This document shows, piece by piece, positions 1 through 64,000 of a stretch of 64,000 nucleotides of DNA (within the stretch, counting starts at the first letter, position 1; each line of letters starts with the position of its first letter). Position numbers and translations under genes: made by a program. This DNA comes from Microcoleus sp. AS-A8 (GTDB lineage Bacteria; Cyanobacteriota; Cyanobacteriia; Cyanobacteriales; Coleofasciculaceae), in NCBI GenBank assembly GCA_039962225.1, contig JAMPKV010000009.1, positions 62,001 to 126,000 of the forward strand. The letters are read 5' to 3'. The notes beneath the pieces were generated by a model. That model made no database searches. It was not told where the DNA came from and was given only the letters and a program-made list of their open reading frames with translations.

Positions 1-1043
1 AACTCCTCTAGGATTTGTTGCAATTTTCGTAAGACGATATAGAGTAAATCGCGTTTTTTTTCAGTTACGAGAATATCAATTTCTAACGGCACACCACTGA
101 GATTGGGCAAGTCCGATTGGAGCATGGACAAGGTCAGCTCAAAGGGTGTGGCTGGCTGGAAACTTTGGGTTTGGGGATTGGGACTGGGGGATTGGACGTT
201 GGCCGAGAGGACAGCAGGGGGTGAGGAAGCGATCGCAGAACGTAGCCCAGTCCGAGAGGGAATTTGTTCTACTCTTCGATCCGAACTTCGTCTCACGACT
301 CCTGAGAGTAAATCCGAACTCGCGCTCTCTTCTACCACAATGACATCGGTGGGCAATAGCTGATTAACCGCCCAACGAGCGGCCAAAAGTTCTCGGCGGC
401 GTCCACTCCAGAACAGCCAGTCGAAGTTGGAAAGATTAGGTTTTTGTAGTTCTTGGACTACCACTGCCAAGGACTCTTCGATTTGTTGGAGTCCATAGGA
501 GCGCACTTTATGATGCCAGCTAGGAGGGCGTACAGAATTGATTAGTGGGGGTGGCAAGTCGGGTAGTCTGTGCCAATCGGATTCACCCGTGGCAAGCTGA
601 CGGATAGCCTGGACGAGATCGGTAATGGCCACTCCTTTGGGACAATAGCCCTCAATGCCGAGCTGTTGGGCTGCCTTGAGGAAGAGAGGCTCGGATTGTG
701 AAGTGAGCAGTAAAACCGGCAAATCCGGGTAATCGCCCTTCAAGCGTTGGCAAAGCGGCAATCCAGACAAGGGATTGGCGTTAGAGCGACCACTAACGAG
801 TTCCAAAATGATCGCACTCACCGTAGTGGGCTGCAAGCGCATCAGGATATCTAGAGCTTCTGTTCCAGAATCGGTTTGCGCCACAACTTGTAGGTCAGGA
901 AAAGCTTCCAGAGCTGTGCGTAGACCCAGCCGGAAGATGGGATCATCATCAATCAGGACAAGGCGAATCGGCGTCGCCTCTGTTTGATCGGGGGGTGAGG
1001 GCATTGGCAGAGGGGAGGAGGTTTCCTCTAGCATTTTATCCAT
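1..1043 (-). CDS. Ycf55-like (DUF3685) response regulator, 3' end outside the window
   Basis: An open frame runs leftwards from an ATG at 1043 to the window edge, about 347 codons, with no stop. Residues 26 to about 145 form a receiver-like domain with the acidic pocket IDDDP at 31-35. A glutamate (ILEL, residue 81) sits where receivers carry the phosphorylated aspartate. After it comes a region resembling the Ycf55/DUF3685 family of cyanobacteria and red-algal plastids, whose role is unsettled. The first ATG (1043) has GGGGAG upstream; an ATG three codons later (1034) is possible. The upstream spacer holds a CCCCATCT-type short tandem repeat. The Glu replacement suggests phosphorylation-independent behaviour, which is inference. 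The family call rests on recognising the sequence without a search. Confidence 0.75.
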   Translation of the reverse strand, partial: MDKMLEETSSPLPMPSPPDQTEATPIRLVLIDDDPIFRLGLRTALEAFPDLQVVAQTDSGTEALDILMRLQPTTVSAIILELVSGRSNANPLSGLPLCQRLKGDYPDLPVLLLTSQSEPLFLKAAQQLGIEGYCPKGVAITDLVQAIRQLATGESDWHRLPDLPPPLINSVRPPSWHHKVRSYGLQQIEESLAVVVQELQKPNLSNFDWLFWSGRRRELLAARWAVNQLLPTDVIVVEESASSDLLSGVVRRSSDRRVEQIPSRTGLRSAIASSPPAVLSANVQSPSPNPQTQSFQPATPFELTLSMLQSDLPNLSGVPLEIDILVTEKKRDLLYIVLRKLQQILEE

Positions 1044-1076
1044 CTCCCCATCTCCCCATTTTTCCATCAACTGTCT

Positions 1077-3023
1077 TTAGTTGGATTCAAAGGGAGCGGA
1101 TTGTACTTCACCTTGACTGGCAGCCTTTTGTGCTGCCCAAGTGGAGATCGCCGCTTGAGCTTGTGGGTAAAGCGCTCGTTCGGGTGGAATCTGAGCCGCG
1201 GTTGCGATCGCAGCGTCAAAACGTCCTTGAGCCGCGAGAGCGGCTGCCGCATCCAGAATGGGACGGTCTTGGGCGGTCTGAACTTGGGCGACCCAGTTGG
1301 CGACCGCCTTCTGAGCTTCAGGATACAAGGGTCGATCAGAACGAATCTGTCCAGCGGTAGAAATCGCTGCGATTAAATCTCGACGTTGAGCAAACGCTTC
1401 AGCTAAATCCAGGATCGGTTGGTCTTCGAGGGCTTGAATCTGCCGAGTCCATTTCGCAATATCAGTTTGAGCCTCGATCCGCTGTGGCTGCCCCAGCTTA
1501 ATTTGACGGGCGAGTTCCACGGCTCCCTTGAGCTCTACGATGGTTCCCCCTTGAGCCAGTTGTTGAGCACTAGCGAGGGTATTGCGGTCATCGATGAGCT
1601 GAATTTCTTTGCGCCACTGGGCAATCAAAGTTTGGGCGCGTTGACGTTGGGGGCGTCCAGGCGCGACGCGAGTAGCTTGGTCAATGGCATAAGCCAAGCC
1701 GGTGCGTTGTTTGGAGCTAGCGAAAAGGTTGGCCAATTGCAACACAGACAGGTCTTGCAACTGAGATTGCCAGAGCGTGGCTTGTGATGAGGCCACTTTG
1801 TGTACTGGACTTTTTGACTCAATGGGGCGCACCGCCGCCAGCGCATCCATCAGGGCGAGGATATTGTCCTTCTTGGCCGTTTCACTGGCACGACTCAGGC
1901 GAATCCAATCCTGAGCTTCCGTGTACTGGGGAGTCGTGACCGGAATCTTCTCTAGCACCTTAACGACTCCGGCAAAATCCTGCTGTTGGAACAGATTGGT
2001 CGCCATTTGCACGATGGTACGACTCCATCGGGACTGTTCCTGTAGGACTTGAGCTTTGACATAGGTGTTGGGATTGATTTTAGTGCTCAGGGTGATCGCA
2101 GCGACTAAAGGCTCCAACAGATTGGATTGAGCTAGATCTCGCGCTTCCTCTAGTTGCTGCCATGCCTCTTTTTCGACGGTGAGCTGTTTGAGCAGGGCAT
2201 CAACACGGGATAACGTCCAGGATTCTTGATTAAGCTGCGATAGTTGTGTAATCAGCAGGCTAGCTTTCTGGAAGCTTTGCACTTTTAGGGCATCTTTAAA
2301 CTGACGAGTAATTTCCTCCGCCCGTTGGAGGTGCTGTTGCCAGGTGGTGATTTTGGCTCGCGCCTCCGCATAAATCGGACTGCTGAACGGAATTTTACTG
2401 GCGATGGCGATCGCTTCTAATGGGTTGCCCTCATGAATTTTCTGCTGCGCGAGATCCAGAATCGCCTGACTCCATGCCTTCATTTGGCGCTGTGCCTCTG
2501 GGTAGAGAGGGTGCCCTGAAGGCCAATGATCAACCAACCCAATGGCTGCCACCAACTGGTCTAATTTCCCGGACGCCGCCGCCGCTCTAGCACAGTACAA
2601 GCGGTCACCATCAGCCGACAAGGCAGAGATGCGCCGACAATTGATCGGAGGCGGCAGCTTCGTCAGCAACAACACCCCTGAGGTAACAGCCACCCCCATG
2701 ATGGAAAAGACACTCACCCAAAGCAGCGTCCACCGCCACCAACGAATCCGGAATCGTCGCTTTTTAAAAGGAACAAGGGCTGTGGAGATAGACGGTCGAG
2801 CAGCTTCTAAATTCCCACGGCGCAACTCCCCATTGGTTTGTTGCGGAGAGCTGTGAGTGTTGTTTACCAGTCGGATGACCAGTTTGCGTCCCCGTCGTTT
2901 ACCCAGTTTAAGGGGCGCTTGGACATGGAATCGGTGCAATTCTCTTTTTGGCACGGATACGCGATAAGTCCCTGGTAGGCGATATTGAAAAGATAAAGCA
3001 TATAAGGATAAAGGATAAAACAA
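1077..3023 (-). CDS. Membrane-anchored helical-repeat protein of unknown function
   Basis: About 648 residues. A basic N-terminal region (KKRRFRIRWWRW) precedes one membrane helix near residues 95-120; the rest is long, helical and probably extracytoplasmic or cytoplasmic depending on topology. The C-terminal half holds a degenerate repeat of roughly 45-50 residues with the consensus PILD.A...A..G....AAI..A..I....PLYPEAQ..I..W. The clearest copies are the last two (about residues 540-640). Similar cyanobacterial proteins are often labelled chromosome-segregation ATPase, but no Walker motif is visible here, so that label is not supported. The frame opens at a TTG (3023), and a GTG near 2954 is an equally plausible start. 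The gene lies 33 bp upstream of the Ycf55-like regulator on the same strand, so the two may be cotranscribed. Function unknown. Confidence 0.7.
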   Translation of the reverse strand: MFYPLSLYALSFQYRLPGTYRVSVPKRELHRFHVQAPLKLGKRRGRKLVIRLVNNTHSSPQQTNGELRRGNLEAARPSISTALVPFKKRRFRIRWWRWTLLWVSVFSIMGVAVTSGVLLLTKLPPPINCRRISALSADGDRLYCARAAAASGKLDQLVAAIGLVDHWPSGHPLYPEAQRQMKAWSQAILDLAQQKIHEGNPLEAIAIASKIPFSSPIYAEARAKITTWQQHLQRAEEITRQFKDALKVQSFQKASLLITQLSQLNQESWTLSRVDALLKQLTVEKEAWQQLEEARDLAQSNLLEPLVAAITLSTKINPNTYVKAQVLQEQSRWSRTIVQMATNLFQQQDFAGVVKVLEKIPVTTPQYTEAQDWIRLSRASETAKKDNILALMDALAAVRPIESKSPVHKVASSQATLWQSQLQDLSVLQLANLFASSKQRTGLAYAIDQATRVAPGRPQRQRAQTLIAQWRKEIQLIDDRNTLASAQQLAQGGTIVELKGAVELARQIKLGQPQRIEAQTDIAKWTRQIQALEDQPILDLAEAFAQRRDLIAAISTAGQIRSDRPLYPEAQKAVANWVAQVQTAQDRPILDAAAALAAQGRFDAAIATAAQIPPERALYPQAQAAISTWAAQKAASQGEVQSAPFESN

Positions 3024-3167
3024 TTGTTCATACTTCGTCCTTCGTCCTTCCTACTTCAGCGGATCACTGTGTCTCCAGTCTCCAGGACTGAAATCGGAGT
3101 GATTCGCACTCATTGTATAGGGTTCACAATAAGATGAGTGAGCAAATTTTGGAGTGACTAGGGTGGC

Positions 3168-6100
3168 ATGAGCCTAAGCATTCGCCATTGGCTAGCGGAG
3201 CGCCACATTGAACGCCGCCAACTGGGACATGATAGTGCCCAGATTGCGGGCATTGCCTTTCGCCTCGCCCAGGATATGGAAGTCAAGAGCCTTAATCCTT
3301 TTGCGATTAGTCCCTTGACAGACGTTTTGGAGTTGCCTTTAAAAGCCGCGTGGGAAGCAGCTCCCGCCCTCTCCCAGTTGACGGTGGGACTCTTGCGGAT
3401 TTTGAGCCGGAAAAAACCATTAAAGCGTAATGAAGGCACTTGGCTCACCTTTCAAGTTGCTTATCTGAATGCGTTACAAGGAATTTTAGAACAAGAATCT
3501 CAATTGAGAAGACCTTGGGTTAACCGAGCCTTAGTCCCGACAGGCCAAGAGGCTGACCCATCCTTGGGTGACCCACAATTGGTCGGGTTGATCAGAACAT
3601 TGCGACCGGGACGGCTCAGCGATAGTCAGGCGGAACAAGCTCTGTCGCTGGTGGCTGACTCGTTTTTGGTGCAGCAGATGAATAATTTGGCGATCGCCTG
3701 GTTTGTCGCCAATGGTACAGAAGACACGGAAGCTAAATTGCTCACGCAACGCCTGAGTAACGGACTTCCGGGTTATCTGCTCACGGTGATTGCGGAGAAT
3801 CCCCTACCTTTATCACAGCTGCAAAAGTTTGTGCGCTTAGGCAATCTAGGCCCTTTGCGAGATACAACGATCGCACCCGTCCCGACTCAACCCTCGGAAC
3901 TCTCAACGGCTTCACTGCCGCTGAACCTCAATCGAGAATACTATCGAGCCGCGCTCACCTGTGCCCTGAGTGAACCCCTCCTGGCAGAACCCTTTTCCCT
4001 CAAGGATTTATACATTCCCCTCAAAGGGCGGGTCGTTCGGGATGAAGAATACCACACTCCAGATTACTCCTCTTCATCTCCAGGCTCCTCACAACCCGTC
4101 GATTTGATGCAATGGGCGATTTCCCAGCTAGACGATAAAACCAGTATCACCGTGATCGAAGCGGCTCCCGGCGGTGGCAAGACCAGTTTCTGCCAGATTT
4201 GGGCGGCGCGTGTGGCTCAGCAACTCTATCCCAATTGGATGCCCGTATTAATCCGGCTCAGAGATGCCACCTTAGGGCAAACCTTGGAGCAGACGCTGGA
4301 CTCCGCTTTCCCGGTAGGACGTTTCACGGATACCGATGGCTGGCTCTCCCCTAACTCACCCCCTTGCTTACTCATCCTCGATGGTGTGGATGAACTCCCT
4401 CGCTCCACTCAGACGGAGCGCTACCTCTGGACGTTTATGGAACAGGTCATGCGTTTCCATAATCAGGACACGGATGCGGCCGGTTTACCCCGCCATAAAA
4501 TTTTTCTCACCAGCCGCCGTGCGACGTTAGATGGTCTGATCAAAAAATCCCGGCAAACCAGTACCCTTTATTTACCCGACCAACTACATCGAATTGTGAT
4601 TGAGCCGATGGGGCAGGATGAGTTCCGACAATGGTTCAGTGCGTGGGCCAAGCTGCAATCTAAATCCATCGCTCAGGCTTATTTTAGTTTTTTGAAGCAT
4701 GGCGGAGCCTTTAAGCAACGTTCATCCGGCAATAACGTGGCTAGTTTAGTGACACGCCCTCTGATGCTTTATCTGTTGGGCATCTTACATCGAGATGGCT
4801 GGGTGGATGAGAGCATTTTTCTGATGGGATCGCCCCAATTTCAGTTTGAAATTTACGACCGGATGACGCGCTGGCTGTTGGGAGAACCCACCACTGGGGA
4901 TGGCCCACTCCCGGAGTTAATCCGGGAAGGTCTAGCTCATGCCAGCCGCTCCCTAGAAGCGATCGCCAATTTGCTTCAGGGTCGCGATCCCCAACAGTTG
5001 CGTCACCAAATGCAGGTGGCGGCTCTGACGATTATTCAAACGGGTCAATATCAAGTGTCATCGGATGCCATGACCCAAGGGGCACCTGCGAAGCTAATCA
5101 CCCAAAAGGCTCTGCCAGAAGCGATTGCCCACAGGTCTGATCTCCATCCAATCGTCAAACCTCCTAGTGGTGAGCCACTCACCTCTGTTTTCCCTCCAGT
5201 TCTCCCAGCCTTTTTTTTCCGCTCCCAACCCAAGGAGAAACCAGGTGCAGGGGGACAGGCCAGAGGTGAAGGTTTTAACCCCAACCCAGTTGGGTACAAC
5301 AAACTCTCAGTTCCTTACCAAGGCTCCAGTCACCTCCTGCCTAAAGCTCCGCTCACCCCCCATTTCCCTGCCACGGCGCGCTCATCTCTTCCTGTTCGGC
5401 TCGAATTCTCCCACCCCAGCTTAGGGGAATACTTGGGGGCTGAAGAAATTGCCAAGCAGTTGACGGCTCTGACCCAAACAGTTCCAGACCCGTACAATGA
5501 GGTCACTTTTGTCATCCAAGACGCGCTGAGTGTGGCTCAGCATCTTTACGCACTGCTGGGATATGGAATTTTGTCCGCAGAAATTGAAGCCCTCGTGATT
5601 GAACGTCTGCGCCGGGAGCAAAGGCGTAATTCCAGGGTTTTTTCCTTTTCTGTCCTGTTTCAACGCCTCTATCGCTTCTATCGTGCCTACTGTCGAGGCC
5701 AGTGGCTGGATGAAGGCGTTGCTCACCAAGCTCACTCTCAGTTGTCTGCGCTCCATAACCCCTTAAATGTGTTGCAGGTGGAGGCGGCGCTTGGCATCAA
5801 TGTCTTTTTATTGTTATGTTCGGGAGCGCAAGAAGCCCAACTTTCTTTCTGGCCTTGTGGGAATCCTGATATTCCCCAAGAATTCGATCCCGACCAATTG
5901 TTAAGTTTTATCGGGCGAACCGCCGCCCTATCTCCTACGGCTTTTTGGCAGCGGACACGAGGCAGTTTGAAAAACATGCAGTTAGCAGAAGCCTGCCTGA
6001 ATCAAGCCATGTTGGCTGAGGCTAACCTGGAACGAGCCAATTTATCGGCGGCTGAGTTAATTGGCATTAATTTAGTCGCTGCCAATCTTGATCATGCCAA

Positions 6101-6605
6101 TTTATCGGGAGCCAGTCTTGCTGGTGCTAATCTCTCAAATGCTAATCTTTCTGATGCGAACTTAGAAGGAGCAGATTTGTCGGGGGCGAACCTCAAAGGA
6201 GCTAATCTCAAATCGGTGAATCTCACCCATGCTTGCCTATTTCAAACGCAGTTAGATGAACCGCTGAGCAACTTGGCTATTCATAGCGGAGCGATATTTT
6301 CCCTGGAAGAGTTTCAGTCTTACAAGCAATCTTTAACTCCCACCAAACTTCTCAGTCGGAGTGATGATGATGAACTTTTAGGGGAAGAAACACCAATCTT
6401 TATGGAAAGTGCAGAAGGCGAACTGGTGTTACCAGAGGTTCGGTACAGGAATCAGCACACTGACGATGATTATGAGGGTGAAACCGCCCGAATCGAAAAC
6501 CTTGAGCAGGAAATGTCAGCTTTTGCTCAGGGTGGGTACGGTGAGAGTGAAGATGATTATGGGGAGCAAGAGACGGCGATCGCTAATCCTCTCGATTATC
6601 CCTAA
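3168..6605 (+). CDS. NACHT-domain NTPase with C-terminal pentapeptide repeats
   Basis: 1145 residues. An unassigned helical N-terminal region (1-320) leads into a NACHT-type STAND NTPase. Walker A is APGGGKTS at about 333-340, Walker B is [10 protein letters not shown] with D405 and the DE pair at 408-409, and a LTSRR motif follows near 448. A winged-helix/helical region comes next, then a Pro-rich low-complexity insert at about 650-740, a second helical region, and pentapeptide repeats of the ANLxx type at about 935-1025. The tail is acidic. STAND proteins act as ATP-dependent switches, and bacterial NACHT proteins include anti-phage NLR-like defenders. Here the pentapeptide helix could serve as the sensing or scaffold part, which is inference. 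The gene stands alone between minus-strand genes, so no operon partner hints at its effector. Start ATG has a GGAG/AGGG region upstream. Confidence 0.85.
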
Positions 6606-6657
6606 TTCATCGATCCCTGAAATTGCCATTCTCTCCTAAGTTTTTGAGCTACTGACC

Positions 6658-7161
6658 TTAGTTAACTGACTTTGCCTGCCCCTCGGATTTCTGGGTTCGG
6701 TAACCGTAGAAATCAATCTTGTAGTCAGTAATCCGCACACCGGTTTGTTGCTCAATTTGGTCGAGCAAATCGGCGGGCAATTGGACAAAAACATCAATAA
6801 TCTGAGCGGTATCCAGACAGTTAACATGGCTATGAGCATCACAAACGTTGCCGTACAGACGACCATCCGAACGCTCAATACACTCGATAATGTCTTGACT
6901 CGATAGTGCCTCCAAGTTCTGATATACAGAGGTATGACCAATCGCTTTACCTTGCTGATTTAATCGGTCATAGATTTCTCGCGCTGAGAGATGTTCTTTA
7001 GCTTGCCACAGCAGTTCTAAAATGAAGCGACGTTGACGGCTCAAACGCATCCCCAATGCTTGACATTTGTTGAGGGCGTCTTCTAATGAGCGAATGGGTT
7101 TCACAGTTGCCGCTTCATGTTGCATAGTTGAGGTTCTTAATGTATGGGTTTGTTGATCCAT
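6658..7161 (-). CDS. Fur-family transcriptional regulator, FurC/PerR-like
   Basis: A metal-dependent winged-helix repressor of 167 residues from the ATG at 7161. That start is preceded by AAGGA; the frame stays open to 7221. The DNA-binding part carries SRQRRFILELL and the recognition helix HTSVYQNLEAL. The dimer/metal part has DAHSHVNCLDT, where the CxxC structural zinc pair of classical Fur proteins is incomplete because the second Cys is missing, and then GVRITDYKIDFYGY. This pattern resembles, from memory, the FurC (PerR) branch of filamentous cyanobacteria, which controls the peroxide response. The exact paralogue needs a tree. The gene stands alone, with its promoter in the spacer that follows in coordinates (7162-7530). 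Confidence 0.85.
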   Translation of the reverse strand: MDQQTHTLRTSTMQHEAATVKPIRSLEDALNKCQALGMRLSRQRRFILELLWQAKEHLSAREIYDRLNQQGKAIGHTSVYQNLEALSSQDIIECIERSDGRLYGNVCDAHSHVNCLDTAQIIDVFVQLPADLLDQIEQQTGVRITDYKIDFYGYRTQKSEGQAKSVN

Positions 7162-7530
7162 ATAGTCCTTGTCTTTCATTTTAGCGACGAGACTCAAGTC
7201 CTTGCGCCCAGACCTCAGCAACTTCAGCCTCAGTCGTTAGTCGTTAAAATAATTCCTAAAAAATTTTGGCAAGACAGACGGTAACCGCTTAAGTTACGAT
7301 CCTCAACCGTCTTATCCAAACTCATTACCAGTTTACCTTAGATTCTCGTTTGCTGTCCACTCGCTTGAGGAGGGGCGTGGTGATTCCCTCTCTATTCCTT
7401 AAGGATTTAGGAGAGGACTTATGCAACTGGCTAGGCTATTTGCTACAGGTAGGGGTTCTTGCATCCTTGCCCCTACCAAGATGATGTATTAAGCCAGAAA
7501 ATGCGTAAATCTTGTAGGAAATGAAATCGC
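7162..7530. promoter_or_regulatory. Spacer carrying the fur-type gene promoter
   Basis: About 370 bp with no convincing gene, between the start of the Fur-family gene and the end of the symporter gene, both on the minus strand. An A/T-rich block at about 7236-7265 is the likeliest promoter or autoregulatory site. No clear Fur/PerR box palindrome could be picked by eye. Confidence 0.4.
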
Positions 7531-8844
7531 TCAAATTTCTTCCCTGACCGGGGATGCAGGAAAATATTTATCGATGATCTGACCGATGAATAATCCTAAA
7601 ATTCCAAATCCAATTCCCAGAGTCATAATGCTCAACTCAACAGGACTAAAAATGACAAAAGCGGGGTTAATCAGCGTTAAAATCAGCATCGAGCAAGCCG
7701 AAATACTACCCATGCTCAAAGAAAGTCTCACCCCCATCCCGGAGAATGTATAGTATCCTGTTTGAGCGGCAAGGTAGGCAATAAAGGGAACAAATACGGC
7801 AGCTAAATAGACAGCATAAAACGATACAATCAGACCGATCAGTGAATCACTACCCTTTAAGGCAATGGCTAGAGCGAAAAGGGCATTCGCAACAGCAACA
7901 AACAACCGATTGCGATTAGATACAGGTACAATACCGAAGTCGATAATTGTTTTATTCTGTACCCGCAACACGCTGCTGCCAACACCCAGCGCCGGAACCA
8001 ATAAAGACAAAATCAGGATAATTCCCAAGGGCTTATCTGTGCCACCGCCAATCCACGACAAAATAAAAGGAATGGTCTCCTTGCCATCAATGCCAATCGG
8101 CAAAATTCCCGCCTGTTGAGCCGCAATCACCACAACAGAAGGCAACAAAGCAATCCACATAAGCACAATGGCTGCCAACACAGAGCCTAAATAGACATTT
8201 CGCACATCCTTGGTTTGAACAATAAATTGCTGACACTTCATATCGATGAGAACAAGCAAAATCGTGGACAGAGAAATGCCCAGGAAATCCGGCGGACTCA
8301 CCCGTTGCAGGGATGGAATAAACTCAAGAGGCGATCGCAAATAATCCGGGAAACCGTGCAGCACCCACAGTGCATAAAGCAAAGCCAAGAAATTTAGAGC
8401 CAGCAACGCTTGAAATATCCAGCTAGCTTCCTCCACTGGCAGCAAAGAGATGAAGGTAAACAAGATAGCCAAACCCACCATACTCGGCAGCACAGGTAGC
8501 CCTAAAACCTTGAGAACAAAGGCTCCAGAAATGATCTGGACGGCTTCGATGCCAATTAAGGATGACCATATTAACCATCCCACCAGGATTTTGACAAGGT
8601 TCCCGTAGCGGTTTCCCAGCAATGTCCAGATTTGCTCAACCTCTGTCCAGTAGAACTTCGCCAGTCCCATCGCCGCGATTGTACCCACGCTAATCGAGAC
8701 AGCGTAGAGACTGCCAGCGATACCCACAGTTAGTGCTTTCTCAGCCGTTCCAAAGAGAAATCCTAAACCGTAATGGGCGGACACCAACAAGGCGGCTAGC
8801 GAGAAGGCGTCCAGTGTACGGTTTTCCAAAGCTTTCACACTCAA
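7531..8844 (-). CDS. Sodium/solute symporter-like integral membrane permease
   Basis: 437 residues, almost entirely hydrophobic, with about 12-13 predicted membrane helices separated by short loops. The N-terminal helix region (SLAALLVSAHYGLGFLFG) and the SPLEF/PPDFLGIS loop look like the sodium:solute symporter (SSF, LeuT-fold) superfamily, although the usual SSF signature is not obvious. The substrate cannot be told. It starts at an ATG (8844), 32 bp beyond the stop of the acetyltransferase gene, which lies upstream on the same strand, so the two may be cotranscribed. It could instead belong to another LeuT-fold permease family; I am confident of membrane transport, less so of the family. 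Confidence 0.65.
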   Translation of the reverse strand: MSVKALENRTLDAFSLAALLVSAHYGLGFLFGTAEKALTVGIAGSLYAVSISVGTIAAMGLAKFYWTEVEQIWTLLGNRYGNLVKILVGWLIWSSLIGIEAVQIISGAFVLKVLGLPVLPSMVGLAILFTFISLLPVEEASWIFQALLALNFLALLYALWVLHGFPDYLRSPLEFIPSLQRVSPPDFLGISLSTILLVLIDMKCQQFIVQTKDVRNVYLGSVLAAIVLMWIALLPSVVVIAAQQAGILPIGIDGKETIPFILSWIGGGTDKPLGIILILSLLVPALGVGSSVLRVQNKTIIDFGIVPVSNRNRLFVAVANALFALAIALKGSDSLIGLIVSFYAVYLAAVFVPFIAYLAAQTGYYTFSGMGVRLSLSMGSISACSMLILTLINPAFVIFSPVELSIMTLGIGFGILGLFIGQIIDKYFPASPVREEI

Positions 8845-8876
8845 TTGTTAGTGACTACTTGCTGATTATGAATCGT

Positions 8877-9512
8877 TCACTCGGCATCGTGCAGTGCTTG
8901 GATATCACTTTCCATAATCTTGTCGATATGGCGTGTAATTTTCTCCATCTCCCAATCCCACCACCGAATCTCCAACAGTTGTGCTACCTCAGCGTCGCTA
9001 AAGCGCTGCTTGATGAGACATGCTGGGTTTCCACCAACAATCGTATAGGGAGGAACGTCCTTGGTTACGACGGACTTCGCGGCAATCACAGCACCATCGC
9101 CGATTTTGACTCCCGGCATAATCAGCGCATCGTAGCCAATCCAGACATCATTGCCCACAATCGTATCGCCTCGCGTCGGCAGATTGATTAACTTGTCCAT
9201 CGCTTTTTCCCAACCGTGTCCGAAGGCTGGGAAAGGATAAGTGGAAATGCCATCCAGTTTGTGATTGGCACCATTCATGATGAACTTGGCATGAGTTGCG
9301 AGCGCACAGAACTTGCCGATGATCAGGCGATCGCTCCCGTAATTGTACAGGACGTTTCTTTCAAAGCCTTCCGGGTCAACTGGGTCGTCGTAATAGGAGT
9401 AATCCCCGACAATAATATTGGGTGCTTTGATAAAAGGCTTGATGAAACAGACTCGCCGTTGATCGACCATTGGATAGGGTCGATTGGGATCTGGCCCGAA
9501 TTGTTCCGTCAA
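8877..9512 (-). CDS. Vat/XAT-type O-acetyltransferase, left-handed beta-helix
   Basis: 211 residues, the full length of the xenobiotic acetyltransferase family (Vat, CatB and relatives), which transfers acetyl from acetyl-CoA to hydroxyl groups. Features seen: the [18 protein letters not shown] segment with the probable catalytic His84, the STYPF motif, hexapeptide turns ([20 protein letters not shown]), and the family C-terminal [13 protein letters not shown]. The known enzymes inactivate streptogramin A or chloramphenicol, but many chromosomal homologues have unknown acceptors, so resistance is not claimed. It probably shares a transcript with the downstream permease gene (ends 8844). Start ATG at 9512. 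Confidence 0.88.
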
Positions 9513-9641
9513 TTTGTCTACTCAGCTCCTATACCCCTATATCTAGTGTGCCTGCGTAAGTCCTAGTTAAAGATAGCAAACTTCCCTCACTCCAGAACCT
9601 TCGACGAAATCGCCCTTAGTGCATCAAGGGCTAGAGTACTA

Positions 9642-9881
9642 TCACTGTGTTTGAGCATGACGGGAGGAGATTTTCTGTTGCATTTGCGGACTATAACCCA
9701 TTAACTCAGCTAAAGACTCCATCACTTCCACACTCGCCCCAGAATTAATCATGTCAGTGATCGCCATATCCCAAATCACTTGGGGGTTGCAGGCTTTTCC
9801 AGTCAAGCGGTAAGCTACATGAGCGATCGCTATTTTCAAATGAATACGTGCTGGTATTGTATGGCAACCGACCCCCTCCAC
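9642..9881 (-). pseudogene. Possible tyrosine-recombinase C-terminal scrap or small orphan ORF
   Basis: A 79-codon frame whose C-terminal half (ITDMINSGASVEVMESL followed by AELMGYSPQ) recalls the end of phage-type integrases, where an L..G.....VQ..LGHS stretch comes before the catalytic Tyr. The R-H-R-Y catalytic residues are not present, so this would be debris at most. It overlaps the 5' end of the pyrophosphatase frame on the opposite strand (9861-9881). It could equally be an uncharacterised small protein. Weak assignment based only on resemblance. Confidence 0.3.
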
Positions 9882-10400
9882 CTGCCCCCGTTTGACTTAG
9901 ACGATGCCCAGACGCTCCACGTCATCATTGATACGCCCAAGGGCAGCCGTAACAAATTCGAGTGGGACAAAAAGCACGGGCTGTATAAGTTAGGCGGCGT
10001 ACTGGCAGCAGGCGCATTTTTCCCATACGACTTCGGTTTCGTGCCCTCCACTCTAGCTGACGACGGCGACGCCATCGACGTACTGGTACTGATGGAGGAG
10101 CCTGCCTTCGTCGGCTGCCTCGTCCCGTCGCGGCTGATCGGCGGCTTTGGCGCTTTTCAGACCGAGTCAGGTAAAACCGATCGCAACGATCGCCTGCTCG
10201 CCGTTGCCGCCAACTCCCGCAACCAGCGTGACGTGAAGACGCTCGAGGACCTGAATCAGAACCTGATCCACGAGATCGAACACTTCTTCGTGTCGTACAA
10301 CGCGGCTAAGGGCAAAACGTTTGAGCCACAAGGCCGCTTTGGGCCAGAGCAAGCCCGCCAACTGGTTATTGAGGCAGCGGAGCGTTTTCGCCAACCTTAA
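9861..10400 (+). CDS. Divergent inorganic pyrophosphatase (soluble family I-like)
   Basis: 179 residues from the ATG at 9861; in-frame ATGs at 9780-9840 would add a poorly conserved leader. The enzyme family hydrolyses PPi to phosphate with Mg2+. Seen: DTPKGSRNKFEW near the N-terminus, FFPYDFGFVPSTLADDGD, and the metal site D68-G-D70-A-I-D73. Compared from memory with E. coli PPase, Pro after the second Asp is Ala, the Arg43 equivalent appears to be Gly, and two active-site Tyr are Phe. Activity is therefore likely but not assured. Base and codon use (GAC, GGC, CTG, ATC rich) is clearly more GC-rich than in the flanking genes, which suggests transfer. It is unlike the usual, roughly 170-residue cyanobacterial Ppa. 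Convergent with the pentapeptide gene 17 bp away. Confidence 0.8.
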   Translation: MATDPLHLPPFDLDDAQTLHVIIDTPKGSRNKFEWDKKHGLYKLGGVLAAGAFFPYDFGFVPSTLADDGDAIDVLVLMEEPAFVGCLVPSRLIGGFGAFQTESGKTDRNDRLLAVAANSRNQRDVKTLEDLNQNLIHEIEHFFVSYNAAKGKTFEPQGRFGPEQARQLVIEAAERFRQP

Positions 10401-10417
10401 GGTGCGATCGCCATATA

Positions 10418-11155
10418 TTAGTCGTCAATTATTTCATTAGCTAGACTTACCCAGTTCATATTATTTAGCTTGGCATCTGTCAAGGATGCTCCTTGAAGCT
10501 TCGCTTCGCTCAAATCCGCTCCTCTTAAGTCTGCATAACTAAGATTGGCTCCTCTAAAATCTGTCTGACGCAGGCAAGCATCACTTAGGTTAGCTTTACT
10601 AAGATTCGCTTCTCTTAAGTCGGCAAGCTCTAGGTTTGCTTTAGTAAAGTTCGTCCTAATTAGGTCACTTTTACTCAGGAACGTGCCCATTAAATTAGCA
10701 TTGCTCAAGTCTGCCCCTGTTAAGTCAGCTCCACTTAAGTTTGCCTCACTTAGGTTTGCCCAATTTAGCTTCGCATTATTGAGCTTAACCTCCTGTAAAA
10801 ATTTGCAGGCTAACATTGAACACCTCAAGTTAGCATTACTGAAATTCCTTTCTCCTGCGGCATAACGCCTAATCAATTCATCAGGCATTAATCTGAGTAA
10901 CAGAGCAACAGAGTCTCCACTCTTACACCAGGAAGCTTCATAAAGTTTCGCCGCTGTGCTAACAGCTACTGCATCATATGAAGGTAAGACGACACCATTG
11001 CACTCATCCCACTCACCACCGAGCATAAAAGCAATCTCTTGTGCCGTATTTGAGGAATCAAACAAGAGAGTATAGGATTCACGTCGGGACAATATCTTCA
11101 AATTAGTTAATTGATTTATGACAAAAGAAAATCTTGTTTTTATTAAGTTGCTCAT
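10418..11155 (-). CDS. Pentapeptide-repeat protein with a unique N-terminal domain
   Basis: 245 residues. Residues 1-95 are non-repetitive and unrecognised (contains FDSSNTAQEIAFMLGGEWDE). From about 100 to 235 there is a near-continuous run of A(D/N)LxX pentapeptides (for example SGADLTGADLSNANL), about 26 units, which would form a right-handed quadrilateral beta-helix. There is no signal peptide or membrane helix, so it is probably cytoplasmic. Functions of such proteins are mostly unknown; a few mimic DNA and bind gyrase. The gene stands alone and convergent with the pyrophosphatase gene. Confidence 0.85.
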   Translation of the reverse strand: MSNLIKTRFSFVINQLTNLKILSRRESYTLLFDSSNTAQEIAFMLGGEWDECNGVVLPSYDAVAVSTAAKLYEASWCKSGDSVALLLRLMPDELIRRYAAGERNFSNANLRCSMLACKFLQEVKLNNAKLNWANLSEANLSGADLTGADLSNANLMGTFLSKSDLIRTNFTKANLELADLREANLSKANLSDACLRQTDFRGANLSYADLRGADLSEAKLQGASLTDAKLNNMNWVSLANEIIDD

Positions 11156-11228
11156 AGAATTTAATTAGGGTGTTAAACAAACCTTATGGCTATTAACCTT
11201 TCACATTACTGAGTAGACCTGGGGGAAC

Positions 11229-13628
11229 TTAGTTGAATGCCAAGGGGCGGGGTTGGGAAATACCATAGCCCTGTGCATAATCCACGCGAATCGCTGCGAT
11301 TTTTTCGAGTATGGCCTCATTTTCGACAAACTCAGCAATAGTTTGAAGACCCATGACATGTCCAATATGATTGATGGCTTCTACCATTGCTAAATCTGTC
11401 GGCTCATCAACAATTTGCCTGACGAATCCCCCATCAATTTTGAGATAATCCACCGGCAGGTTTTTCAGATAAGCAAACGAGGACATGCCACTGCCGAAAT
11501 CATCCAAGGCAAAGCGGCAACCCACTTGTTTTAGCGATCGCATAAACTGAGCAGCTTGACGCAAATTAGCTATAGCCACGGTTTCAGTAATTTCAAAGCA
11601 AATCACCTGAGGCGGAACCTGGTATAAGGCTAACTGTTCGCGTACAAAGTCGATAAACTGCTCGTCGTTGAGACTCGTACCCGAAAGGTTAATCGCATAC
11701 AAACAATCACAACCATCCTCCAAGAAGTGGCAAGGGTTGCGGTTTTCTCGGTAGTGCTGTCCCAGACTAGTAAACAGCGTGCGAATGACCCAACGGTCAA
11801 TGGCTGGCATGAGATTGTAGCGTTCCGCAGCGGGAATAAACGCCATTGGCGACACCAAATTCCCCTGTTCATCCACAAGGCGCAGGAGGATTTCGTAATG
11901 TGTTGCCAACGACGAAGTTTGACGACTGGGAACAATCGACTGGTAATAAAGGCGGAAACGATTCTCCTCAAGCGCTTGAGTCAGCCGTGTCACCCATTGC
12001 ATTTGGCTTTGTTGAATTGCCAACTCGCGATCATCAGCTTGATAAACCTGTACACGATTACGCCCTTTGTTTTTGGCGGCATAGCAAGCTGAGTCGGCAG
12101 CACTCATCACGCTAGTCATACTTTGTGTATTGGCGTCAATGGCAACTAAGCCAATACTGACCCCTATACTGAACGTTTTGTCTTGCCACACGAAACGAAA
12201 CTCCTGGAGCTGCTCTAGCAGCTTAGAAGCTACCCGCAAAGCTGCATCGAGGGGGCAATGGAAGAGTAGTAAACCAAATTCATCTCCGCCTAGCCGAGCT
12301 AAAGTATCGGAGGTACGCACCTGACTTTGAAACAAAGCGGTAACTTGGCGTAACAGTTCATCACCAGCAATATGACCACAAGTATCGTTGACCAGTTTGA
12401 ATTGATCGAGGTCTAGATAACACAAAGCGTGTTGTTGGTCTGAAGCCTTGGCACTGAGCACAGCCTTTTGTAAGCAGTTTTCAAATTCTCGTCGGTTGAC
12501 CAGTCCAGTTAGGGCATCGTGGCTAGCTTGCCAAGATAGTTGCTGTTCGATGTGGCGTGCGACGGTTACATCCCTCAACACCAATACCGCACCGATAATC
12601 TGGTTGTCGCTAGCGCGAAGGGGTGTGGCGCAATTATCCACCGCCAATTCATCACCCTCACGGGTAATCAGGAGCGTTGGCTTGTCCAAGCAAACTTGCT
12701 TGCCAGAACGCATAGCGGTTTCTGCTGGACCTTCACAAAGCTCACGGGTCGTTTCATTAACTATCCTGACTATCTCAGATAGTGGCTTTCCTTGGGCCTC
12801 CTGGGGAGGAAAGCCCGTGAGTTCAGAAGCAACCGGATTGAGGTACTCAACCAAGCCTTTGGCATTGATTGTAATGACGGCATCGCCGATGGAGTGCAAT
12901 GTCACTTGAGCCTGTTCTTTTTCTCGGAACAGCTCTGCCTCAGCCAGCTTGCGCTGGCTGATTTCAGCTTGCAGTGAGGCATTAGCTTGAGCTAATTGTG
13001 CTGTTCGTTCCTGAACTTTAATTTCTAGAGAGTCATGGGCACCCCGCAGTGCTTCCTCAGCAATCTGACGTTGTGTAATTTCACTTTCGAGTTTTTTGTT
13101 AGCGGCTTCCAGGAGGGCTGCTTGTTGTTCGAGCAACTGTGTTTTCTTGAACAGTTCAACAAACACCGTCACCTTGGATTTGATGATTTCCGGCGCAAAA
13201 GGCTTTAAGAGGTAATCCACTGCACCAAGGGCATAACCTCTCTCCACATGAGTGTCGTCTCGATTCAGTGCGGTGACAAAAATAATCGGGGTTTGTCGAG
13301 AGCGCTGTCTTTGTCGAATCAGTGCCGCTGTTTCAAACCCATCCATATTAGGCATCTGGACATCAAGCAGAATTACAGCAAAATCCTGATTGAGCAGACA
13401 TCTTAAGGCTTCTATACCCGAATCCGCCTTCACTAGATTTAGATCGGGACTATCGAGTATCGCCGATAAAGCTAGCAAATTTTTCGGCTGGTCGTCTACT
13501 AAGAGGATGTTAACTTTTTGTTCGGGTAGTATCAATAAGGTGTCCGACAGCAGCTCAAGGGAGCGACCGCAGTTACCACATTGTGCTGCGATAATCTTGT
13601 GTGTGAGCTGCGCGGAGGCTTTCATCAA
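11229..13628 (-). CDS. Receiver-PAS-GGDEF-EAL c-di-GMP turnover protein
   Basis: 799 residues, no membrane segment. Order: a short Cys-containing leader with CGNCG at 17-21, a receiver domain with phospho-acceptor D89 (LLDVQMPNMDG), a coiled coil at about 160-235, and a PAS domain at about 238-355. The GGDEF domain follows, with GGDEF at 447-451 and an intact RxxD product-inhibition site (R438-D441) at the proper spacing. An EAL domain comes last (EILLRL at about 579, then NLSG, FEITE, LDDFGSG, LKIDGGFV, AEFVEN and QGYGISQP). All cyclase and phosphodiesterase landmarks are present, so both synthesis and breakdown of c-di-GMP are possible; which dominates cannot be read from sequence. No kinase gene is adjacent. 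The start ATG at 13628 is followed immediately by another ATG. Confidence 0.93.
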   Translation of the reverse strand: MMKASAQLTHKIIAAQCGNCGRSLELLSDTLLILPEQKVNILLVDDQPKNLLALSAILDSPDLNLVKADSGIEALRCLLNQDFAVILLDVQMPNMDGFETAALIRQRQRSRQTPIIFVTALNRDDTHVERGYALGAVDYLLKPFAPEIIKSKVTVFVELFKKTQLLEQQAALLEAANKKLESEITQRQIAEEALRGAHDSLEIKVQERTAQLAQANASLQAEISQRKLAEAELFREKEQAQVTLHSIGDAVITINAKGLVEYLNPVASELTGFPPQEAQGKPLSEIVRIVNETTRELCEGPAETAMRSGKQVCLDKPTLLITREGDELAVDNCATPLRASDNQIIGAVLVLRDVTVARHIEQQLSWQASHDALTGLVNRREFENCLQKAVLSAKASDQQHALCYLDLDQFKLVNDTCGHIAGDELLRQVTALFQSQVRTSDTLARLGGDEFGLLLFHCPLDAALRVASKLLEQLQEFRFVWQDKTFSIGVSIGLVAIDANTQSMTSVMSAADSACYAAKNKGRNRVQVYQADDRELAIQQSQMQWVTRLTQALEENRFRLYYQSIVPSRQTSSLATHYEILLRLVDEQGNLVSPMAFIPAAERYNLMPAIDRWVIRTLFTSLGQHYRENRNPCHFLEDGCDCLYAINLSGTSLNDEQFIDFVREQLALYQVPPQVICFEITETVAIANLRQAAQFMRSLKQVGCRFALDDFGSGMSSFAYLKNLPVDYLKIDGGFVRQIVDEPTDLAMVEAINHIGHVMGLQTIAEFVENEAILEKIAAIRVDYAQGYGISQPRPLAFN

Positions 13629-13829
13629 ATGTTCTACACGGAAGGCTTGATTATCACATTAGGGCAGTGAAGATGTTTTCGCATTGCCCGTAGGATTTAC
13701 TTCTAGGGGTACACGTGAATCTAGATTTTCGCTAAGTCAAAATTTCAGCTATCTGAAAATAGATAAAGGCGGCAATGCAATTTAAGCTGTTGAAAAGTGG
13801 TTAAAGTCTGGGGACGCGAGGAGGAGCGA

Positions 13830-14300
13830 ATGTCCGAAGTTGAACTATTATCTGATGTCGGTGCTAACTACACTCAATTGCGTGACTTACTGACCGCTGG
13901 CAAGTGGAAAGAGGCGGATGAAGAAACACGACGCGTCATGCTCAAGGTTGCCAGTCGGGACAACGAAGGCTGGCTCAATGAGGATTCCATCAACAATTTA
14001 CCCTGCACTGACCTACGCACGGTTGACAAACTTTGGGTGGAATACTCAAAAGGACGCTTCGGCTTTAGCGTGCAAAAGCGCATCTATGAGGAAGTCGCAA
14101 GAGACTGGGAAAAGATGGGCGATCGCGTCGGTTGGCGTGAGGGACGTAACTGGCTAAGCATTTCATCACTCACTTATAATACCGATGCCCCCCCAGGTCA
14201 CCTTCCCGGTGCTGGTGCCTGGGTCACTTCCCTGGTATGGGGGCTGTGGTCACAGAGTGCTGATTCTTTTTATAATCGCGTGGATTTTTGTAAGCTGTAA
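13830..14300 (+). CDS. GUN4-domain protein
   Basis: 156 residues, starting at the ATG with GAGGAG just upstream (a GTG at 13797 would extend it). The GUN4 fold is recognised by LLTAGKWKEADEETRRVML, the DLRTVDKLWVEYSKGRFGFSVQ block, and the WLSISSLTY region near the end. True GUN4 binds protoporphyrin IX and Mg-protoporphyrin and stimulates Mg-chelatase; cyanobacterial GUN4 proper also carries an N-terminal helical bundle. Here only the porphyrin-binding core is present, so this is probably a short paralogue rather than the chlorophyll-synthesis subunit itself, an inference from length. Convergent with the radical SAM gene. Confidence 0.9.
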   Translation: MSEVELLSDVGANYTQLRDLLTAGKWKEADEETRRVMLKVASRDNEGWLNEDSINNLPCTDLRTVDKLWVEYSKGRFGFSVQKRIYEEVARDWEKMGDRVGWREGRNWLSISSLTYNTDAPPGHLPGAGAWVTSLVWGLWSQSADSFYNRVDFCKL

Positions 14301-14358
14301 TATCTACAACTTTCTTTGGGTAGGACAAGTAGGTTTAAGCTAGGCTCCTCTCTCCAAA

Positions 14359-16992
14359 TCAAGAGACATTCAGCATCATCCTCAATCGATGAGCGTGCCA
14401 CAACTGAAACTCTAACCCCGTCACCTGCTCCAGCATATAAACCAAATGCTCCGGTCGCAACAGCGTACCATCATTGCGACAACTCCCCACATAACGCAAC
14501 ACCCCCGTCGAAACCCCCTCTTCCTCGCTCTCTCTGAGTTCTCTGTGCCTCTGTGGTTCGTTCAACTCCAACTCAAACAAACGATCGCGCAAATTCACCT
14601 CTTGCTTCCGTCCCGATTTTGTGGTATAGCTCCACAGAATTTCCTCACGATTCTTCACCGCTTCAACCCAATCCTGCCACGGCGGGAGAGAAAGCCCATC
14701 AACCACTGCCAAAGTCAGCAAATACTCCGCCCGTTCCAGCACTTGAGTCGCACTCGCAGCCTTCAAATCCACCTCCTCAACTCGATACACAGGAATATCC
14801 GAAGGTAATTGAGATGCCAAGCGTTGCTTAAACTCCTCAACCTCCATCGATTGAGTGAGCTCAAACTCCACAATCTCGCCCTCGCTTGTCACTCCCAATG
14901 ACAACGCATTGGCAATCATAATTCGAGGCATCGGGTGATAACCACCCGTATAAGCGATGGGTAGGGAGGCACGTCTCACAGCGCGATCGTACAAACGCAC
15001 CAAATCCAGATGGCTCAACAAAGCCATATCGCCCAGCTTGCCATACCAAACCCGCATCCGCTGGACTTTTTCGGAATTTGGCTTGAAATGACCGGCAAAT
15101 TCTGGGATAGGCAGAGGTTGTATCACCACATTGTGACCAAAGTCCACACCGCAAACGCCACAGTGAGAACAGCCATCAAAGGAACAATCGGGAACGATTG
15201 CCGCTTCTAATGCCCGTTGTAAGTCTGCAACCAGCCAATTCTTATCAATCCCTGTATCCATATGATCCCAAGGCAACGGTGCATCATAGGGATTTTGCGT
15301 TGTTGAATCTGACTCCTGAAACACATTCCATTCGCCGTTTTCCACTTGGCGATATTTCCAGGTAAGCTCAGATTCTGCGATCGCTTGTTCCCAAGCCCCA
15401 AACGCCCGATCTAAATTATCAAACCACGAATCCATCCCTGCACCAAGTTCCCAAGCCCGACGCAGTACGGCAGACAAGCGCCTATCACCCCGCCCCACAA
15501 AGTCTTCCATTGCCGAAATTCGGACATCGGTGAAATTCACCTTCACGCCCTTAATCCAGCGAAATTCCTGACGCAGTAACGCTTGCTTGCGCTTAAACTC
15601 CGCCGTTGAAACCGAATGCCACTGAAACGGGGTATGAGGCTTCGGTGTGAAATTAGAAATGGTGATATTAAAATTCAAAGGTCTTCTTCGTTGTGCCTGA
15701 CATTTCTGCTGCAACCAGCGCACCGTCTCGGCAATCCCGACGACATCGACATCCGTCTCCCCCGGTAAGCCAATCATGAAATAGAGCTTAATCTTATTCC
15801 AACCCTGCTCAAATGCCGTCTTCACGCCTCGCAGCAGTTCTTCATTGGTTAAGCCCTTATTCACAATATCCCGCATTCGCTGCGTTCCGGCTTCTGGGGC
15901 AAAGGTTAAACCGCCCTGCCGCGTACCCCCTAGGATATTGGCAATATTCTCATCAAATCGATCTACCCGCTGACTGGGCAAGGAGAGGGAAATATTTTCA
16001 TCCTTGAGGCGATTTTTGATTTCCATGCCGACGGCTGGCAGTGCCAGATAGTCGGAACAACTCAGAGATAATAGGGAAAACTCGTGATATCCAGTTGCCC
16101 TCATTCCCTTCTCGATCGCTTCTACCACTTGTTCCGGTTCCACATCCCGCGCCGGACGAGTTAGCATTCCGGGTTGACAAAAGCGACAACCACGAGTACA
16201 GCCTCGACGAATTTCAATGGTGAGGCGATCGTGGACTGTTTCCACGTAGGGAACCAACCCAATCGAGTAAGCGGGCATGGGGGTGGCGACTCGTCGTAGA
16301 ATCCGCTTGGGCACATCTGGGCGGTTAGGATGGACGGAACCATCTTCTGCCATATCGTAGAACTGCGGGACATACACACCCGGAATCTGGGCTAAATCCA
16401 GCAGTAACGCTTCTCGACTTAACCCCGCGGTTTTGCCTTCTTCCAAGACTAAGCCAATTTCGGGCAGTAGTTCTTCCCCATCTCCCAAGGCGATAAAGTC
16501 AAAAAAGTCGGCGTAGGGTTCGGGGTTAGATGTTGCTGTCTGTCCACCCGCAAAAATCAGGGGGATTTCTGTGATGTCACTGGCGGCACGTTCTTGCCAG
16601 GTTAGGGGAATGTCTGCCAAATCCAACATTTCCAGGATGTTGGTTGCCCCTAGTTCATAGCTGAGGCTAAAGCCTAAAATATCAAAATCTTGGAGCGATC
16701 GCCGATTCTCAACAGCAAACAGAGGCGTCTTGGTTTCTCGCAGTTTTGCGGCTAAGTCGGGCGCGGGTAAGTAGGCGCGATCGCACAGTTGCCTGGGCTG
16801 GGCATTCAAAATATTGTAGAGAATAATATGCCCTAAATTAGAAGCGCCGACTTCGTAAATTTCCGGGTAGGTTAAGACCCACCGCACTTGTGCCGTGTCC
16901 CAGGGCTTATGTACCGCTCCCAATTCGTTACCCAGGTAACGCGCCGGCCCCATTATCTGTTTGGTGAGTAGTTCCTCGACGGTGAACGCCAT
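14359..16992 (-). CDS. B12-binding-type radical SAM protein (TIGR03960/DUF2344 fusion)
   Basis: 877 residues. The N-terminal part has the Rossmann-like B12-binding-type region. The radical SAM barrel follows with CTRGCRFC, the 4Fe-4S ligands being C265, C269 and C272, and with GLPGETDVDV. A Cys-rich segment (CSFDGCSHCGVCG, about 640) could bind metal. The C-terminal part from about 675 is the DUF2344 domain (LGDMALLSHLDLVRLYDRA). The family is widespread, of unknown reaction, and often near ribonuclease G/E and rRNA genes in other bacteria; none lies here. Near the C-terminus the frame contains NEPQRHRELRESEEE, which is encoded by a cyanobacterial CACAGAG-type short repeat (about 14529-14560), probably an in-frame insertion. 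The gene stands alone; start ATG at 16992. Confidence 0.9.
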   Translation of the reverse strand: MAFTVEELLTKQIMGPARYLGNELGAVHKPWDTAQVRWVLTYPEIYEVGASNLGHIILYNILNAQPRQLCDRAYLPAPDLAAKLRETKTPLFAVENRRSLQDFDILGFSLSYELGATNILEMLDLADIPLTWQERAASDITEIPLIFAGGQTATSNPEPYADFFDFIALGDGEELLPEIGLVLEEGKTAGLSREALLLDLAQIPGVYVPQFYDMAEDGSVHPNRPDVPKRILRRVATPMPAYSIGLVPYVETVHDRLTIEIRRGCTRGCRFCQPGMLTRPARDVEPEQVVEAIEKGMRATGYHEFSLLSLSCSDYLALPAVGMEIKNRLKDENISLSLPSQRVDRFDENIANILGGTRQGGLTFAPEAGTQRMRDIVNKGLTNEELLRGVKTAFEQGWNKIKLYFMIGLPGETDVDVVGIAETVRWLQQKCQAQRRRPLNFNITISNFTPKPHTPFQWHSVSTAEFKRKQALLRQEFRWIKGVKVNFTDVRISAMEDFVGRGDRRLSAVLRRAWELGAGMDSWFDNLDRAFGAWEQAIAESELTWKYRQVENGEWNVFQESDSTTQNPYDAPLPWDHMDTGIDKNWLVADLQRALEAAIVPDCSFDGCSHCGVCGVDFGHNVVIQPLPIPEFAGHFKPNSEKVQRMRVWYGKLGDMALLSHLDLVRLYDRAVRRASLPIAYTGGYHPMPRIMIANALSLGVTSEGEIVEFELTQSMEVEEFKQRLASQLPSDIPVYRVEEVDLKAASATQVLERAEYLLTLAVVDGLSLPPWQDWVEAVKNREEILWSYTTKSGRKQEVNLRDRLFELELNEPQRHRELRESEEEGVSTGVLRYVGSCRNDGTLLRPEHLVYMLEQVTGLEFQLWHAHRLRMMLNVS
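14529..14560. repeat. CACAGAG-type short repeat inside the radical SAM gene
   Basis: Read on the minus strand this is the familiar cyanobacterial string of the CCACAGAGGCACAGAGAA type, normally intergenic. A related copy lies at about 23560-23580 between genes. Here it is translated within the C-terminal DUF2344 region as NEPQRHRELRES. Confidence 0.6.
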
Positions 16993-17306
16993 TGCAACCT
17001 TCTTTGCTGCTTCGTTGACAGCTAACCCTTAGCAATCATTCATTGTAGAAGGTATTCATCTAACTAGCTGTTTTATGGGGCGAACGCTAGGGCGCTTTGC
17101 ACCATGAAGAGCCTTCCATCTGAAAGCCAAGGATGGTGCTGTTAGGATGGCAACGTGTCTGTCTCGGATTCTAGAGAGCTAGTTTCATACAGCGTCAGTC
17201 GTCGTGACAGTTAGGAGCGGTTAACGGGTTGCCCTAGGAGCTAAGAGGAGGAGAATCGTTGGGTTGTTACAAGAGGAACAATCCGACGATCTTCTGTGAT
17301 TTGACA
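16993..17306. other. Gene-free spacer with a strong stem-loop
   Basis: This 314-bp spacer lies between the starts of the minus-strand radical SAM gene and the end of the STAS gene. No coding frame is convincing. It should hold the radical SAM promoter and the 3' end of the STAS transcript, including the hairpin at 17255-17290. Confidence 0.5.
17255..17290 (-). terminator. Stem-loop after the STAS gene
   Basis: Arms 17255-17268 and 17277-17290 pair over 14 bp with two G-T wobbles and an 8-nt loop. It lies 17 bp past the stop of the STAS gene. There is no T-run on either side, so it is either a factor-dependent terminator or a 3'-stabilising structure. Confidence 0.5.
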
Positions 17307-17669
17307 CTAAGCGATCAGCCTCACAGATTCCTCCCCTCGCTCAAGCAGGGCACAGAAAGCATCACGGTTGGGATAAATTTCAAACGCCGCATCTAGCCGA
17401 GTCAGTTCAAAAATCATCTGAATTGAGGCAGCCACACAGCAAATCCCAAAGCGCCGATTCAGACGTTGCGCGAGACGAAACGCACAGATCAACGACATCA
17501 AGCCCGCACTATCGAGAGACTCTACCCGATGCATGTCCACCAAAACCGCATTCGGAGCTGACGTGACAGCACCGGTTAGCTGACGTTGGAACTCGGCGGC
17601 ATTGGCAGCATTGATATGACCAGAAGGTTGAATGATAGTCAACTGTGAATCCCTGATAGCAATTGTCAT
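17307..17669 (-). CDS. STAS-domain anti-sigma factor antagonist-like protein
   Basis: 120 residues, a single STAS domain like SpoIIAA/RsbV. The phosphorylation loop is ESLDSAGLMSL, with the conserved DSAGL Ser that partner-switching kinases modify. GHINAANAAEF at the N-terminus matches the family's G.(L/I).....A..F. No switch kinase or PP2C phosphatase gene is adjacent, so partners must be elsewhere. The roughly 600-bp A/T-rich region behind its start suggests it has its own promoter. Confidence 0.9.
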   Translation of the reverse strand: MTIAIRDSQLTIIQPSGHINAANAAEFQRQLTGAVTSAPNAVLVDMHRVESLDSAGLMSLICAFRLAQRLNRRFGICCVAASIQMIFELTRLDAAFEIYPNRDAFCALLERGEESVRLIA

Positions 17670-18264
17670 AATTAAGTTCCACCTTTTTTAGTAAAAAGAC
17701 TTGAAAGAGAATGTATTGAACATACTATTTTCGTTCTTTCCTCAACCACTACCTCTGGTAGGGTTTGCTAAATCTTCATCAAGCCGTTCTACTTTAATAA
17801 AGTTTTAAATAAACCTTATTAAAATTTTGTGTACCTCTATACCTATTTAAAAAAAATCTTTCCAAAGAAGTACATTGATCCTCAATTTTATTTAGCATGA
17901 TTATAAGTTTTATTTATGAAACGTTTTTCCATGTCTTAAAGTTTGGGCTACAAAAAGCTATTTTGTCTAAATTCCAGAAATTCCCTACTCAAAGAAACGC
18001 TAGATTGAGAACGCTAGCGCCCAGTGATCACTATCCTTAAAGTAAGAGCCATACTTGGAAAAGGACTATCTGTTTCTACGTCAGCTATAAGACATTTAGC
18101 AAGCGTCGAGGGCATTCCAAACCATGCAGGGAAGTCATGGCGAACAGATAGAGAGCATCCCGCCTCACTAAATAGTGATTTAGATCACTTAAGTTTCAGG
18201 AGTTGGATCACTCTAAATGCCAAGGATTCAGCCGAAAATTTCTTAGTATGGAGTTCTAGGCATA
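17670..18264. other. Long A/T-rich spacer, probable divergent promoters
   Basis: About 595 bp between the divergent STAS and small-protein genes. The first 280 bp are strongly A/T-rich with poly-A and poly-T tracts. A small inverted repeat (AGTGAT-TTAG-ATCACT) lies near 18172-18188. A frame of 99 codons at 18024-18323 has no coding character. Nothing else is seen. Confidence 0.5.
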
Positions 18265-18465
18265 ATGATTGTGAAAACTACATATGTTATTCGTCATCTT
18301 GTAGAAAAAGCCCTTCATCTTAGGAAATTAACTCCTGATATAGAGAACGAAATCAACTATGAACTGACTCGACTGGGTCACATCTCAGATGTTGATTATG
18401 AAGCTCTGGAATTACTCATGTCTGAGATGGATGCAGGTCGTATTCAGTTAGTTCCTACCATCTAA
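18265..18465 (+). CDS. Small conserved cyanobacterial protein of unknown function
   Basis: 66 residues, acidic and helical, without membrane segment or cysteine. The sequence (EINYELTRLGHISDVDYEAL, ending LLMSEMDAGRIQLVP) looks like a family of 60-70-residue proteins I recall from several filamentous cyanobacteria, all without known role. The compact start (ATGATTGTG) and even codon use support it as a real gene. Alone on this strand, so no context clue. Confidence 0.7.
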   Translation: MIVKTTYVIRHLVEKALHLRKLTPDIENEINYELTRLGHISDVDYEALELLMSEMDAGRIQLVPTI

Positions 18466-18915
18466 ACTTCATTACAGATGCCTAAAGCCAGAAGCACTTA
18501 TAAATTAGGTTCGTTCACTCTCATCAGAGCGTTCCTAAACTAGGTAGTTGTGTGGATATAGGCTTAGGTTAAAAAACTACAGGCGGATAATTTACGATTA
18601 GTTTTGGGTGGAAACACCCAACCATCTCCCAGTAGGGACCAAGGTGCGAAAAACATACCCAGTATTCTCGCTTGTTCGCATTCAGTGCGCCTACTAGAGC
18701 TAAGGCTGTGTCTGACTTCGGCTATCGTCAGGCGTAGAAGATGGGGGAGTGGGTGAGCCACGATAAAGCACACCCTTAGAGTTTGTGACAGAGCCTAAGA
18801 AACAAAATTCGGGTGTGATCACCCGGAACGAGGCGGAAGATGTCCAAACGATTCGTCTGAATCAGGGACTTACAAACTAGCGCAAAGTCCTGAGTGCCCT
18901 TCTAGAAGAGTCAGC
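18466..18915. other. Gene-free stretch with perfect hairpins
   Basis: 450 bp without a credible gene. It contains a perfect 7-bp stem with GAAA tetraloop (TTGGGTG-GAAA-CACCCAA, 18604-18621) and a perfect 6-bp stem (CGGGTG-TGAT-CACCCG, 18810-18825). Between and after them are short open stretches in shifting frames, the look of decayed coding or mobile DNA. No family could be named. Confidence 0.4.
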
Positions 18916-19314
18916 TCAAAAGGCACTCTTATAGGCTTGCCAAACTTTACGGACAAAACCACTGAGTTGCTGGTGAGCTTCTGAGGGGTTGGCTTGTTGC
19001 ACCTTGCTGGGGTCATCTAGTTGAACTAACAGGGGAATAACCTCTGTATCCAAAGCAAGCCGAAATAAACTCGCAGGCCAAAGCAAATCAGCTCCCTGGC
19101 GCAAGTCGTATAAATTGAGCTGTTCGGGTGAAAAGGTAGGCTGCGAGTCAGGCTCTATGGGTGAGACAGCCAGCATCAACGGACGTACCCAACAGACTTG
19201 CCGTGATGTGACAACTTGAATAACTTCCGTGTAGAGGCGAGTATTTTCATGCTCTAAACAAACAATCTGGCGAGTCTGGAACTGGTAGGCTGAACCAAGC
19301 GATCCTTGCTTCAC
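18916..19314 (-). CDS. Conserved hypothetical protein, 132 aa
   Basis: No domain is recognised. The protein begins MKQGSLGSAYQFQTRQIVCLE, contains VCWVRPLMLAV and a segment LYDLRQGADLLWPASLFRLA, and ends with a helical FVRKVWQAYKSAF. It has no signal peptide or membrane helix. Small proteins of this kind, with a beta-rich start and a W/R-rich core, occur in cyanobacteria without function assigned; that resemblance is from memory. The gene is divergent from the candidate Yfr1 RNA, whose predicted start is about 125 bp from its own. Confidence 0.65.
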   Translation of the reverse strand: MKQGSLGSAYQFQTRQIVCLEHENTRLYTEVIQVVTSRQVCWVRPLMLAVSPIEPDSQPTFSPEQLNLYDLRQGADLLWPASLFRLALDTEVIPLLVQLDDPSKVQQANPSEAHQQLSGFVRKVWQAYKSAF

Positions 19315-19427
19315 ACAAAATAATTACTGAGGTGGGATTGTAATCTCTATTTTAAGGATTCAGATTCAATAGGACTGCCTTAGTGTTTCAAAAACTGTTA
19401 CGAGTGCCTTTCCCTGGCTGAGTCGGC

Positions 19428-19433
19428 TATAGG
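19428..19433 (+). promoter_or_regulatory. Predicted -10 box of the candidate Yfr1 RNA
   Basis: TATAGG followed 6-7 nt later by the expected first base of the small RNA (about 19440). No convincing -35 hexamer was seen. Confidence 0.4.
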
Positions 19434-19439
19434 ATCAGA

Positions 19440-19502
19440 ATCGAGCTTAAGCTCCTCACACCATACCAAACGCCGTGCAACGCAAGCGCTGCACGGTTTT
19501 TT
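19440..19502 (+). ncRNA. yfr1: Candidate Yfr1 small regulatory RNA
   Basis: About 63 nt with the layout of cyanobacterial Yfr1: a 5' stem-loop (GAGC-TTAA-GCTC), an unpaired block CTCCTCACACC (about 19452-19462), an unstructured A/C-rich linker, and a 3' terminator hairpin with six Ts. The known Yfr1 signature is ACUCCUCACAC; ten of its eleven bases are here in order, with G in place of the first A. In Prochlorococcus, Yfr1 represses outer-membrane porin mRNAs by pairing with that block. No protein gene on this strand precedes the terminator closely, which supports a free-standing RNA. The 5' end is predicted, not measured. Confidence 0.72.
19473..19502 (+). terminator. Rho-independent terminator of the candidate Yfr1 RNA
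   Basis: Perfect 7-bp stem CCGTGCA (19473-19479) with TGCACGG (19490-19496), followed directly by TTTTTT. The inner sequence can pair further. Confidence 0.85.
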
Positions 19503-19702
19503 GTTGACATGCATACTTCTTCGTATCCTCAGGGCTAAATCCGGAGATACGATTGTTTGTGTTGCAAGCAGGAGGCCGCCATGTCAAACGCAGCATTTTT
19601 ACAAGGCATACAGTTGCTTTCTCCACGATTATGGGATTTCTCATCAGTTTTTTGGTTTCCTCACTCAGCTTTTGACTCCAAAAATATTATTAAGCTTTCG
19701 GT

Positions 19703-20695
19703 ATGATAATTACGGAAAAGTTGATTTGGCTTGGGCTAGGTGTTATCGCAGTCGGATTACTTTTGGGAATTTTATACCAAACAGTCAGTGAAGCTGTTGA
19801 TCGGCATAAATACCCCCTGCTAGGTCAGTTTGTTGATATTGGGGGATTTCGTCTACATCTCAACTGTATGGGTCAGGGTACAACAACAGTTGTAATGGAT
19901 GCTGGTGCTGGTGCTCCATCAATCACATGGGGTTTGGTTCCAAATGAAATTGCTAAATTTACTCGTGTGTGTACTTACGATAGAGCGGGTTTAGGTTGGA
20001 GCGATCCCAATCTCAGGACACCGCGCACGAGTCAGCAAAGCGTTGATGAATTGCATACACTTCTGGTTAAAGCTGGGATCAACCCTCCTTACATTTTGGT
20101 TGGACACTCCTTGGGTGGAGCCAATATGCGGCTATATGCAAGTCAATATCCAGAAGATGTGGTTGGATTGGTGTTGGTGGATGCCTCCCATGAAAGCTAC
20201 ATGACATCCGAAACCTGGAAAGGCATCAAAAGGCAGTTATGGCTTTATCAAGTGATGGGGGTTGCCAGTCGAGTTGGTGTGTTGCGATTAATCGGGGAAC
20301 TTAACTTGTTGCCAATTCTTGAACAGATCAAACAAGAAATTAAAAAATATCCGCTAGCAGTCCAAGCCTTGTTTGATACTTACAAATCCTACTGTTATCG
20401 TCCTCACTATTGGGCAACCCTATCTAGCGAACGTGCCAACCTTGAAAAAAGCTTTGAGCAATTACAAGCCGTTACATCATTGAATAATTTGCCTTTGATA
20501 GTGTTAATTCAAGGTACCAAAGCGCCAGAAATGAGTGATGAAAAATTCCAGAGATGGCAGGAACTTCAGTTAGATTTAACTAAACTTTCGTCCAATAGCC
20601 AATATATCATTGCAGAAAAGAGTGGACACCTTATTCCCTTAGAGCAACCAGATTTGATTGTTAGTGCAGTTCGTCAACTTGTTGAGAGAGATTGA
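19703..20695 (+). CDS. Membrane-anchored or secreted alpha/beta hydrolase
   Basis: 330 residues. Residues 7-27 are hydrophobic (LGLGVIAVGLLLGILY), a signal anchor. The alpha/beta-hydrolase core follows: MDAGAGAP oxyanion region, the nucleophile elbow GHSLGG with S136, LVLVDASHES, and the catalytic His in SGHLIPLEQPD (H309). Related proteins are esterases, epoxide hydrolases or haloperoxidase-like enzymes; the substrate cannot be inferred. The gene stands alone; the ATG at 19703 is the first in frame. Confidence 0.88.
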   Translation: MIITEKLIWLGLGVIAVGLLLGILYQTVSEAVDRHKYPLLGQFVDIGGFRLHLNCMGQGTTTVVMDAGAGAPSITWGLVPNEIAKFTRVCTYDRAGLGWSDPNLRTPRTSQQSVDELHTLLVKAGINPPYILVGHSLGGANMRLYASQYPEDVVGLVLVDASHESYMTSETWKGIKRQLWLYQVMGVASRVGVLRLIGELNLLPILEQIKQEIKKYPLAVQALFDTYKSYCYRPHYWATLSSERANLEKSFEQLQAVTSLNNLPLIVLIQGTKAPEMSDEKFQRWQELQLDLTKLSSNSQYIIAEKSGHLIPLEQPDLIVSAVRQLVERD

Positions 20696-20925
20696 AGTTA
20701 ACAGTCTTCGGTTGCGGAATTGAGTTAGGGAATTAATAGTTAATTCTTCCAATTGACCTTTCTTGACTCCTATCAGTTTTTTAACTGCATCTTTAAGGGT
20801 TCCTTTGACTTTTTGTCTAACCTTTGGCTGGAGTACAGGGTTTGACAACCAGGAAGGGCTGTTATTGGACTACTTTTTTGCTTCTCCACTTACTTGGCAT
20901 CTGATTTCCACACAGGTGCCTTACT

Positions 20926-21891
20926 CTACATTCTGTCAATAATCTTTCGGAGTAGTTGCTCTTGTTGCTTTAATTCTGCAATCAATTGAGTATTCTGCAA
21001 AATAATGTCTGGTTTATGCTTATTAAGCTGTGTATCTTCTCTGAGTTGCTGGGTGAGTTGGTAACAGAACTGACATCGTTCTAAAACTTGGAGGATTGAA
21101 GGCGCGAAGGTAGCAAATAGGGATTCATCTTCGTGCGTAAAACCCTTAATATCGATTCTTCTTGATAATTCAAATCCAGGGTCACAATTCTGCCTCAATT
21201 TATTAATAAGTTGCACGACCGCTACTAAATTTTGCTCCTTATTAAAGAGAGGCCAAGCTAAGATTGTGTAAGTCCGGTATCCAGTTATTTGATCGGTTTT
21301 TTTTGCTTCTTCAGAACGTGGGTCATTGTAGACATCAAAGGGAATATTAATCACACTTGAAGTCGTGGCAGCCAAACTAGCAATTCCCCGGCCTAAGGGA
21401 ACTTCAATCACTAGAGATCCACCTTCTCCATCCTCTGCATTAATGGAGCCGAGTACGTTTCTTTGGGAATCGAGTAAAAAAATGCTGGTGCGATCTGCCC
21501 TAATAAAATCTCCGACTTTTCGAGTCAGACGGCGCAGCATTGCACAAAGAACACTCACCAACTCATCGATGGCTTGATTCAGGTTAATAACCGCTGTATC
21601 AAGGCTGGGGTTAGGGAAGGATTTCCCTTGGTTAGAGGCTACAGGCCAAGCCAAATCTGAAGTCTCAGGTAAATGTAAGCCAGCGACTTCTCGCCAGTTC
21701 AACTCCAAGGCTTGACAAATTTCTAAAAAATCCAGGCCACTCAAAAATTGGCCTTTAAGGAAAAGATGAATTTGAGGCAGAGCTAACCCTAATTCTTCCG
21801 CTAGAACTCGATCGCGTCCATCACTTTTCCGCTCCCAAATTGACTTAACGGTTTGAATATACTGCGGATGTACACGTAATGTTCGGGACAT
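20926..21891 (-). CDS. GAF-domain sensor protein with HTH-like N-terminus
   Basis: 321 residues. The first ~70 residues look like a small helical, XRE-like region (VLAEELGLALPQIHLFLKGQ). A GAF domain covers about 105-270, with DRTSIFLLDSQRNVLGS and QLINKL, typical of cyanobacterial GAFs that lack the bilin-binding Cys. A coiled-coil tail ends the protein and no output enzyme follows. It may act as a small-molecule- or redox-responsive adaptor or regulator. Alone on its strand; its start lies at the edge of a 630-bp gene-poor region. Confidence 0.8.
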   Translation of the reverse strand: MSRTLRVHPQYIQTVKSIWERKSDGRDRVLAEELGLALPQIHLFLKGQFLSGLDFLEICQALELNWREVAGLHLPETSDLAWPVASNQGKSFPNPSLDTAVINLNQAIDELVSVLCAMLRRLTRKVGDFIRADRTSIFLLDSQRNVLGSINAEDGEGGSLVIEVPLGRGIASLAATTSSVINIPFDVYNDPRSEEAKKTDQITGYRTYTILAWPLFNKEQNLVAVVQLINKLRQNCDPGFELSRRIDIKGFTHEDESLFATFAPSILQVLERCQFCYQLTQQLREDTQLNKHKPDIILQNTQLIAELKQQEQLLRKIIDRM

Positions 21892-22522
21892 AATGGAGCA
21901 TCAGAAAACTACTTCGATCATAAACGAGACCTAATCGCAATGCAGTTAGTAATAACTGAACTTAAAGACATAGGTAACAATTCTTGACCCTAAGCTAAAA
22001 TAGCATGAGCTTTGTAGGTAAACATAGCTTAATCCTAACTGTTCACGGGATGTGGAAAACCTCTCTCTTACTCTATGAGTGAGGCTTTGAATTTTCCCCC
22101 TTGCCTTGTAGGGAACCAAAGCTGATACAAAGAGGTTGGGGAGTTAGGTTTACGGTTGGTTTTTCCAGATGGTGTGAAAAGTCAGAGACTAATCAGGCGG
22201 TAATCACAATCTTGCGTCATTGAGCAACGTGCGATCGCACAAGTGCTGGGCTTAAAGCAGAGCAAGTTTTTTCTTGGCAGTACCTTGCACGCCTCAATGG
22301 TCAAGGAAATTCGACAAATTGGCAATGGCTTGAGCTAACCCAAGTGTCGCACCGTTATTTCTGTCCTGACTTAGAGTTTACCTTGAAAGCAGGTGTCATA
22401 GGCCAAGAGCGAGGAGAGAGTGCTTTTTATCCTTAAGCCTGCAACTGTTGAAACACGTTAAGAATGTCAACACCTGCGGTAAAGTTTCAAATACCAGATA
22501 TTGTCTTAGCTACAAACAACGT
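21892..22522. other. Gene-poor spacer between divergent genes
   Basis: About 630 bp between the GAF gene and the oxidoreductase gene. It holds an A/T-rich promoter zone (21900-22020) and a startless coding-like stretch (22224-22436). A TTG-initiated extension of the oxidoreductase frame (from 22448) is not conserved-looking. Confidence 0.5.
22224..22436 (+). pseudogene. Startless coding remnant
   Basis: Seventy codons open between a TGA and a TAA with no ATG, GTG or TTG near the beginning. The translation is protein-like rather than random, for example NWQWLELTQVSHRYFCPDLE followed by FTLKAGVIGQERG. It looks like the C-terminal end of a lost gene. I could not name a family. Confidence 0.35.
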
Positions 22523-23524
22523 ATGAAAGCCATCTTAATGACAGCCCCTGGAACACCAGAAGTGCTGCAACTTCAGGAAATACCAGAACCCAAAATTCAA
22601 AATAATACAGAAATCTTAGTGCGTCTGCACGCGGCTGGGGTGAACCCAATTGATACCAAGCTGCGGCAGCGAGGTACCTTTTACCCAGACCAGATGCCAG
22701 CTATCTTAGGCTGTGATGGTGCTGGTGTGGTGGAAGCTGTTGGTTCTGGCGTCCAGCAATTTCGCGTAGGGGATGAAGTTTACTTTTGTGCTGGAGGCTT
22801 GGGAAAATCGAACACGGGCAACTATGCGGAGTTAACTGTTGTAGATGAGCGATTGGTTGCCCCAAAACCCGCTTCCCTGTCTTTTGCTGAAGCGGCGGCT
22901 GCACCTTTAGTATTAATCACCGCTTGGGAAGCCCTTTACGATCGCGCACGCTTGGAAGCTGGTCAAAAAGTGCTGATTCATGCCGGTGCGGGTGGTGTGG
23001 GTCATGTTGCCATCCAACTCGCGAAACTTAAAGGGGCTAAGGTTTGTACGACCGTTAGTTCTCAGGACAAAGCGAGATTAGTGCGTCAGTTGGGTGCGGA
23101 TCATCCCATCCTTTATCAACAAACTGACTTTGTGCAAACGGCGCTAGATTGGACGGGGGGAGAGGGGGTAGACCTTGCCTTTGATACGATAGGCGGTGAA
23201 ACCTTCGCGAAGTCGTTTCCGGCAGTGCGAGTGTATGGCGATGTGGTGACGATTCTTGAACCCGACTCGGCGACCAATTGGAAGACGGCGCGATCGCGTA
23301 ATCTCCGGCTCAGCTTTGAACTTATGCTCACCCCATTGTTACAAGGATTGGTTGCCGCCCAGCAGCATCAAGCTGAGATTCTCAAGCAGTGTGCTAAATG
23401 GATAGATGAAGGTAAACTCAAAATCCACCTGAGTGAGACTTATCCTCTCCATGAGGCGGCAGCGGCTCATAAGGCGATCGAAACGGGGTCAACAACGGGT
23501 AAAATTGCTCTGATTATGGAGTAA
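22523..23524 (+). CDS. Zinc-independent quinone oxidoreductase-like (MDR) enzyme
   Basis: 333 residues from the ATG at 22523, where the family usually starts; the frame extends upstream to 22448 without similarity. The GroES-like fold (GVNPIDTKLRQRG, ILGCDGAGVVEAVG) precedes the Rossmann NAD(P)H-binding motif AGAGGVGHVAIQLAK. The structural and catalytic zinc Cys residues of alcohol dehydrogenases are missing, which places it with NADPH:quinone reductases/zeta-crystallins. Likely role: NADPH-dependent reduction of quinones or enones. Substrate unknown. Confidence 0.9.
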   Translation: MKAILMTAPGTPEVLQLQEIPEPKIQNNTEILVRLHAAGVNPIDTKLRQRGTFYPDQMPAILGCDGAGVVEAVGSGVQQFRVGDEVYFCAGGLGKSNTGNYAELTVVDERLVAPKPASLSFAEAAAAPLVLITAWEALYDRARLEAGQKVLIHAGAGGVGHVAIQLAKLKGAKVCTTVSSQDKARLVRQLGADHPILYQQTDFVQTALDWTGGEGVDLAFDTIGGETFAKSFPAVRVYGDVVTILEPDSATNWKTARSRNLRLSFELMLTPLLQGLVAAQQHQAEILKQCAKWIDEGKLKIHLSETYPLHEAAAAHKAIETGSTTGKIALIME

Positions 23525-23603
23525 ATAATAGTGATTTTCAATGGGTTGTGAAAACTAATAAACCACAGAGCTACAGAGAACACAGGTAGGAGAAGATAGC
23601 AGC

Positions 23604-23840
23604 ATGGCCAGAGGATTGGGTGAGCCGTATCGAGTACTCCTCAAAGCTTCTAGCCTTTGGTCACTTGTGGGATGGAAAGAGCGACACTTAATAAAAGAAC
23701 ACCAAATTGGAGACTCTGTCTTCATAGGACTTAACGTAATTCTCGCTGTTGTGATTGCAGTGGCGATGATTTTCTTATTCACACCGTTTCAGAGGGAAGA
23801 TAAGAAAGCATTTTTGTTTATGGGGGACACCAGGGAGTGA
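23604..23840 (+). CDS. Small single-pass membrane protein, coupled to the next gene
   Basis: 78 residues with a basic N-terminal half and one clear membrane helix (FIGLNVILAVVIAVAMIFLF, about 40-60). No family recognised. Its TGA overlaps the GTG start of the following gene (GTGA at 23837-23840), the arrangement of translationally coupled genes. That is the main support for it being real. It could join the downstream membrane protein in a complex (inference). Confidence 0.45.
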   Translation: MARGLGEPYRVLLKASSLWSLVGWKERHLIKEHQIGDSVFIGLNVILAVVIAVAMIFLFTPFQREDKKAFLFMGDTRE

Positions 23841-26005
23841 AGTCGATTGGCTACTTCCCAAAATTACTAGTGGGATTATTACTGATTTTGCTGCTGCTGA
23901 TGCTACCTGCATGGACAGCAACAGCCGCGACACAGCGATCGCCTTTAACCCTAGAACTCCTGCAAGAACGCCTAAAATCGCCTATTCAAAGCGAAGGCGT
24001 TCGCACCATCGATCTGCGCCAACTGATTATTAACTTGCGCTCGGAAAATGCCGAGTTTCGCGACCAATTTTACCAACTACTACAAACCCAACTCAATCGC
24101 TCCGAAACCCCATTGGGTATCGATTTCAGCCGTTCTCTAATTCAAGGAGAACTGATCGGTAGTAAGTTAGGTTTGCGTACACCCCTACATGGGGAGGCGT
24201 TGTCACCCCTGTTGACACCCGACGAACAACAACAGCTATTGCGTGACTCTCGTCGATTATCTCAGCCGACGATAATTCCCACTGTAACGGTCTTCCGGGG
24301 TGCAATCAAGTTAGTGCAAACGCGAGTGATCGGAACGGTCAATTTCGCCAATACCTTCTTTCTCAACCGGGTAGAAGCCAATGGTGCCGTTTTTACTCAA
24401 GAGTCTGATTGGTCAGAAACACGCTGGACTCGCTCCGTTGACTTTGCCGATGCGGCGTTTGGTCGAGAAGCGAATTTTAGCGGTAGTCTATTTTCTACCA
24501 AAGCAACCTTTGCTCGGGCGCAATTTCGAGGGGTTGCTAATTTCCCAGGCAGCACCTTTGAGGGGAATGCAATTTTTAGTCACGCGCAGTTTGCACAATT
24601 AGCAAATTTTACACGCTCTGTCTTTGGCCGCGCTAACTCCTCCGCCGTTGATGACGCTACCTTCTATGAGCATCCCGGTCAAACGCGAGCTGCTGAAAGC
24701 AACAGCGCTGGGCTACGCCCCGCAACGCTCCCGCGATCGCATTTCCAGGAGTTCGCTGATTTTACCGATACGAACTGGCATGATCGCGCTCTGTTCAGCA
24801 AAAGTCGCTTTCTAGAACCTCTTTTCCTCACAGAGGCAAGCTTTGAGAAATCCGTCGCCTTCCGGGAAACTCAGTTTAATCAACCCATCAATCTACGCGC
24901 GGTTAGTCTTCTGGAACAGGTAGATTTTAGTAATGCCCGATTTCTTAACGATGTTTATCTCAATGTTGCGAGTCTAACTTTTGACTCCGACCAAGCCAAA
25001 ATCATTGGGGATACGGGTCGAATTGGTCGTGTGCTTTCCGTGCCAGTACTGGAAGGAAATGAAGACGTCCTCCGCAATTTAGTCAGGAATTTTCGCTTTT
25101 TGCAACAAATTGCCGATGCCAATCAGCTGGAGTATACAACTCAGCGGCTGCGACTACGGCAACTGGGGCATCGCCTTGTAGTAACAAAGAAAAGGATGGA
25201 GAGTGTTGCTTCTGATTTAGAAAGAGAAGATTTTATCAACACCTCACCCCAAAATTCTTCCCCCCTTCCCCTACTTACTAAAGCTGTGATCCCCCTCTCG
25301 CCTCTTGGCTGGGTATTAGATGCTGTGTCTTGCGTCGGGTTGAGCCTGCTATTACTACTTAGTCGCTATGGCACCAGTTTTTGGCTGGTTTTTGGGGTGG
25401 GAGTGGTGGCGATCGCTTATTTCGGCCTCTTCTTCTGGCTCGTTGATCGTTTCCGCCGTCGCCACCCTCAACCGATTGTCCCCACGGTGTTTGAAACGCC
25501 TTGGATGTTCGGCAGTTACGGAGTATTGACTTTTGCGGGTGTCACGGCAATTTTTCGCACGAGCGATCGCCCCTGGTTAACGCTGGCTTGCTTAGGGGTG
25601 GTTATTTTACCCGTGCCTATGTTGTTGCTGTGGCGACTGTACCAGCAAGGTCGTTACCATGATTTGATGGATGTCAGCTATTTCGTAGAAGATGGGAGTC
25701 TGCGTCAGTTGCGTCTGTTGATTGGACGCCTGCCGGTGATGCCCCGGTTTGAAATGTTTCGCGATCGCTACATGCCCATCCTTTGGGATCGTCGTTGGAA
25801 CTGGCTCAACTACTACGACTTCAGCCTCAACAACTTGCTCAAACTTGGCTTCAACGACATTCGTCTGCGAGACAAACATCTTCCGGGTATCCTTTCCGCT
25901 TTGGTTTGGTATCAATGGAGCCTCGGCATTCTCTACATCGCCTTGCTGTTGTGGACGCTTTCCCGGACTATTCCTGGATTAAACTTACTCATATACCTTA
26001 AGTAA
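23837..26005 (+). CDS. Exported pentapeptide-repeat-like membrane protein
   Basis: 722 residues, start GTG overlapping the previous stop. A signal peptide or anchor comes first (LLVGLLLILLLLMLPAWTATA). A region of about 90-400 follows with degenerate pentapeptides of the F..A.F kind (VDFADAAFGREANFSGSLF, RFLEPLFLTEASF), a beta-helix form common in cyanobacteria. Four or five membrane helices come after that (about 480-590 and 695-720), with cytoplasmic-looking loops between. The layout suggests a periplasmic or lumenal beta-helix held in the membrane. Function unknown. Codon use matches the neighbourhood. Confidence 0.8.
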   Translation: MKSIGYFPKLLVGLLLILLLLMLPAWTATAATQRSPLTLELLQERLKSPIQSEGVRTIDLRQLIINLRSENAEFRDQFYQLLQTQLNRSETPLGIDFSRSLIQGELIGSKLGLRTPLHGEALSPLLTPDEQQQLLRDSRRLSQPTIIPTVTVFRGAIKLVQTRVIGTVNFANTFFLNRVEANGAVFTQESDWSETRWTRSVDFADAAFGREANFSGSLFSTKATFARAQFRGVANFPGSTFEGNAIFSHAQFAQLANFTRSVFGRANSSAVDDATFYEHPGQTRAAESNSAGLRPATLPRSHFQEFADFTDTNWHDRALFSKSRFLEPLFLTEASFEKSVAFRETQFNQPINLRAVSLLEQVDFSNARFLNDVYLNVASLTFDSDQAKIIGDTGRIGRVLSVPVLEGNEDVLRNLVRNFRFLQQIADANQLEYTTQRLRLRQLGHRLVVTKKRMESVASDLEREDFINTSPQNSSPLPLLTKAVIPLSPLGWVLDAVSCVGLSLLLLLSRYGTSFWLVFGVGVVAIAYFGLFFWLVDRFRRRHPQPIVPTVFETPWMFGSYGVLTFAGVTAIFRTSDRPWLTLACLGVVILPVPMLLLWRLYQQGRYHDLMDVSYFVEDGSLRQLRLLIGRLPVMPRFEMFRDRYMPILWDRRWNWLNYYDFSLNNLLKLGFNDIRLRDKHLPGILSALVWYQWSLGILYIALLLWTLSRTIPGLNLLIYLK

Positions 26006-26570
26006 GAAATTATTATTTTTTTCGAGAAAAACCATTAATAAGTTCTATTAAGATTTGTAATCTAAATTTGAAGTTTTTTATTAATTTTTTAAGGGTTCAT
26101 TTCGGTTTTAGCTAAAGTATGGAACAATCAATGTTTCAACAAAAAATGGTTGTTCCGCCCTGCCGTAACTTTTTAATAACTTTACAATATTCTATGAGAG
26201 ATATTGAACTTTATCAAGACTTTAAAAACTTCAAATTTTTGAGTGATTTTAACCCAACCCAATCACAAAGTTAAAAAACGATAAGATTGAAGTAGGTTAT
26301 CTCCATTTAAAATATACTTTTTCTCCCCTGATGAACTAGAGACTTGGATCTGGATCAAAGCTCTAATTTAATCTCTTGGAAGAAAACTTTTTAACTTAGT
26401 GCCACCTACAAAAAGCCGTAAACTCGCCCAATCGGTCTTGGGTGGCTCGTTGCTTCCGTCATTCCCTCTTTTCTAACCGATGAATTACTTCTGTCCGGAG
26501 GCAATAGTAATTTCTAAGTCTATAGAAAGAGTTGGAACAAAGTTCTTTCCCAGGGTGTATTCCGCTACAC
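26006..26570. other. A/T-rich spacer before the PAS/GAF kinase gene
   Basis: About 565 bp. The first 300 are very A/T-rich with T-tracts and no frame. A small hairpin CCCAA/TTGGG lies near 26430-26445. The kinase frame is open from a TTG at 26532, so the last part may be coding. No other gene is seen. Confidence 0.45.
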
Positions 26571-28913
26571 ATGAGACACGTTACACAGGAGTCAGCGAGG
26601 ACTCCATGTATTCACCAAGCGCCCTGGCTGGAAGCTATGTTACCTTTACAACTCAATCCTCAAAGAATTGGCCTAACGCATCGGGACAACACCCTTTCGG
26701 AAGCGCTCTTCCAAGAATTACCCCTCGGTATCTTGGTGATGGAAGCGCAAGGAGAAATTCGCTTCGTTAATCAAACCGCACTCAACTTACTAGGACTGAG
26801 TGAGAGTCAGTTGTTGGGTCAAACTCCCGTTGATCCAGATTGGCACATCATCCAAGAAAATGGCAAACCGTTTCAGCTCAAACTCCAGTCAGTACCCGTA
26901 AGAGCCAAACATATTTTAATGCTATTGGGGAGCCGCCAACCCCTACGTAATTTAGTTTTAGGAGTGTATCGACCCTTACTCAAAGATCGAATTTGGCTAT
27001 CGGTTAGTACTGAACCCAAATTAGGTATGGATGGTTGTGTAGAACGAGTCATCTGTACCTTGAGCGATATCACCAATCTCAAGGCAGAACAAAAACTTTC
27101 CCGACTCCATGAGTGTTTTTTGAGCCTTGACTCCGATCCAGATGAGAACATCAATCGCCTCACAGCTTTAGCGGGAGAGTTACTCGGTGGAAGATGGGCG
27201 GTTTACAATCGACTGAATCAAGACTTACTTTGGTCGTTAGGTCAATGGCAGACGCCGCCGAATTACATTCATGTAGGTGAACCGAAACACAACATTTGTC
27301 ATGAAGTGATTCAGCAGGGCAGCAATCAAGTCTTTGTGCTTCAAGACTTACAAAATACCTCTTATGCCCACAAAAACCCCGACATTGTGGGTCATCAGTT
27401 ACAAACCTATGTCGGGCAAGCCGTGAGATGTGCTGGAGAGTATATCGGGGCTTTATCTGTGGTGTATCAGAATCCCTTTATTCCCAGTAAAGCTGACAAA
27501 ACGTTGATGGGGATTATTGCTGCCGCTATTGGTGTTGAGGAAGAACACAAGCGAGAAGCAACCGTCTGGGCACAAAACGAAGCCAAATGGCGATCGCTCA
27601 TTCAAACCAGCTCTAACCTAATTACAATTTTAGAAGCCAATGGAACCATTAAGTATGCCAGTCCGGCTATTCGCGGTGTTTTAGGATACAAGCCCAAAGA
27701 ATTAATGGGTCAGAATCTGTTTGAGTTAGTACATGCCGATGATCTAGTAAATATTGAACAGAATTTTCAAGACTTTTTGCAAAACCCAACCACTGATTTA
27801 TCTCTAGAGTTCCGATTTCGGCACCAAGACGGTTCATGGCGCTATATCGAATCAACCTATAGCAATTTACTCATGGATTCTCCTGTGACGCGTATTGTGG
27901 TCAACTTCCGCGATGTGACAGAGCGAAAACGGGCTGAGGAAGCCATAAAACAATCGGAAGCCCAATTGAGAGAAAAAGCCACTCAACTCGAGCACACCTT
28001 ACACGAACTGCAAGAAACTCAGACGCAACTGATTCAGACCGAAAAGATGTCGAGTCTGGGGTTATTAGTTGCCGGAATTGCTCATGAAATCAATAACCCC
28101 GTCTCTTTTATCTACGGTAATATTCCCCATGCAACTCAATACACTCAAGATTTACTGCACTTGATTGACCTTTATCGACAGGAATATCCTCAGCCGGCAC
28201 CCATCATTCAAGCAGAGGAGCAGTCAATTGACTTAGATTTCCTCAGCGAAGACTTACCTAAATTGATGAACTCCATGCAAATGGGAGCCGAACGTATTCG
28301 TCAAATCGTTCTTTCATTGCGGAACTTTTCCCGCTTAGATAAAGCGGCTAGAGAGCCAGTCGATTTACACCAAGGCATCGATAATACCCTACTGTTGTTG
28401 CAGCATCGAGTGAAAGCAAAAGCTGGACGACCCAAAATTGAGATCGTTAAAGAGTATGGTGAATTGCCGTTGGTAGAGTGTTATGCGGGGCAAATGAACC
28501 AAGTATTTATGAATATCTTGGGTAATGCCATTGATGCCTTAGAAGAGTTGAACGATGAAAGATGGCAGGTTGAAAGTTACAAGTTTGAAGGGACTCAAAA
28601 GTCTAAGGTTGAAAGTTTAAACAATAACGTTCAACCTACAACTCCTTGTATTCGGATTGATACCCAACTCAAAGACGACAATACGGTGTTAATTCGCATT
28701 GCCGACAATGGCCCTGGGATGACAGCTCAGGTACAACAACAGATTTTTGACCCCTTCTTTACCACCAAATCTGTAGGTCAAGGAACTGGTCTAGGATTGT
28801 CCATCAGCTACCAAATTATCGTTGACAAACATGGTGGTCAGTTGAAATGTGTCTCAACACCAGGAGAGGGAACAGAATTCTGGATTGAGCTGCCAGTCAT
28901 GCTCCCTCAGTAA
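26571..28913 (+). CDS. PAS-GAF-PAS histidine kinase
   Basis: About 780 residues from the ATG at 26571 (TTG 26532 and ATG 26637 are alternatives). The protein is soluble. Order: PAS near the N-terminus (LPLGILVMEAQGEIRFVNQT), a GAF-like middle (LLGGRWAVYNRLNQD to GALSVVYQNPF), a second PAS (NLITILEANGTIKYASPA) with PAC, and a coiled coil. The HisKA domain follows with the phospho-acceptor His in GIAHEINNP (about residue 505), then the HATPase with N box (NILGNAIDALEE), G1 (DNGPGM), F (DPFFTTK) and G2 (GQGTGLGLSI) boxes. Between the N and G1 boxes is an extra stretch of about 28 residues encoded by a dispersed AGGTTGAA repeat (28567-28641). No receiver gene is adjacent, so it is an orphan kinase. 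Confidence 0.92.
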   Translation: MRHVTQESARTPCIHQAPWLEAMLPLQLNPQRIGLTHRDNTLSEALFQELPLGILVMEAQGEIRFVNQTALNLLGLSESQLLGQTPVDPDWHIIQENGKPFQLKLQSVPVRAKHILMLLGSRQPLRNLVLGVYRPLLKDRIWLSVSTEPKLGMDGCVERVICTLSDITNLKAEQKLSRLHECFLSLDSDPDENINRLTALAGELLGGRWAVYNRLNQDLLWSLGQWQTPPNYIHVGEPKHNICHEVIQQGSNQVFVLQDLQNTSYAHKNPDIVGHQLQTYVGQAVRCAGEYIGALSVVYQNPFIPSKADKTLMGIIAAAIGVEEEHKREATVWAQNEAKWRSLIQTSSNLITILEANGTIKYASPAIRGVLGYKPKELMGQNLFELVHADDLVNIEQNFQDFLQNPTTDLSLEFRFRHQDGSWRYIESTYSNLLMDSPVTRIVVNFRDVTERKRAEEAIKQSEAQLREKATQLEHTLHELQETQTQLIQTEKMSSLGLLVAGIAHEINNPVSFIYGNIPHATQYTQDLLHLIDLYRQEYPQPAPIIQAEEQSIDLDFLSEDLPKLMNSMQMGAERIRQIVLSLRNFSRLDKAAREPVDLHQGIDNTLLLLQHRVKAKAGRPKIEIVKEYGELPLVECYAGQMNQVFMNILGNAIDALEELNDERWQVESYKFEGTQKSKVESLNNNVQPTTPCIRIDTQLKDDNTVLIRIADNGPGMTAQVQQQIFDPFFTTKSVGQGTGLGLSISYQIIVDKHGGQLKCVSTPGEGTEFWIELPVMLPQ
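28567..28641. repeat. AGGTTGAA-type repeat inserted in the kinase ATPase domain
   Basis: Two copies of AGGTTGAAAGT (28567 and 28606) and an inverted TTCAACCT (28630-28637), which forms an 8-bp stem with 28606-28613. The same words make up the intergenic repeat at 43552-43820. It is translated in frame as VESYKFEGTQKSKVESLN. Confidence 0.65.
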
Positions 28914-28955
28914 CCCCTAAAGGACGCTAAGGCACGTTAAAAGCAAGTCAGCTAA

Positions 28956-29474
28956 CTATACTTTCGCTTCCAGAGACTTCAGATATTCCGTATTGACCCC
29001 GGATTCCCGCGTCAAGGCAATTTTACCCGTTCGGGCAATTTCACGGATGCCAAACTTACCCAAGACTTGAACAATCGCCACCAACTTACCAGGGTCTCCC
29101 ACGACTTCTAGCGTCAGTGAATCCTCTGCAATGTCTACCACACGCGCCCGAAAGACCTGAGCTAATTCAATAATCTCTGTGCGAGTCGAACTGTTGCCAT
29201 TCACTTTCACCAACATCAACTCCCGCTCTACACAGGGTGTGGTTGTAATATCCTGTACCTTGAGTACATTGATTAGCTTGTAGAGTTGCTTAGTTAGCTG
29301 CTCGATAATGTGTTCGTCTCCAGGCACCACCATGGTAATTCGGGAAATGCCGACCTGCTCGGCTGGGCCAACCGCAAGACTTTCAATATTGAAGCCCCGA
29401 CGGGCAAATAAACCAGCAATTCGAGTCAGAACACCGGCTTCATCTTCGACCAGAACGGAAAGGGTGTGTTTCAT
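28956..29474 (-). CDS. ilvN: Acetolactate synthase small (regulatory) subunit
   Basis: 172 residues from the ATG giving [20 protein letters not shown]; an upstream in-frame ATG at 29504 adds ten unconserved residues. The protein regulates the large subunit IlvB in the first common step of branched-chain amino acid synthesis and confers valine feedback. The ACT domain (about 3-75) has [17 protein letters not shown], the classical valine-binding loop. The C-terminal domain has [10 protein letters not shown]. Size matches bacterial IlvN/IlvH. IlvB is not adjacent, as is usual in cyanobacteria. Start region shares a short A/T-rich divergent promoter zone with TATAAT-like words near 29545. Confidence 0.95.
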
Positions 29475-29561
29475 GGGATTAAAACAAGGGCGGCACGCAC
29501 GCACTCGCCTCGCAACCGGAGAAAGTTGTCTTGGCGTGAATTTTCTATAATATCGCGGTCT

Positions 29562-29657
29562 ATGGCACTGACCAAACTACTCGATCTATCCATCAAAGGC
29601 ACGGAAGGGGACAAGGGCCGAGGAAACAGATGGATTATTTCTGCCCAGTTGGCCTAA
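29562..29657 (+). CDS. Possible 31-residue small protein
   Basis: ATG-started frame encoding [19 protein letters not shown], then a W-containing tail ending AQLA. A perfect TATAAT lies at about 29548-29553, too close to the ATG for an ordinary leader, so it would be leaderless if used. Composition is protein-like, but there is no recognised family. It may be chance. Confidence 0.25.
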
Positions 29658-29787
29658 ACTTATCTCTCCTACGCCAAAAGGCTGAGTAAGAGCGCAGCAT
29701 TAAATATATTGCTAGGCAGATGCGACTAATTCGCGCATTTATGAATAATATTAAAGACAATCAAGCGTAATTGGAGCTCAACAAGTT

Positions 29788-30156
29788 ATGGGTTGGTTAC
29801 AAAGACTGTTTGGCATGGGAAAACCCAAGGACGCTCAGGTTAACCCACCTGCCCAGCCTGCACCTCAATATACAGCTCAGGCTCCTGCGAGTACTAACGC
29901 CGAAACAATTGCCCCAGAACGTGTTGGTTTAAACGGAGAATACGATCAAAGCGGTTTGGCCAAGCGAGTTGCCTTAGCTTTTGACGAAGACCCCGATCTC
30001 GCTGATGAAGAGCGCCTGTGGGTAGCCCAGACTAGCGGGACTATCGTTTTAAAAGGCGAAGTCTCTGACCAAGCGACCCTGAACAAAATGACAAGTATTG
30101 CCAGAGGCGTTAATGGTTGCACTGCCGTAGACAGCAGTCAAGTTAAAGTGGGTTAA
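29788..30156 (+). CDS. BON-domain protein, first of a tandem pair
   Basis: 122 residues. N-terminal MGWLQRLFGMGKP is followed by a Pro/Ala/Gln-rich linker (20-45) and a BON domain (about 52-122: LAKRVALAFDEDPDLADEERL, then a GTIVLKGEVSDQ strand-turn). BON domains bind membranes or phospholipids in osmotic-stress and transport proteins. No signal peptide is seen; the amphipathic N-terminus may touch membrane (inference). Its paralogue lies 260 bp downstream and shares the same leader words (TTGGAGCT ribosome-binding region) and terminator. Confidence 0.85.
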   Translation: MGWLQRLFGMGKPKDAQVNPPAQPAPQYTAQAPASTNAETIAPERVGLNGEYDQSGLAKRVALAFDEDPDLADEERLWVAQTSGTIVLKGEVSDQATLNKMTSIARGVNGCTAVDSSQVKVG

Positions 30157-30300
30157 TTTTTTCTCTTCCTGACCTATCCAAAACGTGCAGATGATAGTTG
30201 AATGTGTTTTGTCGTAGGGATGCACACAGATTAGACTGATATCCAGTCTTTGCTCAAAAATTTTTTTGGATTTGGATACAGTTTAAGTTCCCTTTTTTAA

Positions 30301-30336
30301 CTCTCTACTACAACAAGTTGGTAGGGAGATTTTTTT
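30301..30336 (+). terminator. Terminator after the first BON gene
   Basis: Stem CTCTCTAC (30301-30308) with GTAGGGAG (30321-30328), one G-T wobble, then A and seven Ts. Near-identical to the terminator after the second BON gene. Confidence 0.85.
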
Positions 30337-30416
30337 ATTTTTATCAAAATGCTGACAAATCTACAAATCACCCATTATATTGATGAAAATCAAGCATTCT
30401 TGGAGCTAACGAAACG

Positions 30417-30758
30417 ATGGGTTGGTTACAAAGACTTTTTGGAATGGAAAAACCAGCAGAGGCTCAGGTTAACCCTGCGCCCGTAGAAACGGCACCTGAA
30501 GGCGGAGAAATTGCCCCAGAGCGTGTTGGCTTAAGCGGAGAGTACGATCAAAGCGGTCTTGCCAAGCGGGTTGCCTTAGCTTTTGACCAAGAACCCGAAC
30601 TGGCTGATGAAGAACGGCTGTGGGTTGCTCAAACTGGGGGCACTGTGGTTTTAAAGGGTCAAGTCACCGACCAAGCAACTCTTGACAAAATGGTGAGTGT
30701 TGCCCAAAGCGTTAGCGGTGCCACTAGCGTTGCAACCGATCAAGTGACTGTTGGTTAA
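30417..30758 (+). CDS. BON-domain protein, second of a tandem pair
   Basis: 113 residues, clearly paralogous to the preceding gene: identical MGWLQRLFGM start, a shorter linker, and a BON domain differing at scattered positions (FDQEPELADEERLWVAQTGG). The ribosome-binding region TTGGAGCTAA matches that of the first copy. The two copies diverge most in the linker, which suggests the linker is little constrained. Function as for copy one; separate terminators suggest separate expression. Confidence 0.85.
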   Translation: MGWLQRLFGMEKPAEAQVNPAPVETAPEGGEIAPERVGLSGEYDQSGLAKRVALAFDQEPELADEERLWVAQTGGTVVLKGQVTDQATLDKMVSVAQSVSGATSVATDQVTVG

Positions 30759-30902
30759 ATTTTTTGCTTCACTCTCGCGCATAGTTTTAAGACTAGACCA
30801 GCTTGGCAGAAATAGCCTACCAGTAAACCATGAACCCTGACCAATTAGGCTGGTGGGAAACTTTCGCCGCCAATGTTTAGTTAGTCGGCTTAGTCCGTAT
30901 GA

Positions 30903-30938
30903 CTCTCTACTAGATATTATTTAGTAGGGAGATTTTTT
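30903..30938 (+). terminator. Terminator-like hairpin after the second BON gene
   Basis: Stem CTCTCTACTA (30903-30912) with TAGTAGGGAG (30922-30931), one wobble, then A and six Ts. It is 145 bp past the stop, so the transcript would have a long 3' end, as with copy one. Confidence 0.85.
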
Positions 30939-31108
30939 ATATCAATTAATAGATTTATATAGCTATCCTCAATAAGTTGTGAAATCTAAGTGGGGCTGGA
31001 AAAATTATCCAGTAAAGGTTGTTATTTGTACAAATGATTTAGGTTAGCTATAGTTTTGGTTAATGTTAGTTATATCTCGTTGAATACACAAAATATTTTA
31101 ATCGATGG

Positions 31109-32944
31109 TTGTATAAGGAGCTGAATGAAGCTTCCATCGCGATCGCCCAGGAGGCACAATCCTTATCATCTGTAGCCTCCACCCTCCCCAGTAGTCCCCC
31201 TCTACAGGCAGAATCTGCCCCGTCAGCGAAGTCTCTTGCCCAACTCAGTAGCGCTCAACCCACCAATGCAGACGTTGCAAGAGAACCAGCACAGAGCAAT
31301 CCTGAGCAGATGGAGCAAGTGACTCATGTTTCCCAACTCAGTGGTGAACCACTCACTGACTCAATGGAACAAGTAACCAACGTTTCCCAGTTGAGTGACG
31401 TTCGACCCACAGATTGGGCTTATGAAGCGTTGCGATCGCTCGTTGAGCGTTATGGTTGTATTGCGGGCTATCCAGACGGTACCTTCCGAGGAAACCGTGC
31501 CATGACCCGCTATGAATTTGCCGCAGGTTTGAATGCCTGTTTGCAACAAATTGAGAAATTAATGGCTGGTAATGGCTCTGAATCGGCTACCAAGGAAGAT
31601 TTAGCCGCATTACAGCGATTAGTGGAGGAATTTCGTCCCGAACTCACGACTCTAGGGTCACGAATCGATAAATTAGACGGTCGAGTCGCCTTTCTCGAAG
31701 ATCATCAATTCTCCACCACAACCAAATTAAGTGGTCAGGCTATTATCTCCGCCATCGGTGCTAGCGGGGGTGCGCCGGATGGCAAGGACGCTAACATCAT
31801 CCTAACCAATCGGGTGCGACTCAACTTAGTCACCAGTTTTACTGGAAAAGATACCCTAATCACAGGCTTGCAAGCTTATAACTTCGAGGGGGGTGTCTTT
31901 GGGGGAAACAGCCTTCAAAATACTTTGTTCCCAGGCTCAACCCTCACCTCCGGAATGAGTAAACTCAGCTTTGAACCCCAATTTCCGGGATTCAATCCCA
32001 AGGACTTATCAACGGTCGGAACCAATAGCGTTAATTTATACAAGCTACTTTACATCTTCCCCCTTGCCAACAAATTTACGGTGTTTGCTGGGACGGCAGC
32101 TGAAGTTTCCGATGCCTTTCCCGCCATTACTCCCTTTGCCGATGATGGACAAGAGGCCATTTCCCGGTTCGCGGGTTATAACCCCGTGGTACGGGTATCG
32201 GGTGGGACTTCTGGAACCGGTTTAGCATCGGCGGCTGGCTTTATCTGGAGCATTTCTGACAAGCTCGACCTCAGAGCCTTGTACGGTAGCGTCAATGCTA
32301 ACCTGCCCGGTGAGGCTTCGGATGTTCTGCCAGGGGTTTCGGGTACACCTTTGGGAGCGGGCGTGTTTAGTGGTAGTAGTGTTGTTGCGACGCAACTGAC
32401 AATTAAACCCACCAACTCCATTGACATTGGTTTGAACTATGCCAACAGTTACCACGAAATCAACATCTTGGGCACTGGATTAGCTCAATCGGATGCTAAC
32501 GCTTTGGGCGGAGTCGCTCTCGGCACTCCCGTAAACCTCAACTCAGTTGGTGCAACGCTGACTTGGCGGTTAACACCGAAGGTGGCGTTAAGTACCTATG
32601 GAGCCTACATCTTTGCGAATGATTCAACAGGTGATGTTGATGCCTCGTCTAACTTCAGCAGTTGGATGGTAGGTTTGCACTTTAAGGACTTGTTCAAAGA
32701 GGGGAATGCAGCCGGACTCATTTTTGGACAGCCACTTTACCGGGTAGATGCAGGTGGGGATGCTGTGCTGGCAGCGGCTGGTGTCAACAGAGCCACGCCC
32801 TACCACTTAGAGGCTTATTATCGCTTTCAGGTGAGTAAGAATATCAGCATTACACCGGGTGCTTTTGTGCTGTTCAATCCGGAAGGAAATAGCAACAATG
32901 ACACCACCGGGGTGGGTGTTATTCGCACTACATCTACGTTCTAA
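31109..32944 (+). CDS. SLH/OprB-type outer-membrane porin, signal peptide missing
   Basis: The 611-residue frame opens at a TTG. A Ser/Pro/Gln-rich start is followed by an SLH domain at about 97-150 (DVRPTDWAYEALRSLVERY, YPDGTFRGNRAMTRYEFAAG), a short coiled coil (about 165-195) and a long beta-barrel region ending with aromatic-rich strands (FQVSKNISITPGAFVLF). This is the cyanobacterial Som/iron-uptake porin family. Members start with a hydrophobic signal peptide; here none exists in this frame, which begins after a TAG at 31067, and only an AIAQ-like cleavage relic remains. A Shine-Dalgarno AAGGAG with ATG at 31125 lies in another frame and gives 16 codons. The gene may be 5'-truncated or frameshifted. 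Confidence 0.82.
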   Translation: MYKELNEASIAIAQEAQSLSSVASTLPSSPPLQAESAPSAKSLAQLSSAQPTNADVAREPAQSNPEQMEQVTHVSQLSGEPLTDSMEQVTNVSQLSDVRPTDWAYEALRSLVERYGCIAGYPDGTFRGNRAMTRYEFAAGLNACLQQIEKLMAGNGSESATKEDLAALQRLVEEFRPELTTLGSRIDKLDGRVAFLEDHQFSTTTKLSGQAIISAIGASGGAPDGKDANIILTNRVRLNLVTSFTGKDTLITGLQAYNFEGGVFGGNSLQNTLFPGSTLTSGMSKLSFEPQFPGFNPKDLSTVGTNSVNLYKLLYIFPLANKFTVFAGTAAEVSDAFPAITPFADDGQEAISRFAGYNPVVRVSGGTSGTGLASAAGFIWSISDKLDLRALYGSVNANLPGEASDVLPGVSGTPLGAGVFSGSSVVATQLTIKPTNSIDIGLNYANSYHEINILGTGLAQSDANALGGVALGTPVNLNSVGATLTWRLTPKVALSTYGAYIFANDSTGDVDASSNFSSWMVGLHFKDLFKEGNAAGLIFGQPLYRVDAGGDAVLAAAGVNRATPYHLEAYYRFQVSKNISITPGAFVLFNPEGNSNNDTTGVGVIRTTSTF

Positions 32945-32951
32945 TGTTTTG

Positions 32952-32999
32952 GTAATGGGGAATGGGGAAAACTCAAATGAATCAACAATTCCCTATTAC
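32952..32999. terminator. Stem-loop between convergent porin and hydrolase genes
   Basis: Arms GTAATGGGGAAT (32952-32963) and ATTCCCTATTAC (32988-32999) pair over 12 bp with one wobble; the second arm includes the hydrolase stop codon. Built from the ATGGGGA-type short repeat. Could end both transcripts, although T-runs are lacking. Confidence 0.45.
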
Positions 33000-33949
33000 G
33001 GAGTCGTAGATAGAGAAGAATCGCTAGCATTTTGTGCCTCAGTACAGTGACGTGCCAGCCACTCTAAGATAATTTGATTGACTTTATCTGGACATTCATC
33101 GTGGGGACAGTGACCCGCATCATCTAATTCAACCAATTCCAAATTCGGGTTGAGTGCAGCAAACTGCTGCGCCAAATAGGGCGGAATCATCCGGTCTTGA
33201 CGCCCCCACATCAACAGCAGGGGAATATTTAAGGTCGGCAAAATGGTTTTGACCTTGGGTCCAAATTCCGCAGAGGTCATCCCTTTAAACAGGGCACTAA
33301 ACGTAGCCGCTGCCCCCCTATCTTGGGCTGGAACGGCTAAAATTTCCACTAACTCAGCGGTAATAGCGGCGGGGTTAGCGTAGGCACGCCCGACCCACTT
33401 CCGCACAAAGGGTGGGCGTCTGACCACATAAAAAAGGCTTTTGATTACGATGGGTGAAACCACCACACTCTTAACGGCGGAAACCACAGGTCGCAACCAA
33501 GGGGGAGTCATCTCCTCTTCCAAAGAAAAATCAGGTAAATTAATCAGGGCAATTCCTTTTACCATTTCTGGATGAGCTGCCGCTGCCGCTAGACAAACCA
33601 GGGAGCCAATCGAGTTACCCACTAATACCATCGGCTGCCGGATAAAAGTCTGCCAAAATTCATAAACCTGGTCTACCCAGAGATCGATCTTATACTCCAC
33701 AGCGGCCTTCCGGGATGCACCCCACCCCAGCATATCCAAGGCGTAAACCGTGTGGTGTTCACCGATCACTTCCAAGTTATGACGCCAATGCCCAATGGAG
33801 GCTCCAAAGCCATGCAGCAGCATTATCGGGGCTGTTGATTCACTCAGCGATTGCGGGGATCGGATATAGGTGTAGCGGGTCTGCCAGCCTCGCCAAACCC
33901 AGTCTCGCTGATTCCCAACTCGTTGCTGCCAATGCACAGATGTTGTCAC
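32996..33949 (-). CDS. Alpha/beta-fold hydrolase
   Basis: 317 residues, cytoplasmic. Landmarks: LLHGFGASIGHWRHNL (oxyanion HG), GWGAS, nucleophile elbow VGNSIGS with S113, then MWGRQDRMIPP (probable acid) and DDAGHCPHDECP (catalytic His). This resembles the group of cyanobacterial and plant hydrolases near pheophytinase and other chlorophyll-associated esterases, but assigning that substrate would go beyond the data. Convergent with the porin gene; the next gene beyond its start is infC on the other strand. Confidence 0.88.
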   Translation of the reverse strand: MTTSVHWQQRVGNQRDWVWRGWQTRYTYIRSPQSLSESTAPIMLLHGFGASIGHWRHNLEVIGEHHTVYALDMLGWGASRKAAVEYKIDLWVDQVYEFWQTFIRQPMVLVGNSIGSLVCLAAAAAHPEMVKGIALINLPDFSLEEEMTPPWLRPVVSAVKSVVVSPIVIKSLFYVVRRPPFVRKWVGRAYANPAAITAELVEILAVPAQDRGAAATFSALFKGMTSAEFGPKVKTILPTLNIPLLLMWGRQDRMIPPYLAQQFAALNPNLELVELDDAGHCPHDECPDKVNQIILEWLARHCTEAQNASDSSLSTTP

Positions 33950-34190
33950 GCCAGCCTCACCTTCAAAAAGGTTTACAAATTCTCTTCCATTTTATGTGGT
34001 TTCCCCTGACCTAACCGATTGGGAATGACCCCGTTACAGTCATTGAAGTTCCTCAGTAAATAGCCCTAATGGGAAGTTACATTAACAAGCGGCACAGAAA
34101 TATGAGAGGACTCAGTAAAATGGCAAGTGTAAACTGACGCTACGCTCTATTCTTTTCAATCCATCGATTTTAGAAATTACTCTGACGCCT

Positions 34191-34718
34191 GTGAATGAGA
34201 ATAGACGCCAACGCGATTTACCCCCAATTAACGAAAGAATCCGGTTCCCTAACATTCGAGTCATCGATACAGATGGGGGACAACTGGGGATAATCACGCC
34301 TCAAGAAGCTTTACGCATCGCCGAGGAAAAAGAGTTGGATCTCGTCTTAGTGAGCGACAAAGCCGATCCGCCGGTCTGTCGCATCATGGACTATGGCAAG
34401 TATAAATTTGAGCAAGAGAAAAAAGCCCGCGAGGCCAGAAAAAAGCAGCACACTGCCGATGTCAAAGAAGTCAAGATGCGCTACAAAATTGAGGATCATG
34501 ACTACCAAGTGCGCGTCAATCAAGCGGAACGCTTTCTCAAGTCTGGCGATAAGGTCAAAGCCACCATTACCTTCCGAGGTCGAGAAATTCAACACAGTGA
34601 CTTAGGGGAGGACTTACTCAAGCGGATGGCGATAGATTTGGATGCGTTGGCGGAAGTGCAGCAAGCACCGAAGCGGGAAGGTCGTAATATGATGATGCTA
34701 CTTTCTCCTAAAAAATGA
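34191..34718 (+). CDS. infC: Translation initiation factor IF-3
   Basis: About 175 residues. IF-3 binds the 30S subunit, checks the initiation codon and blocks premature 50S joining. The N-domain ([20 protein letters not shown]), linker ([16 protein letters not shown]) and C-domain ([39 protein letters not shown]) are complete. No ATG exists in this frame back to the stop at 34116. The listed GTG (34191) is the first canonical candidate, but family alignment from memory puts the initiator at the ACG two codons earlier (34185), and an ATT is at 34176. A non-AUG start fits the autoregulation known for infC in E. coli (AUU). No rpmI-rplT follows. Confidence 0.95.
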
Positions 34719-34724
34719 TTTGTG

Positions 34725-34795
34725 GTCAGTGGTCAGGGCTCAAGATCAGTGACCATACACAGAACAACGGATCACTGACAAATAACAACTGACTT
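34725..34795. repeat. GTCAGTG-type short repeat with inverted copy
   Basis: GTGGTCAGTGGTCAG near 34725 and GATCACTGACAA near 34770 are imperfect inverted copies that can fold into a stem after the infC stop. The words belong to the short tandem repeats common between cyanobacterial genes. Confidence 0.5.
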
Positions 34796-34805
34796 GCTTT
34801 AACCG

Positions 34806-37805
34806 ATGAAACTGCAACCTCGTGCTCGTGTTCAGGGTGACTGGGTACGGAAAGCCCTACAGTGGGTCAACCTTCGTCCCGAAGAAGGTGAGCGAACCTT
34901 ATTGATGTTCGCGTTCTACACAGCAACCTCCGTGGGGTGGCTTTGGTTCGAGTACAGTGCGGTGGCGCTGTTCCTAGACAAATATGGTGCTGAGCGGTTG
35001 CCGTTGATTTATATCGTCGGTGCGTTCATGGTTTCAGGGCTAGGATTGTTGTACTCCTGGCTTTCTGGCATTTTGCCGATGCGAAGCGTCTTGGTCACGA
35101 TCGCCCTGTTGACCAGCATACCTCTGTTACTGTTTCGCGTAGGCTTGGGACTCGACTATTTCGACGGTTGGATCGCTTTGGCGACCGTTTTTCTGGTGCG
35201 GTTGTGGTCTGATGCGGTTGAAGTCCTCAACGACCTCAACTCCCAAGTTGCCGCCAATCAACTGTTCAACATCCGAGAAATTAAGCGAACCTACCCGATT
35301 ATCTCCAGTGGTTTGTTAGTCGCTGATGTCGTCGCCGGATTCTCCTTACCCGTCCTGCTGCGTTTCGTTGGCCTGTACGATGTGATCATTCTCGCGGCTT
35401 TTGCCATGTTGGTAGGAGCAGGAACGTTGTTTTATCTCGGTCAACGCTATAGCCAAGCGTTTCCTGACTTGCCCTCGCGAGATTGGGAAGACGATGAGTC
35501 TGAATTCGCAGTCCGCAGCACCAGTGGTCCTCTGCAACGCTACATCATCCCTTTATTTACCTTTTTTATCCTGGCAGAAGCTCTGTACCTCTTAGTCGAA
35601 TTCCAGTATCTCAGTCAACTGGAAGAAAAGCTGCCAGAGACTTCGGACATTGCTGGGTTTTTAGGCTTGTTTGGGGGAACTCTCGGATTATTTGAACTGA
35701 CTTCCCAATGGTTTGTCTCCAGTCGGGCGATTGATCGCTTAGGCGTTTTTGTTGCCGCTATGCTGTTGCCAGCATCGTTGTCAGTTTTAGGATTGCTGAT
35801 GTTGACGGGTTCATTCGACTTTGTCATTGGAGTCATCCGTCAGGTCATTCCTTTACCCGAACTTATTAGTGGGCTGTTTGTCGGTCTGATCTTACTCCGG
35901 TTTATCGATGAGTTACTGCGCTATACCTTAATCGCAGGCATTGAACCCGTCCTGTTCCAACCCATACCGGAGAAGATGCGAAATGCTGTTCAGACTTCTG
36001 TACAGGGCATTGCCGAACCCATCACCACCGGGATTACAGGCATCAGCATCTTGAGCACGATTTGGGTGACAAAAAATCTGTTCCCAGGGATGGAACAATT
36101 GCAGAGTCAGGTGTTTATTTTTGCGATTGTGCTGTCTTCGGCCATCTGGTTGCTGAGTGGCTGGTTAATGCGATCGAGCTATGTCAGTTTACTCGTGCAG
36201 AGTGCAGAGCAAGGGCGTCTGGGTTTTTCCGATGTGGATTTACGGGCCTTCAAGCGGGCTGTGGTGGAAGAATTGGAGCAGCCCGGGACTGAGGCAGAGA
36301 AACGCTCTTGCATCCAACTGTTAGGCCAGATCGATCCAACCACCGTGGGCGAAGTCCTCGCTCCCTTATTGCCTCGCTTGTCTACGGCCTTGCAACGCCA
36401 GAGTCTAGAGGCCATGTTAGAGTACCCCAACCCCGCTTACCTGGGCGACGTTCAAGTCCTGATTGAGCAAACACCGCCCCCAGAAGTCTTAGCCTTGGCA
36501 CTACGCTATGTCTGGTTGACCCAACCTGAACTCGATATTCGTACCATTAAGCATTACATGCATTCTGGTGTGGAGCCAACGGTACGAGCCACCGCCGCCG
36601 CTTTAATTCTGCGCCGGGGAACCCCTGCCGAGAAGGCAGAGGCCACCAATACCTTGCGGCGGATGCTTACCTCCAAACGAGAACAAGAGCGGGTGATGGG
36701 GACACGGGCGCTAGGCGAGGCCGAGTATTTGCAGGCGTTGAGGCTTTATATCCCCAATCTCTTGCAGGATGAGTCGCTGCGGGTGCGTCGGGCTTTGTTG
36801 GAGGTAATTGCCGCCACTCACTTGGAAGAGTACTATGGCTCTTTAATGAAAGGACTGTACTATAAATCCACGCGTGAAGCGGCGCGTGGGGCATTGGTGC
36901 GCCTGAAGGATGAAGCGATTCCCTTAGTCGTGGAGTTGGCAGAAGATATCCATAAGCCGGATTTGGTGAGGTTACAAGCTTGGATGGCTTTGGGTGAGAT
37001 GGGTACCGCAGAAGCCCTCAACCAGTTAGTGCAACAGTTGATGAGTAGTTGGGGGACAACTCGGCGCAATATTCTCCGGATTCTACTCAAGATGCCGAAT
37101 GACGCTGGGATTGAAGGCGTCCTTGACCAATTGGGGCGGAGTGGGATTGAGATGCTCATTGAGCAAGAATTATTGTTTCTGGGTCAGATTTTTGCGGCTA
37201 TTCTCGATCTAACAAGTGAGAACATCTCAGGAGAGGAGGCAGATTTGCTTGTCGGGGCGCTACACAATTTGCAAACAGATTTATTAGAACGGTGTTTCTT
37301 GTTGATGAAGTTCCTGTACCCGATTAGTGCGATTCAAGCGGGAGCGTTTAATGTGGCATCGGAATCAAGGTCTAATGTGGCACTAGGGTTAGAAATTTTA
37401 GACAATACGCTGGATATTCCCCAGAAGAGAGCGTTTTTGTCCATTTTAGACCGTCGTTCTCCGGAAGAGAAGATGGCTTGTTTGGAGGAATGGGTGCCTT
37501 ATCAACCGATGAGTCCGAGCGATCGCCTCCGTAGGTTGATTGAATTTCGTCATTTTCTGCCCGACTGGTCTCTAGCCTGTTGTTTTCATTTAGCTAGAAC
37601 CGCTCACTACAGTTTGACACCGGAAGCCACTCTCGTCTGCCTGCGTCATCCAACGGGTTTTGTCCGGGAAGCCGTTTTGGCCTATTTGAGAGAAGCCTCG
37701 CCTCGTGCTTGTCTTGATTTGTTACCCGCTTTGAAAAATGACTCCGATCGCTTAGTGGCAGATCAGGCGCAGCGGATACTTGAAGAGTTGGGTCAAGTGA
37801 GCTAA
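34806..37805 (+). CDS. MFS/ADP-ATP-carrier-like membrane protein fused to HEAT repeats
   Basis: 999 residues. The N-terminal half (about 25-465) has roughly 12 membrane helices with loops such as NQLFNIREIKRTYPIISSG and QPIPEKMRNAVQTSVQG, a signature I associate with the nucleotide-transporter (TLC) branch of the major facilitator superfamily. The C-terminal half (480-999) is soluble and made of alpha-helical HEAT-like repeats (VRATAAALILRRG, VRRALLEVIAATH, VREAVLAYLREAS). The next gene, 280 bp on, encodes a cyclic-nucleotide-binding protein, a pairing I recall from other cyanobacteria. This suggests a membrane carrier with a regulatory scaffold; no substrate is known. Confidence 0.85.
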   Translation: MKLQPRARVQGDWVRKALQWVNLRPEEGERTLLMFAFYTATSVGWLWFEYSAVALFLDKYGAERLPLIYIVGAFMVSGLGLLYSWLSGILPMRSVLVTIALLTSIPLLLFRVGLGLDYFDGWIALATVFLVRLWSDAVEVLNDLNSQVAANQLFNIREIKRTYPIISSGLLVADVVAGFSLPVLLRFVGLYDVIILAAFAMLVGAGTLFYLGQRYSQAFPDLPSRDWEDDESEFAVRSTSGPLQRYIIPLFTFFILAEALYLLVEFQYLSQLEEKLPETSDIAGFLGLFGGTLGLFELTSQWFVSSRAIDRLGVFVAAMLLPASLSVLGLLMLTGSFDFVIGVIRQVIPLPELISGLFVGLILLRFIDELLRYTLIAGIEPVLFQPIPEKMRNAVQTSVQGIAEPITTGITGISILSTIWVTKNLFPGMEQLQSQVFIFAIVLSSAIWLLSGWLMRSSYVSLLVQSAEQGRLGFSDVDLRAFKRAVVEELEQPGTEAEKRSCIQLLGQIDPTTVGEVLAPLLPRLSTALQRQSLEAMLEYPNPAYLGDVQVLIEQTPPPEVLALALRYVWLTQPELDIRTIKHYMHSGVEPTVRATAAALILRRGTPAEKAEATNTLRRMLTSKREQERVMGTRALGEAEYLQALRLYIPNLLQDESLRVRRALLEVIAATHLEEYYGSLMKGLYYKSTREAARGALVRLKDEAIPLVVELAEDIHKPDLVRLQAWMALGEMGTAEALNQLVQQLMSSWGTTRRNILRILLKMPNDAGIEGVLDQLGRSGIEMLIEQELLFLGQIFAAILDLTSENISGEEADLLVGALHNLQTDLLERCFLLMKFLYPISAIQAGAFNVASESRSNVALGLEILDNTLDIPQKRAFLSILDRRSPEEKMACLEEWVPYQPMSPSDRLRRLIEFRHFLPDWSLACCFHLARTAHYSLTPEATLVCLRHPTGFVREAVLAYLREASPRACLDLLPALKNDSDRLVADQAQRILEELGQVS

Positions 37806-37827
37806 GGCAAGCTGGAGCATCAGGCAT

Positions 37828-37975
37828 CAGGGCCGGAGCTTTAGTGAGGACAGGGGAGCAGGGGAGAAAAATACGCTCATTTGGAAAGGGGGCTATCAAT
37901 GCGGATTTGGTATTAAAATACCTTTCCAATTGACTGCCTTTTGCCTTCCTGCTTCTGCCTTCTGCCTTCTTTAAC
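37828..37975. repeat. Dispersed and heptameric repeats between transporter and cNMP genes
   Basis: At 37833-37850 is the minus-strand copy of an 18-bp word (TCCTCACTAAAGCTCCGG) that recurs at 56178-56195. At about 37937-37975 is a pyrimidine heptad string (CTGCCTT/CTTCTGC) of the cyanobacterial short-repeat type. No gene in this spacer. Confidence 0.6.
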
Positions 37976-38084
37976 GTCAAACCGTATATTTTCCCAATTA
38001 TTAGTCTTGAGTCCAGCGGATTACGGTAAACTTGAGCTTTCCACAGTAATACAGCGCCAATAGCCAATAGCTGACCGCTAATCG

Positions 38085-38564
38085 ATGTTAACCAGCGTTG
38101 AGCGTTTATTGTTTATCAGGGCTGTCCCGATTTTTCAAGAACTCCGGGACGATTTTTTAGTGCGTCTTGCTTCGGTGATGGATGAGCTATCGTTCCCCGC
38201 CGATCATACGATTTTCACCCAAGGACAGGAGGGGCGATCGCTTTATATTGTGGTCAAAGGTTTAGTCCGAGTTCACATCGGCGATCGCGATTTAGCGCAG
38301 CTCAAGGAGGGAGCCTGTTTCGGGGAGATGTCGTTATTCGATGCCGAACCCCGTTCTGCTTCCGTAACGACGATAGAACCCTGTGAATGCCTGATGCTGA
38401 CACAGCTACAACTGTATGATGCGATCGATGAGACGCCAGGAATTGCCATTAATATTATTCGCCTACTTTCTCGTCGCATTCGTGAACTGAATAATAAGGT
38501 GAATGCTTACGAGGCGAAGAGTTCGGCACCGGATCTAACGAGGACGGGGAGTAATTTATCCTGA
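38085..38564 (+). CDS. Cyclic-nucleotide-binding domain protein
   Basis: 159 residues, a single cNMP-binding (CAP-type) domain without a DNA-binding helix-turn-helix. The phosphate-binding cassette is FGEMSLFDAEPRSASVTT, with the conserved Glu and Arg that contact cyclic phosphate and ribose. A helical tail (IIRLLSRRIRELNNKVNAYE) could dimerise. As a free-standing domain it probably acts by protein contact, perhaps with the HEAT-repeat carrier encoded just upstream (inference from neighbourhood). Confidence 0.92.
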   Translation: MLTSVERLLFIRAVPIFQELRDDFLVRLASVMDELSFPADHTIFTQGQEGRSLYIVVKGLVRVHIGDRDLAQLKEGACFGEMSLFDAEPRSASVTTIEPCECLMLTQLQLYDAIDETPGIAINIIRLLSRRIRELNNKVNAYEAKSSAPDLTRTGSNLS

Positions 38565-38639
38565 TCAATGTGATGCAATCTTATCTCTACTCAACGATGC
38601 CTGTTCTGTAACAGAAGGAGTCTTTTTGCAGAATCAAAT

Positions 38640-38673
38640 TGCCAAAGCGTTTGGGTAAAAACTCGCTTTGGCA
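38640..38673 (+). terminator. Stem-loop after the cNMP-binding gene
   Basis: Perfect 10-bp stem TGCCAAAGCG (38640-38649) with CGCTTTGGCA (38664-38673), 14-nt loop. Weak T content follows, so intrinsic termination is uncertain. Confidence 0.55.
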
Positions 38674-38720
38674 TCCCTGTTGTTGCTCGCGATCGCATAC
38701 TAGCCGTTCTCGTCTTTTTT

Positions 38721-39218
38721 ATGTTAAATGCCCATGAAGAAAATCAAGAATTGATAGATTTTCATGGCAGCGACGGCACAATTACGATAGAAACGACCAA
38801 GTTTTCAGGAGCCAAGAAGTTTATCTGCTTACCGGCTTTATCTCATGCCGTTCTCAAAAATCACCCGGAAGTTGGGGTAACCATTCAAAATTTTTGGACT
38901 AACCCACAAATACCTGTAGATGATCGAGGAACCGATTTCAGTACTCGATTAATTCAGCAGATACGTTTAGTTCCAGGAATAACTGATGCACATCGACGAG
39001 ATTTCTATCGCTCAAGAGCCTATATAAGATTCCACAACGGCATTACCATTCGTACCTGGAGCAATCCTTTACAAGTGGAGCATGTCTTTATTGGTAACAA
39101 TGAGGGACAATGCCTCTACGGGGGTTTTGTTGGTTGGCTCCATACTGATGGCTTGCGTAGAAGCCTTAAGGATATCAAAAAACAGTATCATGGCTTATGC
39201 TCAGCTAAAGTTCATTAG
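38721..39218 (+). CDS. Hypothetical protein, 165 aa
   Basis: Not recognised. A soluble protein with an acidic N-terminus (FHGSDGTITIETTKFSGAKK), a middle rich in charged and aromatic residues (TDAHRRDFYRSRAYIRFHNG) and a C-terminal basic helix (LRRSLKDIKKQYHG). The N-terminal beta-like segment could be a small Ig- or PH-like fold, but this is guesswork. No good ribosome-binding site is present before the ATG. Between the cNMP gene and the glucosidase gene, same strand. Confidence 0.6.
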   Translation: MLNAHEENQELIDFHGSDGTITIETTKFSGAKKFICLPALSHAVLKNHPEVGVTIQNFWTNPQIPVDDRGTDFSTRLIQQIRLVPGITDAHRRDFYRSRAYIRFHNGITIRTWSNPLQVEHVFIGNNEGQCLYGGFVGWLHTDGLRRSLKDIKKQYHGLCSAKVH

Positions 39219-39284
39219 TCAGGAGTAATAGAGAATCGGACTTGGAGGCAATCCATGTAGCTCCAATCTCGGTAAAATCAGGGC

Positions 39285-41744
39285 ATGATCTACCAACCAC
39301 CGCGCCCAAAAATCCCTGAGTGTAGCTGGCAGCGTCCCATTGGACTTGGCTGGGACAAACCCTACACCGTCCGCTATGCAAGTAATCTCGACGATGGCCC
39401 CTGGCATGGTATGCCCCTTGGGGGGTTTGGGGCGGGTTGTATAGGTCGTTCTCCACGAGGCGACTTTAATTTATGGCACTTGGATGGGGGAGAGCATTCC
39501 TTTAAAAGCCTCCCGGCGTGTCAGTTTAGTGTATTCGAGCAGTCAGAAAACGCACCCAAGCAAGCTTATGCTCTGTGTACCGAACCACCAGAGGAGGGTA
39601 CTCTGAGCGCGTGGCAATGGTATCCCACATCGCAACAGGCAAAAGGCAATACGGGTACTTATCAGGCGTTGTATCCTCAAAGTTGGTTTACCTATGAAAA
39701 TGTTTTCCAAACCGAACTAACTTGTGAGCAGTTTTCCCCCATTTGGGCGGGGTGTTACCAGGAAGCCAGTTACCCGGTAGCGGTGTTCGAGTGGACGGCA
39801 CACAACCCCACGGATGCCCCAATTACCCTCAGCATTATGCTGACTTGGCAGAATATAGTGGGCTGGTTTACCAATGCGATCAAAAGCCCACAGATACAGG
39901 TGCGGGATGATGGTAGTCCGGTTTATGAGTACCAGCCGCGCTGGGGCGAAAGCACGGGAAGTTACAATCAGTGGATTGTGGATAACTTCCGGGTGGGATG
40001 CCTTTTAGACCGGGTTAGGCTGCATGATAGCGAAGCGGTAGCCGATTTTCGAGGCGCATCTGAGATGCAGGAAGGGGAAGGGCAGTTATGCTTTGCGACC
40101 GTCACCAATCCCAGTATGGAAGTGTTTTACCACACTCGCTGGAACCCGACGGGCAACGGGGCTGAGGTTTGGCAATCCTTCGCCGCCGATGGCAGTTTGA
40201 GTGATACGCAGGATGAGACAGCCGCCGCACCGGGAGAACAAATTGCTGCCGCGATCGCCATCCGCTTTACTATTCGTCCTGGTAGAACCCGTAAAATTCC
40301 CTTTATCCTCGCTTGGGATTTCCCTGTCACAGAGTTTTCCCCAGGCATTCATTACTACCGACGCTACACCGATTTCTTTGGTCGTACAGGCAACAACGCC
40401 TGGTCAATTGTTCGTACCGCCCTCAAGCACGCTGACTTGTGGAAGGAGAAAATACACTTGTGGCAGGAACCCATCTTAAAGCGTGAGGATTTGCCCGATT
40501 GGTTTAAGATGGCTCTGTTTAATGAGCTGTATCTGCTGGCGGATGGGGGGACTCTGTGGACGGCGGCGGATGACCGCGACCCGATTGGTCAGTTTGGTGT
40601 TCTCGAATGCTTAGATTATCGTTGGTATGAAAGCCTGGATGTGAGGCTTTATGGTTCCTTTGCTCTAGCCATGCTTTGGCCTCGACTCGATAAAGCCGTA
40701 TTAGAAGCCTTTGCCCGCGCCATCCCGACGCATGACGAGACATCGCGAATTATCGGTTATAACCAGGCAGAAGCCATCCGTAAAGCCGCCGATGCCACAC
40801 CCCACGACTTGGGTGCACCCAACGAGCACCCGTGGGAAAAGACGAACTATACCAGCTACCAAGATTGCAACCAGTGGAAAGATTTACCCTGTGATTTTGT
40901 CTTGCAGGTTTATCGAGATTTTGTCCTCACGGGGGCTAACGATACAGAATTTTTGTGGGAGTGTTGGTCGAGCGTAGTCAAGACGTTAGCTTACCTTAAG
41001 ACCTTTGACAAAGACGGAGATGGGATTCCGGAAAACTCTGGGGCACCCGATCAAACCTTTGATGACTGGCGGTTGCAAGGAATCAGCGCCTACTGTGGTG
41101 GGCTGTGGTTGGCAGCCCTAGAAGCCGCGATCGCCATGGGTGAAATTCTGATTAACCACTACCCTCCCGTATCCGAACTCATCGAAGTCCCTGACCCGGA
41201 ATCCATTCAAGAAACCATTGAACTCTATCGCCAATGGTTAGAACAATCACAACCCATTTATCAAGAAAAACTCTGGAATGGTCAATACTATCGGCTGGAT
41301 AGTGAGAGCGGTTCAGATATCGTGATGACAGACCAACTGTGCGGTCAATTTTACGCCCAGTTATTAGGTTTGCCGGATATTGTACCTCCAGAATGCGTCC
41401 AGTCTGCCCTCAAGAGCGTGTATGATTCCTGTTTCTTAAAGTTTCAGGATGCCCAACTGGGAGCAGCCAATGGCGTAAGACCGGATGGTTCACCCGAAAA
41501 TCCCGATGCAACTCATCCTTTAGAAGTCTGGACGGGCATTAACTTTGGGCTAGCGGCATTTTTAGTGCAGCAAGGGATGAAGCAAGAAGCTTTGCAACTC
41601 ACGGAAGCTGTCGTGCGTCAAGTCTATGAAAATGGACTGCAATTTAGAACGCCGGAAGCGATTACAGCGGCGGGAACTTTCCGCGCTAGTCACTATCTGC
41701 GAGCGATGGCTATTTGGGCGGTTTATTTCATGCTCAATCGGTAG
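39285..41744 (+). CDS. GH116 beta-glucosidase (GBA2/bile-acid glucosidase-like)
   Basis: 819 residues, close to bacterial GH116 enzymes. N-terminal beta-sandwich (GMPLGGFGAGCIGRSPRGDF motif near 43-62, the GBA2 signature) is followed by an (alpha/alpha)6 catalytic domain. The nucleophile is probably E441 in FGVLECLDYRWY and the acid/base D593 in DQTFDDW; both numbers coincide with the residues I recall for the Thermoanaerobacterium TxGH116. Related enzymes cleave beta-glucosides or glucosylceramide. No signal peptide, so probably cytoplasmic, possibly acting on cyanobacterial glucolipids or glucosides (inference). No sugar transporter is adjacent. Confidence 0.92.
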   Translation: MIYQPPRPKIPECSWQRPIGLGWDKPYTVRYASNLDDGPWHGMPLGGFGAGCIGRSPRGDFNLWHLDGGEHSFKSLPACQFSVFEQSENAPKQAYALCTEPPEEGTLSAWQWYPTSQQAKGNTGTYQALYPQSWFTYENVFQTELTCEQFSPIWAGCYQEASYPVAVFEWTAHNPTDAPITLSIMLTWQNIVGWFTNAIKSPQIQVRDDGSPVYEYQPRWGESTGSYNQWIVDNFRVGCLLDRVRLHDSEAVADFRGASEMQEGEGQLCFATVTNPSMEVFYHTRWNPTGNGAEVWQSFAADGSLSDTQDETAAAPGEQIAAAIAIRFTIRPGRTRKIPFILAWDFPVTEFSPGIHYYRRYTDFFGRTGNNAWSIVRTALKHADLWKEKIHLWQEPILKREDLPDWFKMALFNELYLLADGGTLWTAADDRDPIGQFGVLECLDYRWYESLDVRLYGSFALAMLWPRLDKAVLEAFARAIPTHDETSRIIGYNQAEAIRKAADATPHDLGAPNEHPWEKTNYTSYQDCNQWKDLPCDFVLQVYRDFVLTGANDTEFLWECWSSVVKTLAYLKTFDKDGDGIPENSGAPDQTFDDWRLQGISAYCGGLWLAALEAAIAMGEILINHYPPVSELIEVPDPESIQETIELYRQWLEQSQPIYQEKLWNGQYYRLDSESGSDIVMTDQLCGQFYAQLLGLPDIVPPECVQSALKSVYDSCFLKFQDAQLGAANGVRPDGSPENPDATHPLEVWTGINFGLAAFLVQQGMKQEALQLTEAVVRQVYENGLQFRTPEAITAAGTFRASHYLRAMAIWAVYFMLNR

Positions 41745-41934
41745 AGTATAGCGATTCTCATCCGAGTGAGGTACAGATTAACCCCTCCCCGATGTGGTGA
41801 GGGGAGCAAGACTCCGGTTCTCCTTGCCTGCTATTTTCAAATCAACTCTACTCGCAACGGTTGATTTTTTGTCAGGATATATCAGGAGAAGGAGCAATTC
41901 TTATTCTCAAAACAAGGCCAATTCCTACTGTTAT

Positions 41935-43551
41935 ATGAGTCAGGTGAATCCATTTATTCTGCTTTGCCAGCTTGTTACGACCCAGTTAAGATCGCCCGTA
42001 GGACGTGGGTCAAAGACTCTATCCCTAATCCTGGCGTTCCTGGGGGCTGTAATCCTTGGTTGGGGAATGCTTCCCCCTGTCGCTTTGGCTCGCACCGAGA
42101 CTCCAACCACGACCTCTGCGTCGATTCAGCCTTACTTGGATGGAGTCATCCAACGAATTACTGAGTTTCGCCTCGATAATGGCATCAAATTTATTGTCCT
42201 CAAACGCGACAAGGCACCGGTTGTTTCATTTGTCACCTATGCCGATGTTGGGGGGGCAGATGAACCCAATGGCCAAACGGGTGTCGCTCACTTCCTGGAG
42301 CATTTAGCTTTTAAAGGCACCACGCGCATCGGGACGAAAGACTATCAGGCAGAAAAGCCGTTGTTAGACAAATTAGATCAGTTGTCTGAACAAATTCAAG
42401 CCGCCAAAAAAGCGGGTAAACAGGCAGAAGTCGCCCAGTTACAGGCGGAATTTAGCAAAATTGAAGCAGAAGCGGCTGGCTTGGTCGAGCAGAATGAACT
42501 GGGTCAGATTGTCGAGCAGTCTGGGGGTGTGGGATTGAATGCGACGACCTCAGCAGATGCAACGGTTTATTTTTATAGCTTCCCTGCCAATAAGCTAGAG
42601 CTGTGGATGTCCCTGGAATCGGAGCGATTTCTAGACCCTGTGTTTCGAGAATTTTATAAAGAAAAAGATGTCATTTTAGAGGAGCGTCGTCTGCGAACCG
42701 ATAACTCTCCCATCGGTAAGATGATTGAAGTGTTTCTGGATACTGCCTTTCAGGAGCATCCCTACCGCCGTCCGGTGATTGGCTATGACGAAGACATCCG
42801 GAACCTAACCCGCGAGGATGTTCAGCAGTTTTTTGAGACTCACTATGCTCCTAGTCAGTTGACGATGGCGGTTGTGGGCGACCTCGACCCAGCGAAAGTT
42901 AAAGAATTAGCTCAAGTTTACTTTGGACGCTACAAGGCTCGACCCGCCGCGCCGGGAGTCAAGACGGTTGAACCGCCCCAAAAACAAACGCGGGAAGTGA
43001 CGTTGCAATTGCCGTCCCAACCCTGGTACTTAGAGGGATATCATCGACCTGCCGTCAACCATCCTGATGATGTGATTTATGGAATTATTGGGCGTCTGCT
43101 CAGTGAGGGACGAACCTCTCGCCTGTATAAGTCTCTGGTGGAGCAGAAACAGGTTGCGCTCTCAGCTCAAGGTTTTAGTGGTTTTCCAGGGGATAAACAT
43201 CCGAATTTGATGTTGTTTTATGCCCTGAGTGCGCCGGGACGTACAGTGGATGAGGTAGCAACGGCATTGCGGACTGAAATTGAGCGACTCAAGACAGAAC
43301 CCGTTTCAGCGCAAGAGTTAGATCGGGTGAAGACTCAGTCCCGTGCTGAATTATTGCGATCGCTCGATTCTAATATGGGCATGGCACGCAGCTTAGTGGA
43401 GTATGAGGTCAAAACCGGCGATTGGCGCAATTTATTTAAGGAATTAGAGCAGATTGCCGCCATTACCCCAGCCGACATTCAGCGAGTGGCGAAGGCAACA
43501 TTCACCTCAGAAAATCGCACGATTGGACGCCTTTTAACTAAAGAGAGTTGA
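41935..43551 (+). CDS. M16-family zinc metallopeptidase, catalytic partner
   Basis: 538 residues from the ATG at 41935; the frame opens from 41794 without signal features. A signal peptide (LSLILAFLGAVILGWGMLPPVALA) predicts export to periplasm or lumen. The inverted zinc motif HFLEH (H119, E122, H123) is followed by the downstream Glu ligand region DVILEERRL. A charged coiled insert (about 145-185, AKKAGKQAEVAQLQAEFSK) separates the two. The C-terminal domain carries LLSEGRTSRLYKSL but lacks the R..GL.Y substrate pair that complete M16 enzymes show. The next gene supplies that pair, so the two should form a heterodimer. Confidence 0.93.
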   Translation: MSQVNPFILLCQLVTTQLRSPVGRGSKTLSLILAFLGAVILGWGMLPPVALARTETPTTTSASIQPYLDGVIQRITEFRLDNGIKFIVLKRDKAPVVSFVTYADVGGADEPNGQTGVAHFLEHLAFKGTTRIGTKDYQAEKPLLDKLDQLSEQIQAAKKAGKQAEVAQLQAEFSKIEAEAAGLVEQNELGQIVEQSGGVGLNATTSADATVYFYSFPANKLELWMSLESERFLDPVFREFYKEKDVILEERRLRTDNSPIGKMIEVFLDTAFQEHPYRRPVIGYDEDIRNLTREDVQQFFETHYAPSQLTMAVVGDLDPAKVKELAQVYFGRYKARPAAPGVKTVEPPQKQTREVTLQLPSQPWYLEGYHRPAVNHPDDVIYGIIGRLLSEGRTSRLYKSLVEQKQVALSAQGFSGFPGDKHPNLMLFYALSAPGRTVDEVATALRTEIERLKTEPVSAQELDRVKTQSRAELLRSLDSNMGMARSLVEYEVKTGDWRNLFKELEQIAAITPADIQRVAKATFTSENRTIGRLLTKES

Positions 43552-43720
43552 AGGTTGAAGGTTAGTCGGTTGGAAGTTGAAAGTTAACCCGTTGAAATTT
43601 GAAGATTAGCCGATTAAAGGTTGTCTTGAAAACCTTTAAATTCCCATGTTTTAACTTCCAAGTCGTAAACCTTAAACCCTCCAACAAATCTCTAAGAAGG
43701 GTCGCGCTTTGTATTCTCAA

Positions 43721-43808
43721 CCGTCAACATTTAAACCTCAAACCGTCAACATTTAAACCTCAAACCGTCAACATTTAAACCTCAAACCGTCAACATTTAA
43801 ACCTCAAA
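43721..43808 (+). repeat. Four tandem copies of a 22-bp repeat
   Basis: Unit CCGTCAACATTTAAACCTCAAA, starting at 43721, 43743, 43765 and 43787, with a partial fifth copy (CCTTCAACCC). All four appear identical. They end 18 bp before the start codon of the second M16 gene. The wider spacer 43552-43720 holds AGGTTGAA/GTTGAAAG repeats. Confidence 0.95.
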
Positions 43809-43826
43809 CCTTCAACCCGTTGATCG

Positions 43827-45311
43827 ATGACCCATCCAAAATCCAAAATCCAAAATCCAAAATCCTTTAGCTGGTTGGGGCTACTCCTGGCTACGCTTGT
43901 TCTTGTCGTGGTATCGCGTTTGCCAGCCCTCGCCGCCACCGCCCAGCATTACACTGAGTTAGAATTTGCGCCTCTGCCAGAAATTAAGCTCCCCAAGTAC
44001 ACCCGCTATAAGCTGGAGAATGGGATGCTGGTGTATCTCATGGAAGACCACGAATTGCCCTTGGTTGGAGGTACAGCCATGATTCGCACGGGCGAACGCC
44101 TCGAACCCGCCGACAAAGTGGGCTTAGCGTCCTTGGTTGGGGAAGTGATGCGGACTGGCGGTACCACTGAACATACGGGAGATGAACTAAATCAGCTTTT
44201 AGAACAACGGGCGGCTTCAGTCGAGACGGCTATTGGTTCGACTTCGGGCAGTGCTAGTTTTAGCGCTTTAAGCGAAGACTTGGATACGGTTTTCGATTTG
44301 TTTGCTGAGGTACTCAAGACGCCAGCATTTGCTCCGGAAAAACTGGATTTAGCTAAAAAACAAAGGGCGGGACAAATTGCTCGCCGCAATGATGACCCTA
44401 ATGGCATTGCGGGTCGTGAATTTCAGAAACTCATTTACGGGAAAGATAGCCCTTACGCCCGCACGGTGGAGTATCAGACGCTCAACCCGATTTCCCGTGA
44501 AGATTTGATGGCATTCTACCAGCAATATGTTCATCCTGAAAATATGATTTTGGGCATTATTGGGGATTTTGATTCTGCCAAGATGCGATCGCGGATTCAG
44601 GAAGAATTTGGCACCTGGAAACCCACCTCTAAAGCGCCAAAACCCACGGTGCCCTCTGCCACCCAGGCAAAGCAGGGGGGTGTCTTTTTCGTGAATCAGC
44701 CTCAACTCACCCAAAGTTATGTTCAGATTGGGCATATTGGCGGTGAACTCAACAGTCCCGATTACCCGGCGCTGGATGTGTTGAATCAGGTAATGAATGG
44801 CTTTGGTGGACGTTTATTTAATGAAGTGCGATCGCGCCAAGGTCTTTCTTACTCGGTTTATGGATTTTGGAGTCCCCGTTACGACTTTCCGGGTACATTT
44901 GTTGCTGGAGGACAGACGCGATCGGATGCAACTGTACCCTTTATTCAAGCCGTTCGCGCCGAAATCGAAAAATTCCGCACAACACCGATCACACCTGAAG
45001 AACTTGCCTCTGCCAAAGATCAGGTTCTCAACTCCTTTGTGTTCAATTTTCAAGACCCCAGCCAAACTCTAGCGCGGCTGATGCGTTATGAATATTACGG
45101 CTACCCAGAGGATTTCCTCTTCCGTTATCAGCGGGCTGTCAAAGCAACAACGATTGAGGATGTGCAACGTGTTGCCCAAAAATATCTGCAACCCGATAAA
45201 CTTGTGACGCTAGTGGTGGGTAATGCTCAAGCAATCCAACCCCCTCTCACGAGTCTTTCTGCTGAGGTGACTTCTGTCGATATCACAATTCCAGAGGCAA
45301 AAAGCAGTTAG
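43827..45311 (+). CDS. M16-family peptidase, non-catalytic partner
   Basis: 494 residues. After a signal peptide (LGLLLATLVLVVVSRLPALAA) the first M16 domain has LASLVGEVMRTGGTTEHTG where HxxEH should be, so zinc is not bound. The C-terminal domain keeps the substrate-binding pair in EVRSRQGLSYSVYGF (about R335/Y342). It therefore completes the upstream HFLEH protein, as in the mitochondrial MPP-alpha/beta and bacterial M16B pairs. Its first 16 residues (KSKIQNPKS...) are encoded by a 7-bp tandem repeat, so the natural start may have been captured from repeat DNA. Confidence 0.93.
   Translation: MTHPKSKIQNPKSFSWLGLLLATLVLVVVSRLPALAATAQHYTELEFAPLPEIKLPKYTRYKLENGMLVYLMEDHELPLVGGTAMIRTGERLEPADKVGLASLVGEVMRTGGTTEHTGDELNQLLEQRAASVETAIGSTSGSASFSALSEDLDTVFDLFAEVLKTPAFAPEKLDLAKKQRAGQIARRNDDPNGIAGREFQKLIYGKDSPYARTVEYQTLNPISREDLMAFYQQYVHPENMILGIIGDFDSAKMRSRIQEEFGTWKPTSKAPKPTVPSATQAKQGGVFFVNQPQLTQSYVQIGHIGGELNSPDYPALDVLNQVMNGFGGRLFNEVRSRQGLSYSVYGFWSPRYDFPGTFVAGGQTRSDATVPFIQAVRAEIEKFRTTPITPEELASAKDQVLNSFVFNFQDPSQTLARLMRYEYYGYPEDFLFRYQRAVKATTIEDVQRVAQKYLQPDKLVTLVVGNAQAIQPPLTSLSAEVTSVDITIPEAKSS
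43834..43865 (+). repeat. Heptamer short tandem repeat at the start of a gene
   Basis: ATCCAAA repeated four times (43834-43861) plus ATCC. Cyanobacterial short tandemly repeated repetitive (STRR) type. It begins 4 bp after the ATG of the second M16 gene and is translated. Confidence 0.95.
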
Positions 45312-45918
45312 CCATCTGTAGAAACATACAGACAACTCAAGGAAGTATAAAGAAGGGTAAAGGATGAAGAATACAGATTTCTTCATCCTTGCCTAATGAC
45401 CTATTGCCAAAATATCAATTGCACTGACGCCCCTGAGAATCACACACTTTAGTCCAACAGCGTTCTAGAAGTTTAACTCTATAGAGATAGGCAAACAGAC
45501 GAGGATCGAGTATAAGCTTTGTTTGAGAACTAAAGACCGGCTGGTTCAGAAATTGCCACAAGGGGAATTTGAGCTTGATGTCTTTTGAAGCCATATGAGG
45601 AAAATCTTAGAGAAGCGTTGTGAGAGCTATTCCACCCTCCATCAGATACACCAATCAAGGGCTGGTTAGTTAACCTTGGCACATTGTCTGGTGAACTTTC
45701 TTGGTGGGGATTACGGAACATTGGAACAATTTTCTGCCAATCTCAGTAGTTTCCCGGAAGAAGGAGAAAGTTTCACCGTTTGACTTGGCAGTTTGTCAAC
45801 CCACCTGGTGGGTATTTTATGTAGGGACCCTTAACTCTAACGAGGGATGGAAGCCGCGACAAGAGAGTTATGCGAATCTTAACGAAAACCTCACAAAGCC
45901 TAAGGATGAAGTTTTGTT
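45312..45918. other. Long spacer with two hairpins
   Basis: About 600 bp between the M16 pair and the DUF2243 gene. A perfect 12-bp stem (AAGGATGAAGAA / TTCTTCATCCTT, 45360-45390) follows the M16 gene and may end its transcript. A 6-bp stem (ACCCAC / GTGGGT, 45799-45813) followed by ATTTTAT lies before the DUF2243 gene. A 92-codon frame at 45701-45979 has no protein-like pattern. Confidence 0.45.
45360..45390 (+). terminator. Stem-loop after the M16 pair
   Basis: Perfect 12-bp stem with a 7-nt loop (TACAGAT), 49 bp past the stop. No long T-run, so the stem may serve mRNA stability instead. Confidence 0.5.
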
Positions 45919-46416
45919 ATGGAGTCTAAGCTGGAGACAGGTAAGCACAGTGGATTACTGGTGGCGGCGGGCATCCTGATTGGTGCAGGTTTGCTTGCAG
46001 GATTTGTTGACGGCATCTTGTTGCACGAAATCCTCCAGTGGCATCACATGTTTACAAGCATTCGACCAGCAACGAACCTCTCTAATCTGGAAGCCAATAC
46101 TCTAGGAGATGGTCTTTTTCATTTAGGCACTTGGATATTGAGTGTCATAGGTCTGGCCTTGCTCTGGCGTGCCGGTGGACGTAGCGATATAGCTTGGTCG
46201 TCCAAAATCTTCGGTGGGTCTTTACTTCTGGGTGCAGGGTTATTTGACTTTATAGAAGGTCTCATCGATCACCAAATTCTAGGAATTCATCATGTTAAAC
46301 CCGGCCCAAATCAGTTAGCGTGGGATATTGGCTTTCTGACTTTAGGTGCCATCCTTGCCCTAGTAGGCTGGGTTATTTTGCGAAGCGGGCAAAAGGAAAA
46401 TTCAAGCCCATCTTAA
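45919..46416 (+). CDS. DUF2243 membrane protein
   Basis: 165 residues with four predicted membrane helices. The motifs FVDGILLHEILQWHHM (about 29-44) and FDFIEGLIDHQILGIHH (about 114-130) are the His-rich signatures of DUF2243, whose paired His residues inside the membrane suggest metal or haem binding (inference). Function unknown. Downstream on the other strand, the LURP-one-like gene converges with it. Confidence 0.9.
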   Translation: MESKLETGKHSGLLVAAGILIGAGLLAGFVDGILLHEILQWHHMFTSIRPATNLSNLEANTLGDGLFHLGTWILSVIGLALLWRAGGRSDIAWSSKIFGGSLLLGAGLFDFIEGLIDHQILGIHHVKPGPNQLAWDIGFLTLGAILALVGWVILRSGQKENSSPS

Positions 46417-46511
46417 GGCTAAGCTATTTCACATCTAATCGACATACAGTAAGAAGCCAGGATACTGTCCACATTCGAGTTTACCATTTTGGCTTTTGCC
46501 TGTTGACTGGC

Positions 46512-47096
46512 TTAGCCACGAGAGCGTTCTAGTAAAATCATCATTACTAAACTTAACAAAACTTGCATTTCTTCCTGCTCACTGAGTTGATTGAGTTGTT
46601 TAATCGTAAACTTTCGGGAGAAGAAAGAAGGCTGCTTTTCCAGGCTCATCACAATCGTGCCATCTGAGCGCATCACGACAAAAGCGGGATTGAAGACATA
46701 GCCACTGAATAAACCAATGATCGGAATCTCACCAAATAATCCATCCATGACTTTAACCCATGGATTTTTTTCCCGAATGGTCATGACGACTGTGGCACCC
46801 TCAAAAATGTCGTATTGCGCTTTCCAAAGCGATCTTAACCCTCGTCTTTTCACCGAACCTAAAGGGATACCACTCGATGAAGTGAAGTTGTAACTAGCCG
46901 AAAAATCGATGATGCGATCAGCCTTGATGGAGTATACTAGGTTGCTCTGTTGAGTGTCAGCAAAGACACTAATAGATTCCTTGAGTTTGAAGAGTTTTTG
47001 CTTGACATAGAAGACAAGGCTACCGTGAGCGTCAGTAACAGACAATTGGGGTGCCAAAGCCCAAAATTTGAATTGGAGCTCCAGAGGATAGTGCAT
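46512..47096 (-). CDS. LURP-one/Tubby-like C2 domain protein
   Basis: 194 residues, beta-rich throughout, resembling the LURP-one-related (Tubby-like, scramblase-like) fold: FKFWALAPQLSVTDAHGSLV, LFKLKESISVFAD, VYSIKADRI and a C-terminal hydrophobic helix MQVLLSLVMMILLE. In plants and bacteria these proteins are thought to bind membranes or phospholipid; no catalytic role is established. Small GC/AT context is ordinary. It is a plausible but not certain family call. Confidence 0.7.
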   Translation of the reverse strand: MHYPLELQFKFWALAPQLSVTDAHGSLVFYVKQKLFKLKESISVFADTQQSNLVYSIKADRIIDFSASYNFTSSSGIPLGSVKRRGLRSLWKAQYDIFEGATVVMTIREKNPWVKVMDGLFGEIPIIGLFSGYVFNPAFVVMRSDGTIVMSLEKQPSFFSRKFTIKQLNQLSEQEEMQVLLSLVMMILLERSRG

Positions 47097-47349
47097 GAAT
47101 TACGCCAATGAGTAGGTAAAGGATGAGGGCATCGGCAAAAATAGCAGCGATTCTAGCAAGATTACCGTCTTGCTAGAATCGCCAACAACCTTAAGATAGA
47201 AATTTTAAAAAAGCCGACCCCACCCTAACATTCATACAAACGAGCATCCTCAGACTGTTTATCTTGTGTTGTGGCAAGAGGCTCCCGCTTATAGCGGTAA
47301 GGCTTCGCGTTAAGGTTCAGTGTTCATGGCAAGCTCCCGTTAGAGTTCG

Positions 47350-48039
47350 TTAGAACCTAATGGGAGTATTAGCGCCTGTATTTGCGCCATTTGAGGTAGT
47401 ATTAGCGCCGTTTGAGGTGGTATTAGCGCCTGTGTTTGCGCCGTTTGAGGCGGTATTAGCGCCTGTGTTTGCGCCATTTGAGCTGGTATTAGCGCCTGTG
47501 TTTGCGCCATTTGAGCTGGTATTAGCACCTGTATTAGCGCCGTTTGAGCTGGTATTAGCGCCTGTGTTTGCGCCATTTGAGCTGGTATTAGCGCCTGTGT
47601 TTGCGGCGTTGGGATTGGTATTAGCGCCTGTATTTGCGGCGTTGGGATTGGTATTAGCGCCTGTGTTTGCGGCGTTGCGGTTGGTATTAGCGCCTGTGTT
47701 TGCGGCGTTGCGGTTGTTACCCTCACCAGGGGTACCGGTGAAAGTGAAAACTCTCTTATCGGGATTGGTAGCAGCAGGGTTAGTATTAGCAGGGTTTGAA
47801 GGTGAATTGGCTGCCCTATTCCCGCTACTAGAGCCATTATTAGCTCTACACAGATTTTCTAGATTGAGAGTAACGCCTCGTTGAGTTTGCATATAACAAA
47901 AAGGGCTGCCTGTGCCTGAATTTCGCACAGTTGGGTAGCCAGATGATTCAGGCAAAGGACGGCTAACGACAGCCTGAGGGAGAGATACAATTACGGCAGC
48001 GGCAGACAGAGCCGCGCTTAACTTAAGGAGTTTTAACAT
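47350..48039 (-). CDS. Secreted protein with 11-residue Asn/Thr/Gly/Ala tandem repeats
   Basis: 229 residues. A signal peptide (AALSAAAVIVSLPQAVVS) is followed by a short Cys-pair module (FCYMQTQRGVTLNLENLC, about 48-65) found in many small exported cyanobacterial proteins. From about 105 on there are about 10.6 copies of an 11-residue unit, first N(R/P)NAANTGANT and later SSNGANTGANT. No catalytic motif. Low-complexity linker of this type may make a surface or sheath polypeptide (inference). Copy number can change by slippage and keep frame, as the unit is 33 bp. Confidence 0.75.
   Translation of the reverse strand: MLKLLKLSAALSAAAVIVSLPQAVVSRPLPESSGYPTVRNSGTGSPFCYMQTQRGVTLNLENLCRANNGSSSGNRAANSPSNPANTNPAATNPDKRVFTFTGTPGEGNNRNAANTGANTNRNAANTGANTNPNAANTGANTNPNAANTGANTSSNGANTGANTSSNGANTGANTSSNGANTGANTSSNGANTGANTASNGANTGANTTSNGANTTSNGANTGANTPIRF
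47367..47716 (-). repeat. 33-bp tandem repeat array, about 10.6 copies
   Basis: Recurring words on the plus strand: GTATTAGCGCCTGTGTTTGC with variable tails (GCCATTTGAGCTG, GGCGTTGGGATTG). The array encodes the 11-residue repeats on the minus strand. Because the unit is a multiple of three, other frames on both strands also stay open across it. Confidence 0.93.
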
Positions 48040-48193
48040 AGTTTTTAGAAGGATATTTTAGAAGACTACCCTCTACCCTAAAAATTTACGTGAATCAGAA
48101 CCTATCGCTGTAGGAAGATTCAGCACTCAGCAAAAGGTAGAACTTTGAAAAAGGCTTAAAGCAAGGTCAGCCTAGAAGAATTTAACTGCTCAT

Positions 48194-49297
48194 TTATGGA
48201 TAGAGGGCATCACCAGTCGAAGGGTCAAAAACAAACAACTGGTTAAGGTCGAATTGGATGCCAACGCGATCGCCCGGACACCCACGCCAATCTGAAGGAG
48301 CCAAAACATCCAAAAGCACCTCCGACTCCGGCAGACACCCACGAACTAACGTCTCCCGCCCCAACGGTTCAACCACCCTCACCTCCATCCTCAACTCCTC
48401 TCTCCTCTCTACGTCCTGTTGTCTGGAATGGTTGGTTAACTCCACATATTCCGGGCGAATCCCCAAATCCACAGGTTGCGCCGGAACCAATTGCAACTTG
48501 AGATGAAGCTCACTGGGACAAGACAAAAACTGCCCCCCCACCTGAAAACCCTCACCCGTATAAGTGCCGCGAAAAACATTCATCGGAGGATTACCCAAAA
48601 ACGTCGCCACCATCCGATTTGCGGGTTGAGCATAAATCGCTTGCGGGTCACCAATTTGTTGAATCCGACCCCTATCAAGGACTACAATCTGGTCGGCTAA
48701 GGTCATCGCTTCCACCTGATCGTGAGTCACATAAATCGTCGTGATGCCCAATCGTTGATGTAACTGCTTTAATTCCGAACGGGTATCATCCCGTAACTGA
48801 GCATCCAGATTCGAGAGTGGTTCATCCAACAGAAAAACTTTAGGTTCCCGTGCGATCGCTCTTCCGAGTGCCACTCGCTGCTGTTGCCCCCCAGACAACT
48901 GCTTTGGTTTACGATCCAACAGATGGGAAATATCAAGCGATCGCGCCACCCTCTCCACCTGTTTCTCAATCGTTGCCCTGTCCGCTTTCCGCATCCGTAA
49001 TCCGAACGAGAGATTCTGAGCCACTGTCATGTGTGGGTAAAGAGCATAGTTTTGAAACACCATCGCCACATCCCGCTGCCGCGCCGGGACATGATTGACC
49101 AAAACATCGTCAATAAATAGATTGCCATCACTCATCGATTCCAAACCGGCGATCATGCGTAGAATCGTGGATTTACCGCAACCTGATGGCCCCACTAACA
49201 CCCACAATTGCCCATCCGGCACCTCAAAGGTAACGTCCTCAATCGCTGTGATTTGATCAAATTGACGGGTAATCCCTTCTAATCGAACATTTGCCAT
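48194..49297 (-). CDS. MalK/UgpC-type ABC transporter ATP-binding protein
   Basis: 367 residues, the full length of a carbohydrate-importer ATPase (CUT1 type) with a C-terminal TOBE/OB regulatory domain. Seen: Walker A GPSGCGKST at 36-44, Q-loop (VFQNYALYPHM), signature LSGGQQQRVALGRA, Walker [14 protein letters not shown]-switch VTHD. Residues near 290-305 (RQQDVERREELRMEVRVV) are encoded by a GAGAGGA-type repeat string, perhaps an insertion in the TOBE domain. No permease or binding-protein gene is adjacent, so it is probably a shared orphan ATPase for sugar or glycerol-phosphate import. The gene stands alone. Confidence 0.93.
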   Translation of the reverse strand: MANVRLEGITRQFDQITAIEDVTFEVPDGQLWVLVGPSGCGKSTILRMIAGLESMSDGNLFIDDVLVNHVPARQRDVAMVFQNYALYPHMTVAQNLSFGLRMRKADRATIEKQVERVARSLDISHLLDRKPKQLSGGQQQRVALGRAIAREPKVFLLDEPLSNLDAQLRDDTRSELKQLHQRLGITTIYVTHDQVEAMTLADQIVVLDRGRIQQIGDPQAIYAQPANRMVATFLGNPPMNVFRGTYTGEGFQVGGQFLSCPSELHLKLQLVPAQPVDLGIRPEYVELTNHSRQQDVERREELRMEVRVVEPLGRETLVRGCLPESEVLLDVLAPSDWRGCPGDRVGIQFDLNQLFVFDPSTGDALYP

Positions 49298-49635
49298 GGG
49301 TTACGGAAAATAAATCAGAGAACTGCTGCTGTCGTTAGTGAAATTAAACCTCAATTTGAGAGCGATAGCAGTCCAGTGGGATTTGTCAGACAAACTTTTT
49401 GATGAACTGCTCTAGACATAGAGGCAAACAAAAGAGGCTCTTGTGGGTGCAATCTGCAAATTCACAAGGTAGCCCGTAATTTTACTTACAGATAGGGTTT
49501 GCTTAAATAACTGAGACAATTCAGTATTTTCCCGGAGAAAAGTTTTGCTTCAAAGTGGTAACAATGAAGGAGCTAATTCAGCCCAGGTAAGGGACAAAAC
49601 AGCATTCTTTGCTTAGGGTTCTGGGGGACAATTCT
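49298..49635. promoter_or_regulatory. Divergent promoter region
   Basis: About 340 bp between the ABC ATPase gene (minus) and the phosphorelay operon (plus). Nothing recognisable beyond A/T-rich words; it must hold both promoters. The kinase frame is open from a TTG at 49609. Confidence 0.45.
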
Positions 49636-51240
49636 GTGAAGCATCAAAACGTCAGTCAAACGCCAACTCAATCAGACGCTGAACCTCAAGCTAGGGTTAG
49701 AGAAGGAGAGGAGATTTTTTCTTCGATATCACAAGAAGCTTCTCTTGTAAATAAACCAGGCAAGCCCCATGTACACGTAACCGAGAGAACGCTTCAAACT
49801 GTGCCCTTGAGGTTTTTCCCAAGAACATGGTCTGTGGAGAGGAAGACTATGGCAATGCTGGGACTGGCTTCCGTGATTCTAGTGGGTCTCAATATTCTGT
49901 TTTATTGGAGCTTTATCAAGCAAAAAGAAACATCAGATCGGGTGAATCGCAGCCAAAAAGTTCTCCAGAATCTGGAAAACGTTCTTTCTTCAGTTACGGA
50001 GGCTGAAACAGGCCAACGGGGTTACTTACTCACAGGACAAGAGTCTTACTTAGAGCCGTATAACCTGGCTGTAAAGACAATGGACGAGCAACTAGCTGTT
50101 CTCGAAACATTAACGGTAGCTGACTCTAAACAACAGCAGCAGCTTTCCCTCCTTGAACCCCTAATCGCCCAGAAGTTTGCTGAACTTCGGGAAACCATTG
50201 AATTAAGGCAAAACAAGGGATTTGAAGCCGCGAATCAGCTGGTTTTGACCCATCAGGGAAAATTTCTCATGGAGCGAGTGAGAACGGTACTCCAGCAGAT
50301 GAAAAGTAAAGAATATGAGCAATTACAAATGTGGTTAAAGACGAAACAGGAGGAAGCCCAGAAAATACAGTTGATATTCTTATTCGGCCTAGTATTCAAC
50401 TTGATCGCCTTTTATTTGGTGTACCGCGCGATCGAGCAGGAGATTCGGGAGCGCAAGCAAGCCGAAGCCTCGCTGAAACAGCTCAATGAACAGCTAGAAG
50501 CCAGAGTGCAGCAGCGAACCGCCGACCTGAAAGAGGCCAACGTTAATTTGTTGTATTCTAATCGGGAACTAGAGCAGTTTGCTTATGTGGCTTCCCATGA
50601 CTTGCAAGAGCCACTACGAGCCGTTAATAGCTATGCTCAGCTCCTAGGGCGGAAATACCAGGGTAACCTGGATGCTAAAGCCGATAAGTACCTCGGTTAC
50701 ATCATGGAGGGAGCCACCCGGATGCAGCAGTTAATTAATGATTTGCTGGAGTTTTCACGGGTGGGGACACGGGCAAAAGAGCTGAAGTTAACGGCTTGCG
50801 AGGTCGTGCTGAGTCAGGTTTTGATAAATTTAAAAGTGGCGATCGCCGAGTGCCAAGCCGTTGTGACTCATGACCCCCTACCCACAATCATGGGGGATGA
50901 AATACAACTGATGCAATTGTTCCAAAATCTGATTTCCAATGCCATCAAGTTTCATCGCGAGGAGCCACCCTGCGTACATATCTCAGTGGTGCAACAACAA
51001 AACGACTGGGTCTTTTCTGTCCGTGATAATGGGATCGGCATGGAGCCAGAGTACTTTGAGCGTATCTTCACAATTTTCCAGCGTCTCCATTCCCGTGCTG
51101 AGTATCCCGGTACGGGCATTGGTCTAGCCGTTTGTAAGAAAATTGTGGAACGTCATGGGGGACGCATTTGGATAGAGTCAGAATTAGGAGTAGGTACAAC
51201 CTTTTACTTCACTATCCCACAAGGCAATCCGTCCCCATGA
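49636..51240 (+). CDS. CHASE3-domain sensor histidine kinase (first gene of operon)
   Basis: 534 residues from GTG 49636, which has GGGGGA seven bases upstream; TTG 49609 is possible. A first membrane helix ([19 protein letters not shown]) opens an extracytoplasmic CHASE3 domain (about 105-235: [32 protein letters not shown]), and a second helix ([17 protein letters not shown]) closes it. A coiled coil, HisKA ([14 protein letters not shown], phospho-His) and a HATPase ([31 protein letters not shown]) follow. The type is that of Cph1-like kinases. The stop overlaps the receiver gene start (ATGA), so they are coupled. Confidence 0.93.
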
Positions 51241-51683
51241 ATATCAGCACTCCGATTAGACCCGTTGAGATTCTACTAGTAGAAGACTCCCCCAGTGATG
51301 CCGATCTCACAGAAGAAGCGCTCAGTGACGGCAAGGTACTCAATCACTTGCACTGGGTGGAAGATGGTGTAGAAGCGATCGCCTTCCTCCGTCGCCAGGG
51401 AAAATATACCAATGCACCCCGTCCCGATTTGATTTTACTCGACCTCAACTTGCCCAAAAAAGATGGTCGTGAGGTTTTGGCGGAAATCAAGGCAGACTCC
51501 AGCCTGAAGCTCATCCCCGTGATCGTTCTCACTACCTCAGCCGCTGAACGAGATATTCTCAAGACTTATGAGCTAAACGCGAACTGCTACGTCACCAAGC
51601 CGATCGACTTAGAGCAGTTCATCTCTGTAGTGAAGTTAATCGAACAGTTCTGGCTAGCCTTGGTTAAACTGCCGTCGGAGTAA
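51237..51683 (+). CDS. Single-domain response regulator, Rcp1-like
   Basis: 148 residues, one receiver domain. Phospho-acceptor D69 ([13 protein letters not shown]), acidic pocket VEDSPSDA, the Thr and Lys switch residues (LTTSA, TKP). The ATG lies in the ATGA overlap with the preceding kinase gene (51237-51240), so this is its likely cognate partner, similar to Cph1-Rcp1 pairs. The next gene follows after 7 bp. With no output domain, it may pass phosphate on or act by protein contact. Confidence 0.95.
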
Positions 51684-51690
51684 CTTAAAG

Positions 51691-52983
51691 ATGAACACTG
51701 CCCCCCGACACCACTTGGCGGCTACCGCTAACGCTCTTCATATCCTTCTAGTTGAGGATAACCCAGCTGATGCTGACCTCCTCGGCGAAATTCTCGAAGA
51801 AGCTGAGGAAACTCAGTGGTCACTGGTACATGTGGAACGCTTCAAAGACGCGCTGAACTCTCTGCATGAACACTTATTTGATGTGATTCTCTTAGACTTG
51901 TCCCTACCCGACAAACAAGGATTGTCTACAGTTGCACAAATCCATGAAGCGGCACCGGATTTGCCGATTGTTGTCCTCACCGGACTCAATGATCGGGTCA
52001 TCGCTTTGGAAGCCTTGCGGCAGGGGGCACAAGACTATCTGGTGAAGGGCAAGATTGATACTTTCTTACTCGTTCGTGCGATTCGTTATGCGATCGAGCG
52101 TGCCCATACCTTCAAAAAGTTACGCCAGAGTGAGGAGCAGCTACAACGGCTTAACGAAGAATTAGAACGCCGAGTCGCAGAGCAAACCGATGAATTAAGA
52201 CAAAAAAATCAGTCCTTACAACAGGAAATTACTGAGCGTCAACGTTTAGAATCGGAACTCCGTTACGCCTTAGCCAATGAAAGAGAACTCAGCGACCTCA
52301 AATCCCGGATTATTTCTGTCGTTTCTCATGAGTATCGTACCCCACTGGCAACGATTCTTTCGTCTACAGAGTTACTAGAACACTACAGCCATAACTGGGC
52401 AGAGGAAAAAAAGCAGCGTCATTTCCAACGGATTGAAACCTCAGTTCATCATCTGACGCGGTTAGTGAATGATGTACTGATGTTCAGTAAAGCAGAGGCG
52501 GGAAAACTGGAATTTAATCCGGTACACCTGGATGTGGTGGAGTTTTGCCGCGAACTGGTGGAAGAATTACAAGTGACAGCCGGAGAAAATCACAGTATCA
52601 ACTTCAGGTGTCTCGGTATTCAACAGGAGGTATATCTGGATGAAAAATTACTACGCCAAATCCTGAGCAATTTGCTCTCCAACGCCCTCAAATACTCTCC
52701 TGAGGGAGGCGAAATCCAGTTTGAACTCGTTTTCGGGCAAGATACGATCGTCTTCCGCATCCAAGACCAAGGAATTGGCATTCCCTTACCAGACCAATCC
52801 CAGCTCTTTGATGCGTTCTACCGCAGTAGTAATGTGGGCACAATCTCTGGAACGGGTTTAGGCTTAGCCATTGTTGAGAGGTCTGTGAACACCCACAAGG
52901 GTGAGATTTTGGTGGAGAGTGAAGTCGGAGTTGGGACAACGTTTACAGTTACGCTGCCCTTAACCATGGAGATGCCTGGTTAG
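51691..52983 (+). CDS. Receiver-histidine kinase hybrid (third gene of operon)
   Basis: 430 residues. Receiver first (VEDNPADA, phospho-acceptor D69 in ILLDLSLPDKQG), a coiled coil at about 140-200, HisKA with H213 (VVSHEYRTPLATI), and HATPase (NLLSNALKYSPEGG, DQGIGIP, GTGLGLAIV). This receiver-kinase order makes the protein a phosphorylated input to a second kinase. With the two preceding genes it makes a complete three-step relay whose output is not encoded nearby. Spacing of 7 bp supports one operon. Confidence 0.95.
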   Translation: MNTAPRHHLAATANALHILLVEDNPADADLLGEILEEAEETQWSLVHVERFKDALNSLHEHLFDVILLDLSLPDKQGLSTVAQIHEAAPDLPIVVLTGLNDRVIALEALRQGAQDYLVKGKIDTFLLVRAIRYAIERAHTFKKLRQSEEQLQRLNEELERRVAEQTDELRQKNQSLQQEITERQRLESELRYALANERELSDLKSRIISVVSHEYRTPLATILSSTELLEHYSHNWAEEKKQRHFQRIETSVHHLTRLVNDVLMFSKAEAGKLEFNPVHLDVVEFCRELVEELQVTAGENHSINFRCLGIQQEVYLDEKLLRQILSNLLSNALKYSPEGGEIQFELVFGQDTIVFRIQDQGIGIPLPDQSQLFDAFYRSSNVGTISGTGLGLAIVERSVNTHKGEILVESEVGVGTTFTVTLPLTMEMPG

Positions 52984-53023
52984 CGGCAATCTATGTTTGG
53001 CGTTGGACTCCTCTGGAATCGGG

Positions 53024-55348
53024 CTAATTGAGCAGCGCCGAGAGGGGAACCACCGATCGCGGAAACTGACTTTTTAACGCCGGCAACACAGGACAAGGCT
53101 TTTTCGCCTGCAAGTTATCTGAGGCATGACCGCTAAATGTATTCCACCGAAACGGCCCTTTATCCGCCGCAGACATCCACAGCAAGCGTTTGGCTCGTGT
53201 CATAGCAACATAAAGGAGACGATACTCCTCCGCCGTCTTCAAATGTCCCGCTTGATCCCATGCCTCCATCGCCATGGGTAAGGGTTTGTGATGAAGACTG
53301 GCGCGAATTTGGGCGCGGGCGACTTCGGCAAGGGTAAAATCTCCTAAAAACTGAGCCGCCGTCGGTACCCAAGGACTACCGGGAAGTGTGTCTTCATGCA
53401 AAAAGGGCAGAAAGACATAATCCCAATCCAGTCCCTTGGCTTTGTGCATGGTAATCACCGTGAGTTGTCCAGCACGCAGATAGCGAGAGTCGGCGTCTTC
53501 GGTTTCTACCGGTTCAAAGCGTTCGGAACTCACAATTTCACTCAGGGCTTCCAGGGTAGAATGCATGGAACTATTGCCATGAGTCTGTTTGGCTATGCGT
53601 TCAGTTAATTTATCTGCCGTGGCTAAATCGGATTGGTCGTAGTTTAAGGTGAGAGCGAGGAAGGAAATTAGTTGATGATGAGGGAGTTCCAGGCGAGCAC
53701 GCAGCAGATTGGCGCAGTATTTGCGGGCTTGTTTGACCGAGGGTGTCTGTTGGGGGTCGAGGGGGCCTGGGTAGAGGAATTGTTCGGGGGAGGTGGCGAG
53801 GGCGTTGAGGTCTTGGGTGGGGATGAGTTGGCGCTTGACAAGGACTTCTAAGGCGCTTTTCAGATAGTCGGGGGAATGGGGGCGATCGAGGAATTGCAGA
53901 ATAGCTAAAATTTCCGAGGGGACATGGGAATGGCGATCGCTCCCGGCGACATCATAAACTTCTATCCCATGGTTCCGCTTGAGATATTCCAGCTTCTGAG
54001 CCACAAACGTTCCCTGTCGATTCTCTCGCACTAACACAGCGGCGCTATGAGTGGGGTTTTGTGTCAATAACTCAACCACTCGCTCTCCAATGAGTTCGAC
54101 GGTGTGGTAAATGTCACGAGGGGTGTAAATTTCCAAGCCTCGCCCCACAGGGTTAGGATTGGCATCTGCTTGGGGGTCACCTGCATCAACGGGACGAATC
54201 ATTTGGGGACGAAAGGCTTGCTCGGCACCGGTTAACTGGGAGCGATTCACCCAGTTTAAGACATAGTTGGCGGCATCGATGATGATGCGGGTACTGCGAC
54301 CGGCTTGATCCATGGTTGCCAGTCGCTTAGTGATTTGGCAAGCTTCGCAAAACTGATTGAAATAAACCGGATCAGCGGGGGTAAAGGTGGAGTTAATGGC
54401 TTGATTGGGGTCGCCCACTCGAATTAAATTCAGCGGTGCATTTGGCTGATTCGGGTTAGCAGCGAGGGTTTCTAAGAGTTTGAATTGCAGGGGGGTGGAA
54501 TCCTGCGCTTCGTCTTCAAAAACGGCAAAGAATTGGTTTTGCCAAAGCTTGCGAATGGCGTCGTTTTCCAACACCCGGAGTGCGGCAAGAATCATGTCGT
54601 CGTAGTCGATGAAATTCCGCGATCGCGACACGTTTTGATATTGTTCGTATAAGCCTGCGGCGATCGCTAAAATTTCATACTCATCCGGTGTCTGTTGCGA
54701 TAACCGCCACAAATCCTCTGGCAATAAACCAGAGCTTTTGGCTTCATGAATTACAATTTGGGCAATACTGGGTAACACCTCAGTTTTTAACACCGACTGC
54801 CGCCGCAAGCGTTCCGTTTCTTCCCCATCAAACTGACGCCCTTCCAGCAACATCGAATAACGGCGCGAGTTGTTGGCAATCCACTGTTCCACACAAGCCC
54901 GAATTAAACGATGACTTTGATTCGGCGTCACCAAGGTTGCACTGTCCAGATTGAGTCCCGATAAGTCTGGATGACGGGTGGCAATGTTCAGCGCCAAACC
55001 ATGCAAAGTATAGACAACAAAGCTATTTTGTGGTAATCGAAGGTCTTTGAGATTTTCCCTGATTTTACCTTTAATACTCGCAGCAGCGGAACGGGTGAAC
55101 GTGACAACGACAAGCTGACGTTTTCCGTGGAGTTGAAAACGCGCGATCGCCAAAGCGGCGGCTACTGCCATCCCTGTAGACTTCCCGGCACCCGGTACAG
55201 CAGAAACGGCAAGTTGTCCCCCCTGCCAATCAGCCATGCTTTGTTGTCCGCGTCTTAGACTATTGCGGAGACGCTGCAAGGTTTGCTCCCGCAAGGCAGC
55301 TAGAGGCTGAGTCAGGGTTGTCTGGTTTTGGGGTTCATCTTGTGACAT
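53024..55348 (-). CDS. UvrD/Rep-family ATP-dependent DNA helicase
   Basis: 774 residues, superfamily 1A. Walker A VPGAGKST at about 51-58, motif Ia VTFTRSAA, motif II FEDEAQDS, motif III VGDPNQAI, motif IV QAGRSTRIIIDAA, motif V TMHKAKGLDWDYVF, motif VI YVAMTRAKRLLW. The motifs are those of UvrD/PcrA-type 3'-5' helicases, although length and divergent 1B/2B regions separate it from the housekeeping UvrD. No nuclease gene nearby. Possible role in repair or replication restart. Start ATG at 55348. Confidence 0.92.
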   Translation of the reverse strand: MSQDEPQNQTTLTQPLAALREQTLQRLRNSLRRGQQSMADWQGGQLAVSAVPGAGKSTGMAVAAALAIARFQLHGKRQLVVVTFTRSAAASIKGKIRENLKDLRLPQNSFVVYTLHGLALNIATRHPDLSGLNLDSATLVTPNQSHRLIRACVEQWIANNSRRYSMLLEGRQFDGEETERLRRQSVLKTEVLPSIAQIVIHEAKSSGLLPEDLWRLSQQTPDEYEILAIAAGLYEQYQNVSRSRNFIDYDDMILAALRVLENDAIRKLWQNQFFAVFEDEAQDSTPLQFKLLETLAANPNQPNAPLNLIRVGDPNQAINSTFTPADPVYFNQFCEACQITKRLATMDQAGRSTRIIIDAANYVLNWVNRSQLTGAEQAFRPQMIRPVDAGDPQADANPNPVGRGLEIYTPRDIYHTVELIGERVVELLTQNPTHSAAVLVRENRQGTFVAQKLEYLKRNHGIEVYDVAGSDRHSHVPSEILAILQFLDRPHSPDYLKSALEVLVKRQLIPTQDLNALATSPEQFLYPGPLDPQQTPSVKQARKYCANLLRARLELPHHQLISFLALTLNYDQSDLATADKLTERIAKQTHGNSSMHSTLEALSEIVSSERFEPVETEDADSRYLRAGQLTVITMHKAKGLDWDYVFLPFLHEDTLPGSPWVPTAAQFLGDFTLAEVARAQIRASLHHKPLPMAMEAWDQAGHLKTAEEYRLLYVAMTRAKRLLWMSAADKGPFRWNTFSGHASDNLQAKKPCPVLPALKSQFPRSVVPLSALLN

Positions 55349-55458
55349 TGGGTGCTATTAATCGATGCGACATGTCAGCTACAGTTATTAGGCTGGGGCT
55401 GGGAGCGAAAAGCTTAAGCTAGTTTAGATGTGCAATATTAGTCATCCTAGCAATAGCT

Positions 55459-56187
55459 ATGTTTTCTGTAGCCTTTGAGGACTATAACTCAGTCCAAGCA
55501 GTGCTTATTGCCCTGCCAGGAGACATCCAGCCAACAGATGGATGGGAAAAATTTGTACTAGAATTTGTCCTTTGTTGGGGTCTATTCTTGCTAATTTTTG
55601 CCTATAACAAGTGGAGGCTGATGCTTTCCCAGCGTCCAGTTTTGATAGAGCCAGAAGGGCGATCAAGAGTCAGTAAACAAGAGTTAAAGCGCCCAGGAAA
55701 ATGTGCCAGTTGCTCAAACCTTCTGAAACAGTTTGACTCAGCAGTGGTATTTGCCCATCTGACAAAACCGGAGCAAATAGTGAACAAGCTTGGCAGCGTC
55801 CAATTCATCGGCTGGCAGTGTCCAAAGTGTAAACCTCACCTGACAGGTTCAGGCATCCACATCCGTGCATACATAGTCAATCCGTACAAATTTAGGGAAT
55901 GCCTTACCTGTCAAGAATTAACGGTGGAATGCACTACTATAGAGACGCTAATAGCACCAACAATCGAAAAGGAAGGGAAACGCCGCATCAGTTTTCGCTG
56001 CCACTGCTGTTCTTACCTTGAGGAGATCGAGCAACCGCTTTCGCGCTTGTATCCTTCCAAAAGGAGACACAGTTCCAGTAGCAGCAGCGAAGTGATACTC
56101 CTAGGGAACTCGGCACTGAAACAGGCGGTGACTGATACATTAGACTACCTGCACCCCTACAAAGAACCCCTCCCCATTCCTCACTAA
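55459..56187 (+). CDS. Membrane protein with three cysteine pairs (zinc-ribbon-like)
   Basis: 242 residues. One membrane helix (FVLEFVLCWGLFLLIFAYNKW, about 30-50), then a soluble part with CASC (about 78), CPKC (about 113), CLTC (about 139) and CHCC (about 178), four Cys clusters that could bind two zinc ions as ribbons. A Ser-rich linker near 200. No family is named with confidence. C-terminal residues PLPIPH derive from the dispersed repeat that overlaps the stop. Alone on its strand between helicase and SerC genes. Confidence 0.6.
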   Translation: MFSVAFEDYNSVQAVLIALPGDIQPTDGWEKFVLEFVLCWGLFLLIFAYNKWRLMLSQRPVLIEPEGRSRVSKQELKRPGKCASCSNLLKQFDSAVVFAHLTKPEQIVNKLGSVQFIGWQCPKCKPHLTGSGIHIRAYIVNPYKFRECLTCQELTVECTTIETLIAPTIEKEGKRRISFRCHCCSYLEEIEQPLSRLYPSKRRHSSSSSSEVILLGNSALKQAVTDTLDYLHPYKEPLPIPH

Positions 56188-56220
56188 AGCTCCGGTCCCC
56201 GCATCGGGGAGGGAGTAAGA
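56178..56220. repeat. Dispersed repeat with hairpin at the end of the cysteine-pair gene
   Basis: TCCTCACTAAAGCTCCGG (56178-56195) is identical to the reverse complement at 37833-37850. It contains the stop codon of the preceding gene. It continues into a perfect hairpin TCCCCG-CAT-CGGGGA (about 56197-56211), which may end the transcript. Confidence 0.7.
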
Positions 56221-56281
56221 TTTATGCTGCTGACTACTGCCAACCCAGAGCTGCTATATATAATCAAGACTACCTATCGTA

Positions 56282-57478
56282 ATGCTGCCCCCAGCAACCA
56301 TGCCAGAACATCTTACTCCTCCCACAACCAAGCCTCGCGTTTCTCATTTCTCCTCAGGCCCTTGTGCAAAACGCCCTGGTTGGTCTGTTTCTAATCTTCA
56401 AAACGCCTGTGTCGGTCGTTCCCATCGTTCTGAAGATGGTAAAGCCAAATTAGCAGAAGTTATTGAGCGCTCCAAGAAAATCCTCGGCGTTCCTGCCGAT
56501 TATCGCTTGGGCATCGTTCCAGCTTCTGACACAGGTGCCGTGGAGATGGCCTTGTGGTCACTGTTGGGAGAACGCCCTGTTGATATCCTGGCTTGGGAAA
56601 GTTTTGGTCAGGAGTGGGTAAAAGATGTCGTAGATGAGCTCAAGTTGCCCGATCTTCGGCTGATCAAGGCACCCTATGGCAGCTTGCCAGATTTAGACCA
56701 AGTTGATTTTAGCCATGATGTGGTGTTCTTGTGGAATGGCACAACTTCAGGCGTCCGGGTTCCCAATGGTGATTGGATTAAAGATGACCGACAGGGATTG
56801 ACCATCTGCGATGCCACATCGGCTGTGTTTGCCATGGATGTCCCGTGGAACAAGTTGGATGTGGTGACATATTCTTGGCAAAAGGTCTTGGGTGGGGAAG
56901 CCCAGCATGGGATCATCGTCCTCTCACCCCGCGCTGTGGAACGACTCGAACGCTATCAACCCGCTTGGCCAATCCCTAAAATCTTTCATCTGGCGCAAAA
57001 AGGCAAGCTGATTGAAGGCATTTTTAAAGGAGATACCATCAACACCCCCTCCATGTTATGCGTCGAAGATGCCCTCGATGGGCTGACATGGGCGGAAAGC
57101 GTCGGTGGACTGCCTGGGTTAATTCGCCGCAGCGAAGCGAACCTGAATGCGATCGCCCAATGGGTTGAGCAAAGTTCTTGGGCGGATTTTCTCGCCGAAA
57201 AATCGGAGACACGTTCTTGTACCTCCATTTGCTTGAAGATTGTTGATTCTTGGTTTACGAACCTCAGCCCGGAAGAGCAAGCCAAATATACTAAGAAATT
57301 GGCGAAACTGCTAGAAAAGCAGGAAGTAGCTTACGATATTGCACCCTATCGCGCAGCCCCACCCGGATTGCGGATTTGGGGAGGAGCAACGGTAGAAACC
57401 GCAGATATTGAAGCCTTACTTCCCTGGTTGGATTGGGCTTATGCAACCTTGAAAGCTGAGCTTGCGCCTGTGGCTTAA
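56282..57478 (+). CDS. serC: Phosphoserine aminotransferase, alpha-proteobacterial-type branch
   Basis: 398 residues. PLP enzyme that converts 3-phosphohydroxypyruvate and glutamate to phosphoserine. The pyridoxal Lys is probably K201 (SWQKVLGGE) and the Asp that holds the ring nitrogen D177 (CDATS). The sequence matches the SerC subfamily (TIGR01365-like) rather than the E. coli type, with [12 protein letters not shown] near the N-terminus. An ATG 18 bp further in (56300) could be the true start. Serine biosynthesis; no serA or serB adjacent. Confidence 0.88.
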
Positions 57479-57542
57479 TTTACACCGCTCGATTAATTCA
57501 TCTTTTGGATTAGATTCTCTCCCCCCTTAGGGAGAGAATTTG

Positions 57543-58181
57543 TTACGGAGATAGCCTGTTAACCTCCCAAGATTCAGGTTCTTGGCGAGAATACAAAAAG
57601 CGATCGTGAAGTCGGTTGGGACGCCCCTGCCAAAATTCAAAACTGCGGGGAATCACACGATAACCGCCCCAAAAAGAGGGGAGGGGGACTTCATTATTCA
57701 TGAATTTTTGCTTCATTTGTTCAAACTGCATCTCCAAAATTTGGCGTGATGAAATGATAGAACTTTGTTGCGAAGACCAAGCTCCGATTTGGCTACCTCT
57801 AGGACGAGCTGTAAAATATTTGAGTGAATCAGCCGTAGAAATTTTTGCAGCCGTTCCAATGATTTGCACTTGACGTTCTAAGGGTAACCACAGAAAAAGT
57901 AGAGAGACTTGAGGATTTTCTTGAATTTGGCGAGATTTTTTACTTTCGTAATTTGTAAAAAATATCAATCCTTCCCGATCAAAGTATTTCAAAAGCACAG
58001 TCCGCACCGAAGGTTCCGCTTGTGCAGATGCTGTCGCCAAAATCATTGCGTTTGGCTCTAAGAGATTAGCCGCACACGCTTCTTTAAACCAAATTTCAAA
58101 CTGCTCAAAGGGGTCTGCCTTCAGGTCTTGGCGTCTGAGACCGGCTCGTGTATATTGTTGTCGTAAATTTTCGATGTCCAT
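57543..58181 (-). CDS. pdxH: Pyridoxamine 5'-phosphate oxidase
   Basis: 212 residues, the usual length. FMN enzyme that oxidises PNP and PMP to PLP. Landmarks: [93 protein letters not shown] and the C-terminal WEVNRLSP. Supplies PLP to enzymes such as the neighbouring SerC, which is convergent with it (65 bp). Start ATG at 58181. Confidence 0.96.
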
Positions 58182-58351
58182 ATCTTAACGCTTGAGCCGT
58201 AATATTTTTTTAGAGTTATTGCATAAGTGGCTCTTGAACGAGAGATAAGTAAAACAGCCACCCAGCAAACTTAAGTTCGATATCTACTGAGTGATGGTAC
58301 GCCGTGTGATTCGTGTTGAGCCACTGCACCGTCTCAGTAGAGTATAGAGTG

Positions 58352-58561
58352 ATGAAAAACACCATGTACAGACTACCTTACAACTTCAATCTAGAGAAGC
58401 TCATGGAACGGCTACACGAACCGAAAGAGATGATTGCCCAACGATATCGCATTGTAGAGCGATTGGGGTTAGGAAAAGATGGGACAAGTTACTATGTTGA
58501 AGACTTGTAATGTGAGCAACAATTGGCACTGAAAGCGAGGTCAGTTCGCGAGTCAAATTGA
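58352..58561 (+). pseudogene. Fragment of a Ser/Thr protein kinase N-lobe with an in-frame stop
   Basis: From the ATG at 58352 the frame gives IAQRYRIVERLGLGKDG, the glycine-rich loop typical of cyanobacterial Hanks-type kinases, followed by TSYYVEDL and a TAA (58508-58510). Directly after it the same frame continues CEQQLALKARSVRE, which matches the strand with the ATP-binding Lys, and stops at a TGA (58559-58561). The catalytic loop, DFG and C-lobe are absent. It is therefore a truncated, broken kinase; a translated 52-residue peptide is possible. A small gene follows after 59 bp. Confidence 0.75.
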
Positions 58562-58620
58562 CTGAAAAACCAAAGAAGGTTTAATAGTTTAGGGTAATGC
58601 GTCATTCAATAGGAAGAGAG

Positions 58621-58983
58621 ATGGACGATTTAGAAAACTTTGTTAAACAAGCGTTTGAATCTTTCGTAGAGGAAGTGAACCATGCCTTTGAAGACACGGA
58701 AACAATGCTCCAAGAGGTTGGAGAGCAAGTCCAAATTATAGCTGATGAATTAATCAGAGAAGGAGAAACCAAATTCCATGAATTCAATGAATGGTTGAAT
58801 GAACAACAAAATTATTCCAACCAACCTCGTTGGGAACTGCGACAGAGGCTGTTTACTCTAATTCAAGGAGATTGGAATCTAGCCGAGCGGTTACTTGATT
58901 CAGCAAGAATGAACTATCCCGGACAGACAGAAGATTGGTACTGGGAAAAAGTAATTTATGACTTGGAGCGAGATCGCAATTAA
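58621..58983 (+). CDS. Small acidic helical protein
   Basis: 120 residues from the ATG at 58621, which has GGAAGAGAG just upstream; 58597 is an alternative. An acidic, amphipathic helix region (LENFVKQAFESFVEEVNHAF, 3-22) is followed by a C-terminal half with Trp and Arg (RWELRQRLFTLIQGDWNLAE). No membrane segment. It resembles small cyanobacterial proteins with the FVEEV..A..D pattern, none of known role. It follows the broken kinase fragment on the same strand and may once have been its companion (inference). Confidence 0.7.
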   Translation: MDDLENFVKQAFESFVEEVNHAFEDTETMLQEVGEQVQIIADELIREGETKFHEFNEWLNEQQNYSNQPRWELRQRLFTLIQGDWNLAERLLDSARMNYPGQTEDWYWEKVIYDLERDRN

Positions 58984-58988
58984 AAGGT

Positions 58989-60218
58989 TTAGCGAAGCAG
59001 GAGTATACCGGTCTGTACCAATCCAACAATCAAGCCCAAAACTCCGCCTAAATTAACAATAGCTTGTAATTCATTCTTGACAATGCCTTGAATGGTGAGT
59101 TCTAGCTCCTCAGGCGTTGTTGCCTTAACCCGGTCAACAATCACCTGATCGATTGACAAAATTGGGATAATTTGGGCGACAATTTTTTCTAAATCTTCTT
59201 CTAAATAACGCTCTAAAATTAACGCCAATTCCCGGCTAATCACGTTCAACGATGTTGTCACGGCTGCCGAATTCCGCAGCCGATTGAGAATGAGTACTGC
59301 CAGATTATTCCAATCAATAGATTCACCTAATCCCTTCAGTACATCAGCACCCCGTTCTTGAACATAGCTACGGACAGATTCACGGGTCGTTTTACGCAGT
59401 TGTCGCACCGTTGAGAGTGGCAGATTTTGCAAGGAGATATTTTGCAGCCATGCTCGCACGCGTTCTCGGATGGAAAGAGAAAGTAATAGTTCTGCAAGTC
59501 GCGCATTCGCAGCATCTTTGTCATCCAAGCAATAGGTTCGTAGGCGTGTCAAAGAGTTACGTAGACCCAACAAATTCGCTACAACCCAATAGGTTCCACT
59601 TGACTTTTCTCGAAAACCTTCATCAATAATCTGAATATTTCGGTCAGTCAAAAAGTCAACTAGCGCCTGACGCATGACATCAGGAGGGAGAACGACCTGC
59701 AACAGCCAATCAGAAAGCTTTCGTGCCTGTGCTTCACTGAGCTGAAAGTCCAATAAAATTTGATCAAAAATTTGGTTGATTTGAGCTTCCAAAAAATCTT
59801 CACGGCGAGCGAGTACCTTCAGCAATCGAGGTAACGACTCACCGAATAAATCGCGCAGAATATTGGCGAGAATTTTGGCGGTTTTCTGCTCTTTATCAAC
59901 CTTGATTTGATCCAACGCTAGCTGCAAGAGCCAGAGAATAGCTCCCTGCACTCGCTCAGTTTGCAGTAGACGCTGGGCCAGGTTTTGCAATTCACCAGGG
60001 GTCAGCAGCGACCCCATAATCGTGTCAGCAATCCGCAGTGCAAGGCGTGCTTGATTGCGAGGAATCAAGCCCGGTGTAAAGGGTAGCTGACGCTTCCCAA
60101 TATAAATAGCTTTGTACGGGCGGAATAGCATTTTAATGGCTATATCGTTGGTGAAATAGCCAATAATTGCACCCGCCACGGGAGGAGCAACGTAAATCCA
60201 AACAGTAGCTAGATCCAA
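58989..60218 (-). CDS. DUF445 family membrane protein
   Basis: 409 residues from TTG 60218, where relatives begin (..[19 protein letters not shown]). The frame opens 105 bp earlier at an ATG (60323), but that stretch contains a GTTAGGTG-type repeat and looks untranslated or newly added. DUF445 proteins have N- and C-terminal membrane helices ([30 protein letters not shown]) around a long helical domain. They are often linked with cell envelope or development, but function is unknown. Motif [13 protein letters not shown] is the clearest family mark. Convergent with the small acidic gene, 5 bp apart. Confidence 0.88.
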
Positions 60219-60379
60219 GGTGAGAGTCCAGTCAGGCAAAGCGTCGAGAGCGAAGAGGGCGTAGGGACATCTTTTGAGAACACGGCACCTAACACCCAAC
60301 TCCCATCTTAGCGAGAACGCCACAAGGTCTGATTCTCTCTCAACTGTTAATTGGCAGTTGATGATTGGGGAAATTACCT

Positions 60380-61087
60380 CTAGTCCCTATTGCCTTTAGT
60401 TACCACTAATACTCCCATCATGCCGCCTGCGATGGGATAGTGGGTTGCAGCAAATCCTGCTTTTTGGGCTAAATTCACTTGCTCTCGCCCCGTTGGAAAT
60501 CGGTCTAAGCTAGGCGCAATGTAGGCGTACTCTTCGGTCAAACCTAATCGTTCAGCGGCAGGCACCACGGCATTTTCCAGATACCACTGCTGAAAGGCAC
60601 GCATCAGCGGCTCTTTGGGGCGATGAAAGTCTAAGATAGCCGCTTTGGCACCGGGTTTGAGAACACGATACAATTCACTCAAACATCGGGGAATATCCGT
60701 TACATTTCGCAATCCATATCCCATGGTTGCCGCGTCGAAATAATTGTCTTCAAAGGGTAAATCGAGGGCGTTGGCTTCGACCCAACGGATGGGAAGTGGC
60801 GGATACTGGTTTTTTATCCGTTGCTCGGCGATCGCTAACAAAGCGGATGAAAAATCGACCCCATAAACCTGACCGGTTGCTCCTACCTGCCGCGCCAAGA
60901 GTTGGGCTAAATCACCGCTGCCACAGCATAAATCCAAACCGATATCCCCTGCATCGGGTTCACTCCACTTGACGGCCATCCGCTTCCAAACACGGTGCTG
61001 GCCTAAACTTAACCCATTGTTCAGTTGGTCATAAACGGGTGCGATGCGGTCAAATAAATCCCGAATTTCTGATGCAGGTGTGGTCAT
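60380..61087 (-). CDS. menG: Demethylphylloquinone/demethylmenaquinone methyltransferase
   Basis: 235 residues. SAM-dependent methyltransferase of the UbiE/MenG family; in cyanobacteria it carries out the last step of phylloquinone synthesis. SAM-binding motif [11 protein letters not shown] near 50-60, GVDFSSALL, plus family marks [30 protein letters not shown] and LDFHRPKEP. Full length. Upstream (61124-62116) is a receiver-GAF gene on the same strand with a 36-bp gap, probably cotranscribed. Confidence 0.95.
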
Positions 61088-61123
61088 ACAGGATGAAAAA
61101 ATAGTGTCCCTTTCTCTTCATCT

Positions 61124-62116
61124 TCATGCTTCTTGTGCTCTGGGTCGATAAGCACGGGTACTGGTGAGCGCTAACCCAACCTGCTGCGCCGCCAAATGAA
61201 TCAGTTTGATCTCATCTTCTCGCAAATGTGTCGTTTTTTGCTGCCATTGGAGGGATAGCACCGCCAGCCGTTCACCTCGGTAATTAATGGGGACAAGCAG
61301 GTGCATATAGAGGCCAATATTTCGATAATATTCCGCCTCTGGTGTCAGGGTCGAATCCGGAGTATTGACCCAAAGCTGAAGCTCTTGAGTCGCATGAGGT
61401 GTCCCCGTGGTATTGCCAATTGCGGCTTGAGCTAGTGGGTCTTTTTCTAGAGGGCTTCCCAGGATTTCTGATTGGGTGTAAATTCCCCGTATTGCCGCTA
61501 GTTCGTTATTTTCCACGAGCTGCAAAATGCAGGCATCGGCCGAGAAGTTTTCGCCAAACGCTTGGGCGATGGGTTCCAGACAAGAATTTAAGTTCTCGGA
61601 CTCTTGAGCAGCCTGCACAATGGTCACCAGTAACGCCATTTGTGCCTGTGAGCGATGCAGTTCCTCTGTCCGCTGCTTCAGGAGTTCATAGGATTCAGCA
61701 GCGTGTTGCACCACCGCTCTCAATTCATGGGGGTCCCAAGGCTTTGTAATATATTTGTACACCTGTCCTGAGTTAATCGCCTCGACCAAATCCTCAACGT
61801 CAGTAAAACCCGTCAGGATAATCCTAACTGTGTCGGGGAACTGAGGAACCGTTTTACTCAAAAACTCCGTTCCTTTCATTTCCGGCATTCGTTGGTCCGA
61901 AATGATTACGGCTACTTCCCCTGAAGTCGATAGCAAGGATAGGGCGTTGACTCCACTATCGGCTCTAAGAACTTCAAAATCGCGTCGGAAGGTACGGTAG
62001 AGTAGATCCAGATTATCTGGCTCATCGTCTACTACTAGCATTTTGGGTTTTTTGGGTCGCTCTAAGCTCATTAACTGACGTTTAATTTGATCAAAATTAG
62101 GAATAACATCGTCCAT
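61124..62116 (-). CDS. Receiver-GAF response regulator
   Basis: 330 residues. Receiver domain at about 25-145 with acidic pocket VVDDEPD and phospho-acceptor D74 (ISDQRMPEMKGTEF). The C-terminal TKPWDPHEL is typical of RpfG/PleD-like receivers. A short coiled coil and a GAF domain (about 170-315, SADACILQLVENNELAAIRG) follow; no HD-GYP, GGDEF or kinase part is present. Output mode unknown; it may bind a small molecule. Divergent from raf1, and upstream of menG on the same strand. Confidence 0.9.
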   Translation of the reverse strand: MDDVIPNFDQIKRQLMSLERPKKPKMLVVDDEPDNLDLLYRTFRRDFEVLRADSGVNALSLLSTSGEVAVIISDQRMPEMKGTEFLSKTVPQFPDTVRIILTGFTDVEDLVEAINSGQVYKYITKPWDPHELRAVVQHAAESYELLKQRTEELHRSQAQMALLVTIVQAAQESENLNSCLEPIAQAFGENFSADACILQLVENNELAAIRGIYTQSEILGSPLEKDPLAQAAIGNTTGTPHATQELQLWVNTPDSTLTPEAEYYRNIGLYMHLLVPINYRGERLAVLSLQWQQKTTHLREDEIKLIHLAAQQVGLALTSTRAYRPRAQEA

Positions 62117-62350
62117 AACAATACGATAAGCCCCTTGTGGCGAATCTAAACTAGCAACCTGTCGACCTGAGGTCTAAGGTGATGTTGGTATTGGCGTGAA
62201 CTAAAAAACTTTGTGCAAAGAAAAAATATTTGGCTTAACCTAACTCTTCGCTTGCTTTGTCCGCTTTCCCTGTCAATATTATTAATATCCATTTCAAAAT
62301 AAATTAATGTCATCTTTCCAGTTAAACCTATTGTTAATTTGGCCTAAATC

Positions 62351-63445
62351 ATGACTGAAATACCAGCGGGCACTCCCGAAAGCCACCCTCAACCTGATGC
62401 CGAAAGCCTAAATTTTGAAGACTTAATCCTATTGCTGCGTCGCAAACAAAGTAACTGGGTAGAGTGGGGCAAGGCTTGTCAGCAGCTACAAAAAGCAGGC
62501 TACAGTTCCCAGAAGATATTTGAAGAAACTGGGTTTGAGCCAATTCAACAAAATCAAGTGATTGTGGCGTCTCAGGTCTACACCACTTTAATCAACGCTG
62601 GGGTTTCCGATGCCGTGCGATCGCGCTTTGAGCGGACGGGCAGCGATTCGTTGTACGAATTGCGTATTTTAACACAAAATGAACGCGGAGCGGCAGCGGA
62701 ATTTATTGTTTCCAGAAATCTTGACTCTGAAGGAGCGCGTGAAGTTGCCAAAGCAGTCAAAGAATTCGCCCGCCGAAGCACTCTACCAGAAGGTTTTTCC
62801 AATCATCCCGGTGATGCAGTGGCCTATGAATATTGGAAAGTCGCTCGACAGCAAAAGGAGTTACAAGAGCGATCGCGTTTAATTGCACGCGGTCTAATGT
62901 TCGCTCATAGCCAGGAGGCGCGGCAACAAATTGAAAAGTTGCTGACTGAACTCACGGGTGGCGAAAGGCGTCCCGCTCCTCGATTACCGTTCTACCGTAT
63001 CGAAGCCGACGAACAGCAACCTCGCCTATTACCCGTCGCCGGTCAGTTTCCCCTGAACTCAGAGGACTTGAAAAAAGTTTCCCGCCTTCAAAGTTCAGGT
63101 TCATTCCAACTGGCCAAGGTTTCTGAGGCACAAACCCTCGTTGCGATACCGGGTTGGCAAGTGATATTGAAGGCACAAGACCCTGTTGGGATTTTGTGTA
63201 AAACGAGTCAACTGCCTAATCAACAGGCTGGTAAATCCGAAGAGGTTATGGTAATTGTTGACCGTGAACAGACGGAATGGGACGGCGAGAGTTATTTTGT
63301 TGTTGACCAATCAGGAGAGCTCGCCATTGAGTGGTTTCAGGACGATCCAGGGGTTAACCTATTAGGACGCATTATCCTCGTGCTCCGTCCGAAGAAAATG
63401 TTGGATGAAAATCTCAGTCGAGATGTCTGGCAAATTGATGAGTAA
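62351..63445 (+). CDS. raf1: RuBisCO accumulation factor 1
   Basis: 364 residues. Raf1 is an assembly chaperone of form I RuBisCO that clamps RbcL dimers. The N-terminal alpha domain contains LILLLRRKQSNWVEWGKACQ and YELRILTQNERGAAAEFIV; a linker leads to the C-terminal beta domain (PRLPFYRIEADEQQPRLLPV and ELAIEWFQDDPG). Start ATG (62351) has an A/T-rich leader. rbcL/S are not in the window. Length and both domains complete; the family is restricted to organisms with this type of RuBisCO, so it is also a taxonomic marker. Confidence 0.95.
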   Translation: MTEIPAGTPESHPQPDAESLNFEDLILLLRRKQSNWVEWGKACQQLQKAGYSSQKIFEETGFEPIQQNQVIVASQVYTTLINAGVSDAVRSRFERTGSDSLYELRILTQNERGAAAEFIVSRNLDSEGAREVAKAVKEFARRSTLPEGFSNHPGDAVAYEYWKVARQQKELQERSRLIARGLMFAHSQEARQQIEKLLTELTGGERRPAPRLPFYRIEADEQQPRLLPVAGQFPLNSEDLKKVSRLQSSGSFQLAKVSEAQTLVAIPGWQVILKAQDPVGILCKTSQLPNQQAGKSEEVMVIVDREQTEWDGESYFVVDQSGELAIEWFQDDPGVNLLGRIILVLRPKKMLDENLSRDVWQIDE

Positions 63446-63493
63446 GCCCTGAGGCATTGAATTCGGCACAATTTAAGTTCTAAAACTTTTGTG

Positions 63494-63515
63494 GGATGGG
63501 CCGAAAAGCCCGTCC
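63494..63515. terminator. Bidirectional stem-loop between raf1 and the Ap4A phosphorylase-like gene
   Basis: GGATGGGC (63494-63501) pairs with GCCCGTCC (63508-63515) over 8 bp with one wobble, loop CGAAAA. It lies in the convergent gap, 2 bp past the minus-strand stop and 48 bp after raf1. Confidence 0.65.
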
Positions 63516-63517
63516 TT

Positions 63518-64000
63518 CTAAGCTGGGAATGCATTGGGTAGAGCAACATTCTTCAGCACAGTCATGGGGCCTTGTTCTATGAGAATCTGGATCTGCTCCT
63601 GGGAACGTACCGCGAGGGTACCCGCAAATCCTAACGAGTTTACAGGAATTGACTCAAACGATTCTAAGGAGCGTGGTACGAGTAACATCCACTCGCGTGT
63701 TGCCAGAAGATTATAAGCACCAGCTTGCTGATGAGAACTCTCACTGCTCAAACCCAAGACTTGAAGCATTGTGTGATAGTGTTCCAACGTTAAAGCAGCG
63801 GCTGCTTGTGGAGAGTGCAACCCACAAGAGTCTAGCTGTGTGATCCCATGGGCGAAAGGGAAGCCTGGTATAGTTCCAATCGACTCTTCAAAGCGGGTGG
63901 ATGCGAGTAGAGGTGCGATCGGTAGATTGAGTCCGTTGGGTACAAGTGGCAGCGGAACCAATTGCAAGTGCTTGTGGCGCTGGCTAGCACCCGCTAATTT
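63518..64000 (-). CDS. ATP adenylyltransferase (Ap4A phosphorylase)-like, 5' end outside the window
   Basis: 161 codons from the right edge to TAG; the N-terminal part is off the window. The HIT-like active site ASQRHKHLQ sits just inside the edge (codons 5-13), with the HxHxQ pattern in which the second His attacks phosphate. The C-terminal domain has YNLLATREWMLLVPRS and NSLGFAGTLAVRS, typical of cyanobacterial and fungal Apa2-type Ap4A phosphorylases, which convert Ap4A and phosphate to ATP and ADP. Convergent with raf1. Confidence 0.9.
   Translation of the reverse strand, partial: KLAGASQRHKHLQLVPLPLVPNGLNLPIAPLLASTRFEESIGTIPGFPFAHGITQLDSCGLHSPQAAAALTLEHYHTMLQVLGLSSESSHQQAGAYNLLATREWMLLVPRSLESFESIPVNSLGFAGTLAVRSQEQIQILIEQGPMTVLKNVALPNAFPA

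Follow-up and report, generated by a model that had tools for sequence, protein, structure and literature searches.

Within the window, by which we mean the whole stretch of 64,000 nucleotides of Microcoleus sp. AS-A8 DNA that was analysed, positions 19428-19502 hold a compact element on the plus strand that we read as a probable small RNA gene. It contains the pairing core CTCCTCACACC (equivalent to CUCCUCACACC) at 19452-19462, preceded by G19451; a 4-bp 5' stem between GAGC (19443-19446) and GCTC (19451-19454), which overlaps the start of the core and is seen in the genus of the window; and an intrinsic terminator at 19473-19502, recognized from the sequence, from folding and from a helix followed over 10 homologues, which consists of a hairpin (19473-19496) and T6 (19497-19502). 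Homologue alignments point to TAGGAT at 19430-19435 as the probable -10 box, with TATGAT or TATCAT in many relatives, and a transcript start near 19440-19442 is plausible by homology from this box. The gene would then span 19442-19502, specify an RNA of about 60 nt, and belong to the family matched by our covariance model R1 (the 'class B' Yfr1-motif family). Further upstream, at 19385-19404 (positions 81385-81404 of contig C9 of the window genome, G000), lies the direct repeat GTTTCAAAAACTGTTACGAG, a putative regulator-binding site of the small RNA promoter.

The first-pass annotation had described a Yfr1-type core between a 5' stem and a T6 terminator, in which 10 of the 11 bases of ACUCCUCACAC are kept with G for the first A, and had placed it away from protein genes, with no nearby same-strand gene upstream. 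This layout was found as described: the bases in question are seen as GCUCCUCACAC, and the closest ORF of 100 aa or more on the upstream side, at 18916-19314, is on the minus strand. Folding gave minimum free energies of -19.6 and -20.3 kcal/mol, with z-scores of -2.60 and -3.05 relative to dinucleotide shuffles, the second value of each pair referring to 19440-19505. A simple terminator scan reported the 19473-19496 hairpin on the minus strand only. Just downstream, at 19581-19700, there is a remnant of the 431-aa protein that follows the small RNA in the other genome of the genus (locus L005). Two pieces of it match different parts of that gene, one of 28 aa (54% identity) near the start and one of 30 aa (77%) some 1.2 kb beyond, and the rest of the gene is missing from the window beside the remnant.

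The exact 11-mer core occurs only once in the window. When one mismatch was allowed, two matches were obtained compared to 0.97 expected, a number equalled in 25 of 100 shuffles, and the core motif alone is weak evidence that is unremarkable against chance. The element stands above chance because it is conserved, with 92% identity within the genus (19380-19520, query positions 3-141, in the other genome), one block in common with other families, and matches in 180 of 217 genomes of the Nostocaceae.

These last matches were obtained with R1, which was built from ten window-type loci, using the RNA alone and leaving out the promoter; the window sequence was one of the rows, and the loci had been selected by core, among other criteria. 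The window copy, as a training row, scored 74.1 bits (E 1.3e-13). At E<=0.01, R1 matched 180 of 217 genomes and 53 of 56 genera of family f33, where up to eight of the 180 genomes may be training loci and several dozen loci were read individually; with stricter filters, the remaining 37 genomes gave no R1 match at this threshold. We take f33 to be the Nostocaceae because at 4 of 30 loci the identity to named Nostoc (two), Brasilonema and Calothrix sequences was 100% over 2-3 kb. Within the window's own family, matches were found in 15 of 20 genomes and 10 of 12 genera, with cores that had drifted in most. Across the phylum, 33 of 292 genomes matched at E<=0.001, of which six lie outside f33 and f1 (four in f47 and two in f2). 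The four of these outside matches that were read look false by eye and were set aside: L269 and L271 have no core, and L268 and L270 have no clear terminator hairpin. At L013, the same place as L268, the hairpin reaches -3.3 kcal/mol.

Pattern searches brought up two kinds of locus, the window type and a second type that we call class A. Of 291 genomes in the order, 61 contain the pattern GCTCCTCACACCA, compared to 9 for the backwards pattern, and the 61 include both small RNA families as well as chance matches. Thirty loci were fetched, and 29 of them were inspected for a terminator-like hairpin with a folding energy of at most -14 kcal/mol, which is present in 15 and absent from 14 (L037 and L054-L066); the thirtieth, L050, is the copy of genome G001 and was left out of this count. 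In named genomes, GCTCCTCACACC followed by T5 was found in at least 116 stretches; among the 80 listed, 25 are cyanobacterial by title, and by eye 7 of these are of the window type (three Nostoc, one Brasilonema, two Calothrix and one Nostocaceae MAG), 12 are class A and 6 are neither. The class A stretches listed have a 5' stem of GCAAAC and GTTTGC, with variants, and one is cut off by the end of its contig. Class A-like loci were seen in many cyanobacteria, and the window genome itself has one, L051 (G000:C5:319497-319580, minus strand), a third small RNA with the Yfr1 motif that consists of a 5' stem, a GCTCCTCACACC core and a terminator. The class A model, R2, scored L051 at 60.3 bits (a training row) and the window copy at 22.7 bits (E 0.17).

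The element had initially been named as a candidate Yfr1, to be checked with the corresponding Rfam model. Of this proposal, the small RNA gene with a Yfr1 core is upheld by the conservation, whereas the name Yfr1 is contradicted both by the covariance model and by a separate Yfr1 locus. RF01116 scored the element at 9.5 bits (E 8.7), compared to its gathering score of 38, and no Rfam family reached its gathering score anywhere in the window. The genuine Yfr1 of this genome lies on another contig (G000:C4:402560-402622), where RF01116 gives 62.9 bits, above gathering, and R1 only 24.0 bits. Weak matches to STnc310, Leu_leader and other Rfam families on the stretch were all below gathering and were taken as chance; that to STnc310 (E 0.005 and 0.018) lies on the other strand, aligned to the hairpin and its flanks.

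Yfr1 has been defined, in the accessible part of the source, by a 5' stem of 6-10 bp, an unpaired region of 16-20 nt containing ACUCCUCACAC, and a terminator (PMC2190773). The window RNA resembles it in the CUCCUCACACC core, the short size and the Rho-independent terminator, and probably in its pairing logic. In contrast to Yfr1, its 5' stem has only 4 bp and overlaps the core, the full undecamer is replaced by GCUCCUCACAC, and it has its own locus, promoter, 5' region and linker in a genome where genuine Yfr1 coexists. It could nevertheless be argued that the element is Yfr1 itself or a recent Yfr1 duplicate, given that it keeps 10 of 11 bases of the motif, a 5' stem and a terminator, and that 8 of 50 family loci have the A before the core that restores the full undecamer. 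With the scores of the two models at the two loci and the presence of both kinds in one genome set against this, we find it hardly credible, and the identification as Yfr1 was rejected.

We then consider the region upstream of the core across the family. The direct repeat GTTACCAAAAnTGTTACGAG (GTTACCAAAAyTGTTAC; family consensus GTTACCAAAAyTGTTACGAG) was found with up to 3 substitutions upstream of the core in 46 of 51 loci, including the window. In comparison, it turned up in 5 of at most 255 control segments taken further upstream, and in 39 of 1020 shuffles. Among the 46 matches, those at L184, L249 and L256 are poor. Most loci that were read have the same order of repeat, -10 box, AGTTAA, core near the 5' end and terminator, and the majority sequence around the start in the 46 loci is TATGATGATATTTAGTTAAG-CTCCTCACACCACAC. 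When these 46 loci were anchored on the core, conservation amounted to 0.08-0.15 bit per position beyond -80, and in ten-base bins to 0.7-1.2 bits over the repeat, 1.1 over the -10 box and 1.9 over the core. The set leaves out L262, L263, L264, L266 and L267, which have no repeat and all have the GTCTCC core, and L265 was dropped because no family member could be read there.

Within the window genome, the repeat itself is not enriched: at up to 2 mismatches there were 21 matches compared to 44 for the backwards control, and therefore no regulon is claimed. A literature search for known regulators of a GTTAC direct-repeat site turned up no useful candidate. Two further occurrences were seen, at L308 (G000:C26:10018-10037, minus strand), where the repeat and TAGTTAAG are present without core or terminator and which is possibly a decayed copy, and at L292 (G000:C4:303247, minus strand), where by eye the repeat lies upstream of an apparent protein start.

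The two helices of the RNA differ in their conservation. Over 10 homologues, 96.6% of the cells of the terminator helix are paired and two pairs are changed on both sides, whereas in the 5' stem 22.5% of cells are paired, the stem being formed by two of the ten rows, with a third row having one of the four pairs. For both helices taken together, the covariation score was reached by 4 of 500 shuffles and the number of both-sided pair changes by 49 of 500. A 4-bp 5' stem of the window type is possible in 4 of 46 loci. Therefore, of the earlier suggestion that the G before the core pairs into a 5' stem, the stem does exist in the window but it is not a conserved property of the family. The base preceding the core was G in 34, A in 8, T (the GTCTCC type) in 6 and another base in 2 of 50 loci, and so the G in place of A is ordinary family variation.

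The family is often present in more than one copy. In 11 of the 30 best R1 loci of f33, a second unit was found 149-593 bp upstream, core to core, each unit having its own core and T-run, and the core of the upstream tandem units that were read is GTCTCCTCACACC. The window genome has a paralogue at L220 (G000:C11:84512-84570, minus strand), with an R1 score of 39.4 bits, the core CTCCTCATGCC, an exact GTTACCAAAACCGTTACCAG repeat and the same promoter. Among the loci read in the window's own family, CTCCTCACACC is kept only in the window and G001, and the others have CTCCTCACACT, (A/C/T)TCCTCATGC or CTCCTTAGACC; counted by genus, the AUGC type is found in nine, the ACAC type in three (two with CACACT) and CTCCTTAGACC in one. 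The CTCCTCACACC core is therefore the minority form in its own family, although it is the common form in the Nostocaceae loci read.

Because of this distribution, the window copy might be thought a fossil or poorly expressed copy in its genus, with the C11 paralogue (core CUCCUCAUGCC) as the working one. The first repeat of the window has GTTTC for GTTAC, its -10 box (TAGGAT) is weaker, and the nine-to-three ratio of AUGC to ACAC genera points in the same direction. Against this stand the 92% identity to the second genome of the genus, a core that is unchanged between the two genomes, and a terminator stem that differs between them by one both-sided and one pair-restoring change. We regard a fossil as unlikely. 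More tentatively, with the balance somewhat against it, this could be an undescribed separate family in which the GTTAC promoter type drives copies with the drifted cores GCUCCUCACACC, ACUCCUCACACC, GUCUCCUCACACC, CUCCUCAUGCC and CUCCUUAGACC; it might then act as a counterpart of Yfr1 that is regulated and duplicates, competing for Yfr2 and acquiring new targets or partners as its cores mutate.

The genes around the element were compared in 44 loci, with an ORF on the downstream side in 42 and on the upstream side in 43. The first downstream genes lie on both strands and make up 28 clusters, of which the largest, found in 7 of the 42 loci, is a same-strand zinc-binding dehydrogenase (quinone-oxidoreductase-like). 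The window has a homologue at 22448-23524, a zinc-binding dehydrogenase by Pfam that is 72-75% identical to those of four relatives, and behind it, in the same order as in relatives, a pentapeptide-repeat gene (23837-26005) that is 44-51% identical. Other genes lie between the small RNA and this dehydrogenase in the window, where an alpha/beta hydrolase gene about 250 bp away follows the small RNA.

The dehydrogenase gives some weight to a cis-acting leader or attenuator of the downstream gene, or to an sRNA-mRNA 'actuaton', since it is the next gene, in the same orientation, in 7 of 42 loci and has its homologue at 22448 in the window, and there is a precedent in SyR5, a Yfr1-motif small RNA (PMC6778093) that appears as an actuaton with sll0737 in a table of PMC5386190, as far as the available portions of these sources go. 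Such a role is opposed by the 28 clusters on both strands in 42 loci, by the terminator, and by the alpha/beta hydrolase that takes the place of the dehydrogenase in the window. As a general role it was rejected on the number of downstream clusters, and for the window we consider it improbable. The downstream genes vary freely, and therefore the window RNA probably acts in trans; partial synteny together with an otherwise free downstream context would fit an independent, trans-acting gene.

The upstream genes, in 43 loci, fall into 14 clusters, and in 26 of the 43 a radical-SAM DUF3641 gene (by Pfam of one of them) is present on the plus strand. This frequent neighbour is what would be expected if the element were a mere 3' UTR or terminator of the upstream gene, a reading that we hold to be very improbable: the promoter repeat and -10 box are conserved between the DUF3641 gene and the small RNA, two units each with core and T-run are present in 11 of 30 loci, and the window has no close upstream plus-strand ORF of at least 100 aa. 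In one relative (L289:907-3890), the tandem small RNAs come after a methyltransferase gene, a gene for a PHO4-type phosphate transporter and a radical-SAM DUF3641 gene, a setting that presumably recalls arsenic/phosphate metabolism.

An independent RNA with this core might pair with Yfr2. Two Yfr2-type RNAs of the window genome score above the cut-off of RF01701 (Cyano-1), which we take to be Yfr2, and a third scores below it (35.8 compared to 41 bits). The latter, L247 (G000:C7:242399-242466, minus strand), has GUGUGAGGAGC flanked by GGUU and AACC, in what by eye is a hairpin loop. Yfr2 is a different RNA from that of the window and a predicted partner that has the complementary motif GUGUGAGGAG(C). 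Pairing was calculated in windows with opening energies and compared to 100 dinucleotide shuffles. For the Yfr2-like RNA at C7:242466, an 11-bp pairing of GCUCCUCACAC with GUGUGAGGAGC was predicted at -13.4 kcal/mol, with 0 of 100 shuffles as good; the values for the window RNA with the Yfr2-type RNAs at C5:124589 and C5:27107 were -10.0 kcal/mol (1 of 100) and -9.9 kcal/mol (7 of 100), respectively. Genuine Yfr1 gave -14.4, -13.1 and -10.4 kcal/mol with these three RNAs in the same order, with 0, 0 and 9 of 100 shuffles as good. The predicted pairing of the window RNA is thus somewhat weaker than that of Yfr1 with all three Yfr2-type RNAs, in part because the first bases of the core are occupied by the extra 4-bp 5' stem of the genus. 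With one Yfr2-like RNA of this genome, an eleventh pair is predicted through the G that precedes the core, a pair that the A of Yfr1 cannot form. Full-length duplex prediction without accessibility gave no discrimination among 12 RNA pairs.

Perfect complements of the core, GTGTGAGGAG, were found 14 times in the genome compared to 6 for the backwards control; three of the 14 are the antisense of small RNA genes, two are Yfr2 loci, and nine are left. A perfect 12-base complement of GCUCCUCACACC, GGTGTGAGGAGC, was observed at L277 (G000:C6:368660, minus strand), directly before the GTG of a 499-aa ORF whose match to PMT glycosyltransferases, at 19.4 bits, is below the Pfam cut-off of 22.7. The mRNA of this ORF is a possible target of the window RNA by sequence complementarity, a match that could be due to chance.

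A different target had been put forward at the outset, the porin mRNA at 31109, on the ground that AAGGAGCT precedes its frame. This did not hold up: the accessibility-corrected pairing was -1.0 kcal/mol, rank 20 of 46 ORF starts in the window, and AAGGAGCT (31115-31122) falls within the OprB ORF when this is called from the TTG at 31109, and this candidate was rejected. The ORF, OprB/SLH porin at 31109-32944, has a TTG start as called and no obvious signal peptide by eye, and within it an ATG in another frame lies at 31125, behind the AAGGAG at 31115.

The work on Nostoc Yfr1, as far as the text is available, reports that 11 selected predicted targets were regulated via the conserved motif, 10 of them downwards, that most predicted sites were at translation initiation regions, and that Yfr1 binds Yfr2 in EMSA (PMC6974561). 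In Prochlorococcus, Yfr1 and Yfr10, which have a common motif, both bind Yfr2; their pairing with ppa, a target of both, is inhibited by Yfr2 (PMC6778093, part of the text). Further small RNAs with the Yfr1 motif are described in other cyanobacteria in the same portion of that paper, including Nostoc PCC 7120 TSS 2515196r and 3750139f, which may be members of class A and of the window family. The Yfr10-like small RNAs, namely Syr5, these two Nostoc transcripts and Yfr104, are in what was available of PMC6778093 the closest known kind, since they carry a Yfr1 motif beside Yfr1 itself. In this loose sense the window RNA is comparable, as an intergenic element with a Yfr1 core (10 of 11 bases) and a terminator in a genome that also has genuine Yfr1. 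It differs from Yfr10 proper (RF02362), in which the motif is in a loop atop a stem, in having the motif in a single-stranded 5' region and in belonging to a family that is well conserved, promoter included. RF02362 remained below its gathering score of 43 bits in the window, where it was not among the matches at E<=10, and it gave 15.8 bits for the relative L184. The portions of open main text on Yfr1, Syr5, Yfr10, Yfr2, both TSS and CUCCUCAC contain no description of this family, its promoter or its tandem copies.

Taken together, what we read from the sequences is a conserved promoter block, a core, a terminator, variable downstream genes, and coexisting genuine Yfr1 and Yfr2-type RNAs, and the window RNA is a Yfr1-motif small RNA with its own architecture and promoter, in a family that has no Rfam model. 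We consider it likely, on comparative grounds, that 19442-19502 on the plus strand encodes an independently transcribed, trans-acting small RNA of about 60 nt from a multi-copy family of the Nostocaceae and the window's own family, which uses the Yfr1 core without the architecture, promoter or locus of Yfr1. The GTTAC direct-repeat promoter would drive its transcription, probably via a DNA-binding regulator; the exposed CUCCUCACACC would pair with purine-rich Shine-Dalgarno regions of mRNAs and block translation; and the same core would pair with the GUGUGAGGAG of Yfr2-type RNAs, so that the window RNA, Yfr1 and the third motif-bearing small RNA might compete for, or be buffered by, the same Yfr2 pool.

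Yfr1 has been treated, in the parts of the literature available, as a single RNA that is constantly high in Prochlorococcus and whose activity is set by Yfr2. The window genome has Yfr1, the window RNA, the AUGCC paralogue and the class A RNA, with the same or a drifted core, and if our interpretation is true, these bacteria may apply several RNA brakes in parallel to targets of one kind. Furthermore, if filamentous cyanobacteria carry such additional RNAs, each with its own promoter, then target lists based on Yfr1 only and models of Yfr2 titration would be incomplete there. An Rfam model of the family could be made, and the natural core variants on a shared scaffold would make target switching by core mutation directly testable.
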